A stretch of DNA of 40,345 nt from the IMG/VR virus record IMGVR_UViG_3300036045_000034, positions 1 through 40,345 of that record. One strand, written 5' to 3'. The stretch is from a virus. Numbering within the stretch: position 1 is the stretch's first letter; each line of letters starts with the position of its first letter. Of the stretch, positions 1-40,345 are shown one piece after another. Below the pieces are notes generated by a model that was not told where the DNA came from, made no database searches, and saw only the letters and a program-made list of their open reading frames with translations. Position numbers and translations under genes: made by a program.

Positions 1-91
1 GGCGGCGCACGCGCCCAGAGCCGTTGCACGCCCTACACGCGCTCAGGTGAATCCGCGGGTGCAGCGTGTAGACGCTCGCAGACTTGACCAT
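1..91 (-). CDS. Leftward early gene, 5' part only (runs off left edge)
   Basis: This is the first gene of the leftward (pL) transcript. It starts at an ATG at 91-89 preceded by a strong AGGAGG ribosome site with 5-base spacing, and 30 codons are present before the window ends. The visible N-terminus reads MVKSASVYTLHPRIHL and then CRACNGSGRV, a Cys-x-x-Cys-Asn-Gly-Ser-Gly knuckle like those in DnaJ-type zinc motifs, so a small metal-binding protein is likely. It lies about 30 bases downstream of a near-consensus promoter with two operator sites, so it should be repressed in the lysogen. No function can be assigned from the fragment. Confidence 0.6.
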   Translation of the reverse strand, partial: MVKSASVYTLHPRIHLSACRACNGSGRVRR

Positions 92-126
92 CCGTCCCTC
101 CTCGCGCCGGAGTGGCGCATGGAGGG

Positions 127-155
127 AGATTAGCGTATTGCTAAGCCGTTGTCAA
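127..155 (-). promoter_or_regulatory. Leftward early promoter (pL-like)
   Basis: On the minus strand the -35 hexamer TTGACA (155-150) and the -10 hexamer TAATCT (132-127) are separated by exactly 17 bases. Transcription should start near 120 and run left into the gene starting at 91. Operators overlap the -10 and abut the -35, so repressor binding would block polymerase. Seen directly; the activity is inferred. Confidence 0.75.
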
Positions 156-169
156 TAGCGTTTTGCTAA
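130..169. promoter_or_regulatory. Two OL-like operator sites
   Basis: Two 15-bp imperfect palindromes, TTAGCGTATTGCTAA (130-144) and ATAGCGTTTTGCTAA (155-169), lie 25 bp apart, start to start. The same motif recurs upstream of the cro-like gene (897-959). The position across the leftward promoter makes them repressor/Cro operators by analogy with lambda OL. Confidence 0.7.
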
Positions 170-235
170 GATTTGCGGGCGAGCAATCCCGCCGACAGGC
201 GGTCATGGCGGTGGGCTACAGGGTGCAGGTGACGC

Positions 236-460
236 CTACTGCTGCATCGGTGGCTTTGGGCGAGGCTTCGGCAGGCGGTCGGTCATTTCCATCACGGTCG
301 TCATAATGCCGACGCCAGCGGCGCACACAGCAACGATCAAGAGAAAGATCGCTGCCTGGGTCTCATGGATGGCGGTCTTTGCGCTGAATGCGGTGAGTCC
401 GCAAAGAATGCCAGCCCACCCGGCGATGACTACGAGCAGCACGTAGACAAACCACTTCAC
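236..460 (-). CDS. Small two-TM membrane protein downstream of repressor
   Basis: This 74-residue protein starts at a GTG (460-458) that overlaps the repressor's TGA (459-457) as GTGA. A longer in-frame start at 568 exists, but it would overlap the repressor by 112 bases and add a basic, low-complexity leader, so I prefer the coupled start. Two hydrophobic segments (about residues 3-22 and 33-54) are joined by a short polar loop, and the tail is proline/lysine-rich (PKPRPKPPMQQ). It is co-transcribed with the repressor and so probably expressed in the lysogen. A superinfection-exclusion or lysogenic conversion role would fit the position, but this is inference only; no family is recognised. 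Confidence 0.6.
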   Translation of the reverse strand: MKWFVYVLLVVIAGWAGILCGLTAFSAKTAIHETQAAIFLLIVAVCAAGVGIMTTVMEMTDRLPKPRPKPPMQQ

Positions 461-882
461 TGCGTGCCGCCTGGCGGCTTCTTGCCCCCGGGTGGCAGGT
501 CGCCAAACGGGAGTGACGGGCTTGGCTTTCCGCCTTTCGCCGCCAGCACGCGCCCCATCGACAGCCACGACTCACGCATTTCCGCATTCTCGATGTTCAT
601 GGCGATCTGACCGGCCTCCTTCGCCTCCATCGCCGCGTCGACTTGCAGTACATCCATCCAGCCGTTCGGCTTTTTCATGGCCTCCTCGATCAGGCGCGCG
701 AGTGAGCTGCCGATTCTTTTCCCGCCCTTGTGTTGCGACAGGACGTTCGGGTAGTCCGGCGCGCGGTCGGACGCTTCGCGCTCTTGTACCACCCTGACCA
801 TCGCATCGCCAATGGCCTTCAGTGAGTCGGCCTCGGCCTCAAGGACCAAAAGGTTGCGCCGGCGGATCTCGTACACGTCCAT
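457..882 (-). CDS. CI-type phage repressor (short, HTH)
   Basis: This is a 141-residue leftward protein. The start ATG at 882-880 is chosen because upstream in-frame codons run into the operators and the divergent cro gene. The N-terminal stretch IRRRNLLVLEAEADSLKAI and the later RIGSSLARLIEEAMKKPNGW match the usual frame of short phage XRE-type repressors (an HTH core followed by a conserved '(K/R)xIGxxLARxIEExxxxPxGWxD' segment; here GWMD at about residues 75-78). There is no S24/LexA-type autocleavage domain, so induction by RecA-stimulated self-cleavage is unlikely. The C-terminus is proline/glycine/lysine-rich. It diverges from the cro-like gene across three operators, and its near-leaderless start suggests autoregulation from an overlapping weak promoter. 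Confidence 0.75.
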   Translation of the reverse strand: MDVYEIRRRNLLVLEAEADSLKAIGDAMVRVVQEREASDRAPDYPNVLSQHKGGKRIGSSLARLIEEAMKKPNGWMDVLQVDAAMEAKEAGQIAMNIENAEMRESWLSMGRVLAAKGGKPSPSLPFGDLPPGGKKPPGGTQ

Positions 883-896
883 CGCCACGCAATTTG

Positions 897-959
897 ATAG
901 CAAACCGCTAAGCCGTAGTGTTAGCGCGTCGGTATTGCAATTTCTTAGCGTTGCGCTAA
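897..959. promoter_or_regulatory. Three OR-like operators at 24-bp spacing
   Basis: Three 15-bp sites start at 897 (ATAGCAAACCGCTAA), 921 (TTAGCGCGTCGGTAT, degenerate right half) and 945 (TTAGCGTTGCGCTAA, perfect TTAGCG/CGCTAA palindrome), each 24 bp apart. They share the motif with the sites at 130-169. The 945 site overlaps the rightward -10 and the 897 site overlaps the likely repressor -10. The layout mimics lambda OR1-OR3. Confidence 0.72.
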
Positions 960-962
960 TAT
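935..962 (+). promoter_or_regulatory. Rightward early promoter (pR-like)
   Basis: A -35 element TTGCAA (935-940) and a -10 element TAATAT (957-962) are separated by 16 bases. Transcription is expected about seven bases after the -10, at or next to the A of the cro ATG at 970. No Shine-Dalgarno sequence precedes that ATG, so the cro message is probably leaderless. The -10 and spacer lie within the operator at 945-959. Confidence 0.65.
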
Positions 963-969
963 TCCCGGC

Positions 970-1206
970 ATGACCCCGCTTGAGTTCATGCAATCGCGCG
1001 GCGAAGACGAGACCGAAACCCTGGCCCGGCGCGCCGGGACCACGCTCGCCTACTTCAAACAGATCGCGTACCGGCATCGCCGTCCCTCCACCGATCTCGC
1101 GCAAAAACTCGCAGTGGCGAGTGGCGGAGCTCTGAACGCCGCCGAACTCGTGTTCGTCGAGCTGAAGAAGCCGGGCGAGCGCGCCCCGCCCCAGGAGGCG
1201 GCTTAA
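970..1206 (+). CDS. Cro-like HTH regulator
   Basis: A 78-residue protein with an N-terminal MTPLEFMQSRGEDE followed by a helix-turn-helix-like segment (LARRAGTTLAYFKQIAYRHRRPS, about residues 18-40). This is the pattern of small Cro proteins that pair with short CI repressors. The conserved hydrophobic C-terminal strand (AAELVFVEL) is also usual for the group. It is the first gene of the rightward early transcript and diverges from the repressor, so it should shut down the repressor promoter and tune early transcription. The ATG lies only eight bases past the -10 hexamer with no ribosome site, which implies leaderless translation. Its stop overlaps the next gene's start by one base. Confidence 0.75.
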   Translation: MTPLEFMQSRGEDETETLARRAGTTLAYFKQIAYRHRRPSTDLAQKLAVASGGALNAAELVFVELKKPGERAPPQEAA

Positions 1207-1505
1207 TGGCCGACGCCGACCGCGAGCGGGAGATGGAGGCGGCCGTCGCCGCTATCCGGGCGGGGTTGACAACTCGATGGGACGCCATGCGTACCCGTCT
1301 AGCCCGCGCACAGGCGCGGTTGCGGGACCTGGCCGACATCGCGGAAGCGACCGAAGCTGAATGGGCTCCTTGGGCTTCCGTGGCGCAACTACAGATGAGT
1401 GAGATCAGGATGGAGGCGTTGTTCCTACCTCTGCTGCAAGAAGTGCGAGGACTTCGGCGCGACGTTGCCGCAATGAGCGAAGCCCTTGCTGGAGGTCTGC
1501 GGTGA
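1206..1505 (+). CDS. Hypothetical alpha-helical early protein
   Basis: A 99-residue protein starting in TAATG overlap with the cro-like gene. It is rich in Ala, Arg, Glu and Leu, with long amphipathic helices and heptad-like spacing (residues about 1-50 and 66-95), suggesting a helical bundle or coiled coil. No recognised domain is visible. Its last 101 bases are antisense to the leftward gene at 1405-1632, so the two messages could interfere. Coupling to cro indicates immediate-early expression. Function unknown. Confidence 0.55.
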   Translation: MADADREREMEAAVAAIRAGLTTRWDAMRTRLARAQARLRDLADIAEATEAEWAPWASVAQLQMSEIRMEALFLPLLQEVRGLRRDVAAMSEALAGGLR

Positions 1506-1632
1506 TGAGCGGCTTGGTCCTGGCCTCGAGCGCGTTGACTCCCTCCTTGGCGAGGCGGCGTTGTTTTGCTCCCAGCGCCCACTGCGTGACGAGGTCGGCG
1601 AACAGGTACTCGTTGAGTGTTTCTGTGTCCAT
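1405..1632 (-). CDS. Counter-oriented small helical protein
   Basis: A 75-residue protein on the minus strand inside the rightward operon. The ATG (1632-1630) has a GGAGGG ribosome site about seven bases upstream. The sequence has ordinary protein composition (MDTETLNEYLFADLVTQW at the start, then a Leu/Arg-rich helical region ending LLAAEVGTTPPS). It fills a gap of about 190 bases in which the plus strand carries no convincing gene, which supports it being real. It converges on and overlaps the preceding gene by 101 bases and diverges from the gene at 1698 across 65 bases. No family is recognised; a regulator or antisense-acting gene is possible but unproven. Confidence 0.5.
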   Translation of the reverse strand: MDTETLNEYLFADLVTQWALGAKQRRLAKEGVNALEARTKPLITADLQQGLRSLRQRRAEVLALLAAEVGTTPPS

Positions 1633-1697
1633 GGCAAACCCTCCGGTGTCGATGAAACGTTCGCACCGGAAAGTCTACGCCGGAGGGGTGGCCTGAC

Positions 1698-1916
1698 ATG
1701 GCCGACGACGGCAAGCGCGGCGAGCTCGTGTGCTTCAAGGTCACCGAGCGCATGGCGCTTGACTTGAATCGCCTGGCGGCGGTGGACGAACGCTCCCTGT
1801 CCGATTTCATGTTCCTCATGACCCGGCAACGTCTGTATGGGGATGTTGCACGGTTGTCCAACGGTGTGCGGTCTACATCGTCTGACAAAGTAGACCAAGG
1901 GGGCGGCGCGGGGTGA
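1698..1916 (+). CDS. Small regulator-like protein, possible ribbon-helix-helix fold
   Basis: A 72-residue protein with a good ribosome site (GGAGGGG) upstream of its ATG. The order strand (GELVCFKVTERM), helix (ALDLNRLAAVDE), turn, helix (LSDFMFLMTRQRL) resembles ribbon-helix-helix DNA-binding proteins, though no family is certain. The C-terminal third is polar and glycine-rich, probably disordered. It is divergent from the minus-strand gene at 1405-1632, so it might regulate that pair. Its stop overlaps the next gene's GTG start. Confidence 0.5.
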   Translation: MADDGKRGELVCFKVTERMALDLNRLAAVDERSLSDFMFLMTRQRLYGDVARLSNGVRSTSSDKVDQGGGAG

Positions 1917-2332
1917 CGACGCTTGAATTCAGCGATGCGTTCCGCTCGTGGATTTCCATGTTGGAGCGTTGCGTCGACCCACTCAACGCATCGTATCGTT
2001 ACTACGGCGCGCGCGGCATTGTCGTGTGCGCACGCTGGGCGTCCTCCTTCGAGAGTTTTCTGGCGGATATGGGTGGGCGGCCAGAAGGCACTTCGCTTGA
2101 TCGCATCGACGTCGACGGCAATTACCAGCCTGACAATTGCCGATGGGCAACGCGGGCCGTTCAGATGCGGAACACCCGACGCAACGTCGTCGTTGAGGTC
2201 GACGGGAAGCGGATGCTTCAAGTCGACGCAGCACGACTGCTTGGTGTCCGCGAGAGCACGATTATGCGTCGCCGATTGGCGGGCAAACGACTTTCCGTAA
2301 AGCCCGCGCTGGTGCAGGACTTCGACGAATGA
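1913..2332 (+). CDS. HNH-type endonuclease-like protein with C-terminal HTH
   Basis: A 139-residue protein with a GTG start overlapping the preceding TGA. The N-terminal two thirds match the common phage pattern of free-standing HNH/AP2-like proteins: a tryptophan/cysteine motif (SWISMLERCVDP), a tyrosine-glycine motif (YYGARGIVVCARW), FESFLADMGGRPEGTSLDRI, then DGNYQPDNCRWAT. The last 40 residues (LLGVRESTIMRRRLAGKRLS) look like a nuclease-associated HTH. Such genes are typically homing-type nucleases or moonlight in packaging; here, in the early region, homing is the simpler guess. Cleavage activity is not shown by sequence. Confidence 0.7.
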   Translation: MTTLEFSDAFRSWISMLERCVDPLNASYRYYGARGIVVCARWASSFESFLADMGGRPEGTSLDRIDVDGNYQPDNCRWATRAVQMRNTRRNVVVEVDGKRMLQVDAARLLGVRESTIMRRRLAGKRLSVKPALVQDFDE

Positions 2333-2348
2333 GCGCAGGGAGAAGGTA

Positions 2349-2546
2349 ATGCCGTGGCTGTTTTTCCCCGAGCGCGTCGACGTGGTCGTCGGCCTGAACG
2401 CCGACACCCGCGCGCTCATCACCCGCATCCTCGACCAGCTCGACCAGACGAGTCAGATCCGCGCGCTCACCGCGCGGCTCAACGCGTCGGCCGACTCACT
2501 AGGCAGCACCGTTGCTGCAACTCCCGACCCCAATCCTCACGACTGA
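2349..2546 (+). CDS. Small early protein, first of two tandem paralogues
   Basis: A 65-residue protein beginning MPWLFFPERVDVVV, with a helical middle and the tail LNASADSLGSTVAATPDPNP. The tail closely matches the end of the next gene (2561-2788), so the two are tandem paralogues or share a module. Heptad-like spacing in the middle suggests a short coiled coil ending in a rigid proline/aspartate tail. The GGAGAAGG-like ribosome site lies just upstream. Function unknown. Confidence 0.55.
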   Translation: MPWLFFPERVDVVVGLNADTRALITRILDQLDQTSQIRALTARLNASADSLGSTVAATPDPNPHD

Positions 2547-2560
2547 AAGGAATCGCCATC

Positions 2561-2788
2561 ATGGAAATCGATCTGACGAACCTGACCGACGCCGTCACCC
2601 GGACCGAAGGTGTGGCCGCGAGCGCCAAGCTCCTGATCCTCGAGTTCGCGAAAGAGGTTGCGCGCCTCGGTGCGTTGCCCACCGTAGATCCGGCCGACCT
2701 CACCGCGCTCGCCGACCGCATGAACGCGTCGGCCGACGACCTGGCCGCGGCGGTCGCGGCCAACCCGGATCCGAACCCGAACGACTGA
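2561..2788 (+). CDS. Small early protein, second tandem paralogue
   Basis: A 75-residue protein. The ATG at 2561 is chosen for the AAAGGA ribosome site; the frame is open further upstream but is an arginine-rich shadow of the preceding gene. It starts MEIDLTNLTDAV, contains a helical segment (ASAKLLILEFAKEVARLG) and ends MNASADDLAAAVAANPDPNP, nearly the same tail as the preceding gene. Many phages carry small helical proteins of this kind with unknown roles. No membrane segment or metal site is present. Confidence 0.6.
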   Translation: MEIDLTNLTDAVTRTEGVAASAKLLILEFAKEVARLGALPTVDPADLTALADRMNASADDLAAAVAANPDPNPND

Positions 2789-2840
2789 CCACGCCACCCG
2801 GACGGGCGGCCCGGATGCGCCGCCCCATCGATTGCCCACG

Positions 2841-3038
2841 ATGCGCACCTGTCCCTCCTGCGGCGTCACGCGCGATGCCGACGGCTTCTACCGCCGCAGC
2901 AACGGCCGCACGCAGCACGAGTGCAAGGAATGCATGAAGGCACGCGCCCGCGTGAACAATCGCTTGCGCATGGCCGCCAAGCGCGCCCACGCGCAGCAGA
3001 TGCGCCAGTTCGCCCGACACTTCGGGGCGGCGACGTGA
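2841..3038 (+). CDS. Small zinc-finger (HNH/treble-clef type) protein
   Basis: A 65-residue protein with four cysteines as CPSC (residues 4-7) and CKEC (28-31), separated by a 'DGFYRRSNGRTQHE' hairpin. This is the treble-clef zinc-ribbon pattern common in small phage HNH or recombination-nuclease-related proteins. The C-terminal half is a strongly basic helix (KARARVNNRLRMAAKRA), consistent with nucleic-acid binding. No clear catalytic histidine pair is seen, so binding rather than cutting is the safer call. Its stop overlaps the methyltransferase GTG start. Confidence 0.6.
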   Translation: MRTCPSCGVTRDADGFYRRSNGRTQHECKECMKARARVNNRLRMAAKRAHAQQMRQFARHFGAAT

Positions 3039-3802
3039 GCGAGCTCGTGCTCTCGCTGTTCCCCGGCATCGGCCTTCTGGATATGGCTTTTGAAGCCGAG
3101 GGCTTCTGCGTGGTGCGCGGGCCGGACTTGCTATGGGGCGGCGACGTGCGCAAGTTCCATCCGCCAGCGGGGCGCTTCGATGGCGTTATCGGCGGTCCGC
3201 CGTGCCAAGCGTTCAGCCGACTGCGGCACATCGTCGAGCGCAACGGCTACCAGACAGCACCCAACCTGATTCCGGAGTTCGAGCGGTGCGTGTTCGAGGC
3301 GGCCCCGCAGTGGTTCGTCATGGAGAACGTGGAGGCTGCCCCAGCGCCGGCCGTGCCGAACTATGGCGTGCGCTCGGAACTGCTGCGCGACGTGTGGGTG
3401 GGCGGCGAGACGACGAGGCTCCGGCGCTTCTCGTTCGGGCTCCGGTTCGGGCACGAGGGCTATCAGCGCATGTTCCAGGTGGAAACGCTGGCGTTGCATC
3501 GTACCGATCCCGAGCACGCCGCGATGGCGTCCGGCGGCGGCCGGCCGGTGCCGGTGGCGATTGGCGGCAGCGGCAAGCTCAAGCGATCGGCGAAGAGCGC
3601 CCTCAAGAACTACGGCTACAAGACCGCTGACGCCTTCGAGAATCATAAGCGGCTGCAGGGTGTGCCCGCCGACTTCGACCTCCCGCCATTCACCGTCAGT
3701 GCGAAGGTTAAGGCGCTCGGCAACGGCGTTCCGCTCCCGATGGGCCGCGCTGTCGCGCGCGCGGTGCGCGAGGCGTTGCAGCGCGTGGAGGCTGGGGCAT
3801 GA
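3035..3802 (+). CDS. C5-cytosine DNA methyltransferase
   Basis: A 255-residue enzyme that would transfer a methyl group from S-adenosylmethionine to cytosine C5 in DNA. The start is the GTG at 3035 overlapping the previous TGA. Motif I is FPGIG (residues 9-13), motif IV is GGPPCQ with catalytic Cys57, motif VI is ENV (97-99), the arginine-rich motif VIII is TTRLRR, and motif X is GNGVP near the C-terminus. All key motifs are intact. It is short for the family, so the target-recognition segment is compact. It is the first of a methyltransferase-helicase-methyltransferase set with coupled starts; the likely role is host-like modification to escape restriction, with no cognate nuclease seen. Confidence 0.85.
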   Translation: MSELVLSLFPGIGLLDMAFEAEGFCVVRGPDLLWGGDVRKFHPPAGRFDGVIGGPPCQAFSRLRHIVERNGYQTAPNLIPEFERCVFEAAPQWFVMENVEAAPAPAVPNYGVRSELLRDVWVGGETTRLRRFSFGLRFGHEGYQRMFQVETLALHRTDPEHAAMASGGGRPVPVAIGGSGKLKRSAKSALKNYGYKTADAFENHKRLQGVPADFDLPPFTVSAKVKALGNGVPLPMGRAVARAVREALQRVEAGA

Positions 3803-5187
3803 GCGACGCCTACCGCGACTTCCTTGACCGCAAGCGTCCACGCGCCATGGAACGCGGGATCACAGTCCACGACGTAGCTGTACACCTGTTCCCCTACCAA
3901 GCCGAATGCGTGCGTTTCCTCTTGCGGATTGGCAGTGGCGGATTATTCCTCGACACCGGCCTTGGCAAGACACTCTGCGAGTTGGAATGGGCCGAGCATG
4001 CGCGGCAAGAAGGCAATGGCCGGGCGCTGATCCTGACGCCGCTGGCAGTGGCTCATCAATTCGCGGCCGAAGGACAGCGCTTCGGCTACGACGTGCATGT
4101 AATCCGGGACCAAGGAGACGCCAGAGACGGGATCAATATCTGCAACTACGACCGCCTCGAAAGGTTGCGTCCGGCGGAATTCGACGCTATCGCACTTGAT
4201 GAATCGTCGATCCTTAAAAACTTCTCCGGGAAAACCTCGCGCGACCTGATCGACACGTTCGCCCGGCATCGCTTTCGGTTGTCGGCGACGGCCACGCCGG
4301 CCCCCAACGATCACATGGAGCTTGGTCAGCATTCGCAATTCTGCGGCGTCATGTCGTCAGCGGAAATGCTCTCTCGTTTCTTCATCAACGACACCAGCAC
4401 CGCTTCGCAGAATTGGCGTTTGAAGCGGCACGGCGTGACGGCGTTTTGGGATTGGATGGCGTCATGGTGCCGCATGGCGACGATGCCTTCCGATCTCGGG
4501 GATTCGGATGATGGTTTCTCGCTGCCCCCGATGAAGGTCGAGCGGCACGCGGTCGAGTCGAAGCTCCGCGCACCTGATGGTGACTTGTTCGCGCTCGACG
4601 TGGTGTCTGCCACCACGATGCACGACGTAAAGCAGCAGACGGCTGGCGAGCGCGCCGATATCGCCGTCCAGCTCGTGCGCAGCGAGACGACGGAGCCGTG
4701 GGTCGTGTGGGTCGATACCAACTACGAAGCGGACGCGGTAATAGAGCGTCTACGCGGTGTTCCTGGCGTAATGGAAGTGCGCGGATCAATGACGATCGAA
4801 GCAAAGGAGGCTGCGCTTGACGCCTTCGCCGACGGATCTGCCACTACGATCGTCACCAAGCCATCGATCTGCGGGTTCGGCCTCAACTGGCAGCACTGCG
4901 CGCGCACGGTGTTCGTGGGCCGTACGTTTAGCTATGAGGCTTGGTATCAAGCGGTCCGCCGCTTCTGGCGCTTCGGGCAGAAGCGCGCAGTTCACGTCCA
5001 CATAGCGATTGCGCAGGGCGAGGAATCCATCGGTTCCGTGATCGACCGCAAGGCGAATGACCACGACACGATGAAGCACGCGATGCGTGCAGCGATGCTG
5101 CGCAATATGGGTAAGACATCGCAGGTGCGCACCCTCTACAACCCTACCCACGACGGAGCGCTGCCGCCATGGCTGTCCGCTGTTTAA
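3799..5187 (+). CDS. SNF2/DEAD-type superfamily 2 helicase
   Basis: A 462-residue ATP-dependent DNA-acting enzyme. Walker A is DTGLGKT (residues 52-58), the DEAH-box equivalent is DESS (134-137), motif III is SATATP (162-167), and motif VI is QAVRRFWRFGQ (384-394), the arrangement of SNF2-like phage helicases. The start overlaps the methyltransferase stop as ATGA. No nuclease domain or extra DNA-binding domain is visible. Placement between two DNA methyltransferases is notable: it could remodel DNA for replication or modification. It is not a type III restriction subunit, since no endonuclease motif is present. Intact and likely active. Confidence 0.85.
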   Translation: MSDAYRDFLDRKRPRAMERGITVHDVAVHLFPYQAECVRFLLRIGSGGLFLDTGLGKTLCELEWAEHARQEGNGRALILTPLAVAHQFAAEGQRFGYDVHVIRDQGDARDGINICNYDRLERLRPAEFDAIALDESSILKNFSGKTSRDLIDTFARHRFRLSATATPAPNDHMELGQHSQFCGVMSSAEMLSRFFINDTSTASQNWRLKRHGVTAFWDWMASWCRMATMPSDLGDSDDGFSLPPMKVERHAVESKLRAPDGDLFALDVVSATTMHDVKQQTAGERADIAVQLVRSETTEPWVVWVDTNYEADAVIERLRGVPGVMEVRGSMTIEAKEAALDAFADGSATTIVTKPSICGFGLNWQHCARTVFVGRTFSYEAWYQAVRRFWRFGQKRAVHVHIAIAQGEESIGSVIDRKANDHDTMKHAMRAAMLRNMGKTSQVRTLYNPTHDGALPPWLSAV

Positions 5188-6047
5188 ACGAAAGCCACGG
5201 CGACGGATGGGTCGCGTACCACGGCGATTGCGTAGATGTGGTGCGTCAACTGCCCGAGTCGTCGGTCGACTTCTCCGTTTACTCGCCGCCGTTCCCGCAG
5301 TTGTTCGTGTATTCGGAATCGGAGTGCGACATGGGCAACAGCGCGAGCGATGAAGAATTCCTTGATCACTACGCCTACCTGATCGCCGAAAAGTTCCGCG
5401 TTACCAAGCCCGGTCGCTTGACGGCAGTTCATTGCTCGGACCTGCCGATGACGAAATGGCGAGAAGGCCTCGTCGGCATCAAGGACTACAGCGGTCAGGT
5501 CATAAAAACCCACCAGGACGCCGGATGGGTAATGCACTCGCGGCGGACGATCTGGAAATGTCCGGTTGTGGAAATGACGCGTACGAAGCACGTTGGCCTT
5601 CTGTACAAACAGCTTCAATCCGACAGCGCCAAGAGCCGCGGCGGCATGCCCGATTATCTGCTGACGTTCGTCAAGCCTGGCGAAAACGCGAATCCGATCG
5701 CTCATACGCCGGAGGAGTTTCCGCTCGACCAGTGGCAGGAGTGGGCATCCCCGGTGTGGATGACGGTGAATCAGACTAACGTGCTGAACGTGAAGGCTGC
5801 TCGCAGCGGACACGATGAGAAGCACCTCTGCCCGTTGCAACTCGACGTGATCGAGCGAGCGCTTGTGCTATGGAGCAACCCGACCGACACCGTGCTCTCG
5901 CCTTTCATGGGCATCGGTAGCGAGGGCTACCAGGCGTTGAAACTAGGCCGTCGATTCGTCGGCGTCGAGTTGAAGGAAACGTACTGGCGGCAAGCGTGCG
6001 AGAACTTGAGCGGAGTCACGGCGCAATCCTCCCTATTGCTCGCATGA
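5169..6047 (+). CDS. N4-cytosine/N6-adenine DNA methyltransferase
   Basis: A 292-residue amino-methyltransferase. Motif IV is SPPF (residues 39-42) near the N-terminus and the S-adenosylmethionine-binding motif I follows late as VLSPFMGIGSEG (242-253), so the order is that of the beta group. SPPF is seen more often in N4-cytosine enzymes, but N6-adenine cannot be excluded. A conserved HLCPLQ segment (219-224) precedes motif I as usual. It overlaps the helicase gene by 19 bases and its stop overlaps the RusA-like gene. With the C5 enzyme it gives the phage two different base modifications. Confidence 0.8.
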   Translation: MAVRCLNESHGDGWVAYHGDCVDVVRQLPESSVDFSVYSPPFPQLFVYSESECDMGNSASDEEFLDHYAYLIAEKFRVTKPGRLTAVHCSDLPMTKWREGLVGIKDYSGQVIKTHQDAGWVMHSRRTIWKCPVVEMTRTKHVGLLYKQLQSDSAKSRGGMPDYLLTFVKPGENANPIAHTPEEFPLDQWQEWASPVWMTVNQTNVLNVKAARSGHDEKHLCPLQLDVIERALVLWSNPTDTVLSPFMGIGSEGYQALKLGRRFVGVELKETYWRQACENLSGVTAQSSLLLA

Positions 6048-6766
6048 TGGCTCGCTACGACCGCACCTATCTCGCTGGTCGCTACCTCGCGCAGGAAGCG
6101 CGCCGCGCGGGGCAGGCGCGGGCGCACGATAACGAGTACGCCATGGGGCGGGTGGTGAATACGGATACCCAGGAAGCCGGGGAGCAGTACGGGCAGGGTG
6201 TGGCTGGCGGGGAGCTGCGGGGAAACCGCCACGAAGTGCCTCAAGCGCAGCGCCCGAACCTCGGCACATGCGAAGGCGCGCGTGATGCTGTAGGCGCCAG
6301 TGTGAAAGTCCCCGCGGGCGTCGATGCGCCGGCGCTCGCGGGGCGTTGCGATCCGCGCGTGGCACCGCAGACGACCTTCCTGCCGCTGCGCGAGCTGCGG
6401 TTCGAGCTGCCGCTGCCGCCGAGCGTCAATGCGTTGTACGGCGTCAACCACCGCACCGGGCAGAAGTTCCTGCTCGAAGATCAGCGGCGCTTTCGCTCGG
6501 TGGTCATCAGCATCGTCCGGGGCCAGATGCGGCGCGAGGAACAGCGGGCGAAGCCGTTGCTCGGCCGCCTGCAGCTCGTCGCGCAGTTCTACTTCGCCGA
6601 CCGCCGCGTGTCGGACGTTTCGAATCGGATCAAGGCTCTTGAAGACGCGTTGACCCACGCCGGCGCCTACCGCGACGACAGCCAGATCGACGACCTGCAC
6701 GCCATGCGCATCGTCGGCCACGGCGAGGAGCGCTGCGAAGTGACATTGACGGAGATCGCGGCGTAG
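6044..6766 (+). CDS. rusA: RusA-like Holliday junction resolvase with N-terminal extension
   Basis: A 240-residue protein whose start ATG overlaps the previous TGA. The C-terminal part (about 115-240) is a RusA domain: LPLPPSVNALYG, then a conserved acidic core with Asp191 (RRVSDVSN), Asp201 and Asp211/Asp212 in YRDDSQID, the dimeric nuclease that cuts four-way DNA junctions. RusA itself is about 120 residues, so the first 110 residues are extra. That part is Gly/Ala/Arg-rich, has no recognised fold, and looks flexible. The enzyme would resolve replication or recombination junctions before packaging. The catalytic domain is intact. Confidence 0.8.
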   Translation: MMARYDRTYLAGRYLAQEARRAGQARAHDNEYAMGRVVNTDTQEAGEQYGQGVAGGELRGNRHEVPQAQRPNLGTCEGARDAVGASVKVPAGVDAPALAGRCDPRVAPQTTFLPLRELRFELPLPPSVNALYGVNHRTGQKFLLEDQRRFRSVVISIVRGQMRREEQRAKPLLGRLQLVAQFYFADRRVSDVSNRIKALEDALTHAGAYRDDSQIDDLHAMRIVGHGEERCEVTLTEIAA

Positions 6767-6768
6767 GC

Positions 6769-7581
6769 ATGGACTTTCCTCGATCCCTCATAGGACTCAG
6801 CGGCGTGAACCACTACCCGCGCCACATCGGCGACTACCTCAAGAAAACGGTCGGTCTATCCATGGTTCAGGACGGCGCCTACAACCGGGCAATCGACTGG
6901 TACTACTCGCACGAGAAGCCGCTGCCCCGCAAGCCCGACGTCTACGGCGAATTGCGCTGCCTCTCGAAGGCTGACCGCGATGCTGTCGACGTGGTGCTGT
7001 CGCGGTATTTCAGAGAGGGTGAGGACGGCTATCGTCACGAGCGGTGCGACGAAGAGGTCGCGAAGTACCGCGAGAAGTCGGCCAAGGCGGCCACCAGCGC
7101 TTCGGCTCGGTGGGGTGCGAACGCAATGCGAACGCATCCGCCGCCGGATAGCGAACGCAATGCGAACGCAGTGCCAACGCAATGCGAAGGCAATGCTAGC
7201 CAAGAGCCAATAGCCAGTAACCAAGAAAAACAGGAAGGGAGAGAGCAGCGTGAACCCCGTTCCGCGCGGGCGCGCGGCAGCAGGCTCAACCCCGCCTGGG
7301 AATTGCCCGAGGACTGGGGCTTGTGGGCCATGCAGGAGCGTGGCTGGACCGTCCAGGAAGCACGGCGTGTCGCGGCCGAGTTCCGCGACCACTGGCTCGG
7401 CAAAGGCGAGTCCCGGGCCGATTGGCTGGCCACCTGGCGCAACTGGGTACGGCGCGAGCGCAGACCGCACGGGGTGACGAAGACGTCCGAGCGCGAGCGC
7501 ATCGCCGGCGAAATCTACGGAGAGCAGGATGAACGACGTGACGAGCATGTCATCGACGGCGAAGCGCAACGGCTCGCCTGA
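6769..7581 (+). CDS. DUF1376-type replication initiation protein (lambda O analogue)
   Basis: A 270-residue protein. The N-terminal NHYPRHIGDYLKKT and YNRAIDWYYSHEKPLP match the DUF1376 family found beside phage helicase loaders. The C-terminal part (WELPEDWGLW, then VAAEFRDHWLGKG and WLATWRNWVRR) resembles the C-terminal segment of phage replication proteins that contacts the loader or helicase. The middle (residues about 115-160) is polar, low-complexity, and encoded by six 11-bp repeats, the arrangement of lambda O, where the origin lies inside the initiator gene. It overlaps the P-like gene by 53 bases. The initiator role is inferred from family and context. Confidence 0.75.
   Translation: MDFPRSLIGLSGVNHYPRHIGDYLKKTVGLSMVQDGAYNRAIDWYYSHEKPLPRKPDVYGELRCLSKADRDAVDVVLSRYFREGEDGYRHERCDEEVAKYREKSAKAATSASARWGANAMRTHPPPDSERNANAVPTQCEGNASQEPIASNQEKQEGREQREPRSARARGSRLNPAWELPEDWGLWAMQERGWTVQEARRVAAEFRDHWLGKGESRADWLATWRNWVRRERRPHGVTKTSERERIAGEIYGEQDERRDEHVIDGEAQRLA
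7116..7193 (+). repeat. Six 11-bp iterons, predicted replication origin
   Basis: Repeats of TGCGAACGCAA start at 7116, 7127, 7150, 7161, 7172 and 7183 (two, a 12-bp gap, then four), with one or two changes each. Each unit is itself nearly palindromic (TGCG/CGCA). The 11-bp period is not a multiple of three, so the encoded peptide is not repeated and selection must act on the DNA. An A-rich, G+C-poor stretch follows (about 7194-7240), as expected for a melting region. Direct observation; origin function inferred. Confidence 0.7.
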
Positions 7582-7915
7582 GGTTGTGGTCGACCGCCTG
7601 TTCGAGCGCCTGGCGGCGATGTACGGCCGCGCGTGGCTCGACATGTGGACCGGCGCCAACATGGGCAAGGTCAAGGCCGAATGGGCGCACAGCCTGCACG
7701 GCTTCGACCTCGAGACCATGCGCCTGGCGCTAGAATCGCTGAAGACCGAGGGCGTAAAGTTCCCACCTAACCTGCCCGAGTTCGTGCACCTCTGCCGGCA
7801 ATTCGTCCGCGCCGGCCCGCATCGCCTGGCGCTCGCAGCGCCGCGGTACGAGCCGCCCGAGAATGTGTTCGCGCGGCTGCGCAAGCAGCTCTACGGTCAG
7901 GACGACGCAGCATGA
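7529..7915 (+). CDS. Replication protein P-like helicase loader
   Basis: A 128-residue protein. The core VDRLFERLAAMYGRAWLDMW, then the WAHSLHGF segment and FPPNLPEFVHLCR, follows the pattern of the lambda P-family region that loads the host replicative helicase DnaB. It is shorter than lambda P (233 residues), keeping mainly the conserved core. It overlaps the DUF1376 gene by 53 bases, the usual O-P pairing, and its stop overlaps the next gene as ATGA. It is predicted to act at the iteron origin inside the upstream gene. Confidence 0.7.
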   Translation: MNDVTSMSSTAKRNGSPEVVVDRLFERLAAMYGRAWLDMWTGANMGKVKAEWAHSLHGFDLETMRLALESLKTEGVKFPPNLPEFVHLCRQFVRAGPHRLALAAPRYEPPENVFARLRKQLYGQDDAA

Positions 7916-8178
7916 GCGCCATAGCCGAGCGCATCGAACGGGCCAAGGCGCACGCGGCCACCGCGCGTGCGTACCAGGACGCTGCCGGGACGTCGAAGAA
8001 GGAAGACGCCGCGAATGAAGACACGCCACCCAAGCCGCAGCCGTCCGGCGACCCACCGCGCTCGAGCTGGTGGCTGCACCGCGGGCTCGACCGCTGGGAA
8101 GTCATCGTCAACCCCCCGCAGACCCAGCGCCAGATGCTCGCGCTCTACCGCGGCTGCAGCGTCACCATGACGCCGTGA
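7912..8178 (+). CDS. Hypothetical protein
   Basis: An 88-residue protein with an ATGA-coupled start. It has a helical N-terminus (IAERIERAKAHAATARAY), a disordered Pro/Lys/Glu middle, then a compact WWLHRGLDRWEVIVNPP segment with three tryptophans. No known family is recognised. It sits at the end of the replication block, so an accessory early role is plausible, but nothing in the sequence decides this. Confidence 0.5.
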   Translation: MSAIAERIERAKAHAATARAYQDAAGTSKKEDAANEDTPPKPQPSGDPPRSSWWLHRGLDRWEVIVNPPQTQRQMLALYRGCSVTMTP

Positions 8179-8185
8179 GCCAGCC

Positions 8186-8842
8186 ATGCTGACCTTCTCG
8201 CTCAAGCACGACGTCGACGTGGCACTCGCCACCTGGAGCGCGCAGCAGAAGCAGGTGCGCTTCGCCGCAGCGTTCGCGCTCACTCGCACCGCGCAGGACC
8301 TGCAGGATGCGATCCGCGCCGAGATGCCGCGCAACTTCACCCTGCGCCGGCGGTGGGTCGTGCAAGGCATTCGCATCAAGCCGGCACGCACCGACTACCT
8401 GCGCGCCGAGGTCTACAGCAAGGACCCGTTCATGGCCATCCAGGAAACCGGCGGCGAGAAGCGCAGCATCAACAAGCGCGTCTTCGACTACGGCGCATAC
8501 CTCGCCGTCCCACTCGACGCGCGCCGTAGCAAGTCCGACATCGTGCGCAAGGAGGACTGGCCCCAGAACCTCATCGACCCCTTCATCCTCACCGCACGCG
8601 ATGGCCGCAAGTACCTCGCAGTCCACCAGCTCGGCGGCCGCAGCGGACCACGCAGTGTGCGCACCGCACGCGGCAAGCAGAAGCGCGCCACCGGCACCCG
8701 CCTCATGTACACGCTCGTGCTGCGCACGCAACTACGCGAGCGCCTGGGCATGCGCCGCATCACGCGCCAGATCGTCGAGCCACGGTGGCACGCCAACTTT
8801 GCTCGCGCGCTGTTCGACGCGATTAGCACGGCGCGGCCATGA
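8186..8842 (+). CDS. Conserved phage protein, structural or tail-completion type
   Basis: A 218-residue basic protein. The pattern FAAAFALTRTAQDLQDAIRAEM, then an F-T-L-R strand, 'IRIKPARTDYLRAEV' and an 'ETGGEK' turn resembles phage proteins near the head-tail junction that are usually left as hypothetical or minor tail. Here it is the last gene before the early terminator and ahead of the terminase, so it is separated from the tail genes; an early-late boundary protein is also possible. It has no signal peptide or membrane segment. The assignment is tentative. Confidence 0.45.
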   Translation: MLTFSLKHDVDVALATWSAQQKQVRFAAAFALTRTAQDLQDAIRAEMPRNFTLRRRWVVQGIRIKPARTDYLRAEVYSKDPFMAIQETGGEKRSINKRVFDYGAYLAVPLDARRSKSDIVRKEDWPQNLIDPFILTARDGRKYLAVHQLGGRSGPRSVRTARGKQKRATGTRLMYTLVLRTQLRERLGMRRITRQIVEPRWHANFARALFDAISTARP

Positions 8843-8873
8843 TGTTACAGCCGGAAAGAATCGTGCCGGGTCC

Positions 8874-8914
8874 TTCCGCGAAGCGGAAAAAGCGGGTACG
8901 GCGGCGCGCTTTTT
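8874..8914. terminator. Terminator-like double hairpin before the late genes
   Basis: A perfect 6-bp stem TTCCGC/GCGGAA (8874-8888, loop GAA) is followed by AAAAAGCG (8887-8894) paired with CGCTTTTT (8907-8914). The second stem carries its own A- and T-tracts, so it could stop transcription in both directions. The stems share two bases and so compete. It lies between the last early gene and the small terminase. Confidence 0.55.
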
Positions 8915-8948
8915 GTCTCTATTCACCACTTCCGCGTAAGGGGTGCAC

Positions 8949-9395
8949 GTGCTGAAGATTGCTGAGATCGGCGCGCACCTCGACCTCGGGGACACGGCGG
9001 TACGCGATTGGCTAAAGCGGCTGCAGTTGACGCGCGCGTCCTCGCTCGACGACATCCGGGTGGCGTACATCCGGTCACTGCGGGACTCGGCGTCGGGGAG
9101 TACGGGAACGGCGGGCCACAACCTGACTGAGGAGCGTGCGCGGTTGTCGGCGGAGCAGGCCGACCGGGTGGCGATGGAGAACGCCCAGAAGCGCGGCGAC
9201 CTCGTGTCGCGGGCGCTGGTGGAGTCGACGCTGGCGGACGTCGGGCGGCAGGCGGTGGCGATTCTGGATGCGGTGCCGGCGCAGATCAAGCGCAAGGTGA
9301 AGGGTGCCACACCGGCGATGCTCAAGATCGTGCGCGATGAGATCGACAAGGCGCGGCACGCCATGGCGGATATCAAGGCGGGGGAACCCAAATGA
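8949..9395 (+). CDS. Terminase small subunit (Nu1-like)
   Basis: A 148-residue protein. The GTG at 8949 is preferred over the GTG at 8943 because AAGGGG lies six bases upstream. The N-terminal helix-turn-helix (LKIAEIGAHLDLGDTAVRDWLKRLQL) matches the winged-HTH of small terminases that recognise the packaging site. The middle has the usual 'ERARLSAEQADRVAMENAQKRGDL' segment linking to the large subunit-binding part. It overlaps the next gene as ATGA and starts the late operon. In the lambda Nu1/gpA type it would act at a cos site, probably in the 100-base gap upstream. Confidence 0.7.
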   Translation: MLKIAEIGAHLDLGDTAVRDWLKRLQLTRASSLDDIRVAYIRSLRDSASGSTGTAGHNLTEERARLSAEQADRVAMENAQKRGDLVSRALVESTLADVGRQAVAILDAVPAQIKRKVKGATPAMLKIVRDEIDKARHAMADIKAGEPK

Positions 9396-9652
9396 GTGAT
9401 AAGCAACGCGCACGCGTGCTAACCATGGAAGAGGTAGGTGTACCGATTCTCGAGGCGCTGGGCATTGACTGTTTGGGCGGCGATCCGATTCTGTCGGCGA
9501 CGCTGCACATGCGTGGTGGTGGACTGCCGACGCTGCGCATTACGCGCCTAGTGTGTAAGGACGGCGAGCCCGATGATGTGGTGGCCGGGGCGTTCAAGAC
9601 CGCAGTGTCGCGGTATGAGCTAGTGCTGAAGGGCGCTCACGAGGACCGGTGA
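9392..9652 (+). CDS. Small protein between the two terminase genes
   Basis: An 86-residue protein coupled to both neighbours by 4-base overlaps. The sequence looks mostly beta-alpha with a central glycine/leucine stretch (HMRGGGLPTLRITRLV). No family is recognised. In lambda the two terminase genes are adjacent, so an inserted gene here is unusual. It could be a packaging accessory, but this is inference from position. Confidence 0.5.
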   Translation: MSDKQRARVLTMEEVGVPILEALGIDCLGGDPILSATLHMRGGGLPTLRITRLVCKDGEPDDVVAGAFKTAVSRYELVLKGAHEDR

Positions 9653-11634
9653 ACACGCTGCAGCCCAACGTCACCGCGGGGCTCGCTATTCTGCGGCCGC
9701 GGGTGGACTTGCGGCTGTCGCAATGGGCGGCGTCGCACTTCTACCTGTCGGCGGAGTCGTCGTACGTTGAGCAACGCTGGTCGGCGTACCCGTACCAGGT
9801 CGGCATTCTCGACTGCATCGGCAACGACGCGATCGAGGAGGTCGTGCTGCGGAAGTCGGCGCGGGTCGGCTACACGAAGATGCTGCTCGCCGCCATCGGC
9901 TACTTTGCCGAGCATCGCCGCCGCTCACAGGCGGTATGGCAGCCGACGGATGAGGATAGCGACGAGTTCGTGAAGACCGAGCTGGAGCCGATGCTGCGCG
10001 ACGTGCCGGCGGTGCAGGCGGTGTTCCCAGGGTTCAGCCAGCGCAACAAGGCGAACACGCTGCGGCAGAAGATATTCCTGGGCTCGATCCTGCACCTGCG
10101 CGGCGGGAAGGCGGCGAAGAACTACCGGCGGTTGAGCGTGTCGGTGGCGGCGATCGACGAAGTGGACGCGTTCGATGCGGACGTGGAGAGCGAGGGCTCG
10201 CCGGTCGCGCTCGCACGCAAGCGGGTGGAGGGCGCGACGTTCCCGAAGCTGATCATCGGCTCGACGCCGAAGACCAAGGGGCTCTCGCTCGTAGAAGCGC
10301 GCGAGGGCGCAGCGATCGTGCGCCTGACGTATCGCTCTCCTTGTCCGGCATGCGGCGAGCGACACGCGCTGCGCTGGGGTGGGCGCGATGAGCCGTACGG
10401 CATGAAGTGGACCGACCGTGACCCGGAGACGGTGCGCCAGCTCTGCGGGGCTTGTGGTGCGGTGTACACGCAGGCCGAGTACCTTGAGGCGTACCACGCC
10501 GGCCGCTGGGAGGCCGACGACGGGGCTTGGCTCGACCACGGTGGCGAGTTTCGCGATGCCGATGGCGCGGTGTTGCCGCCGCCGCGGTCGGTTGCGTTTT
10601 TCGTGTGGACGGCGAACTCGCCACAGACGACCTGGTCGCAGATCGTGCGCGAGTTCCTGTCGGCCAAGCGCAAGGCGGAAGCGGGCGACACCTCCGAGCT
10701 CAAGGCCTTCGTGAACACGACGCTGGGCGAGAGCTGGGAGGAGGGCGGCGAGTCAGTGGCGGCGGCGGCCCTGGCCGACCGCACGGAGCCGTACTCGCTG
10801 GGCACCGTGCCCGAGGGCGGGGTGGTGGTGACGATGGCGGTGGACGTGCAGCACGACCGGCTCGAGGTGCTGCAGAAAGCCTGGGGTGCGGGCGAGGAGT
10901 CCTGGCAAGTGGGTTACGAGGTGCTCGACGGGGATCCGTCGGCGCCGGCGGTGTGGGAGCGTCTGCGGGAGCTGATCGTGCGGCCGCTTACGCACGAGGG
11001 CGGGGCGCAGGTGCGGGTGCGGGCGTGCGCGATCGACAGCGGGGGCCACCACACGCACGAGGTCTACCAGTTCTGTCGCAGGCATCGGGGGCTGGTGCCG
11101 GGCGGGGTGTTCGCGGTCAAGGGGCACGCTACGCGCGGACGCCCGGTGATCGGGCCGCCGTCGTACGTGGACATCAACTGCCGCGGCGAGAAGACCCCGC
11201 GCGGCGCGCAATTGTGGCTGGTGGGCACCGATACCGCGAAGGATCTGATCCACGGGCGGCTGCGGGTGCGTCGGCCCGGTCCGGGATACGTGCACTTCTC
11301 CGACGAGCTGCCGGACGAATACTATGAGCAGTTGACCGCTGAGAAGCGCATCACGCGGCACGTGAAGGGGCGCATCGTACTCGAGTGGACCAAGCGGCCA
11401 GGGGATCGCAACGAAGCGCTCGACCTCGAAGTGTACGCGCTCGCCGCGGCGATGCGGCTGGGACTGAATCGCTGGCGCGCGGGCCGCTGGCAGCAGGAAA
11501 AAGCGCGTCTGATCGTCGCGAAACCGCCGGAATCCGCACCCATACCGCCCGGAATCGAGCCGGAAGCCGCGAAATCGGCGCCGGTGCCGCGCGCGCGTCC
11601 TCGCGGCGGTTTTGTGAGCCGGTGGCGGCAGTGA
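9649..11634 (+). CDS. Terminase large subunit (lambda gpA family)
   Basis: A 661-residue packaging motor and cutting enzyme. It has the gpA-type Walker A variant (RKSARVGYTK, residues 69-78), Walker B IDEVD (169-173), a zinc-binding pair CPAC (232-235) and CGAC (266-269), and a C-terminal nuclease region around 390-490 (MAVDVQHDRL, then AIDSGGHHTHEVY). Length is close to lambda gpA (641). The start is a GTG overlapping the previous gene. gpA-type enzymes usually make cohesive ends, so cos packaging is expected. All signature motifs look intact. Confidence 0.9.
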   Translation: MNTLQPNVTAGLAILRPRVDLRLSQWAASHFYLSAESSYVEQRWSAYPYQVGILDCIGNDAIEEVVLRKSARVGYTKMLLAAIGYFAEHRRRSQAVWQPTDEDSDEFVKTELEPMLRDVPAVQAVFPGFSQRNKANTLRQKIFLGSILHLRGGKAAKNYRRLSVSVAAIDEVDAFDADVESEGSPVALARKRVEGATFPKLIIGSTPKTKGLSLVEAREGAAIVRLTYRSPCPACGERHALRWGGRDEPYGMKWTDRDPETVRQLCGACGAVYTQAEYLEAYHAGRWEADDGAWLDHGGEFRDADGAVLPPPRSVAFFVWTANSPQTTWSQIVREFLSAKRKAEAGDTSELKAFVNTTLGESWEEGGESVAAAALADRTEPYSLGTVPEGGVVVTMAVDVQHDRLEVLQKAWGAGEESWQVGYEVLDGDPSAPAVWERLRELIVRPLTHEGGAQVRVRACAIDSGGHHTHEVYQFCRRHRGLVPGGVFAVKGHATRGRPVIGPPSYVDINCRGEKTPRGAQLWLVGTDTAKDLIHGRLRVRRPGPGYVHFSDELPDEYYEQLTAEKRITRHVKGRIVLEWTKRPGDRNEALDLEVYALAAAMRLGLNRWRAGRWQQEKARLIVAKPPESAPIPPGIEPEAAKSAPVPRARPRGGFVSRWRQ

Positions 11635-11813
11635 AGGCGCACAACGACCCGGTGGCGGAGCTCCTGCGCGAGCTGGTGGCGCGCTGGCCGGATCTGGACC
11701 GGGCGTGGCTCGCCGCCATCGAGCACCGCGTGCGGCAGCGCTGGGGGGGCTGCAGGGTGTACTTAGCCAAGGGCAAGGGTCCAACCATCCCGACGGTACC
11801 GCCAATCGCGTAG
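11631..11813 (+). CDS. Small protein with Mor-like C-terminal motif
   Basis: A 60-residue protein starting with a GTG that overlaps the terminase stop (GTGA). It reads KAHNDPVAELLRELVARW, then RQRWGGCRVYLAKGKG. The 'GGxRVYLxK' ending resembles the DNA-binding end of Mor-type activators, whose fuller versions carry an HTH before it. It is too short to be a full Mor, so it may be a reduced DNA-binding protein or an unrelated look-alike. It occupies the slot where lambda has gpW, but gpW features are seen instead in the gene at 18252. Confidence 0.5.
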   Translation: MKAHNDPVAELLRELVARWPDLDRAWLAAIEHRVRQRWGGCRVYLAKGKGPTIPTVPPIA

Positions 11814-11896
11814 CAGGCCGTTTTGCCCTAGTTCTAGGCCTATTCCTGCGGTTGTCTCGGCGTCTAGACTCGCGCGCAGCCGGAGGCGAGTGGCCT

Positions 11897-11920
11897 GCCC
11901 GCGCCCGGCGCGCGGCTTTT
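11897..11920 (+). terminator. Candidate terminator upstream of the fibre block
   Basis: A GC-rich imperfect hairpin (GCC, bulged C, GCGC paired with GCGC and GGC, loop CCGGC) is followed by TTTT. It lies in the 149-base gap between the small gene ending at 11813 and the propeller protein starting at 11963, the largest gap in the structural region. The rest of this gap holds nothing else I can support. Confidence 0.4.
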
Positions 11921-11962
11921 CGTTCTCCGATCCGTCACTGGAGAGCGCGGCGCCGTTTCCCG

Positions 11963-14197
11963 ATGTACTTCGTCCCGACCAGCCCCTCGAGCGGCGAGGA
12001 GTCGTCGTACAACCGGCTCGCGGTGGCGTTCGTGTTTGGCGCGCGGACGTTCAACTGGGCCTGGCGCTTCGACGCGACGCCGTCGATCTGGCCGCGGGTG
12101 CGGATGCTGATCGACGGCGCGGTCGCGACCGGCTGGGTGAGCAACGTTGGCGGCATCTACACGTTCCCGGTGGCGGCCGAGAACGGCCATCACGTCGCCG
12201 ACTTCGAGTTCGAAGCGCCAGTCGGCGCGCAGGTGTTGCGGAAGCCCTTCGTGGTGAACGACACGTCTGGCCCACTCCCGGCGGCGCTGCAGAGGCCGTG
12301 GGTCGCGCCGATCCGCATCGAGAGCCCGCCGGCGTCGATGCTCCCGGCGCGAGTCGACTACCCGCCAGCGGAGCCGCCGTTCGCGGCGACGATGAAGGCG
12401 CGCACGGTCACGCCGTACACGCAGCGGCACTTCCTGTCGACGTACGCGGGCGGCACGCCATCGCAATTGTGGGCGCGGCGGTGGACGTTTCATACGCGCC
12501 CGGCGATGGCGCGGCGGTTCTGGAAGACGCTCAAGGGCGATGCGATCGTGGTGCCGGAGCAGAAGTACCCGTACGACAACGCGATCAGCATCGGGTCGTA
12601 TACGGCAGGTCTGGTGCCGCCGGTCGCGCTACAACGGGACGGGCCGCGCAACGTCGGATGCCTGGGCTACGTTGCGAAGCTCGCGCTGCGCCGCGGCGGC
12701 AAGGGCGTGTACTTCCTCGAGACCGGCGGCCGCGTCGGGCATATGCAGTTCGCGGCAAGCGATCCCGCACCAGGCGGCGGGCTCACGCGCGGCGAGGGCT
12801 ACATCAACACCTTCGCCGGCTGGCGCACGACCGGGCTGCGGGTGTGGCAGGGCGGCGAGGCCGGGCACGAGTTCGTCGGCGACTTCTCGCGCGTGCCGGG
12901 CGTCAAGCGCATGCACGAGCCGTGGGGCTTCGCCATCGCATTCCGCAAGGCGGACGGCGCGCTCGACAACCGCGACGGGCTCGACCTGTGGGTGACCGAC
13001 ACGCTGAACCATCGCGTCCTGTACCTCGACGTGTGGGCGCAGCACCCGGACGTATCGGCGATGACCGGCCGGCCGAGCGTGGCGCAGTTTCCGCCGCCCG
13101 GCTACAGCACGCCGGCGACGCGTGGCACGACGCAGGTAGTGCCGTTCGCGGGCAGCACCAATCAGACGCCGAGCGCGCTTTGCAACGAGCCGTGGGACTG
13201 CGAGGTCCGGACGCAGGACGGGAAGCTCTACTGGACCAACTTCGCCGGCGACAGCATCTGCCGGGCGAACCTGGACGGCAGCGGCGCGGAGGTGTTCATC
13301 GGGTTTGCAGCACCGAAGACCAACGCGCAGCTCGGCATCGGCACGCGGCTCGGTCCGTCGTCGACGCCGATCGCCACCCTGCGGGCGAACCACATGCAGG
13401 CGGGGACGCGCACCACGGCGACGTTCACGCGGCCGCAGGCGATCGCGTTCGACGCCGCGGGCAACTTGTTCTTCATCTGCCGCTACCTGTACGCGATCCT
13501 GAAGTACGACTTCGCCACCGACCAGGTGAGCGTGTTCTGCCAGATTGCACCGGCCGCGATGGCGGGATTCAATGCGGGCGGCATCAACGTCGGCGGCTCG
13601 AGCAGCGTTAACGACTGCGCGATGGCGATCGACGTCGACGGCTCCTGCGGGCCGGCGGGCGACATCCTGGTGTCGCTGTGGGCGGGGCCGAGCGTGTTTC
13701 GCATCGCCGCCACCGGGCAGATGCTCGGCGGGCGTGCGGTCAATCTCTCGAGCAACACGTTGCGCAACGGGCCGTGGGACCAGGTCGACTATCCGAACTA
13801 CGCGTGGGGCATCGCGATTCAGGAAGGCCGCATCGTGTGGGCGGGCAACGACAGCGGCAACCAGTTCGTCGAGCTGACGAAGCGACTGGCGAGCGACCCG
13901 GCGCCGAGTGTGGCCGCGATCAACCGCGGTGCGCAGTCGTTCCACTCGCGTTTTCTCCACACGCACGGCAAGGATGGCTACGGCGAGCTCGGGCACCCGA
14001 ACGTCGAGCGCATGGGGTCGTGGACCGATTCGCAGATCAGCACCTACTTCATGGCGCTGGGCGTGCCCGCGGCCGAGCTCGCGGACCTCACGACCTGGGT
14101 GCGCTGGATGTGCGTCGACTACGACTACACGAGCGACACCACGCCGCCGGCGCCGCCGACTTCCGACCTGGCGCTCACGAGCGTCGTCTTCAGCTAG
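11963..14197 (+). CDS. NHL/YWTD-like beta-propeller phage appendage protein
   Basis: A 744-residue protein. I start it at the ATG at 11963; the frame is open upstream but the added residues are arginine-rich and lack protein character. Five propeller-blade-like strands are visible: LDLWVTDTLNHRVLYLD (about 340-356), KLYWTNFAGDSICRANLDG (419-437, a YWTD blade), AIAFDAAGNLFFICRYLY (492-509), ILVSLWAGPSVFRI (568-581) and AWGIAIQEGRIVWAGN (613-628). The first 300 residues are beta-rich without a known domain. The C-terminal TPPAPPTSDLALTSVVFS recurs at the end of the next gene. Propellers bind proteins or glycans, so a host-binding or structural role is likely. No weak ribosome site can decide the start firmly. 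Confidence 0.6.
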   Translation: MYFVPTSPSSGEESSYNRLAVAFVFGARTFNWAWRFDATPSIWPRVRMLIDGAVATGWVSNVGGIYTFPVAAENGHHVADFEFEAPVGAQVLRKPFVVNDTSGPLPAALQRPWVAPIRIESPPASMLPARVDYPPAEPPFAATMKARTVTPYTQRHFLSTYAGGTPSQLWARRWTFHTRPAMARRFWKTLKGDAIVVPEQKYPYDNAISIGSYTAGLVPPVALQRDGPRNVGCLGYVAKLALRRGGKGVYFLETGGRVGHMQFAASDPAPGGGLTRGEGYINTFAGWRTTGLRVWQGGEAGHEFVGDFSRVPGVKRMHEPWGFAIAFRKADGALDNRDGLDLWVTDTLNHRVLYLDVWAQHPDVSAMTGRPSVAQFPPPGYSTPATRGTTQVVPFAGSTNQTPSALCNEPWDCEVRTQDGKLYWTNFAGDSICRANLDGSGAEVFIGFAAPKTNAQLGIGTRLGPSSTPIATLRANHMQAGTRTTATFTRPQAIAFDAAGNLFFICRYLYAILKYDFATDQVSVFCQIAPAAMAGFNAGGINVGGSSSVNDCAMAIDVDGSCGPAGDILVSLWAGPSVFRIAATGQMLGGRAVNLSSNTLRNGPWDQVDYPNYAWGIAIQEGRIVWAGNDSGNQFVELTKRLASDPAPSVAAINRGAQSFHSRFLHTHGKDGYGELGHPNVERMGSWTDSQISTYFMALGVPAAELADLTTWVRWMCVDYDYTSDTTPPAPPTSDLALTSVVFS

Positions 14198-14207
14198 AGG
14201 AGAGAGC

Positions 14208-14495
14208 ATGTACACATTGACGTTTCAGGGCGTGGCCGGACCGGAAAGCGACGTTGCGAAAGCGCGCCTGTACATCAACGGCGTGCAGAAGGCCGAGGCC
14301 GACGTCACGCCCGGTCAGCAGTTCACCATCCAGGGCACCTGGCCGACGCACGGCGACGTGACCGTCGAATACTCGTTCGTCGACGGCGCCGGCAACGAGA
14401 GCGGCAAGCACAACCAGACGGTGACCATCCCCGACAAGGAAGCGCCCGCGATGCCGATGACGGATCTGACGCTGGTAAGCGTGGTCTGGGCGTAA
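14208..14495 (+). CDS. Ig/FN3-like small structural protein
   Basis: A 95-residue protein with a strong AGAGGAGAG ribosome site seven bases before the ATG. Alternating strands (YTLTFQGV, FTIQGTW, VTVEYSFVD, NQTVTIPD) suggest one beta-sandwich. It ends EAPAMPMTDLTLVSVVWA, nearly the same tail as the propeller protein before it, which suggests both attach to the same partner through this peptide. Late operon; virion component inferred. Confidence 0.55.
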   Translation: MYTLTFQGVAGPESDVAKARLYINGVQKAEADVTPGQQFTIQGTWPTHGDVTVEYSFVDGAGNESGKHNQTVTIPDKEAPAMPMTDLTLVSVVWA

Positions 14496-14499
14496 AGCG

Positions 14500-14913
14500 A
14501 TGGCCATCACTCGGAGCGACCGCAACATCACCTGGGACAGCGGAAGCAGTTCCAAGACCGTGAGCTCGTCGACCCGCGTTGACTCCGACGCTATGACGTT
14601 CGATGCGACCGACATCAAGGGCTGCATTCAATTCAAGGCTGACAACCAAGGCACGCCGGCATCCGGGGACATTTGCGACGTGTACATCAAATGGACGACT
14701 GACGGCACGACGTACGATACGGGCGAGCACGCGGAGGGGCCTTATCGGTTGGACACGGTCGCCGCCAACACGCCGGGCGAGAATCCGGCCGTCGTCACGC
14801 TCCCGATCGAGCCGGGCCGATACAAGGGATACAAGCTGTCCGTGTCCTGCCCGCAGGCCGGATCACGAAACATCCTTGTGAGCGCGAGAGAGCAGACGCA
14901 GCGGCTTGCGTAG
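14500..14913 (+). CDS. Beta-rich hypothetical appendage protein
   Basis: A 137-residue protein. The pattern CIQFKADNQGTPASGDICDV, then YIKWTTDGTTYDTG, with conserved glycines and two cysteines points to a beta-sandwich of the sort seen in phage fibre accessory proteins. No signal peptide, no coiled coil. It sits in the fibre block between an Ig-like protein and a LamG-like protein; a structural or assembly role is inferred from context. Confidence 0.5.
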   Translation: MAITRSDRNITWDSGSSSKTVSSSTRVDSDAMTFDATDIKGCIQFKADNQGTPASGDICDVYIKWTTDGTTYDTGEHAEGPYRLDTVAANTPGENPAVVTLPIEPGRYKGYKLSVSCPQAGSRNILVSAREQTQRLA

Positions 14914-14916
14914 CAT

Positions 14917-16401
14917 ATGGCGACCAAGACCTTCTATTTCAAAGACGCCGTACCCAGCGGCGCGACGAACCATCGCTCGCTGCAGGATGGCGGGGGCGTG
15001 ATCGCTGCGGCGACCACGGGAACAGGGTGGGAGCTCGATCAGAAAGCAAGTGGGCAATCGTGCCTAATGAACGGCGGCGCGGAGGTTGCGCGGACGGATG
15101 GGCAGTGGAGCGCATCGTTGCAGCCGGATACGGCGGGCGCTGTTTCGCAAACGCTGGGTGACTGTTGGCGCTCCGAGGACGCGATATCCGGGCACTTCGT
15201 GAATGCAACGTGGTCAGGTACGTACGGCTTTCGGTCGGTGTCGGCCGCGTACACCGGGCGCTTTCGGCTCCGGTATCGCTTTTGGAAGGGGAAGAACGCG
15301 AACGGTTCGGATGCGGTGGCGCTTTCTGCCGTACTCGTGTCGTCCGCCACGTCTGCGAACACGAGCACGACGTCGGATACCACAATCGCGCTGTCGTGGA
15401 CGTCACCCGGTCAGCAGAACTTCGACGGCGAGTATTTGTTTCTGCAAATCGGCGTCGAAGTCACGTCCGTTGGCAGCGGCAACACGCAAGACGTGTTGTT
15501 CCGAGTCACGAGCGGGACATATCAGTTTACATCTCCGGACTTCGTCGAGAGGTACCGCACGACGATTCGGCGGCCGCAGCCGCGATTCATGATCGGCATC
15601 AATCCGAAGTGGCGGATGCGTGGTCTGCAGTTCGCGTGGGTCGCGTCGATGCCCTTGATTGAGCACGCCCGGCGGTATGGCGTTACGGCGTACCAGACCG
15701 GTGCGGCGCCCTATTCGCACACGAAGTTTGGCAGCGGGTGGAACCCTAACGCGACCACGAATGATGGTGTGACGTTCGGCAACGCACGCCCCATTTCCGA
15801 CGGGGCGAACTTCTCCATTGCGGTGCTCGCTGCGCCGTCGCGGTCGGGGAGCGGGAGGACCCTCTGGTTTAATCAGCGCAACGGTTCTGGCAACGCCGAG
15901 CAAATCGGGCTCAGTCGTGGGAGTAACGGCTTATACAGTAGCGATACTCGGAGCTTCCAGTTGTATTGGCGTAATACGAGCGGGAGTCCGTTCTACGCCG
16001 ACAATGGGACCGCCAACGACACCGCGCCCGATGACCTGTTGCATCTGTGGGGCGGTTCAAACAAGGCCGGGACCCTGGACATCTTTCGGGATGGGAAAAA
16101 CGTAACGGTCAATCGTACGACGCCGTCCGGCACTGCAACCAGTTCGTCGCAGACGACGCGACTCGGTAATTTGGCACAGTTCTCAAGCGACGGCAGCTTT
16201 GCCACGGCGAACGCGCACATGCACGCATGCTACGTATTCCAACCGGCGTTGACAGAGGCGATGTGGGCGGAACTGGCCGACGATCCATACGGCGTGTTCG
16301 AGGATGAAATGGCGATTTTCGTGCTCGCCGCCGCTGGCGCTTTTGTAAAGATCGCTGGCCACGGTCAGGCGCTCGCCGGACCCGGAGGACTCGCCGCGTG
16401 A
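14917..16401 (+). CDS. LamG/concanavalin-like fibre or receptor-binding protein
   Basis: A 494-residue protein. The C-terminal half (about 245-470) has the LamG-like jelly-roll pattern with strands such as NFSIAVLAAPS and TRSFQLYWRN, and the closing helix ALTEAMWAELADDPYGVF that marks phage versions of this domain. The N-terminal 200 residues are a separate beta-rich module with many Ser/Thr. Such domains bind glycans, so a receptor-binding or capsid-fibre role is likely. It overlaps the next gene by four bases (GTGA). Confidence 0.6.
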   Translation: MATKTFYFKDAVPSGATNHRSLQDGGGVIAAATTGTGWELDQKASGQSCLMNGGAEVARTDGQWSASLQPDTAGAVSQTLGDCWRSEDAISGHFVNATWSGTYGFRSVSAAYTGRFRLRYRFWKGKNANGSDAVALSAVLVSSATSANTSTTSDTTIALSWTSPGQQNFDGEYLFLQIGVEVTSVGSGNTQDVLFRVTSGTYQFTSPDFVERYRTTIRRPQPRFMIGINPKWRMRGLQFAWVASMPLIEHARRYGVTAYQTGAAPYSHTKFGSGWNPNATTNDGVTFGNARPISDGANFSIAVLAAPSRSGSGRTLWFNQRNGSGNAEQIGLSRGSNGLYSSDTRSFQLYWRNTSGSPFYADNGTANDTAPDDLLHLWGGSNKAGTLDIFRDGKNVTVNRTTPSGTATSSSQTTRLGNLAQFSSDGSFATANAHMHACYVFQPALTEAMWAELADDPYGVFEDEMAIFVLAAAGAFVKIAGHGQALAGPGGLAA

Positions 16402-17744
16402 GCTACAGAGGCGACATCGCGCTCGGCGCAACGATCGACGTCAAGTTCACGACGCGCCGATTCTCGACCGGTGCGCCGCACACGCTCGCCGGGTCGCCCG
16501 CGGTGGCGGCCTACGTCGACAACGGTACGACCGAGATCACGGCCGGCATCACGCTATCGGTCGACTTCGACTCGCGCACCGGCCTCAATAACGTGCGCGT
16601 GGTGGCCACCAGCGGCAACGGATTCGCGGCTGGCACCAACGTCGACCTCGTGATTACTGCGGGTACGGTCGACAGCGTGTCGGTTGTCGGCGAGGTCATC
16701 GGGTCGTTCTCGATCGAGAATCGTAGCGCTCTGCGGCCGACGACGGCGGGCCGCACTCTCGACGTGAGCTCGGGCGGCGAGGCCGGGCTGGACTGGGCAA
16801 ACATCGGCAGCCCGACCACGACCGTCGGCCTGTCTGGCACCACGGTAAAGACCGCCACCGACGTCGAGACCGATACCGCCGACATTCAAACGCGCTTGCC
16901 GGCGGCGCTAGTCGGTGGGCGGATCGATGCCAACGTTGGCGCGATCAGCAGCGACAGCACGGCGGCGGACAACGCCGAAGCGTTCTTCGATGGCACCGGC
17001 TACGCCGGCACCAACAACGTCATTCCGACGGTCACCACGCTGACCAACGCGCCCAGCGATTCGTCGGGCGTGACGACCCTGCTCTCGCGCGTGCCGTCCG
17101 GACTTTTCACCGGCATCACCTCGCTCGCGCAGTGGCTGGGCTTGCTCGCCGGCAAGCAGACCGGCAACAGCACCGCGCGCACCGAGCTCCGCGCGACCGG
17201 CGCCGGCTCCGGCACCTTCGACGAGACGACGGACTCGACCGAGGCGCTGCGCGACCGCGGCGATGCGGCCTGGACGACGGCGACCGGCTTCTCGACGCAT
17301 ACAGCGGCCGACGTCTGGGCGGTGGGCACGCGCACGCTGACGAGCTTCGGGACGCTTGCCTCGGACGCGGCCACGGCCGTATGGGCCGCGGGCACCCGGA
17401 CGCTGACCAGTTTCGGCACGCTGGTCTCGGATATCTGGTCGAATGCAACCCGCCTGCTCACCGCGGGCACGAACATCGTGCTGGCCAAGGGTACGGGCGT
17501 CACCGGCTTCAACGATCTCGACGCCGCTGGCGTGCGCAGCGCGGTTGGGCTCGCGAGCGCGAACCTCGACACGCAACTGTCCGCCATCGCGACCGACGCC
17601 GCGCGCCTGACCTCGGGCCGCGCCGGCAAGCTCGACAGCCTCACGTTCACCATCGCCGGCCACGTCGACGCGAACATCCAACGCGTCAACGACGTGGTCG
17701 TCATCGGTAGCGGCGAAACCGGCGATGAATGGGGCCCGGCATGA
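16398..17744 (+). CDS. Repeat-containing tail/fibre protein
   Basis: A 448-residue Thr/Ala/Ser-rich protein with a GTG start in GTGA overlap. The N-terminal 110 residues (GDIALGATIDVKFTTR, then AAYVDNGTTEITAGITLSV) look like an N-terminal attachment domain of fibre proteins. The C-terminal part contains a tandem unit VWAxGTRTLTSFGTLxSD twice (about residues 306-347) and further helical segments. Repeated 'VWAxGTRTLT' strings are common in phage fibres from metagenomes. No enzymatic motif. Likely a trimeric shaft, inferred from the repeats and position. Confidence 0.55.
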   Translation: MSYRGDIALGATIDVKFTTRRFSTGAPHTLAGSPAVAAYVDNGTTEITAGITLSVDFDSRTGLNNVRVVATSGNGFAAGTNVDLVITAGTVDSVSVVGEVIGSFSIENRSALRPTTAGRTLDVSSGGEAGLDWANIGSPTTTVGLSGTTVKTATDVETDTADIQTRLPAALVGGRIDANVGAISSDSTAADNAEAFFDGTGYAGTNNVIPTVTTLTNAPSDSSGVTTLLSRVPSGLFTGITSLAQWLGLLAGKQTGNSTARTELRATGAGSGTFDETTDSTEALRDRGDAAWTTATGFSTHTAADVWAVGTRTLTSFGTLASDAATAVWAAGTRTLTSFGTLVSDIWSNATRLLTAGTNIVLAKGTGVTGFNDLDAAGVRSAVGLASANLDTQLSAIATDAARLTSGRAGKLDSLTFTIAGHVDANIQRVNDVVVIGSGETGDEWGPA

Positions 17745-17929
17745 GCACCTGGGGGACTTCCTGGGGCACGTCCTGGGCTACGTCCTGGGATCGCGCCCCG
17801 GCGGTCTTTACCGGCTCCGCCTCGCGCACGTACCACGTCGTGCGCGAGGTCCGCACCTATTCGATCGTCGCTGAGGGCCGCGTGTATGCGGTGCCGCCCG
17901 AGGATCGCGCCGTGGAAATTGCCCCATGA
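17741..17929 (+). CDS. Small W-x-T-S-W repeat protein
   Basis: A 62-residue protein starting in ATGA overlap. Residues 4-17 are a short repeat WGTSWGTSWATSWD, encoded by a 12-bp DNA repeat, followed by a beta-rich tail (RTYHVVREVRTYSIVAEGRVYAV at about 29-51). Tiny tryptophan-repeat proteins like this occur with fibre genes in other phages, but their role is not known. The repeat could grow or shrink by slippage. Confidence 0.5.
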   Translation: MSTWGTSWGTSWATSWDRAPAVFTGSASRTYHVVREVRTYSIVAEGRVYAVPPEDRAVEIAP

Positions 17930-18252
17930 CCACGAGCTACATCGTCGTCGACGGCGCAGGTGTCAAGCCGGACAAGCTCACCATCCTCAAGGATGCCGAT
18001 GCGGTCCTCGACTATCCGTTCGACTGGACCGACTGGCTGGCCGAGGTGAGCGACACGATCGATTCGGCAACGGGGAGCGTCACCGGCGACATCGTGCTCG
18101 ACAGCCTCACCGTCGAAGCGGGCGGGCTGATCGTGACCCCGGTGATCTCCGGCGGAACGGTCGGCGAAACCGCGAGTTTCACCATGCACATCGTGACGAC
18201 GGCGGACCGCGAGGACGACCGCACGATCTTCCTGAAGATCCGGGAGCGCTGA
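17926..18252 (+). CDS. Beta-rich fibre-associated protein
   Basis: A 108-residue protein coupled to both neighbours. It begins TTSYIVVDGAGVKPDKLTIL, then has a conserved DYPFDWTDWLAE segment, and ends in strands ASFTMHIVTT and TIFLKIRER. The pattern resembles N-terminal domains of phage fibre proteins similar to that of the 16398 gene. It may be a baseplate or collar adaptor. Function unknown. Confidence 0.5.
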   Translation: MTTSYIVVDGAGVKPDKLTILKDADAVLDYPFDWTDWLAEVSDTIDSATGSVTGDIVLDSLTVEAGGLIVTPVISGGTVGETASFTMHIVTTADREDDRTIFLKIRER

Positions 18253-18833
18253 TGTTGCAGACCATCATCGCCGGCGACACGCTGACATTCCCGAACTCGG
18301 TGCCGGATTACCCGGCGTCGGACGGGTGGACGCTCGCGCACATCCTGCGGCCGCTCTCCGGCTCCGCCGACCCGATCACGCTCTCCGCCGTTGCCGACGG
18401 CGACGACTACGAGACCACGATCGCGGCAACGGTCACGAGCGGCTACGAGGCGGGGCAATTCTCGGTCATCGCGCAGGTGAGCAACGTCGGCGGCGAGCGC
18501 TACACCCTGGATGCGGTTGCGATCTCCGGCGGGCGGCTTGCCCACAACATCGTCACCATCCGCGCCAACCCGGCCGAAGGCGAGGCGTACGACTCGCGGT
18601 CGTTCGCGCGCCGCGCCCTGGCCGCGATCGAAGCGACCATGGAAGGCACCGCGAGCGAGGCGGCCAAGCGCTTCACCATCCGCGATCGCGAAGTGTGGAA
18701 GTACGACACGGAGGAGCTGATCGCGCTGCGCAACTACTACCGCGCCGAGGTCCTGGCGGAGGAGGCGGCCGCGCGCCGGGCTGCGGGGCTGTCCGACGGG
18801 CGCACGAGCTATCTGAGGTTCAACCGCCCATGA
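18252..18833 (+). CDS. Head-tail joining protein: beta domain plus gpW-like helical end
   Basis: A 193-residue protein whose start overlaps the previous stop by one base (TGATG). The first 100 residues are beta-rich like the preceding fibre genes. The C-terminal 80 residues (RRALAAIEATMEG, FTIRDREVWKYDTEELIALR, NYYRAEVLAEEAAARR) look like the gpW-type head completion fold, with the conserved strand then 'TEELIALRNYY' helix. Lambda gpW lies immediately before the portal, and so does this gene. I infer a fusion of a fibre-like domain to gpW. A chance resemblance is possible. Confidence 0.5.
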   Translation: MLQTIIAGDTLTFPNSVPDYPASDGWTLAHILRPLSGSADPITLSAVADGDDYETTIAATVTSGYEAGQFSVIAQVSNVGGERYTLDAVAISGGRLAHNIVTIRANPAEGEAYDSRSFARRALAAIEATMEGTASEAAKRFTIRDREVWKYDTEELIALRNYYRAEVLAEEAAARRAAGLSDGRTSYLRFNRP

Positions 18834-20470
18834 GCTATTACGACGATCTGCTCGAACAGCGCGCCGTCGTTTTAGACGCCGCAGCGCGCTGGCAAACGGC
18901 TCCGGCGCCGAAGAAGCCCGCAGCTCGCCAAACGTTCAACGCCTCACGCCAGCAGCGCATGTACGCGTCCGCGAAGCGGTCGCGCTTGACCGTCGGCTTC
19001 GGTGGCGCGACGAATGCGTCGGCGGATAGCGAACTCTCGCTGGGCCTGGCTGAACTGCGTAGCCGCTCGCGTCAACTGATTCGAGACGCGTCCTACGCCA
19101 AGAAGGCGAAGTTGACCGTCGTCAATAACGTGATCGGCGAGGGGATTGGCCTACAGGCGCAGGTCAAGAATCGGCAGAACAATCAAGAGACGCGGATCAA
19201 CGCGGCGATCGAGCGCGAGTGGCTCGAATGGTGCCGCGCCGAGAACTGCCACACCGGCGGGCGCCTGCATTTTTCGGACCTTGAGCGCATGTTGATGGGC
19301 CAGGTCTTCGAGGCTGGCGAGATTTTCGTTCGCAAGTATCCGCGCAAGTTCGGCCACTCGCGCGTGCCCCTCGCGCTTGAAATTGTTGAACCGGAACGTC
19401 TTGCGGAGGAATACACGCAGGCGGTCGTAGCGGCAGGATCGATCTGCAAGCTCGGCGTCGAGATGGATGAGTTCGGCCGCCCGCTCCGATTCTGGATGCG
19501 CAAGATTCACCCGGCGGAGGTCCGGAGCACGCTCCTCGCGCAGTCGACCGACTACCTGTATCCGGTCCCGGCCGACCAGATTTATCACCTCGCTTGTGTT
19601 GACCGCTGGCCGCAGACGCGCGGCGAGCCGTGGCTGCATACCGCGGCGCGGCGTCTGAACGACATGGACGGCTACAGCGAGGCCGAGATCGTCGCAGCGC
19701 GCGGCGCGGCGTCGTACATGGGCATTCGCAAGCCGGCGATGCCGGAAGACGGGGCGGTAGGAGAAGAGGCGCCCCCCGAGTTCGATCTCGAGCCGGGCGC
19801 GGTCGAGACGCTGCAACCGGGCGAAGAGTTCGAGTTCGTCTCGCCGAACCGGCCGAATCCGAACATGGACCCGTTCATGCGGATGATGCTGCGCGAGGTT
19901 GCGATGGGCGCGCGCACCTCCTACGAGGCGATCTCTGGCGATTACTCGCAATCGAATCTATCCAGTTCCCGCATGGGACAGCAGGACAGCCGCGACGACT
20001 ATCGCGTCTTGCAGCGCTGGTTCATCCGCTCGTTCCGCGAGGAGTTGCACCGCGAGTGGTTGATGGCGGCGGTAATCGCCGGCGCGATCCCGGAGATCGA
20101 CCTCGCCGCCTACGCGAACGATCCGCACAAGTTCGAGGCGGTCGCGTTCAAGGCGCGGGGCTGGTCATACATTAACCCCAAGGAAGACGTTGAGGCCTCG
20201 GAGCGCGCGATTCGTGCTGGACTCTCGACGCGCACGCACGAAATCGCGAAGTACGGCGACGGTCGCGATCGCGAAGACGTCGACGAGATGCGCGAGCAGG
20301 AGAACGAGGCGGCGAGGGCGAAGGATTTGGTCTACACGACCGACCCGACCGAGTTCGACAACGCCGGCAAGCATCACCAAGCGCCCGAGACGCCGGCAGA
20401 GCCATCGGCCCCCACCGAGCCGGCCGCACGCGAGGGAACTATCCACCATATGAGGGCAAGCAATGCCTGA
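18830..20470 (+). CDS. Portal protein (lambda gpB family)
   Basis: A 546-residue protein that would form the dodecameric DNA channel at one capsid vertex. The helical region 'LRSRSRQLIRDASYAKKAKLTVVNNVIGEG' (split here as a long conserved block at about 64-105), 'MGQVFEAGEIFVRKY', and 'ISGDYSQSNLSSSR' are the family's hallmarks. Length is near lambda gpB (533). The acidic/proline-rich C-terminus is disordered. Start overlaps the previous stop as ATGA, and its end overlaps the protease-capsid gene by eight bases. Confidence 0.88.
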   Translation: MSYYDDLLEQRAVVLDAAARWQTAPAPKKPAARQTFNASRQQRMYASAKRSRLTVGFGGATNASADSELSLGLAELRSRSRQLIRDASYAKKAKLTVVNNVIGEGIGLQAQVKNRQNNQETRINAAIEREWLEWCRAENCHTGGRLHFSDLERMLMGQVFEAGEIFVRKYPRKFGHSRVPLALEIVEPERLAEEYTQAVVAAGSICKLGVEMDEFGRPLRFWMRKIHPAEVRSTLLAQSTDYLYPVPADQIYHLACVDRWPQTRGEPWLHTAARRLNDMDGYSEAEIVAARGAASYMGIRKPAMPEDGAVGEEAPPEFDLEPGAVETLQPGEEFEFVSPNRPNPNMDPFMRMMLREVAMGARTSYEAISGDYSQSNLSSSRMGQQDSRDDYRVLQRWFIRSFREELHREWLMAAVIAGAIPEIDLAAYANDPHKFEAVAFKARGWSYINPKEDVEASERAIRAGLSTRTHEIAKYGDGRDREDVDEMREQENEAARAKDLVYTTDPTEFDNAGKHHQAPETPAEPSAPTEPAAREGTIHHMRASNA

Positions 20471-22463
20471 CGGATCGCAACTACTGGATACCGCGCGCGT
20501 CGTCGCGATGCCGACGCAGCATCGGCTGATGCCGATCGGCAAGGTCGACGCCGAGCAGCGCACGTTCGACGTAACTTGGGCGGCGGGCGCGCAGGTCCGC
20601 CGCTACGACTGGTTCAACGACGAGATTTTTCTCGAAGAACTTGACATGTCGAGAGACGCGGTCGACCTGTCGCGCCTCAACACTGGCGCGCCGCTGCTCA
20701 ATTCGCACCGACGCTACAACGTCGCCGATGTCATCGGCGTCATCGAGCGCGCATGGATCGATGATGACCAGTTCGGTGGCGCGACGTGTCGTTTCTCGCA
20801 GCGCGCCGAGGTCGCGCCCATTAAGCAAGACGTCGATGACAAGATATTGCGGAATGTGTCGGTCGGGTACGACGTCCTTGAGATGAAGGAAGTCGAGCGC
20901 GACAAGAAGACCGGCTATCGCGTTCTGCGCGTGACACGCTGGGCGCCGTTTGAGATTTCTCTCGTGGCGGTTGGCGCCGACGCCAAGGCGCAGACCCGCG
21001 ACAACGAGCCCGGTCGTACGACGGAATGCACCGTATTCCCGATCGCCGCAAGCGATCGAACGAAGGAAACGGCGCCGCCTCCGGTGCCGACCGCAGCCGA
21101 GGCGGTGCGAGACGTCCTCACAAACCAACCGGCGCATCCCGCCGAAATCAGGAGCATCAGCATGACGACTGACGTCAAAGACGCCCCGGCGGGCGGAACC
21201 GCCGAACCGGCCGCGAATGCAGCGGAACTCGAAGCCTCTCGCATCAAGGGAATCAAGAATCTTGCTGGCGCGGTCGACGCAGACGACCGCTTTGTCCGTC
21301 ACTGGATCGCGAGCGGCACATCACTGGAAAAAGTCTCGGAAGAGGCATGGGAACTGAAGAAGAAGCGCTCCGAGGTCGAGGCGAGCGCTCCGATGATCGG
21401 GATGGAAAAGAAGGAGGTCGAGTCGTGGTCGCTCTTCCGAGCGATCCGCGCGCTCGATTCTGGCAATTGGGAGAAGGCGGGCCTGGAACTGGCCGCGTCG
21501 CAGGAGGTCCAGAAACGGACCAACATCGCACCGGCCAACAAGAACAGTATCCTCGTTCCGCTCGACGTCCTCGCGCGCGCGCTGCCGCGAGATGCCGTTA
21601 TCCGCGCGATGATGACCGGGCGCCGCGACCTGACCGCCGCGCTCGGCTCGGCCGGCGGGTACCTGGTCGAGACGGACAACGTCGGCTTTGTCGACGTCCT
21701 TCGCAACGCGTCGGTTTGCTTCGCGATGGGTGCGACGCGTCTTCCGGGGCTGCAAGGGAATGTCACGATTCCGAAGCGGACCGCAGGCGCGACCGGTTAC
21801 TGGCTCGCGACCGAGGCGTCGGCGATTACCGAGTCGAATCAAACGTTCGGCCAGATCGCAATGTCGCCGAAGACATGCGGCGCATACAACGAGATCAGCC
21901 GTCAACTGCTCATGCAGTCGGCGCCGTCGGCTGAATCGCTGGTCATGTCAGGACTCGCGCTCGACGTTGCGACTGCGGTCGACCTAGCCGGCCTCAACGG
22001 TTCGGGTGCAGCAGGCCAACCGCTCGGGATCATCGGCACGACCGGCGTCGGCTCTGTGACGGGAACGTCGTTCGATTACGCCGACATCATCGAGTTTCAG
22101 ACCGACGTTGCCTCCGCCAACGCGCTGGCCGGCAGCCTGGGCTATGTGACAACGCCGACGGTCGCTGGTCTTGCCAAGGCCCGAGTGAAGTTCGCGAGCA
22201 CTGCGGCGCAGTTGTGGGAAGGCCGGCTCGAACGCGGCACGATGGACGGCTACCCGGCGATGTCGAGCAACCAAATGCCGGCGGGCAACATGCTCTTCGG
22301 CGACTGGTCGCAGCAGGTGGTCGGCGAGTGGGGTGTCCTCGAGGTCGCGGTGAATCAGCAGGCGAACTTCCCGGCCGGCATCATCGGCATTCGCGCGCTG
22401 TACTCGGTCGACATCGCGATTCGCATCCCCGCAGCGTTCTCGCTGATGACCGGCGCGACCTAA
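20463..22463 (+). CDS. Fused prohead protease and HK97-fold major capsid protein
   Basis: A 666-residue protein. Residues about 1-190 are a U35-type prohead protease with catalytic His82 (LLNSHRRYN), Ser133 (NVSVGYD) and an acidic residue in FEISLV (about 163-168). After a Pro/Ala-rich linker and a helical delta-like domain, residues about 300-666 are an HK97-fold capsid protein (for example GATGYWLATEAS and NQTFGQIAMSPKTCG). An internal ATG at 21162 (residue 234) has AGGAG seven bases upstream and would give a 433-residue capsid precursor without the protease, resembling the nested-gene scheme of lambda C/Nu3. In many phages these are separate genes, so the fusion is notable. A hairpin follows the stop. 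Confidence 0.85.
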   Translation: MPDGSQLLDTARVVAMPTQHRLMPIGKVDAEQRTFDVTWAAGAQVRRYDWFNDEIFLEELDMSRDAVDLSRLNTGAPLLNSHRRYNVADVIGVIERAWIDDDQFGGATCRFSQRAEVAPIKQDVDDKILRNVSVGYDVLEMKEVERDKKTGYRVLRVTRWAPFEISLVAVGADAKAQTRDNEPGRTTECTVFPIAASDRTKETAPPPVPTAAEAVRDVLTNQPAHPAEIRSISMTTDVKDAPAGGTAEPAANAAELEASRIKGIKNLAGAVDADDRFVRHWIASGTSLEKVSEEAWELKKKRSEVEASAPMIGMEKKEVESWSLFRAIRALDSGNWEKAGLELAASQEVQKRTNIAPANKNSILVPLDVLARALPRDAVIRAMMTGRRDLTAALGSAGGYLVETDNVGFVDVLRNASVCFAMGATRLPGLQGNVTIPKRTAGATGYWLATEASAITESNQTFGQIAMSPKTCGAYNEISRQLLMQSAPSAESLVMSGLALDVATAVDLAGLNGSGAAGQPLGIIGTTGVGSVTGTSFDYADIIEFQTDVASANALAGSLGYVTTPTVAGLAKARVKFASTAAQLWEGRLERGTMDGYPAMSSNQMPAGNMLFGDWSQQVVGEWGVLEVAVNQQANFPAGIIGIRALYSVDIAIRIPAAFSLMTGAT

Positions 22464-22479
22464 AACCCACAAAGGATAG

Positions 22480-22501
22480 GGCGACCTCTTACGAGGTCGC
22501 C
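22480..22501 (+). other. Perfect 9-bp hairpin after the capsid gene
   Basis: GGCGACCTC (22480-22488) pairs exactly with GAGGTCGCC (22493-22501) around a TTAC loop, 17 bases after the capsid stop. No T-tract follows, so it is not a standard terminator. It is well placed to stabilise the capsid message or to tune read-through into the gene at 22523. Confidence 0.6.
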
Positions 22502-22522
22502 TAAGGAAAAAGGAGACGCCAA

Positions 22523-22774
22523 ATGTTGAAGCAACCCAGCGAACGCACGGTCGAGATCATCCGACCGACGTACTTCTCGGGTGTGGTCGAGCCGGTCGGC
22601 AAGGTAATGACCCTTCCGACCGGACTGGCGGCGGAACTTGTTTCCGCCAACAAGGCGAAGTTCGTCTCGACGATGCCGAATCCGGTGCCGACGCCGATGC
22701 CGGACCCGAAGGAACTGCCCGACGATCACCCTCACGTTGTAGCAAAGGCCCACCAGCCGAAGAAAGGAAACTGA
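22523..22774 (+). CDS. Small conserved head-region protein
   Basis: An 83-residue protein with an excellent AAAAAGGAGA ribosome site. The beta-rich first half (TVEIIRPTYFSGVVEPVGKV) and a proline-rich tail (VPTPMPDPKELPDDHPH) are typical of short genes directly after the capsid in phages of this type. It may be a capsid-interacting or head-tail protein. It has no metal site or membrane segment, and the precise role is unknown. Confidence 0.55.
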   Translation: MLKQPSERTVEIIRPTYFSGVVEPVGKVMTLPTGLAAELVSANKAKFVSTMPNPVPTPMPDPKELPDDHPHVVAKAHQPKKGN

Positions 22775-22776
22775 AA

Positions 22777-23163
22777 ATGCTTACCCGTTCTCTGCAAGGC
22801 GCGGTCGGCACGACGCTGATCGATACCGTCTCCGCCGCGAATACTGCCGCGGCAACTTCGGCCTGGGTCGCGGTCCCGGTTAACTGGGCCGGTGACGTGC
22901 ATTTCATTGTTCACTCCGGCGCCGTGACCGGCTCGATGGCCGCGATTCTAGAAACGGCCGATGACGGTAGCGGCACCGGCGCACGGACGGTGACCTTCGC
23001 CGACGCCACGGCCGCGTTTACCGGCATCTCGACAGCGAATCAGAAGCAGATCAAGACCATCGACCGCGCAGCGCTCGGTACGCACGTCAAGTATACGGGC
23101 ACCGTGACGACCGGCCCGATCCTGCTCGCCGTTTCCATGTGGGGCGTTCCGCGCACCGCCTAG
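22777..23163 (+). CDS. Putative capsid decoration protein
   Basis: A 128-residue Ala/Thr-rich beta-sandwich-like protein two bases after the previous stop, with a GAAAGGAAA ribosome site. Strands such as VHFIVHSGAV, ARTVTFADAT and ILLAVSMWGVP with many small residues fit a surface protein that sits on the capsid, as in the lambda D slot. It is not a recognisable gpD homologue by eye, so the call rests on position and fold type. Confidence 0.5.
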   Translation: MLTRSLQGAVGTTLIDTVSAANTAAATSAWVAVPVNWAGDVHFIVHSGAVTGSMAAILETADDGSGTGARTVTFADATAAFTGISTANQKQIKTIDRAALGTHVKYTGTVTTGPILLAVSMWGVPRTA

Positions 23164-23182
23164 TGCGCGCTGAGCTCCTGTC

Positions 23183-23476
23183 GTGCCGTTAATCGAGAAC
23201 TTCGCGATCTACACGGACCCGCGGTACGGCGGGACAGTGGGCCTGTACACGGCCGCGGGTGCGAGCGCGCAGATCGAGGTTAACGGCTCTTTTTGGCGGG
23301 AAGGTGTTGACGCACTCGACATGGAAGGTAGCGAGCCGCTGTTCGGCTGCGCCCTGGCCGATGTCCCGAACGTCAAGCACGGTGACGGTCTGGTCGTCGA
23401 CGGCGTGTCGTACGTCGTGCGCGGCGTCAAGAGGGACGGGACCGGCTGGGTCGACCTGAAATTGGAGCTCGCGTAA
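23183..23476 (+). CDS. Head-tail joining protein (lambda FII-like)
   Basis: A 97-residue protein with a GTG start. The pattern FAIYTDPRYGGTVGLY, a mid-domain EPLFGCALADVPNVKHGD and the closing GVSYVVRGVKRDGTGWVDLKL match the Phage_attach type family that forms the surface to which the tail docks. The length (lambda FII is 117) and position after the capsid genes agree. It overlaps the tail completion gene by one base (TAATG). Function assigned with reasonable confidence from pattern and context. Confidence 0.65.
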   Translation: MPLIENFAIYTDPRYGGTVGLYTAAGASAQIEVNGSFWREGVDALDMEGSEPLFGCALADVPNVKHGDGLVVDGVSYVVRGVKRDGTGWVDLKLELA

Positions 23477-23925
23477 TGGCCGACCACCTGCGCGAGCAGG
23501 CGATCGAGGCGATCCTCGCCGCGACGACCGGCTTGACCACGACTGGCGCGAACGTATTTCGCGGCCGCGTTGAGTCGTTCCAACGGACCGAATTGCCGGG
23601 CGGGAACATTCGCTCGGGGGCCGAGCGGATCGACCCGCGTAGCTTCCCGCGGCCGCGGATCCAGGAGCGGCGCTTTCAGGTCGACTGGATCATCCACGTC
23701 GCACTCGCAACGGGATACGAAGAGCAGACGAATCTCATCATCAAGGAGGTCGAGATCGCGCTGGCGAATCCTGCCGTTGCGGCCGCATTCGGCGGCAAAG
23801 CGGTCTCGCTGCTTCACATCGACGCCCCGCTCGAAGTATTGAGTGAAGTGAAGTACGTGCAGACCGCAATGAACTTTGAGGTTTGGTACATGACATCGGA
23901 AAACGCGCCCGATACGCCGCGCTAA
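23476..23925 (+). CDS. Tail terminator/completion protein (gpU-like)
   Basis: A 149-residue protein with a helical start (REQAIEAILAATTGL), a strand-rich core (FQVDWIIHVALATG) and a long helix 'LIIKEVEIALANP' followed by VKYVQTAMNFEVWY. That topology is usual for proteins that cap the tail tube at its head-proximal end. It lies between the head-tail joiner and the tail tube gene, the standard slot. No direct family signature is certain. Confidence 0.6.
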   Translation: MADHLREQAIEAILAATTGLTTTGANVFRGRVESFQRTELPGGNIRSGAERIDPRSFPRPRIQERRFQVDWIIHVALATGYEEQTNLIIKEVEIALANPAVAAAFGGKAVSLLHIDAPLEVLSEVKYVQTAMNFEVWYMTSENAPDTPR

Positions 23926-23943
23926 CTTGATCAGGAGACAGCA

Positions 23944-25173
23944 ATGACCATCGCCGTTGGCGCATTCAAATCGGTGCGCATCAAGAAGGAAACGACCGCC
24001 GGGATGTTCGCCGGTGCCAGCGGCGCGCAGGAGCTGCGCCGCGTCTCGTTCGACATGAACGTCAACATGGCGAACATCGCCTCGAACGAGATCAAGACCT
24101 CACAACAGACCTCCGTCAATCGCGGCGGTGCGCTCACCGGAGGCGGCACGCTGAACGGTGAACTGTCGCCGGGAGCGTACGTACTGCCGATGCAGTCGGC
24201 GATGTGTCGCGACTTCGCGACCGGCGCAACGACGGGCGCGCAGACCACGATCTCCGCCAGCTCCAGCGCGCCGCACTTCAGCCGCTCGGCGGGAAGCTTC
24301 ATCACCAATGGCTTCAAGATCGGCGATGTGATCTCGCCGACTGGCTTTGTTGCCACCGCGAACAATGGCCAGCGCCTGATCATCACCGCCCTGACGGCGA
24401 CGGCGATCACCGTGGTCAACCACTACGACGGTTCGGCGCCGACGATCACGACGGAAGCGGCGGGCGCGAGCGTCACCATCGCGCTCGCGGGAACCGGCAA
24501 GAAAACGCACATCCCGCAGACCGGCCACACCGACGACTCCTACTCGGTCGAGGAGTGGCACGCTGACATCGCGCAGTCGCTGGTGCACATGGGGGTGAAG
24601 TGGAATGGGTTCGGGGTGCAAGTCGACCCGAACAACATGACCACCGTGGCCTTCCCGGCCATGGGCCTCGGCAAGCACCAGGAGTCGACCTCGCAGCAGT
24701 TCACCTCTCCCACCGCTCCCGCCACCGGCGACGGCACTACTGGCACGTCCGGCGCGTTGGTCATTGGCGGGACCAGCGTCTACAACACCGTCACCGGCGT
24801 GAGCTTCACGCTCGACAACGGCATGACCACGGCGAGCGTGGTGGGCTCGCGCTACTCGCCTTCGGTGTTCATCGGGCGCAAGGACGTGACCGGGCAGTTC
24901 ACGATCTTCTTCGAGAACCTGACCGAGTACAACGCGTTTCTGGCTGAGACCGAGCGCTCGCTGGTGCTGGTGCAGACGGTGAGTCCCTCGAGCACGGCCA
25001 AGTTCGTCTCGTTCGTGATGCCGCGCTTCAAGATCACCAACTTCAACAAGAACGACACCGAGACCGGTGGCTGCATCGTGACCTGCCAGTTCGTCGCGCT
25101 CGAAAACGTGAGCGGCGGCAGCGGCACGACGAGCGAGGCTACCACGTTGTCGGTGCAGGACAGCGACGCTTAG
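23944..25173 (+). CDS. Major tail tube protein
   Basis: A 409-residue protein with GGAGA before its ATG. The opening KSVRIKKETTAGMFAGA, then 'ASNEIKTSQQTSVNRGG', is the pattern of tube proteins from siphophages; the latter part contains a second beta domain with a FTLDNGM strand and VTGQFTIFFENLTEYNAF. It is larger than the usual 150-250 residues because of an extra Ig-like or duplicated domain in the middle (about 95-180). It should polymerise around the tape measure to form the tail. Confidence 0.75.
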   Translation: MTIAVGAFKSVRIKKETTAGMFAGASGAQELRRVSFDMNVNMANIASNEIKTSQQTSVNRGGALTGGGTLNGELSPGAYVLPMQSAMCRDFATGATTGAQTTISASSSAPHFSRSAGSFITNGFKIGDVISPTGFVATANNGQRLIITALTATAITVVNHYDGSAPTITTEAAGASVTIALAGTGKKTHIPQTGHTDDSYSVEEWHADIAQSLVHMGVKWNGFGVQVDPNNMTTVAFPAMGLGKHQESTSQQFTSPTAPATGDGTTGTSGALVIGGTSVYNTVTGVSFTLDNGMTTASVVGSRYSPSVFIGRKDVTGQFTIFFENLTEYNAFLAETERSLVLVQTVSPSSTAKFVSFVMPRFKITNFNKNDTETGGCIVTCQFVALENVSGGSGTTSEATTLSVQDSDA

Positions 25174-25209
25174 TAACCCGTTTCACCGCCCGGCCGGCGC
25201 CGCGGTCCA

Positions 25210-25275
25210 CGGTCCTCGCAGACTTGGATCGCGGCGCGTCAGGTGGGCACCCTCAACCAATGATTGCGAGGACCG
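25210..25275 (+). promoter_or_regulatory. 11-bp inverted repeat covering the ribosome site of tail gene G
   Basis: CGGTCCTCGCA (25210-25220) and TGCGAGGACCG (25265-25275) are exact inverted copies separated by 44 bases. The right arm contains the AGGA ribosome site and ends one base before the ATG at 25277. In RNA this would form a stem that hides the ribosome site. The pairing is seen; translational control is inferred. It lies in the 103-base gap after the tail tube gene. Confidence 0.55.
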
Positions 25276-25276
25276 A

Positions 25277-25678
25277 ATGGCTGACATTGGAGCACTGAAG
25301 ACCGAAGACGTAGGCGAGATCGTCATCAAGGACAACGCCGGCGATCCGACCGACATCGTCGTGCGCGTATGCGGGCCGTCGCACGAGAAGCGAGTGGCTT
25401 ACGAGAAGTCGCAGAGCCGCGAATTCCTGCGGGACTTCAACGCGCGCGGCAAGGCGCGCGTGCCAGAAAACCCGGACGTGCTGTTTCGGCAGGAGACCGA
25501 CCGGCTGCTCGCGCTGACGCTCGACTGGGAGAACGTCGAGATGAACGGCGAGCGGCTCACGTGCACGGCGGAGAACGCGCGGCTCGTCTACGAGCGGCGT
25601 GACCTCAGCATCCGTGACCAAGTCCTCGCCGGCTTGCGCGACCGCGAGGTTTTTACGAAGAGCTCGGCGCCGAGTTAG
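25277..25678 (+). CDS. Tail assembly chaperone G-like
   Basis: A 133-residue protein needed for tail assembly but not kept in virions. It starts MADIGALKTEDVGEIVI and ends in a short helical tail before TAG. It occupies the lambda G slot between tail tube and tape measure, and near its end, at 25648, it contains GGTTTTT, where a -1 shift gives the longer GT product. Upstream, an inverted repeat masks its ribosome site. The usual high G:GT ratio would come from frameshift frequency. Function from position and architecture; no direct family motif was recognised. Confidence 0.75.
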   Translation: MADIGALKTEDVGEIVIKDNAGDPTDIVVRVCGPSHEKRVAYEKSQSREFLRDFNARGKARVPENPDVLFRQETDRLLALTLDWENVEMNGERLTCTAENARLVYERRDLSIRDQVLAGLRDREVFTKSSAPS

Positions 25679-26025
25679 CCGCGTACGCCGAGCATCAGTT
25701 CTGGCTCAATCGTCCACCGCCTAAAGCCGATGCGAAGACTAGGCCGAGAGAGAAGACGCGGCGCGAACTGTTCACGGAGATCGAGCAGCGGACGGGCAAG
25801 ACGCCGGCCGATCTGCTCGGGCCACAGATGCCCTACGGACTCTTGCACGTGTGGGGTTGGTTTCTCGAACTCTCGGCCACCCGGCCGCGGGGCATGGGGT
25901 TCGTGCCGATCTCGTACGCTGAGATTGATGCCTGGGCGAGGCGTACCGGCCGCGATCCTCTGCCCTACGAAGTGCAGCTCATCCGGCGAGTCGACATGAA
26001 ACTCTTGGGGTCGCTTGATGGCTGA
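25277..26025 (+). CDS. Tail assembly chaperone GT, -1 frameshift product
   Basis: A 249-residue product made when ribosomes slip back one base at GGTTTTT (25648-25654). The first 126 residues are shared with G, ending DREVF, then translation continues as YEELGAELAAYAEHQFW. The T part (123 residues) carries a conserved YGLLHVWGWFLEL region and ends just inside the tape measure gene. The T frame has no good start of its own near the junction, which is the hallmark of G/GT systems. The T domain is thought to recruit tail tube protein to the tape measure. Confidence 0.72.
25648..25654 (+). other. -1 frameshift slippery site (G to GT)
   Basis: Zero-frame codons GTT TTT slip to GGT TTT. The A-site codon re-pairs fully and the P-site only partly. 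The zero frame stops at 25676-25678 while the -1 frame stays open to 26025. No clear downstream pseudoknot was worked out. Confidence 0.65.
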
Positions 26026-29000
26026 TGTCGTCACCACGAGCAAGGTCATCCTCACCGCCGAGGATAAGACCGCGCCCGGCTTCGACTCGGCGCAGAAGCG
26101 CGGGAAGGACCTCGGCAGCACGTACGACGAGCTTGCGCGGCGCTACGGCACGGCGCAGGCGGCCGTCATCCAGCGCGCCATGGAGGCCGAGCGCGCGTTC
26201 GCTGGGCAGGTGGAAGGCATGCAGCGCGCGCGCGCGGAAGTGGCGGCGATGCAGCGCGCGCTCGACTCGCTCGGCGCCGGCAATCGCGACATCGCGCGGG
26301 CGATCCTCGGGACTCGTGGCACGTACGAGATTCAGAACGAGATACGGCTCATTACCGCCGCGCTGGATCAACTGCGGCAGAGCGCCAACATCGGCCCGCA
26401 GGAGTTGGCACGCGCGAGCGTGGCGGCGCAGCAGAAGCTCGCGGCACTGCGCGCCGAGCTCGCTGGCATACCGCAGCAAGTGGGCGCCATCGGCGGTGCA
26501 GCGGCGCCGCTGCCGGCGCTGTTCCAGGGCATGCTCGCGCCGCTCATCGCGCTCGGCACCTTCGCCGGCATCAAGCACCTCGCGACACAGTTCTTTGAGT
26601 TGGCAGACGCGAACACGCTGCTGCAAGCACGCCTGAAGGCCCTGACCGGATCGACTCAGGACGGTCAACGCGCGTTCGTGGGCCTGGCGGAGGACGCGCG
26701 CCGCCTGCGCGTGCCCATCGAGGATGCAGGGTCAGGGCTCACCCGCATCGCGGGCGCGGTGCTCGAACTCGGGGGCACCGTCGGCCAGGCGCGGCAACTG
26801 AACGAGGTCTTGCTCTCGACGGCGAAGATCAGCGGTGTGTCGGGCCAGGAGGCGGCGGCCGCAGCGCGCCAGTTCGCGCAGGCGCTGGGCTCCGGCGTGC
26901 TGCAGGGCGACGAGCTACGGTCGATCCTGGAGAACAACCAGGAGCTTGCGCGCGAGCTGGCTAGAGGTCTAGGCGTGGCGGTAGGCGAGCTCAAGAAGCT
27001 CGGCAGCGAAGGCAAGCTCACGGCCGACGTGGTGGCCAATGCACTGCTGTCGCGGCTGCCGGAGATTCGGGCCAAGATGGCCGACGTGCCGGTCACGGTG
27101 GCCGATGCTTTCTCGCTGCTCAAGAACGAAATCTTCCTGTTCGTCGGCGAGCTCAACAAGGCGACCGGCGCTGGCAACGCGTTTGCGGGTGTGCTCACAG
27201 GGATTGCCGACGGGCTCGGCAACATCCGGGCGCAGTTCGCGGACGGCGGCATCGCCAAGGGCATGGCTTCCATTTCTGCATTGCAGTCGGCGGCGTTCCT
27301 GTCGCCGGGCGGTGCAATCGCTGGCCTGACCGCGCTCGGCAAGAACAACAAGGTCCTGGAGGACGACATCAACGTCCGCGACCAGCTACTGGCACGCGCC
27401 GAGCGCTCAGCGCTCGGTGTGGCTGCAGCGGCTAAACGCGCCTACAACGATGCTACCAAGGTCGGGCAGGAGTTCCTGACCAAGCAGCAGAAGATCACCC
27501 AGGAATTCGGGGCCAACATGCAGACGATCGCAAAGGCGATCGAGGCGCAGCAGCAGGCGATTGAGGTAACTCCGGCCGGCGCCGAGCGCGCGGCCGCGAC
27601 GGCGAAGCTCGTGGACCTCGAGAAATTGCGCGCGGCGGCGATGGCTGATGTCGTCAAGAAGATCGCCGAAGCGAATGCGGCCGACGCCAAGCGCAACCCG
27701 CTGCTGAAGGAATTGTCGGCCAACCAGAAGGCCTACAACAGCGTGCTCGAACAGGTCGCAGGCATCGCGGCCAATGCGCGCGAGGCACTCGACAGCCTGT
27801 TCATGGACGAGAGTCTCACCAAGGCCGAGATCGCGCTGCGCAAGCTCGGCGACTCGGACGCGTGGAAGAAGCTCACCGTTGGGCAACAGGCGTACATCAC
27901 CGACACGCTGCTTGCCGCTGCGGAGACCGAGCGGCTGACGAAACGGCTGCAGGAGCAGGCGCGTGCTGCCGGAGAGTTCGCCGCCGGCCGGGCCAAGGAG
28001 TATGCGGACTGGGAGAAGGAGGTCAACAAGGCGACCGACTCGTACACCGACCTGATTGCGAAGCTCAACGCCGAGACCGAAGCACTCAACGACACCGGCA
28101 GCCAGCGGGAACGCTACCTCGCGTTGCTCAAGCTGGAGCAACAGATGAACGAGGGACTCATCGTCAGCATGGATGAGTACACGCAGCGGCTGAACGCGAT
28201 CAACGAAGCCTTCGATCGGCGAGACGCCGCACGGGCGACCCGCGGCGCTCGCGAAGACGCCATCAAGGCCGAGCAGAAAGCCTACCAGGACCTCTACAAC
28301 TGGATCGACCAGCAGACGACCGCGCTGTGGGCCGCCGTCACGCAGAAGGGCGGCGACGCGTGGAAGAAGATCACCGAGGTCTTCAAGAACACGCTGCTCG
28401 CCGCGATCTACAAGCTCGCGGTGCAGCCGATCGTGTTCAACATTGTCGCGAGCGTCACCGGCGTCGCTGCGCCGGGCGGCGGAGTCGCGAGCGGGCTCGG
28501 GAGCTTGTTCGGTGGCGGTTCCGGTGGACTGGGCGGCATCTTCGGCGGCATCACCAACGCATTCGATTCGCTGTCGTTCGCATTCTCGGACTTCACGCAG
28601 CTCCTCGGCCAGGGCGTCGGCCTGTTCCAGTCGGCCAGCACGGCCTTCGGAGGGCTGCTCCCGACCCTGGGCTCGGCGCTGCCCGTGGTGGGCGCTATCG
28701 CCGCGATCGTGCCGTTGATTGCCGGGCTGTTCAGCAAGGGCGGAGGGCCGAAGTCTGGCGGCTTCTCGTCGCTCGGCGACATCGCGGGTATCGCCAACAC
28801 CGACAGCGGCGGGCGTTGGTTCACGCCGAGCCAGGGCGACGCCGACCTCGCCAAGACGCTCGACGCGGTCAACCAGGGCTACCTCGACATCACCCGACAG
28901 CTCGGCCTCACCGCGCGCGACATCGGCTTCGCACTCGGCTTCGACACCGACCCGAAGGGCAAGGCGCCGAACCGCGTGCACTCGGGCACCTTCGTTGACG

Positions 29001-30949
29001 GCCAGCAGATCTACGACGCCGCACTCGGCGACCTCGGCCGCGACGAGAAGGTGCTGCAGGAAGCGCTGGCGACGGAAGCCAAGCGCGTGTTGTTCGCCGC
29101 GCTCCAGGCCTCGCTCGGCGACGCGCCCGAGTACCTGCGCAAACTGTTCGAGGGCATCGACGCCGCGACCGCCAGCTCGGCGCAGATCGACGAGGTCCTG
29201 GCCACGGCGCAGGCGCTCAAGACCATCGTCGACACGGTGGCCGGCATGGGCGAGCGCTTCGCGGCGATGGACCCCGAGCAGATCACCGCGCTGACCGAGG
29301 CGTTCGGCGGGCTTCAAGGCTTCCTCGACAGCGCCGCTTTCTTGCAGACCAACTTCACGACCGACGCGGAGCGCGCCGCGCAGGCTACCGAAACGCTGGG
29401 CGAGGCGTTCGCCGCGCTCAACATCGAGGTGCCAGCGACGCATCAGGCGTTTACCGACCTACTCGCCTCGCTCGACCTGACGACGGCCGAGGGACGCGCC
29501 TCGTATGCCGCGATCAGCAAGCTCGGGCCGCTGTTCGTGAGCGTGTTCGGCACCGCGCAGCAGGCAGCCGACCAGACGGCAGAGGCGACGCGAGAATTGG
29601 CCGAAGTCGAGCGGGAGCTGGCCGACGCAAGGCGCGATGCGATCGACAGCGCAACCGACTTCTTCCAAGCGAACTTCTACGGCGACCAGGAGCAAGCCGC
29701 GCGCGAGCTCGACGCCAACTGGCAGATCGTGCATCAGGCGTGGACCGAGATGGGCGCGCAACTGCTCGCGCTTGGCCTAACGCACATCCCGACCACGAAC
29801 GCCGCGTTCCGCGAGCTGATCGAATCGCTGCGCGGGCAGGGCCTCAACGACCTGGCCGACAGCCTGATCCTGCTCGCGCCGACGATCTTCGACATCAACG
29901 ACGCCATCGCCACCCTGTCGCAGACGGCGCAGGAGGCAGGCGAGACCATCTCCAGCGCGGTCGATGACATCAGCGTGGCGCTGCAGCAGTCGGCGACCAA
30001 CGCCGGCTACGTCTCCGAGTACTTCGGCACCGTCTGGGGCGCCATTCAGCAGATCGCGTCCGGCGGCGGCGATTTCAGCGAAAAGCTCGCGCTCACGATG
30101 AAGTTGAGCGCCGAGCAGATCACGAAGTGGCAGGCCGAGCTGGACAAGGAGGGCAACCCGTACACGCCGCTGGCGATGCAACTGAAGCAAATGATCGCCA
30201 TGCTGGAGGGTGTCAACGCGAAGGCGGCGGCGCAGCTCGCGCGCTACGTGGTCCTGTCGGCGCAGTACGACGCAGCACGCGCAGAGCAGCTCGTCGAACT
30301 CGAAGAGTGGTACGCCAACATGCAGCAGGCACTGATCGGGCCGGGCAATGAGGCCGCGCTGGAGGCGCTCAAGCAGCAGTTCGACGACAGGTGGCAGGCG
30401 ATCATCGACGGCGTGTCCGGAGGTGTGAACGGCGCCATCTCCGAACTGGAGCGGCTGCGGCAGGGCATCCGCGACTTCATCGACTCGCTCAAGATTGGTG
30501 AACTCTCACCGCTGACGCCGGCGCAGAAGCTCGCCGAGGCACAGGCACAGTACCAGGCGCTGCTCGTGAAGGCGCAGGGCGGCGATCTCGAGGCGCTGGG
30601 GCAGATCACCGGTGCGGCGCAGGCGTACCTGCAAATCGCGCAGCAGTATTTCGGCGGGTCGACGCCGCAGTACGTGGAAATCTTCAACTCGGTGATCGCC
30701 GCGCTCGAAGCGCTGACCATCACCAAGCAGCCGCCGGTGACCGAACGCCAGGCCGACCAGGCGCTGGTCGCAGCACTGCCGACCAACGGCCGCATGGTGT
30801 CGTCGAAAGACCTCGAGGACGGGCTCAACAAGCTCGCCGCGGAGTTCGTGCAGGGTCTCAATAGCCTCGCTCTCGCCAACCGCCAGGACTCCGAGGCCGA
30901 GCGAGAGGCGATTGCCAGCGGGCCACCGCAGGGCGATCCGCTCAAATGA
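26018..30949 (+). CDS. Tape measure protein
   Basis: A 1643-residue tail-length protein. I use the ATG at 26018 rather than the TTG at 26015; it overlaps the GT gene by eight bases. Residues about 200-400 are a standard tape-measure domain (LQARLKALTGSTQDGQRAFV, ILENNQELARELARGLGV). Long coiled-coil-like helices follow, with a Gly-rich hydrophobic region at about 807-910 (LFGGGSGGLGGIFGG, LPVVGAIAAIVPLIAGLF) that may insert into the host membrane. By the usual rule of about 0.15 nm per residue the tail would be near 245 nm. No lysozyme or peptidase motif is evident. Confidence 0.88.
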   Translation: MADVVTTSKVILTAEDKTAPGFDSAQKRGKDLGSTYDELARRYGTAQAAVIQRAMEAERAFAGQVEGMQRARAEVAAMQRALDSLGAGNRDIARAILGTRGTYEIQNEIRLITAALDQLRQSANIGPQELARASVAAQQKLAALRAELAGIPQQVGAIGGAAAPLPALFQGMLAPLIALGTFAGIKHLATQFFELADANTLLQARLKALTGSTQDGQRAFVGLAEDARRLRVPIEDAGSGLTRIAGAVLELGGTVGQARQLNEVLLSTAKISGVSGQEAAAAARQFAQALGSGVLQGDELRSILENNQELARELARGLGVAVGELKKLGSEGKLTADVVANALLSRLPEIRAKMADVPVTVADAFSLLKNEIFLFVGELNKATGAGNAFAGVLTGIADGLGNIRAQFADGGIAKGMASISALQSAAFLSPGGAIAGLTALGKNNKVLEDDINVRDQLLARAERSALGVAAAAKRAYNDATKVGQEFLTKQQKITQEFGANMQTIAKAIEAQQQAIEVTPAGAERAAATAKLVDLEKLRAAAMADVVKKIAEANAADAKRNPLLKELSANQKAYNSVLEQVAGIAANAREALDSLFMDESLTKAEIALRKLGDSDAWKKLTVGQQAYITDTLLAAAETERLTKRLQEQARAAGEFAAGRAKEYADWEKEVNKATDSYTDLIAKLNAETEALNDTGSQRERYLALLKLEQQMNEGLIVSMDEYTQRLNAINEAFDRRDAARATRGAREDAIKAEQKAYQDLYNWIDQQTTALWAAVTQKGGDAWKKITEVFKNTLLAAIYKLAVQPIVFNIVASVTGVAAPGGGVASGLGSLFGGGSGGLGGIFGGITNAFDSLSFAFSDFTQLLGQGVGLFQSASTAFGGLLPTLGSALPVVGAIAAIVPLIAGLFSKGGGPKSGGFSSLGDIAGIANTDSGGRWFTPSQGDADLAKTLDAVNQGYLDITRQLGLTARDIGFALGFDTDPKGKAPNRVHSGTFVDGQQIYDAALGDLGRDEKVLQEALATEAKRVLFAALQASLGDAPEYLRKLFEGIDAATASSAQIDEVLATAQALKTIVDTVAGMGERFAAMDPEQITALTEAFGGLQGFLDSAAFLQTNFTTDAERAAQATETLGEAFAALNIEVPATHQAFTDLLASLDLTTAEGRASYAAISKLGPLFVSVFGTAQQAADQTAEATRELAEVERELADARRDAIDSATDFFQANFYGDQEQAARELDANWQIVHQAWTEMGAQLLALGLTHIPTTNAAFRELIESLRGQGLNDLADSLILLAPTIFDINDAIATLSQTAQEAGETISSAVDDISVALQQSATNAGYVSEYFGTVWGAIQQIASGGGDFSEKLALTMKLSAEQITKWQAELDKEGNPYTPLAMQLKQMIAMLEGVNAKAAAQLARYVVLSAQYDAARAEQLVELEEWYANMQQALIGPGNEAALEALKQQFDDRWQAIIDGVSGGVNGAISELERLRQGIRDFIDSLKIGELSPLTPAQKLAEAQAQYQALLVKAQGGDLEALGQITGAAQAYLQIAQQYFGGSTPQYVEIFNSVIAALEALTITKQPPVTERQADQALVAALPTNGRMVSSKDLEDGLNKLAAEFVQGLNSLALANRQDSEAEREAIASGPPQGDPLK

Positions 30950-33690
30950 TCGCGTTCCCCGACTGGCTGCTGCGCGATCAGGAGCGACGCACGGTGCTAT
31001 GCGAGGCCGACTACGTGCACGAGGTCGCGGGCGAGCCGGTCACGGATACGCTGTACCTGTCGAACCGCCCATACATCGACAACGTCGCCAACCAGGCCTA
31101 CACCGCCTGCATCAGCCGAGCGCCGCGCTACACGCGCACGCTTGCCGGCGAGAACCGCAACAGCTACCAGTCGAGCTTCGGCAGTATGGAACTCGCCAAC
31201 CACGACGGGCGCATCAACGACTTCCTCGTGCTCGCGATCACCGAGCTGCGGTACTACTTCGGCGACTTCGAGTGGCTGGTGGCCGACTTCGCGCACATGT
31301 TCACGTGCATGTGCAAGAAGGTCACGGCGCCGTCGCGCGAGACGCTGTCGGTGGAGCTACGCGACATCGGCGTGCTGCTCAACAAGAGCATCGGCGGCGA
31401 GGTGCTGGTCGGCGGCAGCAGTCCGGAGGCCGAGCGCTCGCGCCCCGTAGTGTTCGGCTACGCGCATCAGTTGCCGTGCTACCTGCTCGATGAGGCCTCG
31501 CTGACCTACGTATGGGCGGACGACGGGACGTATCTGCAGGACGATCCGACGCTGTTCCAGCCGACGGTGCGCGAGGGCGGCACGCCGACGAGCTACGTGA
31601 ACAACGGCAACGGCACCTTCTCGCTTGTCGCCTCGCCGATCAAGCAGATCACGAGCGACCTTTTGGTGACGCCGGCCGGCTCGCCCGCGTATCGCGCGGC
31701 ATCCGATGCGCTATCGTTCGTCGTGGAGGAGCGCTGCGGGCTGGGTGCGCTCGGCCTGTACGTGGGACCTGGCCCGACCTACGACACGCGGCCGGGCAGC
31801 GGCGTTGCGGCGTACTGGGCAGCGGGTGGCCAGGACCTACCGATCGGCTTCGCGCTGCTGGAAAAGACGAACGTGATCAGCCTGGTCGATCAAATCACGT
31901 CGTCCGGTAATTGCTTTTGGGCAGCCACGCGGCTGAACGAGTTCACCATCGGCCGCTTGCGCCCGCACGACATCGATAGCCTCGGCGTCACGCCGGCGAA
32001 GACGCTGGGCAAGGACGCGATCGACAAGGGCACGCTGCGCGTGGACAAGGTCGACCCGACCTACTGGCGCCTGAACGTGCGGGTCAATAAAAACTACGTG
32101 CAGCAGACCGACTTCGTCGATGCGCTGACGCCCGAGGAGCGCTCGTACCTCGGCCGTCCGGGGCAGGACGTGCAGCAGTATCCGATGGCTGGCAACACCT
32201 TCGTCGCGAACCCGCAGTTGTACGTGCCCGGCATGTCGGAGTCGCCGATGCTGGAGACGCTGATCTCCGACGGCGGCGACGAGTCGACGGAGGAGATCGC
32301 GCGCCACGCAATGGCGGTCAAGCGCGGTGCGCTGCGGCCGTGGCTCGCGCTCATCGGCGCGCGCACTGGCATCGACCGCTACGACCTCGAACTCGGCGAC
32401 GTGGTGCCGGTGTTGATCGACACCGAGCCATCGCTCGGGCTCGACGTAGAGACAGAAGCTCAGGTCGTCTCGCACGAGATCGACCTGCAAGACGCGAAGG
32501 TGACGCTGCAGCTCCTCTGCCAGCTCGCGATCGAGCCGGGCGAGGAGACGGAGGAGGAGCCGCCGGGCGAGCCATACATCCCGCTGCCGGCGGGCATTGC
32601 TGGCGGACGCCCCGACGATCCGCACGAGCCGGGTGCCCCGCCAGGACCTCCGGGCAGCGGAGGCGGAGCTGGTGGCGGTGGCAGCGGGTGGCCGCCAGTC
32701 GGGCCGCCGGGTGGTCCGGCGGAGCCAACCGCGCTCTCGGCGCAGCCGCGCATCGTTGCGATCCCGCTCAATCAGCAAAACCCGTTCGACATCGAGGTTG
32801 GCGGCGACGATCTCGACAGCCAGTTCGACGACGAAGCGGGCACCGACCCGACCGAGAAGCTCTGCTTCGTCGTTCAGATCTCCATGTTCACCGACGCGCC
32901 GTGCACGATTGAAGTAGGCGGTGTCTCGTGGGCCGAAGACCCCGACCAGCCGATCGTGTACGGCACGGGCCTGAAGCCTGGATCGCTATACGTTACCAGC
33001 GGGATCACCGCGATCCGCATTCCGGCGATCTCGCACGACCTGGACCTGGTCGACGCCGCAGTGTGGCCGGACGTGGGCACGACCACGGACATCATTCCCG
33101 AGGTGTTCGCGAGCCGGAAGAACGGGTCCACGACGTGTGACTTGTTTGAGGTCGACTTCAACGGATCGGCAACCCTGCGCGCAGCGTTCTTCTTGCAGGG
33201 GCCAACGGGCGGAGTTACCAACACCTTTGACGAGTACCTGCAAATCAACGGCAATGGGACGGTGACGACGTTCCTCCCGTTCGCGTTCCCGGACGGTGTC
33301 AACGTCAACCTCGAGCGCAAGCACGATCACTTCGACTATCGCATCGACGGTGGGTTATGGACGACCTTGGTCGGGTCGTCGATTACTGTCCCGGACGGCG
33401 CGTCGGACATCGAGATCATCTCTTTGGACGTCAACGAGCAGATCGCGATCGCCGGCGCTTATTACGGCGACGTGTCCTCGATGGATGGCTTCCCCACTGG
33501 TGACGTCTCGTTTGGCGGTGGTCCAATTCGCATCGCGTTGTCGAACGTCAACGGACCCTATGCCGGGATGTCGTTCGAGGTCAGCAACATTCGCAGCATC
33601 GATGACAACTCATCCATCATAGCGGCGGAGGTCGGCGCGGGCTTGTTGCTGCCGGTACCGATCGATGCATTGACGGTTTTCGTCGTCTAG
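30946..33690 (+). CDS. Tail tip/baseplate hub protein with Gly/Pro-rich linker and C-terminal beta domain
   Basis: A 914-residue protein starting in ATGA overlap with the tape measure. The N-terminal 540 residues carry hub-like features (TACISRAPRYTRTLAGENRN, the strand-rich MFTCMCKKVTAPSRETLSVE, and a structured middle with KTNVISLVDQITSSGN). A collagen-like Gly/Pro-rich linker (about 558-600) joins a beta-rich C-terminal domain of about 310 residues that could bind receptors. Position after the tape measure matches distal tail or hub genes. The C-terminal domain has no family match and is probably exchangeable between phages. Confidence 0.65.
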   Translation: MIAFPDWLLRDQERRTVLCEADYVHEVAGEPVTDTLYLSNRPYIDNVANQAYTACISRAPRYTRTLAGENRNSYQSSFGSMELANHDGRINDFLVLAITELRYYFGDFEWLVADFAHMFTCMCKKVTAPSRETLSVELRDIGVLLNKSIGGEVLVGGSSPEAERSRPVVFGYAHQLPCYLLDEASLTYVWADDGTYLQDDPTLFQPTVREGGTPTSYVNNGNGTFSLVASPIKQITSDLLVTPAGSPAYRAASDALSFVVEERCGLGALGLYVGPGPTYDTRPGSGVAAYWAAGGQDLPIGFALLEKTNVISLVDQITSSGNCFWAATRLNEFTIGRLRPHDIDSLGVTPAKTLGKDAIDKGTLRVDKVDPTYWRLNVRVNKNYVQQTDFVDALTPEERSYLGRPGQDVQQYPMAGNTFVANPQLYVPGMSESPMLETLISDGGDESTEEIARHAMAVKRGALRPWLALIGARTGIDRYDLELGDVVPVLIDTEPSLGLDVETEAQVVSHEIDLQDAKVTLQLLCQLAIEPGEETEEEPPGEPYIPLPAGIAGGRPDDPHEPGAPPGPPGSGGGAGGGGSGWPPVGPPGGPAEPTALSAQPRIVAIPLNQQNPFDIEVGGDDLDSQFDDEAGTDPTEKLCFVVQISMFTDAPCTIEVGGVSWAEDPDQPIVYGTGLKPGSLYVTSGITAIRIPAISHDLDLVDAAVWPDVGTTTDIIPEVFASRKNGSTTCDLFEVDFNGSATLRAAFFLQGPTGGVTNTFDEYLQINGNGTVTTFLPFAFPDGVNVNLERKHDHFDYRIDGGLWTTLVGSSITVPDGASDIEIISLDVNEQIAIAGAYYGDVSSMDGFPTGDVSFGGGPIRIALSNVNGPYAGMSFEVSNIRSIDDNSSIIAAEVGAGLLLPVPIDALTVFVV

Positions 33691-33701
33691 GGAGTTCGCG
33701 C

Positions 33702-34112
33702 ATGGCCACTCAAGTCAACCTCAATGAAGAAGGCGCAGTCTGCGAGGCGCAGGTAGCGTCCGCCGTCTCCGCCACCGTGACCGGCACGTATTACGACCTC
33801 GTGAGCAACGCCGACGAGGAGGCGCGGTACATCCCGGCGATCTACTACAACAATCTCGACCTGAGCAAGGTCGAGATCGAGCTCTACGAATGCATCATCG
33901 CGACCACGACGCGGACGAAGTTGCGCGGTCCGATTCCCGTGGACTACTCGAACAAGGCGGCCGGCAGCGGCAATCTGCTGCTCACCTGCCCGTACTACCT
34001 GTCCGCCGAGCGCAAGCTCGAAGTGCGCATCTCCGCGCACGTGAGCGGCGCGGCCGTATCGGCCGGCGTGCGGTTCGCCTGTTCCTCGTCGAAGTGGACG
34101 CCGGCGCCGTAG
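33702..34112 (+). CDS. Beta-rich tail-tip protein
   Basis: A 136-residue protein 11 bases after the hub gene. Strands such as QVASAVSATVTGTYYDL and KLEVRISAHVSGAAV, with a conserved central YYNNLDLSKVEIELYEC, suggest an all-beta tail component. It has two cysteines that could pair. No known family. Co-transcription with the tail genes is certain by layout; role unknown. Confidence 0.5.
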   Translation: MATQVNLNEEGAVCEAQVASAVSATVTGTYYDLVSNADEEARYIPAIYYNNLDLSKVEIELYECIIATTTRTKLRGPIPVDYSNKAAGSGNLLLTCPYYLSAERKLEVRISAHVSGAAVSAGVRFACSSSKWTPAP

Positions 34113-34115
34113 GCC

Positions 34116-34919
34116 ATGCCGAACTTCCGTCTCATCCCGCACAACCTGCACGACGACGCGACGCTGTCGGCCACGGGCACGTCGGTTGCCGGCTTCGGGC
34201 CGGCGAACACGCAGAACACGCTGCGCGAGGAAGTGCTGCGCATCACCGGCACCGACTACGTGCTGCGGGGCGTGCTGCCCGGTACGCGAGGAGCGAGCGG
34301 GCTTGGCATATTCCGCCACACCATCGCCGCCGGCGGGACGGTGCAGCTCGAACTGTTCAGCGACGCAGCATGGAGCAGCAGCGTGTACGACTCCGGCGCG
34401 CTCGACATCGAATGTTTCACCGACGACAGTCCCGGCTTCGACTTCGGGCTACGTGCAGCGTTCGCGCGGAGCAACCTGCCGTTCGTGCACTACTTCCCGG
34501 CCGTGGATTTCCGCAGCTACGAGATCACCTTCGATGACATCACCTCGCCCGACATCTGCCGCGTCTTTCTCGGCGAGGCCTGGGAGGCCTCGGTCAACCC
34601 CGACTACGATGCGCCGCTGTCTTTCGACGACCTCACCGAGGGCAACCGCACGCTGGGCGGCTCGCATCGGACCAACCAGGGCGAGCAGTTCGCAGTGTGG
34701 CGCGTGAACTTTTCGTTCCTGCAACACGACGACCGACAGTTCATCGTCGACTTCATGCGGCGCAACGGGCTCGCGCGCGACTTCATGGCCTCGCTGTTCC
34801 CCGAGGACGGGACGTTGCTAGAGGCCACGTACACCGGCAACTTCAAGCTGCGCAACCTGGGGCCGATGGGATGGCAAATCTCGCGGCTGACCAAGTCTTT
34901 TGAGATGCAGGAGCAGTGA
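34116..34919 (+). CDS. Tail-tip protein, distal tail-like
   Basis: A 267-residue protein. The C-terminal half has a clear mixed alpha-beta pattern (FRSYEITFDDITSPDICRVF, EQFAVWRVNFSFLQHDD, and RNGLARDFMASLFPEDG), typical of tail-tip proteins in this kind of siphophage. The N-terminal 90 residues are a separate beta domain (TLSATGTSVAGFGPANTQNT). It ends just before the lysis/membrane genes, so it closes the tail module. Probably a virion component; exact role not determined. Confidence 0.55.
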   Translation: MPNFRLIPHNLHDDATLSATGTSVAGFGPANTQNTLREEVLRITGTDYVLRGVLPGTRGASGLGIFRHTIAAGGTVQLELFSDAAWSSSVYDSGALDIECFTDDSPGFDFGLRAAFARSNLPFVHYFPAVDFRSYEITFDDITSPDICRVFLGEAWEASVNPDYDAPLSFDDLTEGNRTLGGSHRTNQGEQFAVWRVNFSFLQHDDRQFIVDFMRRNGLARDFMASLFPEDGTLLEATYTGNFKLRNLGPMGWQISRLTKSFEMQEQ

Positions 34920-34921
34920 CC

Positions 34922-35194
34922 ATGCCCGCTTTCGTCACCAACGACGTGCTGGTCCAGTTTCTCGTTTGGGCTTGTAGCGCGCTCGGCGCGGCGCTGATCG
35001 GCACGGTCGTGTATCTCGCGCTCGGCGTCAATCGCAAGCTCGACCTCAGCCGCGAGAAGGCCGAGGAGCAGTTTGCGCAGTTCGGCCGTCAACTGACGAG
35101 TGTTAAGGAGCTGCTGGTCGACGACATCCACAAGCACGACGTGCGGATCACGCGCCTCGAAGAGTGGCGGAAGGCATCGGACGGGCACGACTGA
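34922..35194 (+). CDS. Single-TM coiled-coil protein, XhlA/holin-like
   Basis: A 90-residue protein. The ATG at 34922 has AGGAG eight bases upstream and is preferred over a GTG at 34916. A TM segment (about residues 8-33) is followed by a long helix with heptad spacing (about 40-85, VKELLVDDIHKHDVRITRLE). This matches small membrane proteins of lysis modules such as XhlA or i-spanin-like partners. Beginning of a run of membrane and lysis genes. Which lysis role it has cannot be told from sequence. Confidence 0.55.
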   Translation: MPAFVTNDVLVQFLVWACSALGAALIGTVVYLALGVNRKLDLSREKAEEQFAQFGRQLTSVKELLVDDIHKHDVRITRLEEWRKASDGHD

Positions 35195-35583
35195 TGACCG
35201 ACGACGCGCCGCGCGACACCCGCGACCTGCGCCTGATATTCAAGGCGACGGCGATCGTTGCGGTCGTGGCAGCCACCGTGATCGGCTCGCTCATGTGGGC
35301 GGCGGCGGCGTACACGCGGCTGGTGACGCGCTTGGAGGCGGTGGAGGCGTGGCAACAGCGCAAGGACCGCGAGGCCACGCGCGAGCTGTGGCGACGCGAC
35401 CGCCCGCCGCTGTCGCCTGGGATCCAGCCGCAGCAAGGCATCACCCGCCGCGAGGTCGACGTGCGCATCGTCGAAATCGACGGCGAGCGGTATGCCGTGC
35501 TGCTGGAGCGCGATCTGCTGGGCATCGTGGCGGCGGCCGAGGAGTTCGCGGCGCGGGTGAAGCGATGCGAGGTGTGGCTGTGA
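35194..35583 (+). CDS. Membrane-anchored helical protein, spanin-like
   Basis: A 129-residue protein with its ATG overlapping the previous stop by one base (TGATG). One TM helix (about residues 15-39) is followed by a charged helix (RLEAVEAWQQRKDREATREL) and a small alpha-beta end (EVDVRIVEIDGERYAVLLE). A short cytoplasmic N-terminus with a long outer-facing helix fits an inner-membrane spanin, but no outer-membrane lipoprotein partner is visible, so this remains tentative. Confidence 0.5.
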   Translation: MTDDAPRDTRDLRLIFKATAIVAVVAATVIGSLMWAAAAYTRLVTRLEAVEAWQQRKDREATRELWRRDRPPLSPGIQPQQGITRREVDVRIVEIDGERYAVLLERDLLGIVAAAEEFAARVKRCEVWL

Positions 35584-35774
35584 GTGGACCCTATGGCGCG
35601 TACAGCTACGCCGATCCGACGCCGTCCGACCAGCTACTGAAGGATTGCCGGGTGGAGGCGAAAGACGTCTGCAAGAAGATCATCGGCCACGGCTGCGGCA
35701 AGGTGCGGCGCGTACGAATTGAGATCGACTTCACGGACAACAGCGGCATCAACTTCGAGGAGTGCGGGCCGTGA
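35565..35774 (+). CDS. Small hypothetical protein
   Basis: A 69-residue protein overlapping the previous gene by 19 bases if the ATG at 35565 is used; a GTG at 35580 would give a 4-base overlap. It carries three cysteines besides one near the end (KDCRVEAKDVCKKIIGHGCGK), with a tail ending FEECGP. No family is recognised. Its stop overlaps the GTG of the next gene. Confidence 0.45.
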   Translation: MRGVAVSGPYGAYSYADPTPSDQLLKDCRVEAKDVCKKIIGHGCGKVRRVRIEIDFTDNSGINFEECGP

Positions 35775-36118
35775 TTGGACCAGACGGCGAAGAGTACGAC
35801 ATCGATCTAGGCGACGGCCATTTCGGGCGCTATGTAGGCTGGGCCCCAGACCGCGCGCTCAATCCGCAGTACGAGGGGATCGCCGACATCGAGCGTGTCG
35901 GGATGACCATCTATCACCCGGCGCCCGGCAAGACCGAGAGCGGACACTGCGCGGGATTCGTTCACTTCGACACGCCGGAGGTCTCCCGCGTATTTACGCA
36001 AGAGCGCTCGCGCTGGCAGGTGCTGTCGTGGGAGCCGCTGACGCTCGCACCGAGCTTGCTCTGCGGCACCTGTGGTGATCACGGGTTCATTCGCAACGGC
36101 ACGTGGGAGCGGGCGTGA
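35771..36118 (+). CDS. DUF6527-like zinc-binding protein
   Basis: A 115-residue protein with a GTG start overlapping the previous stop. The C-terminal end WEPLTLAPSLLCGTCGDHGFIRNGTWE matches the DUF6527 pattern, with CGTCGDHG as probable metal ligands. The first part has a conserved DIERVGMTIYHPAPGKTESG. The family is found in many phages near lysis or tail-end genes, role unknown. Here it is coupled directly to the endolysin gene. Confidence 0.6.
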   Translation: MIGPDGEEYDIDLGDGHFGRYVGWAPDRALNPQYEGIADIERVGMTIYHPAPGKTESGHCAGFVHFDTPEVSRVFTQERSRWQVLSWEPLTLAPSLLCGTCGDHGFIRNGTWERA

Positions 36119-37344
36119 TCCTCGCCTGGGGCGCCCGTGTCGACGCGGCATTCCGCGCGCGCGTGCTGCACATGGCCGCGCGCTTGCCGGCCGACCCGTC
36201 GCACCTGATGGCGGTGATGTATTTCGAGTCGCGGCTGAATCCGGCGGCGGTCAACGCCACCAGCGGCGCAACCGGGTTAATTCAGTTCATGCCCGCGACC
36301 GCGCGCGACCTGGGCACGACCGTAGAGGCGCTGCGCGCGATGACGGCGGTCGAACAGCTCGACTACGTCGAGCGCTACTTCGCGCGCTACGCCGGGCGGC
36401 TCAGCACGCTCAACGACGTGTACATGGCCGTGCTATGGCCGCTGGCCATCGGCAAGCCCGACGACTACATCCTGTTCGCCTCACCGCAGCCCGCGTACAC
36501 GCAGAACCGCGCGCTCGACGTGAACAACGACGGCGCCGTCACGAAGGCCGAGGCGTGCTCGTTCGTCGCGCGCCGTCTGGCCGAGGGCCTGCAACCGGGC
36601 AACGCCTACGACGATGGCGCGCCAGCCCGCACCGCCACCCCGCAACCGGCCGGCCCGACCGGCACTCAGCCTCACCAGAGGGAGGATCAACGCATGGCAC
36701 CGCTCGCGATTCTCGGCACGCTCCTGCCGACCGTGCTTCAGATGTTCAGCGGCAAGGCGCAGTCCGCGATCCAGCGCGCGACCGGCGCGGACCCCGAGGC
36801 TGCGCAGCAGCTCACGCAGCAGCTCTTCCAGAGCGTCGGCCAGGCGGTCGGCGTGCCGGTGATCGACGACAAGAGCGCGATCCAGGCCGTCGGCAAGCTC
36901 ACCGCGGCGCCGCAGTCGACGATCCAGAAGGTCGAGGACGATACGCTGCAATTCCTCGATCGCATGGCGCCCCTGTTGGAGAAGATCGCCGCACTCGGCC
37001 GCGAGGATCGCAAGGCGAGCGACGACTCGTTCGATCGCGCCGCGGCACGCGCCGACAACCCGAACGGCTGGGCGCTGCGCATGTCGCAGGTGCGCTTCAC
37101 CCAATGGGGCCTCGGAGTCGCCGCGATTGTCGTCGGCGTGCTGACGGGCGCGCAGATGTACCTGTCGAGCAACGACACGCCCGACCCGGCGCTCATGGTG
37201 CTGCTCACCGCGATCGTGATGGGTCTCGTGAATACGTTCCGCGACCAGACCGGATTCAGCTTCGGCGGCACCGTCGACAGCAACGCGGCGGCGATGGTGC
37301 AGCGCGAATTGGACGCGCGGCGTCAACCCACAGGAGGCAAGTGA
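36115..37344 (+). CDS. Endolysin (lytic transglycosylase) fused to a two-TM holin-like domain
   Basis: A 409-residue protein with a GTG start. Residues about 30-150 are an SLT-type lytic transglycosylase with catalytic Glu38 (FESRLNP) and the GLIQFMP motif (54-60), which would cut peptidoglycan glycan strands. A textbook EF-hand-like calcium loop follows (residues 135-146, DVNNDGAVTKAE). After a Pro/Thr-rich linker, residues 194-409 form a separate helical domain with two TM helices. Most phages encode endolysin and membrane protein separately, so the in-frame fusion is odd. No stop separates the two halves, and an internal start at 36694 has its own ribosome site. Confidence 0.75.
   Translation: MILAWGARVDAAFRARVLHMAARLPADPSHLMAVMYFESRLNPAAVNATSGATGLIQFMPATARDLGTTVEALRAMTAVEQLDYVERYFARYAGRLSTLNDVYMAVLWPLAIGKPDDYILFASPQPAYTQNRALDVNNDGAVTKAEACSFVARRLAEGLQPGNAYDDGAPARTATPQPAGPTGTQPHQREDQRMAPLAILGTLLPTVLQMFSGKAQSAIQRATGADPEAAQQLTQQLFQSVGQAVGVPVIDDKSAIQAVGKLTAAPQSTIQKVEDDTLQFLDRMAPLLEKIAALGREDRKASDDSFDRAAARADNPNGWALRMSQVRFTQWGLGVAAIVVGVLTGAQMYLSSNDTPDPALMVLLTAIVMGLVNTFRDQTGFSFGGTVDSNAAAMVQRELDARRQPTGGK
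36694..37344 (+). CDS. Internal-start holin-like membrane protein
   Basis: A 216-residue product predicted from an ATG at 36694 with a strong GGGAGGA ribosome site just upstream, in the same frame as the endolysin. It begins MAPLAILGTLLPTVLQMFSG and has two TM helices at about residues 138-157 and 165-182, then a short C-terminal tail. The length and topology fit a holin or antiholin-type protein, but it is large for a holin, so a structural membrane role is possible. Confidence 0.5.
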   Translation: MAPLAILGTLLPTVLQMFSGKAQSAIQRATGADPEAAQQLTQQLFQSVGQAVGVPVIDDKSAIQAVGKLTAAPQSTIQKVEDDTLQFLDRMAPLLEKIAALGREDRKASDDSFDRAAARADNPNGWALRMSQVRFTQWGLGVAAIVVGVLTGAQMYLSSNDTPDPALMVLLTAIVMGLVNTFRDQTGFSFGGTVDSNAAAMVQRELDARRQPTGGK

Positions 37345-37610
37345 TGCGCAACCAACACCCCACCCGCAAGAACCCGCGCGCCAGCGGACGGCCATCGGCC
37401 CTCACGGGCGCCGTGATCGCCGCCATCGCGGCGGAGTACGGCAACCCGCGAGTGCCAGCGCCCGATACTCCGGCGTACAAGGCCGCGCTTGAGGCCCGGG
37501 ACACCCACTGGCGCGCGATGCCCGAGAATCTGCCGAACGCCGAACAGATGGCGTGGATCGCCGACGGGTGGCGCCGGTTCTACGCATCGCTGACGGGAGC
37601 CACGCCATGA
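37344..37610 (+). CDS. Small helical hypothetical protein
   Basis: An 88-residue protein starting in a one-base stop/start overlap (TGATG) with the endolysin gene. It has a basic N-terminus (RNQHPTRKNPRASGRPS), then an Ala-rich helix (LTGAVIAAIAAEYG) and a Trp/Met-rich C-terminal helix (EQMAWIADGWRRFYASL). No TM or signal peptide. It is part of the post-lysis cluster; no function recognised. Confidence 0.5.
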   Translation: MRNQHPTRKNPRASGRPSALTGAVIAAIAAEYGNPRVPAPDTPAYKAALEARDTHWRAMPENLPNAEQMAWIADGWRRFYASLTGATP

Positions 37611-38173
37611 CCGTCCGCTTCCCCGCGCAGCTACCGTATGCCGCTAGCGAACCATGCCTCGAAGTGTTCGCTGCGATCGTGGCCGGCGACTGGGCGTTGG
37701 CGAAAGCCCGTTACGACGCCAACCCGCGCGCGACCTCCGACACCATGGGCGCGCTGCGCTGGTGGCGCGAGAAGTTCGTGCCGATCGCCCCGGCGATCAT
37801 CCCGATGCCGTGGGGCCAGCCGTTCAAGCTCCCGATCCCCTACTTCGTCGACCAGGTGCTCGCGTTCGAGTTCGACATTCCCGCCGGACCGCCGCTTGCG
37901 GTCGGCGGGTACTGCACGGTGTACGAGTACCAGGGCGAGCCGTACCTGCGACAGGTGACGCTGTCGCGTACGCCGGGCGATTTCCGGCCGGTCGATCCGA
38001 GTGGCGCGAATGGTCCATTCGACGCAGGGGCCGGCGTGCAGGCGTCGGTGTATTGGAATCGGGGCAACCCGCCGCTGGCTCTCGCGCCCGGCCGCTACTA
38101 CTTCAACGCCCGCAACGACAGCACGCCGCCCGAGAGCCGGCCGGCGGCAGTGGAAACACTCTGGCCGAAGTGA
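37607..38173 (+). CDS. Hypothetical late protein
   Basis: A 188-residue protein in ATGA overlap. A helical N-terminal half (ASEPCLEVFAAIVAGDWALA) is followed by a beta-rich end with a typical strand pair (GGYCTVYEYQGEPYLRQVTL) and an NxGxP turn. It resembles a carbohydrate-binding or cap-like beta-sandwich domain in shape. No motif identifies it. Late operon position suggests virion or lysis-accessory use. Confidence 0.5.
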   Translation: MTVRFPAQLPYAASEPCLEVFAAIVAGDWALAKARYDANPRATSDTMGALRWWREKFVPIAPAIIPMPWGQPFKLPIPYFVDQVLAFEFDIPAGPPLAVGGYCTVYEYQGEPYLRQVTLSRTPGDFRPVDPSGANGPFDAGAGVQASVYWNRGNPPLALAPGRYYFNARNDSTPPESRPAAVETLWPK

Positions 38174-38283
38174 TGGACGTCCGCGCCGCCACCCGGATCA
38201 TCGCCGCCACCCTGGCGGCGTGCGTGGCGCTCGCGTTCCTGGCCGGCGTGGTGTTCTACGCGCTGGCGCGGTGGCTCGTGTGA
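38173..38283 (+). CDS. Very small single-TM protein
   Basis: A 36-residue protein starting in a one-base stop/start overlap (TGATG). Almost all of it is one TM helix (residues about 9-34, IIAATLAACVALAFLAGVVF). Such mini-membrane proteins in lysis regions can be holin-like or lysis-modulating. It is followed by a GTGA-coupled gene. Function unknown. Confidence 0.5.
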   Translation: MDVRAATRIIAATLAACVALAFLAGVVFYALARWLV

Positions 38284-38492
38284 TCGGCCCGGTCAACGGC
38301 GAGGCCATCACCGGCGCGGTGATCGAGCGGGCGACGCTGACCGTCGAACTGTACCGGCCGGAGGGGCGGCATACCGTGGTCGTCGACGCCCCGCCGGAGC
38401 ACCCGGCCGTGCACGCGCTGCTGCGCTGGCACTTGGAGCGCCTGGCCGCGCAGGTGGCCACCGCGCCGCCCTCGTTCGGGCCTATTTCGTAG
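38280..38492 (+). CDS. Last rightward late gene, hypothetical
   Basis: A 70-residue protein with a GTG start overlapping the previous stop. It has a beta-strand start (ERATLTVELYRPEGRHTVVVD) and a helical end (HALLRWHLERLAAQV). No family is recognised. It is the final gene of the late operon and faces the leftward integrase, so a terminator or attachment site would be expected in the gap that follows. Confidence 0.5.
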   Translation: MIGPVNGEAITGAVIERATLTVELYRPEGRHTVVVDAPPEHPAVHALLRWHLERLAAQVATAPPSFGPIS

Positions 38493-38657
38493 GGGTTGGG
38501 GGCAATGCCCTGTAGAACTTCTGGCTTTACGCGGGGCGGGATTATTGAGTCATATCAACATGATGCGCTCGCTCCGAGCGGTCGACAATGCCCTAAATCG
38601 TGTTTAAGGGATCGGCTTCCGAATCAACGGCTTGTGGCCGTCTCCTCGTTGAGAATT
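38493..38657. other. Candidate attP region between late operon and integrase
   Basis: A 165-bp gap between convergent genes, richer in A+T in the middle (ATTATTGAGTCATATCAACA). It contains a direct repeat CAATGCCCT at 38503-38511 and 38586-38594, a perfect 6-bp inverted repeat CGCTCG/CGAGCG around CTC (38566-38580), and CCCTAAA/TTTAAGGG (38591-38610). Direct repeats like arm-type integrase sites and the position beside int fit a lambda-like attP. No host sequence is available to confirm the core; a terminator pair is the alternative. Confidence 0.45.
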
Positions 38658-39608
38658 CTACCGCGTCCGCCGCTTCGCCGGCCGCACGTGGTTGATCTGC
38701 CGGCCCCGCAGGTACACGCGGGTCGTGCGCGCGTCGCGGTGCCCGAGGAACCGTTGCGCGGCGGCTTCCCCTTCCTCTTCCTCGACCCGTGTCCCGGCGG
38801 CGGCGCGGATGTCGCGAAACTGCGCGTCCTGCACGCCCGCCGCGCTCGCCGCCAGCCGGAACAGCCGGGACAGCGAGTGCCGGGTGTAGGGCTGCCCGGC
38901 GGCGTCGCAAAGCACGTACCTGGACGCGATACGGGCCTGTAGGGCGCGTGCACGGGCAAGGATGGCATCCAGGTACTCCGTGACCTCGTACGCTTGCCTA
39001 GCGCCCGTTTTGCGCGTCCTGACGTGGCTGTCGAAGTCGGTCCAGCGCAGCGTGCAGAGGTCCGAGACGCGCAGCGCGAGCGCGAATGCGAGGTCCACGG
39101 CCACGGCCAGCCGCTCGTTGCCGGCGGCGATCTGGTCGAGTTCCGCGTCGTCGAGCAGGCGGTCCCGCTTGGAGCGGCCGCGGCCGGTACGCACGCCAGC
39201 GCAGGGGTTGAACGTCACCCGGCCAGTGCGCATTGCTGTCCAGTAGGCCGACGACAGCAGCGATATCTCGCCGCGGAAGCTCGTCCGTGGGCAGCAATCA
39301 AGGTAGCGCAGCACGTCCGCCTGCGTCAGTTCGTCGGGGCGCATCTTGCCGAAGCGCTCGCCAAGGTGGCGATGCCAGAGGCGGTACATCGCGAGAGTGC
39401 CCGGCGCCACCTTCCCGACGATCGCAGCCAGGTGGTCGCGCAGCATGGCGTCCACGGTGCCGGCGTCCGCGTTGCGGTGCGCGAGGAGCGCCCGGTAGCG
39501 CCGCATGGCCACTTCCTCGTCCGTCCCCAGCGGCTCCCAGCGACGCGGCTTGCCGCCGTGGTCGAAGTACCAAGCGTTACCGACGCGACGCAGGTAGGGC
39601 AACGACAT
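38658..39608 (-). CDS. int: Tyrosine-family phage integrase
   Basis: A 316-residue recombinase. The ATG at 39608-39606 has GGGAGG nine bases upstream; longer in-frame starts add an Arg/Ser-rich stretch that overlaps the upstream gene. Catalytic residues are visible: Arg180 (ALRVSDL), a probable Lys200, an R-x-x-R box at 265-268 where family members usually have H-x-x-R (so His is replaced by Arg265), His290 (LGHRDARTT) and nucleophile Tyr299 (RVYLRG). It would integrate and excise the genome at attP, which should lie just beyond its 3' end. Last gene of the leftward operon, as in lambda. Confidence 0.85.
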   Translation of the reverse strand: MSLPYLRRVGNAWYFDHGGKPRRWEPLGTDEEVAMRRYRALLAHRNADAGTVDAMLRDHLAAIVGKVAPGTLAMYRLWHRHLGERFGKMRPDELTQADVLRYLDCCPRTSFRGEISLLSSAYWTAMRTGRVTFNPCAGVRTGRGRSKRDRLLDDAELDQIAAGNERLAVAVDLAFALALRVSDLCTLRWTDFDSHVRTRKTGARQAYEVTEYLDAILARARALQARIASRYVLCDAAGQPYTRHSLSRLFRLAASAAGVQDAQFRDIRAAAGTRVEEEEGEAAAQRFLGHRDARTTRVYLRGRQINHVRPAKRRTR

Positions 39609-39801
39609 TCGGCCAGCCCTCCCAATTGGGCTCGTGATTACGCCCGTGGCGCGGCCGCTCGTCAAGGTCGGCCTGCCGCACCAGGGGCTCGCCGTCGGCG
39701 GCGACCCGGTAGCGGATCCGCAAGCGGTCGAGCGCGCGGCGCTGCGCGGCAAACCGCGTGCGCTTGGTCAGGCGAGCGACGTCCGCAGCGGTCAGGAACA
39801 T
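39577..39801 (-). CDS. DUF4224 excisionase-like protein
   Basis: A 74-residue protein. It starts MFLTAADVARLTKRTR, the usual opening of DUF4224 proteins found next to phage integrases. The ATG at 39801-39799 overlaps the upstream stop by one base; a GTG at 39804 is also possible. The basic N-terminus is followed by a conserved YRVAADGEPLV segment. It overlaps the integrase by 32 bases. Small, basic and beside int, it is the likely excisionase or directionality factor, inferred from context. Confidence 0.65.
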   Translation of the reverse strand: MFLTAADVARLTKRTRFAAQRRALDRLRIRYRVAADGEPLVRQADLDERPRHGRNHEPNWEGWPNVVALPASRR

Positions 39802-40037
39802 CACCAGCGGTGCCCATGGCGTGGGCAGATGTAGCCGCTTGCCAGCGAGCCGGGGACGTAGCCGTCGCAGGTGCAGGGCGGCATGACTGCGGCCCCATCC
39901 AGATCATCCGGCTGCGCGAGGGCGGCGCGGGCAGCAGCCATGACCTCATGCGGCACCTGTACCAGCAGATAGCGCGGGCCGTCGTACTCGATGCCGCACG
40001 CCACCAGCTCGGCCAGCGCGGCGCGGAGGGTGCTCAT
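39801..40037 (-). CDS. Small Cys/His-rich protein of the integrase operon
   Basis: A 78-residue protein. A helical N-terminal half (LRAALAELVACGIEY, then HEVMAAARAALAQ) is followed by a tail with three cysteines and two histidines (PPCTCDGYVPG, then YICPRHGHRW), which could bind zinc. It is coupled to the excisionase-like gene below and to a mini-ORF above. No family recognised; DNA or protein binding is possible. Confidence 0.55.
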   Translation of the reverse strand: MSTLRAALAELVACGIEYDGPRYLLVQVPHEVMAAARAALAQPDDLDGAAVMPPCTCDGYVPGSLASGYICPRHGHRW

Positions 40038-40084
40038 GGCGCCTTGCGGGTCGCGATCAGCGCCGCGAGGTCGAACGGGCTCAT
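40034..40084 (-). CDS. 16-codon mini-ORF linking two genes
   Basis: MSPFDLAALIATRKAP starts in ATGA overlap with the upstream zinc-motif frame and ends in ATGA overlap with the gene at 40037. Every other junction in this operon is coupled the same way, so the short frame may be a real translational relay. It may equally be chance. Confidence 0.3.
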   Translation of the reverse strand: MSPFDLAALIATRKAP

Positions 40085-40302
40085 GCGCGATCCGGGACAG
40101 TCATTGCGCGGCGCGCTTCGGCCTTGCGCCTTGCGTAATTGCGCCAGTGACGGCGGCTGCACTCGACACAAGCGCGTCGTCCGCGATAGTCGAATCTGAG
40201 ATTTTCGCCGGCCAGTTCGTGCCCGTGCTTGCAGTGTGTCTTGCGCGAATTGACTCCGGAGAAATTCCCGCTCCGGTGAGGTCGAACTCTTGCGCTTGAG
40301 TG
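40081..40302 (-). CDS. HNH-like zinc protein without a visible start (frameshifted)
   Basis: The minus-strand frame ending at 40081 is open from 40302 and encodes a clear metal-binding pattern: THCKHGHELAGENLRF, then GRRACVECSRRHWRNYARR, with ligands in C-x-x-G-H and C-x-x-C. This is typical of small phage HNH-type proteins. No ATG, GTG or TTG exists in the frame, and a TAG lies at its start. The coupled ATG at 40313 is in another frame, one base off. An indel in the sequence or a -1 shift would join them into a normal protein of about 75 residues; otherwise the gene is broken. Confidence 0.45.
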   Translation of the reverse strand, partial: HSSARVRPHRSGNFSGVNSRKTHCKHGHELAGENLRFDYRGRRACVECSRRHWRNYARRKAEARRAMTVPDRA

Positions 40303-40309
40303 CTAGTTT

Positions 40310-40345
40310 TCATTCGTTGTCCCCGTACCCGTCCCCGTACCCGTC
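40310..40345 (-). CDS. C-terminal end of a leftward gene entering from the right edge
   Basis: The last 11 codons of a gene read DGYGDGYGDNE then TGA, which overlaps the ATG of the next frame as ATGA. The Gly/Asp/Tyr repeat comes from a 12-bp DNA repeat that also ends the window. Nothing else can be said about the gene. Confidence 0.45.
   Translation of the reverse strand, partial: DGYGDGYGDNE
40319..40345. repeat. 12-bp direct repeat at the right edge
   Basis: GTCCCCGTACCC occurs twice in tandem (40319-40330, 40331-40342) and starts a third time at 40343. The window stops inside the repeat, which suggests that the sequence could not be extended through it, or that this is where a circular map was opened. 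Confidence 0.6.

Follow-up and report, generated by a model that had tools for sequence, protein, structure and literature searches.

The DUF1376 gene and its tandem repeats

What purpose is served by six near-identical 11-bp units packed into the coding sequence of one phage gene? The array lies in the window, a 40,345-bp viral record. The initial annotation assigned the repeats to a DUF1376-type gene with a P-like neighbour, and both assignments hold. The gene scores 74.3 bits for PF07120 against a curated cut-off of 30.1, and the neighbour matches the P-like helicase loaders of PHROGs, with a Pfam match only below the cut-off. The features of this region are as follows.

6769–7581, plus strand: DUF1376 initiator-like gene, 270 aa (PF07120, E 1e-20; phrog_3992 'primosomal protein', E 5e-37)
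6808–7062, plus strand: N-terminal winged-helix-like domain, residues 14–98 (Pfam bounds; AlphaFold2 domain model)
7075–7113, plus strand: basic segment KSAKAATSASARW at the end of the long helix, the proposed specificity segment (AlphaFold2 helix 91–122; segment–iteron association)
7116–7126, plus strand: iteron 1, TGCGAACGCAA, exact
7127–7137, plus strand: iteron 2, TGCGAACGCAT, one mismatch
7150–7160, plus strand: iteron 3, AGCGAACGCAA, one mismatch, preceded by a 12-bp gap
7161–7171, plus strand: iteron 4, TGCGAACGCAG, one mismatch
7172–7182, plus strand: iteron 5, TGCCAACGCAA, one mismatch
7183–7193, plus strand: iteron 6, TGCGAAGGCAA, one mismatch
7276–7458, plus strand: C-terminal helical domain of the RNWVR type (AlphaFold2 residues 170–230; exchangeable among relatives)
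7529–7915, plus strand: P-like helicase loader (phrog_109, E 8e-11; Phage_lambda_P, E 0.0014, below the Pfam cut-off)

All six units were found exactly at the starts first reported (7116, 7127, 7150, 7161, 7172 and 7183) and inside the ORF, as tandem iterons in the linker-coding part of an initiator-like gene. The description of TGCGAACGCAA as the repeated 11-mer applies strictly to the unit at 7116, the other five each carrying one substitution. Tandem Repeats Finder reports the array at 7116–7196 with a period of 11. Six near-identical 11-mers in 80 bp compare with at most three in 1000 synonymous-codon shuffles of the DUF1376 gene, and with a maximum of three per 80 bp in the remaining 2-kb tiles of the window. 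Further matches elsewhere in the window (up to two mismatches) were at chance level, with 19 found and 22 expected. The sites are dyad-like with a core of TGCG-AA-CGCA. Their split into two and four units around a 12-bp gap, singled out earlier as distinctive, is present here but is not common to the relatives, in which copy number and gaps vary. The gap itself (7138–7149, TCCGCCGCCGGA) has TCCG/CGGA arms resembling the TCCGAACGGAC iterons of locus L515, and is possibly a degenerate site. Two other repeats were seen in the record: a 12-bp tandem repeat, CCTGGGGCACGT, in 3.5 copies at 17748–17789, and GTCCCCGTACCC at the extreme end, 40319–40345.

In the AlphaFold2 model of the whole protein, helices and a small beta wing form the first domain, which is followed by a long helix (91–122), a linker predicted as disordered and a C-terminal domain that is again helical; the separate model of the N-terminal domain (pLDDT 89) consists of helices and a two-strand wing. 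The codons of the basic segment end 2 bp before iteron 1. Since the iterons start 2 bp past the W115 codon, it is the last part of the helix and then the disordered linker that they encode. A Pfam search at E values up to 0.01 gave only DUF1376 and no match to lambda O. By sequence, no solved structure was found for DUF1376, and Lin1244_N gave matches only at chance level. Foldseek comparison of full-length and domain models with the PDB returned nothing below E 1, many of the weak matches being winged helices; among predicted viral structures it matched DUF1376 proteins, Lin1244/Lin1753 proteins and, weakly, a 'replisome organizer'. Genes for a RusA-type resolvase, a DNA methylase and a helicase lie upstream of the DUF1376 gene, and relatives encode helicase loaders, DnaC, DnaB or a primase-helicase downstream.

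Selection on the DNA sequence

A search of genome contigs with the single protein gave no matches. When viral contigs were scanned with a DNA pattern of two units, at least 119 loci were returned, almost all of them in genes of the DUF1376 kind, at codon 100–125 and directly 3′ of '...KARESANKRW'. Because such a scan favours loci by their DNA, others were collected with N-terminal-domain profiles alone. In the first set collected with these profiles, which comprised 65 nonredundant DUF1376 linkers, self-similarity at a lag of 11 bp exceeded that of synonymous-codon shuffles with z = 20 for the RW/TGCG class and z = 12 for the GGRP class. In the enlarged set the excess was present in every class (z = 16.9 for RW, 11.0 for GGRP, 4.7 for AGKAS, 11.5 for unclassified genes and 10.0 for Lin1244_N).

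Of the 28 TGCG-type genes with two or more sites, 26 have them in more than one reading frame, and the same is true of 21/25 AACC-type and 8/10 GTTCAAC-type genes. As a repeated peptide is unable to yield multi-frame sites together with a lag-11 excess, the DNA and not the peptide is, from these comparisons of sequence, the selected element. This agrees with the initial annotation, which had argued for a selected DNA and an unrepeated peptide from the window alone; the check that it proposed on related phages came out in its favour, as relatives show the lag-11 excess at z ~17–20. It also bears on the view that the repeats serve the protein, encoding a disordered linker (ANAMRTHSEGNA) after an origin by slippage. 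AlphaFold2 does predict disorder in this region and the peptide ANAMRTHSEGNA recurs. Against this, a lag of 11 bp is no multiple of 3 and its excess is far above the synonymous-codon shuffles, sites are found in all three frames, and the equivalent place in the linker of other genes is taken by different 11-bp words (TTCAACGGACG in L297, GGGGGCGGATC in L298 and TCCGAACGGAC in L515). We regard this explanation as very improbable.

A position in the replication gene by happenstance would be expected if the sites were packaging or partition signals, and the terminase gene (9649–11634) is ~2.5 kb downstream. Across unrelated genomes, however, the repeats go with the replication gene and not with the terminase, and no partition gene adjoined the repeats among the genes scanned. 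Such a role is hardly credible.

Some further repeats were noted in these samples. Other direct repeats of 12 bp and longer are present in unclassified DUF1376 and Lin1244_N linkers (L498, L512/L517) and are probably further iteron classes. At L067:4965–4985 a two-unit match of the TGCGAACGCA type lies within the N-terminal domain itself. The peptide MRTHSxxIA, which two-unit DNA of the TGCGAACGCA type would encode, occurs in several other N-terminal domains (L026, L039).

An unstable 7-bp repeat element beside the iterons

The A-rich stretch described earlier after the iterons is real and more structured than was claimed. It holds a second element that the initial annotation missed.

7201–7228, plus strand: four 7-bp repeats, CAAGAGC/CAATAGC/CAGTAAC/CAAGAAA, the proposed unwinding element (sequence here; lag-7 excess in relatives, z 12–21)
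7196–7245, no strand assigned: the 50 bp with the lowest stability in the replication module; the plus strand is A-rich here

Between 5 and 9 kb no DNA is less stable than the 7196–7245 interval, which ranks near the 99.7th percentile of the window. DUF1376 genes carry 7-bp repeats directly after their iterons, for example CAATAAC/CAAGAAC or ACCAGAC, and the lag-7 excess in DUF1376 linkers is z = 21 for RW and z = 12 for GGRP. In Lin1244_N genes this region is instead A/G-rich, with a period of 5 bp. The least stable 50-mer of the gene begins within 130 bp after the segment in 49/74 DUF1376 genes, as compared with 13 expected. Iterons followed by low-stability repeats are, as far as sequence can indicate, the expected anatomy of binding sites plus an unwinding element.

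We also considered whether the 11-mers are operator sites inside the gene, bound by the DUF1376 protein or some other regulator to repress the replication operon or set the timing of its expression. The sites are dyad-like and near the operon start, and plasmid initiators are known to share sites between control and replication. This proposal explains neither the constant presence of low-stability 7-bp repeats next to the iterons, nor why these repeats come second, nor the Bartonella amplification data discussed below, and we consider it unlikely.

Co-variation of the basic segment with the iterons

In hundreds of related phages the iteron word and the short segment encoded beside it change in concert. 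Across DUF1376 and Lin1244_N genes, KAxxSAxxRW segments are paired with TGCGAACGCA, GGRPxK with AACCCA..CGGTT and AGKASxxR with GTTCAAC. Segment and iteron agreed in 65 of the 97 nonredundant genes carrying a recognised segment, where 10,000 permutations gave a mean of 24.7 and a maximum of 38; the motifs for both were defined on part of the scored data. The GTTCAAC rule predates the drawing of the later loci, so those loci serve as a partial hold-out. Agreement was complete for the GGRP segment with AACC/GGTT sites (25/25) and nearly so for AGKAS with GTTCAAC (10/11, including both Lin1244_N members). For the RW segment it was 28/59, this being the number of genes with two near-exact TGCG sites; the others mostly received no call, and some have degenerate sites. 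Cross-assignments between segment and iteron classes were almost absent among the 97 genes. A small hold-out of bacterial genomes, scored with frozen motif rules, gave 4 agreements, 8 genes without a call and no cross-assignments among segment-bearing genes. DUF1376 and Lin1244_N share the same pairing at ~10% identity over 63 aligned profile columns.

Named phages are found in each class: Pkon1 and phiAC-1 are of the TGCG type, Vibrio phage 1.183.O, BA3, Rb1, Ab105-1phi, CV-1-33 and H2 of the GGRP/AACC type, and Moraxella phage Mcat25 of the AGKAS/GTTCAAC type. In the Vibrio phage 1.183.O record, an annotated CRISPR spacer match (L309:2161–2190) coincides exactly with the AACCCAGTCGGTT iterons in its DUF1376 gene.

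Two other determinants of iteron class were examined. The initiator of P. aeruginosa F10 has the same C-terminal domain with a different N-terminus and no TGCG iterons, which argues that the iterons are independent of the C-terminal domain; C-terminal domains in general shuffle independently of iteron class. The idea that the class is fixed by N-terminal phylogeny was weakened, as the classes cluster on the N-terminal tree (17 changes versus 30 when shuffled) yet switch often, the tree itself being poorly resolved. The iteron sequence thus tracks the N-terminal domain and basic segment and not the C-terminal domain, and this fits putative binding by the encoded protein.

A further step would be that, throughout a DUF1376/Lin1244_N superfamily, the basic segment closing the DNA-binding domain reads the iterons encoded within the next ~100 bp of its own gene, with specificity and target forming one cassette that recombines between phages of different bacterial phyla. 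The result would be a readable code, in which KAxxSAxxRW specifies TGCGAACGCA, GGRPxK specifies AACC/GGTT, AGKASxxR specifies GTTCAAC and SARxAN specifies TCTGAAATCAGA. We place the odds of this reading, cassette and code together, at about even.

Proposed origin and its implications

The earlier proposal of an origin inside the replication gene is supported by the lag-11 periodicity, by the multi-frame sites and by the tracking of the N-terminal domain and basic segment by the iterons. We infer, with a probability of roughly 0.8, that 7116–7245 is a replication origin lying where the phage's own initiator gene encodes the linker, and that there the DUF1376 protein would bind, the repeats would open and helicase would be loaded. 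Several copies of the protein may bind the 11-bp iterons through the TGCG-AA-CGCA core, at about one site per helical turn, and the bound copies could then open the neighbouring low-stability 7-bp repeats. The C-terminal part and the P-like neighbour would load the host helicase at the opened repeats. The GC skew of the window has no clear switch at 7 kb, and a literature search for DUF1376 together with a replication origin, or for the 11-mer itself, found nothing relevant in the papers searched. Beyond the origin first proposed, the present analysis adds the 7-bp element and the segment–iteron rule, and extends the arrangement to two protein families.

Many phages and prophages encode DUF1376 or Lin1244_N proteins, two families for which no function is established, and the analysis offers a testable role for both as origin-binding initiators. 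Origins might then be located from sequence alone, and a rule is offered that relates a short protein segment to its DNA target. The same role would be suggested for a conserved gene at the Bartonella run-off-replication origin and for YdaU of the E. coli Rac prophage.

Comparison with known systems

In Bartonella, the amplification peak of run-off replication is close to or within the phage-cluster helicase (PMC2697382). The relevant passages of Guy et al. (2013) place the run-off-replication origin inside 'gene 4', upstream of the helicase, propose a lambda-O-like in-gene origin and note palindromes and a GC dip; those passages make no mention of DUF1376 and contain no iteron or segment rule (PMC3610622). 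B. massiliensis has a DUF1376 gene (50.6 bits; L524:3323–4537, minus strand) upstream of, and next to, a Toprim/DnaB_C helicase gene, and a YqaJ exonuclease gene is nearby. The module looks like the run-off-replication module, and by gene order the DUF1376 gene is presumably 'gene 4'. Unlike the gene studied here, this copy has no clear 11-bp array and is therefore stronger evidence for the initiator role than for the iteron rule.

The Rac prophage of E. coli has an active origin, oriJ (PMC3945230). Its YdaU is a DUF1376 protein and, as in the window, has a helicase-loader-like partner, the DnaC-like (IstB-type) ATPase YdaV. The ydaU gene contains five GTTCAAA/GTTGAA-type sites (gene nt 393–462; spacing 33, 12, 11 and 13), an iteron class different from that of the window. 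The position of oriJ relative to ydaU was not found in the papers searched.

Phage proteins of the Lin1244/Lin1753 N-terminal family (PF14297) are structural relatives (Foldseek E 9e-9) in which the same basic segment accompanies the same TGCGAACGCA iterons; their genes differ in the second repeat, which has a period of 5 bp and not the 7 bp of DUF1376.

The closest parallel in layout is the lambda origin in gene O. In both systems dyad-like sites are repeated in tandem where the initiator gene encodes its linker, DNA of low stability adjoins them (here 7196–7245), and a P-like helicase loader is encoded downstream of the initiator (here the phrog_109 match). The systems differ in the initiator, here a DUF1376 protein with no Pfam match to lambda O, and in the units, which are 11 bp here and ~18–19 bp in lambda. 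The adjoining 7-bp repeats, and an iteron sequence that changes with the adjacent basic segment, also set the present locus apart. The inference of an origin within the gene is well supported, and the locus would work like a lambda-type in-gene origin, with an initiator that has no detectable homology to lambda O.
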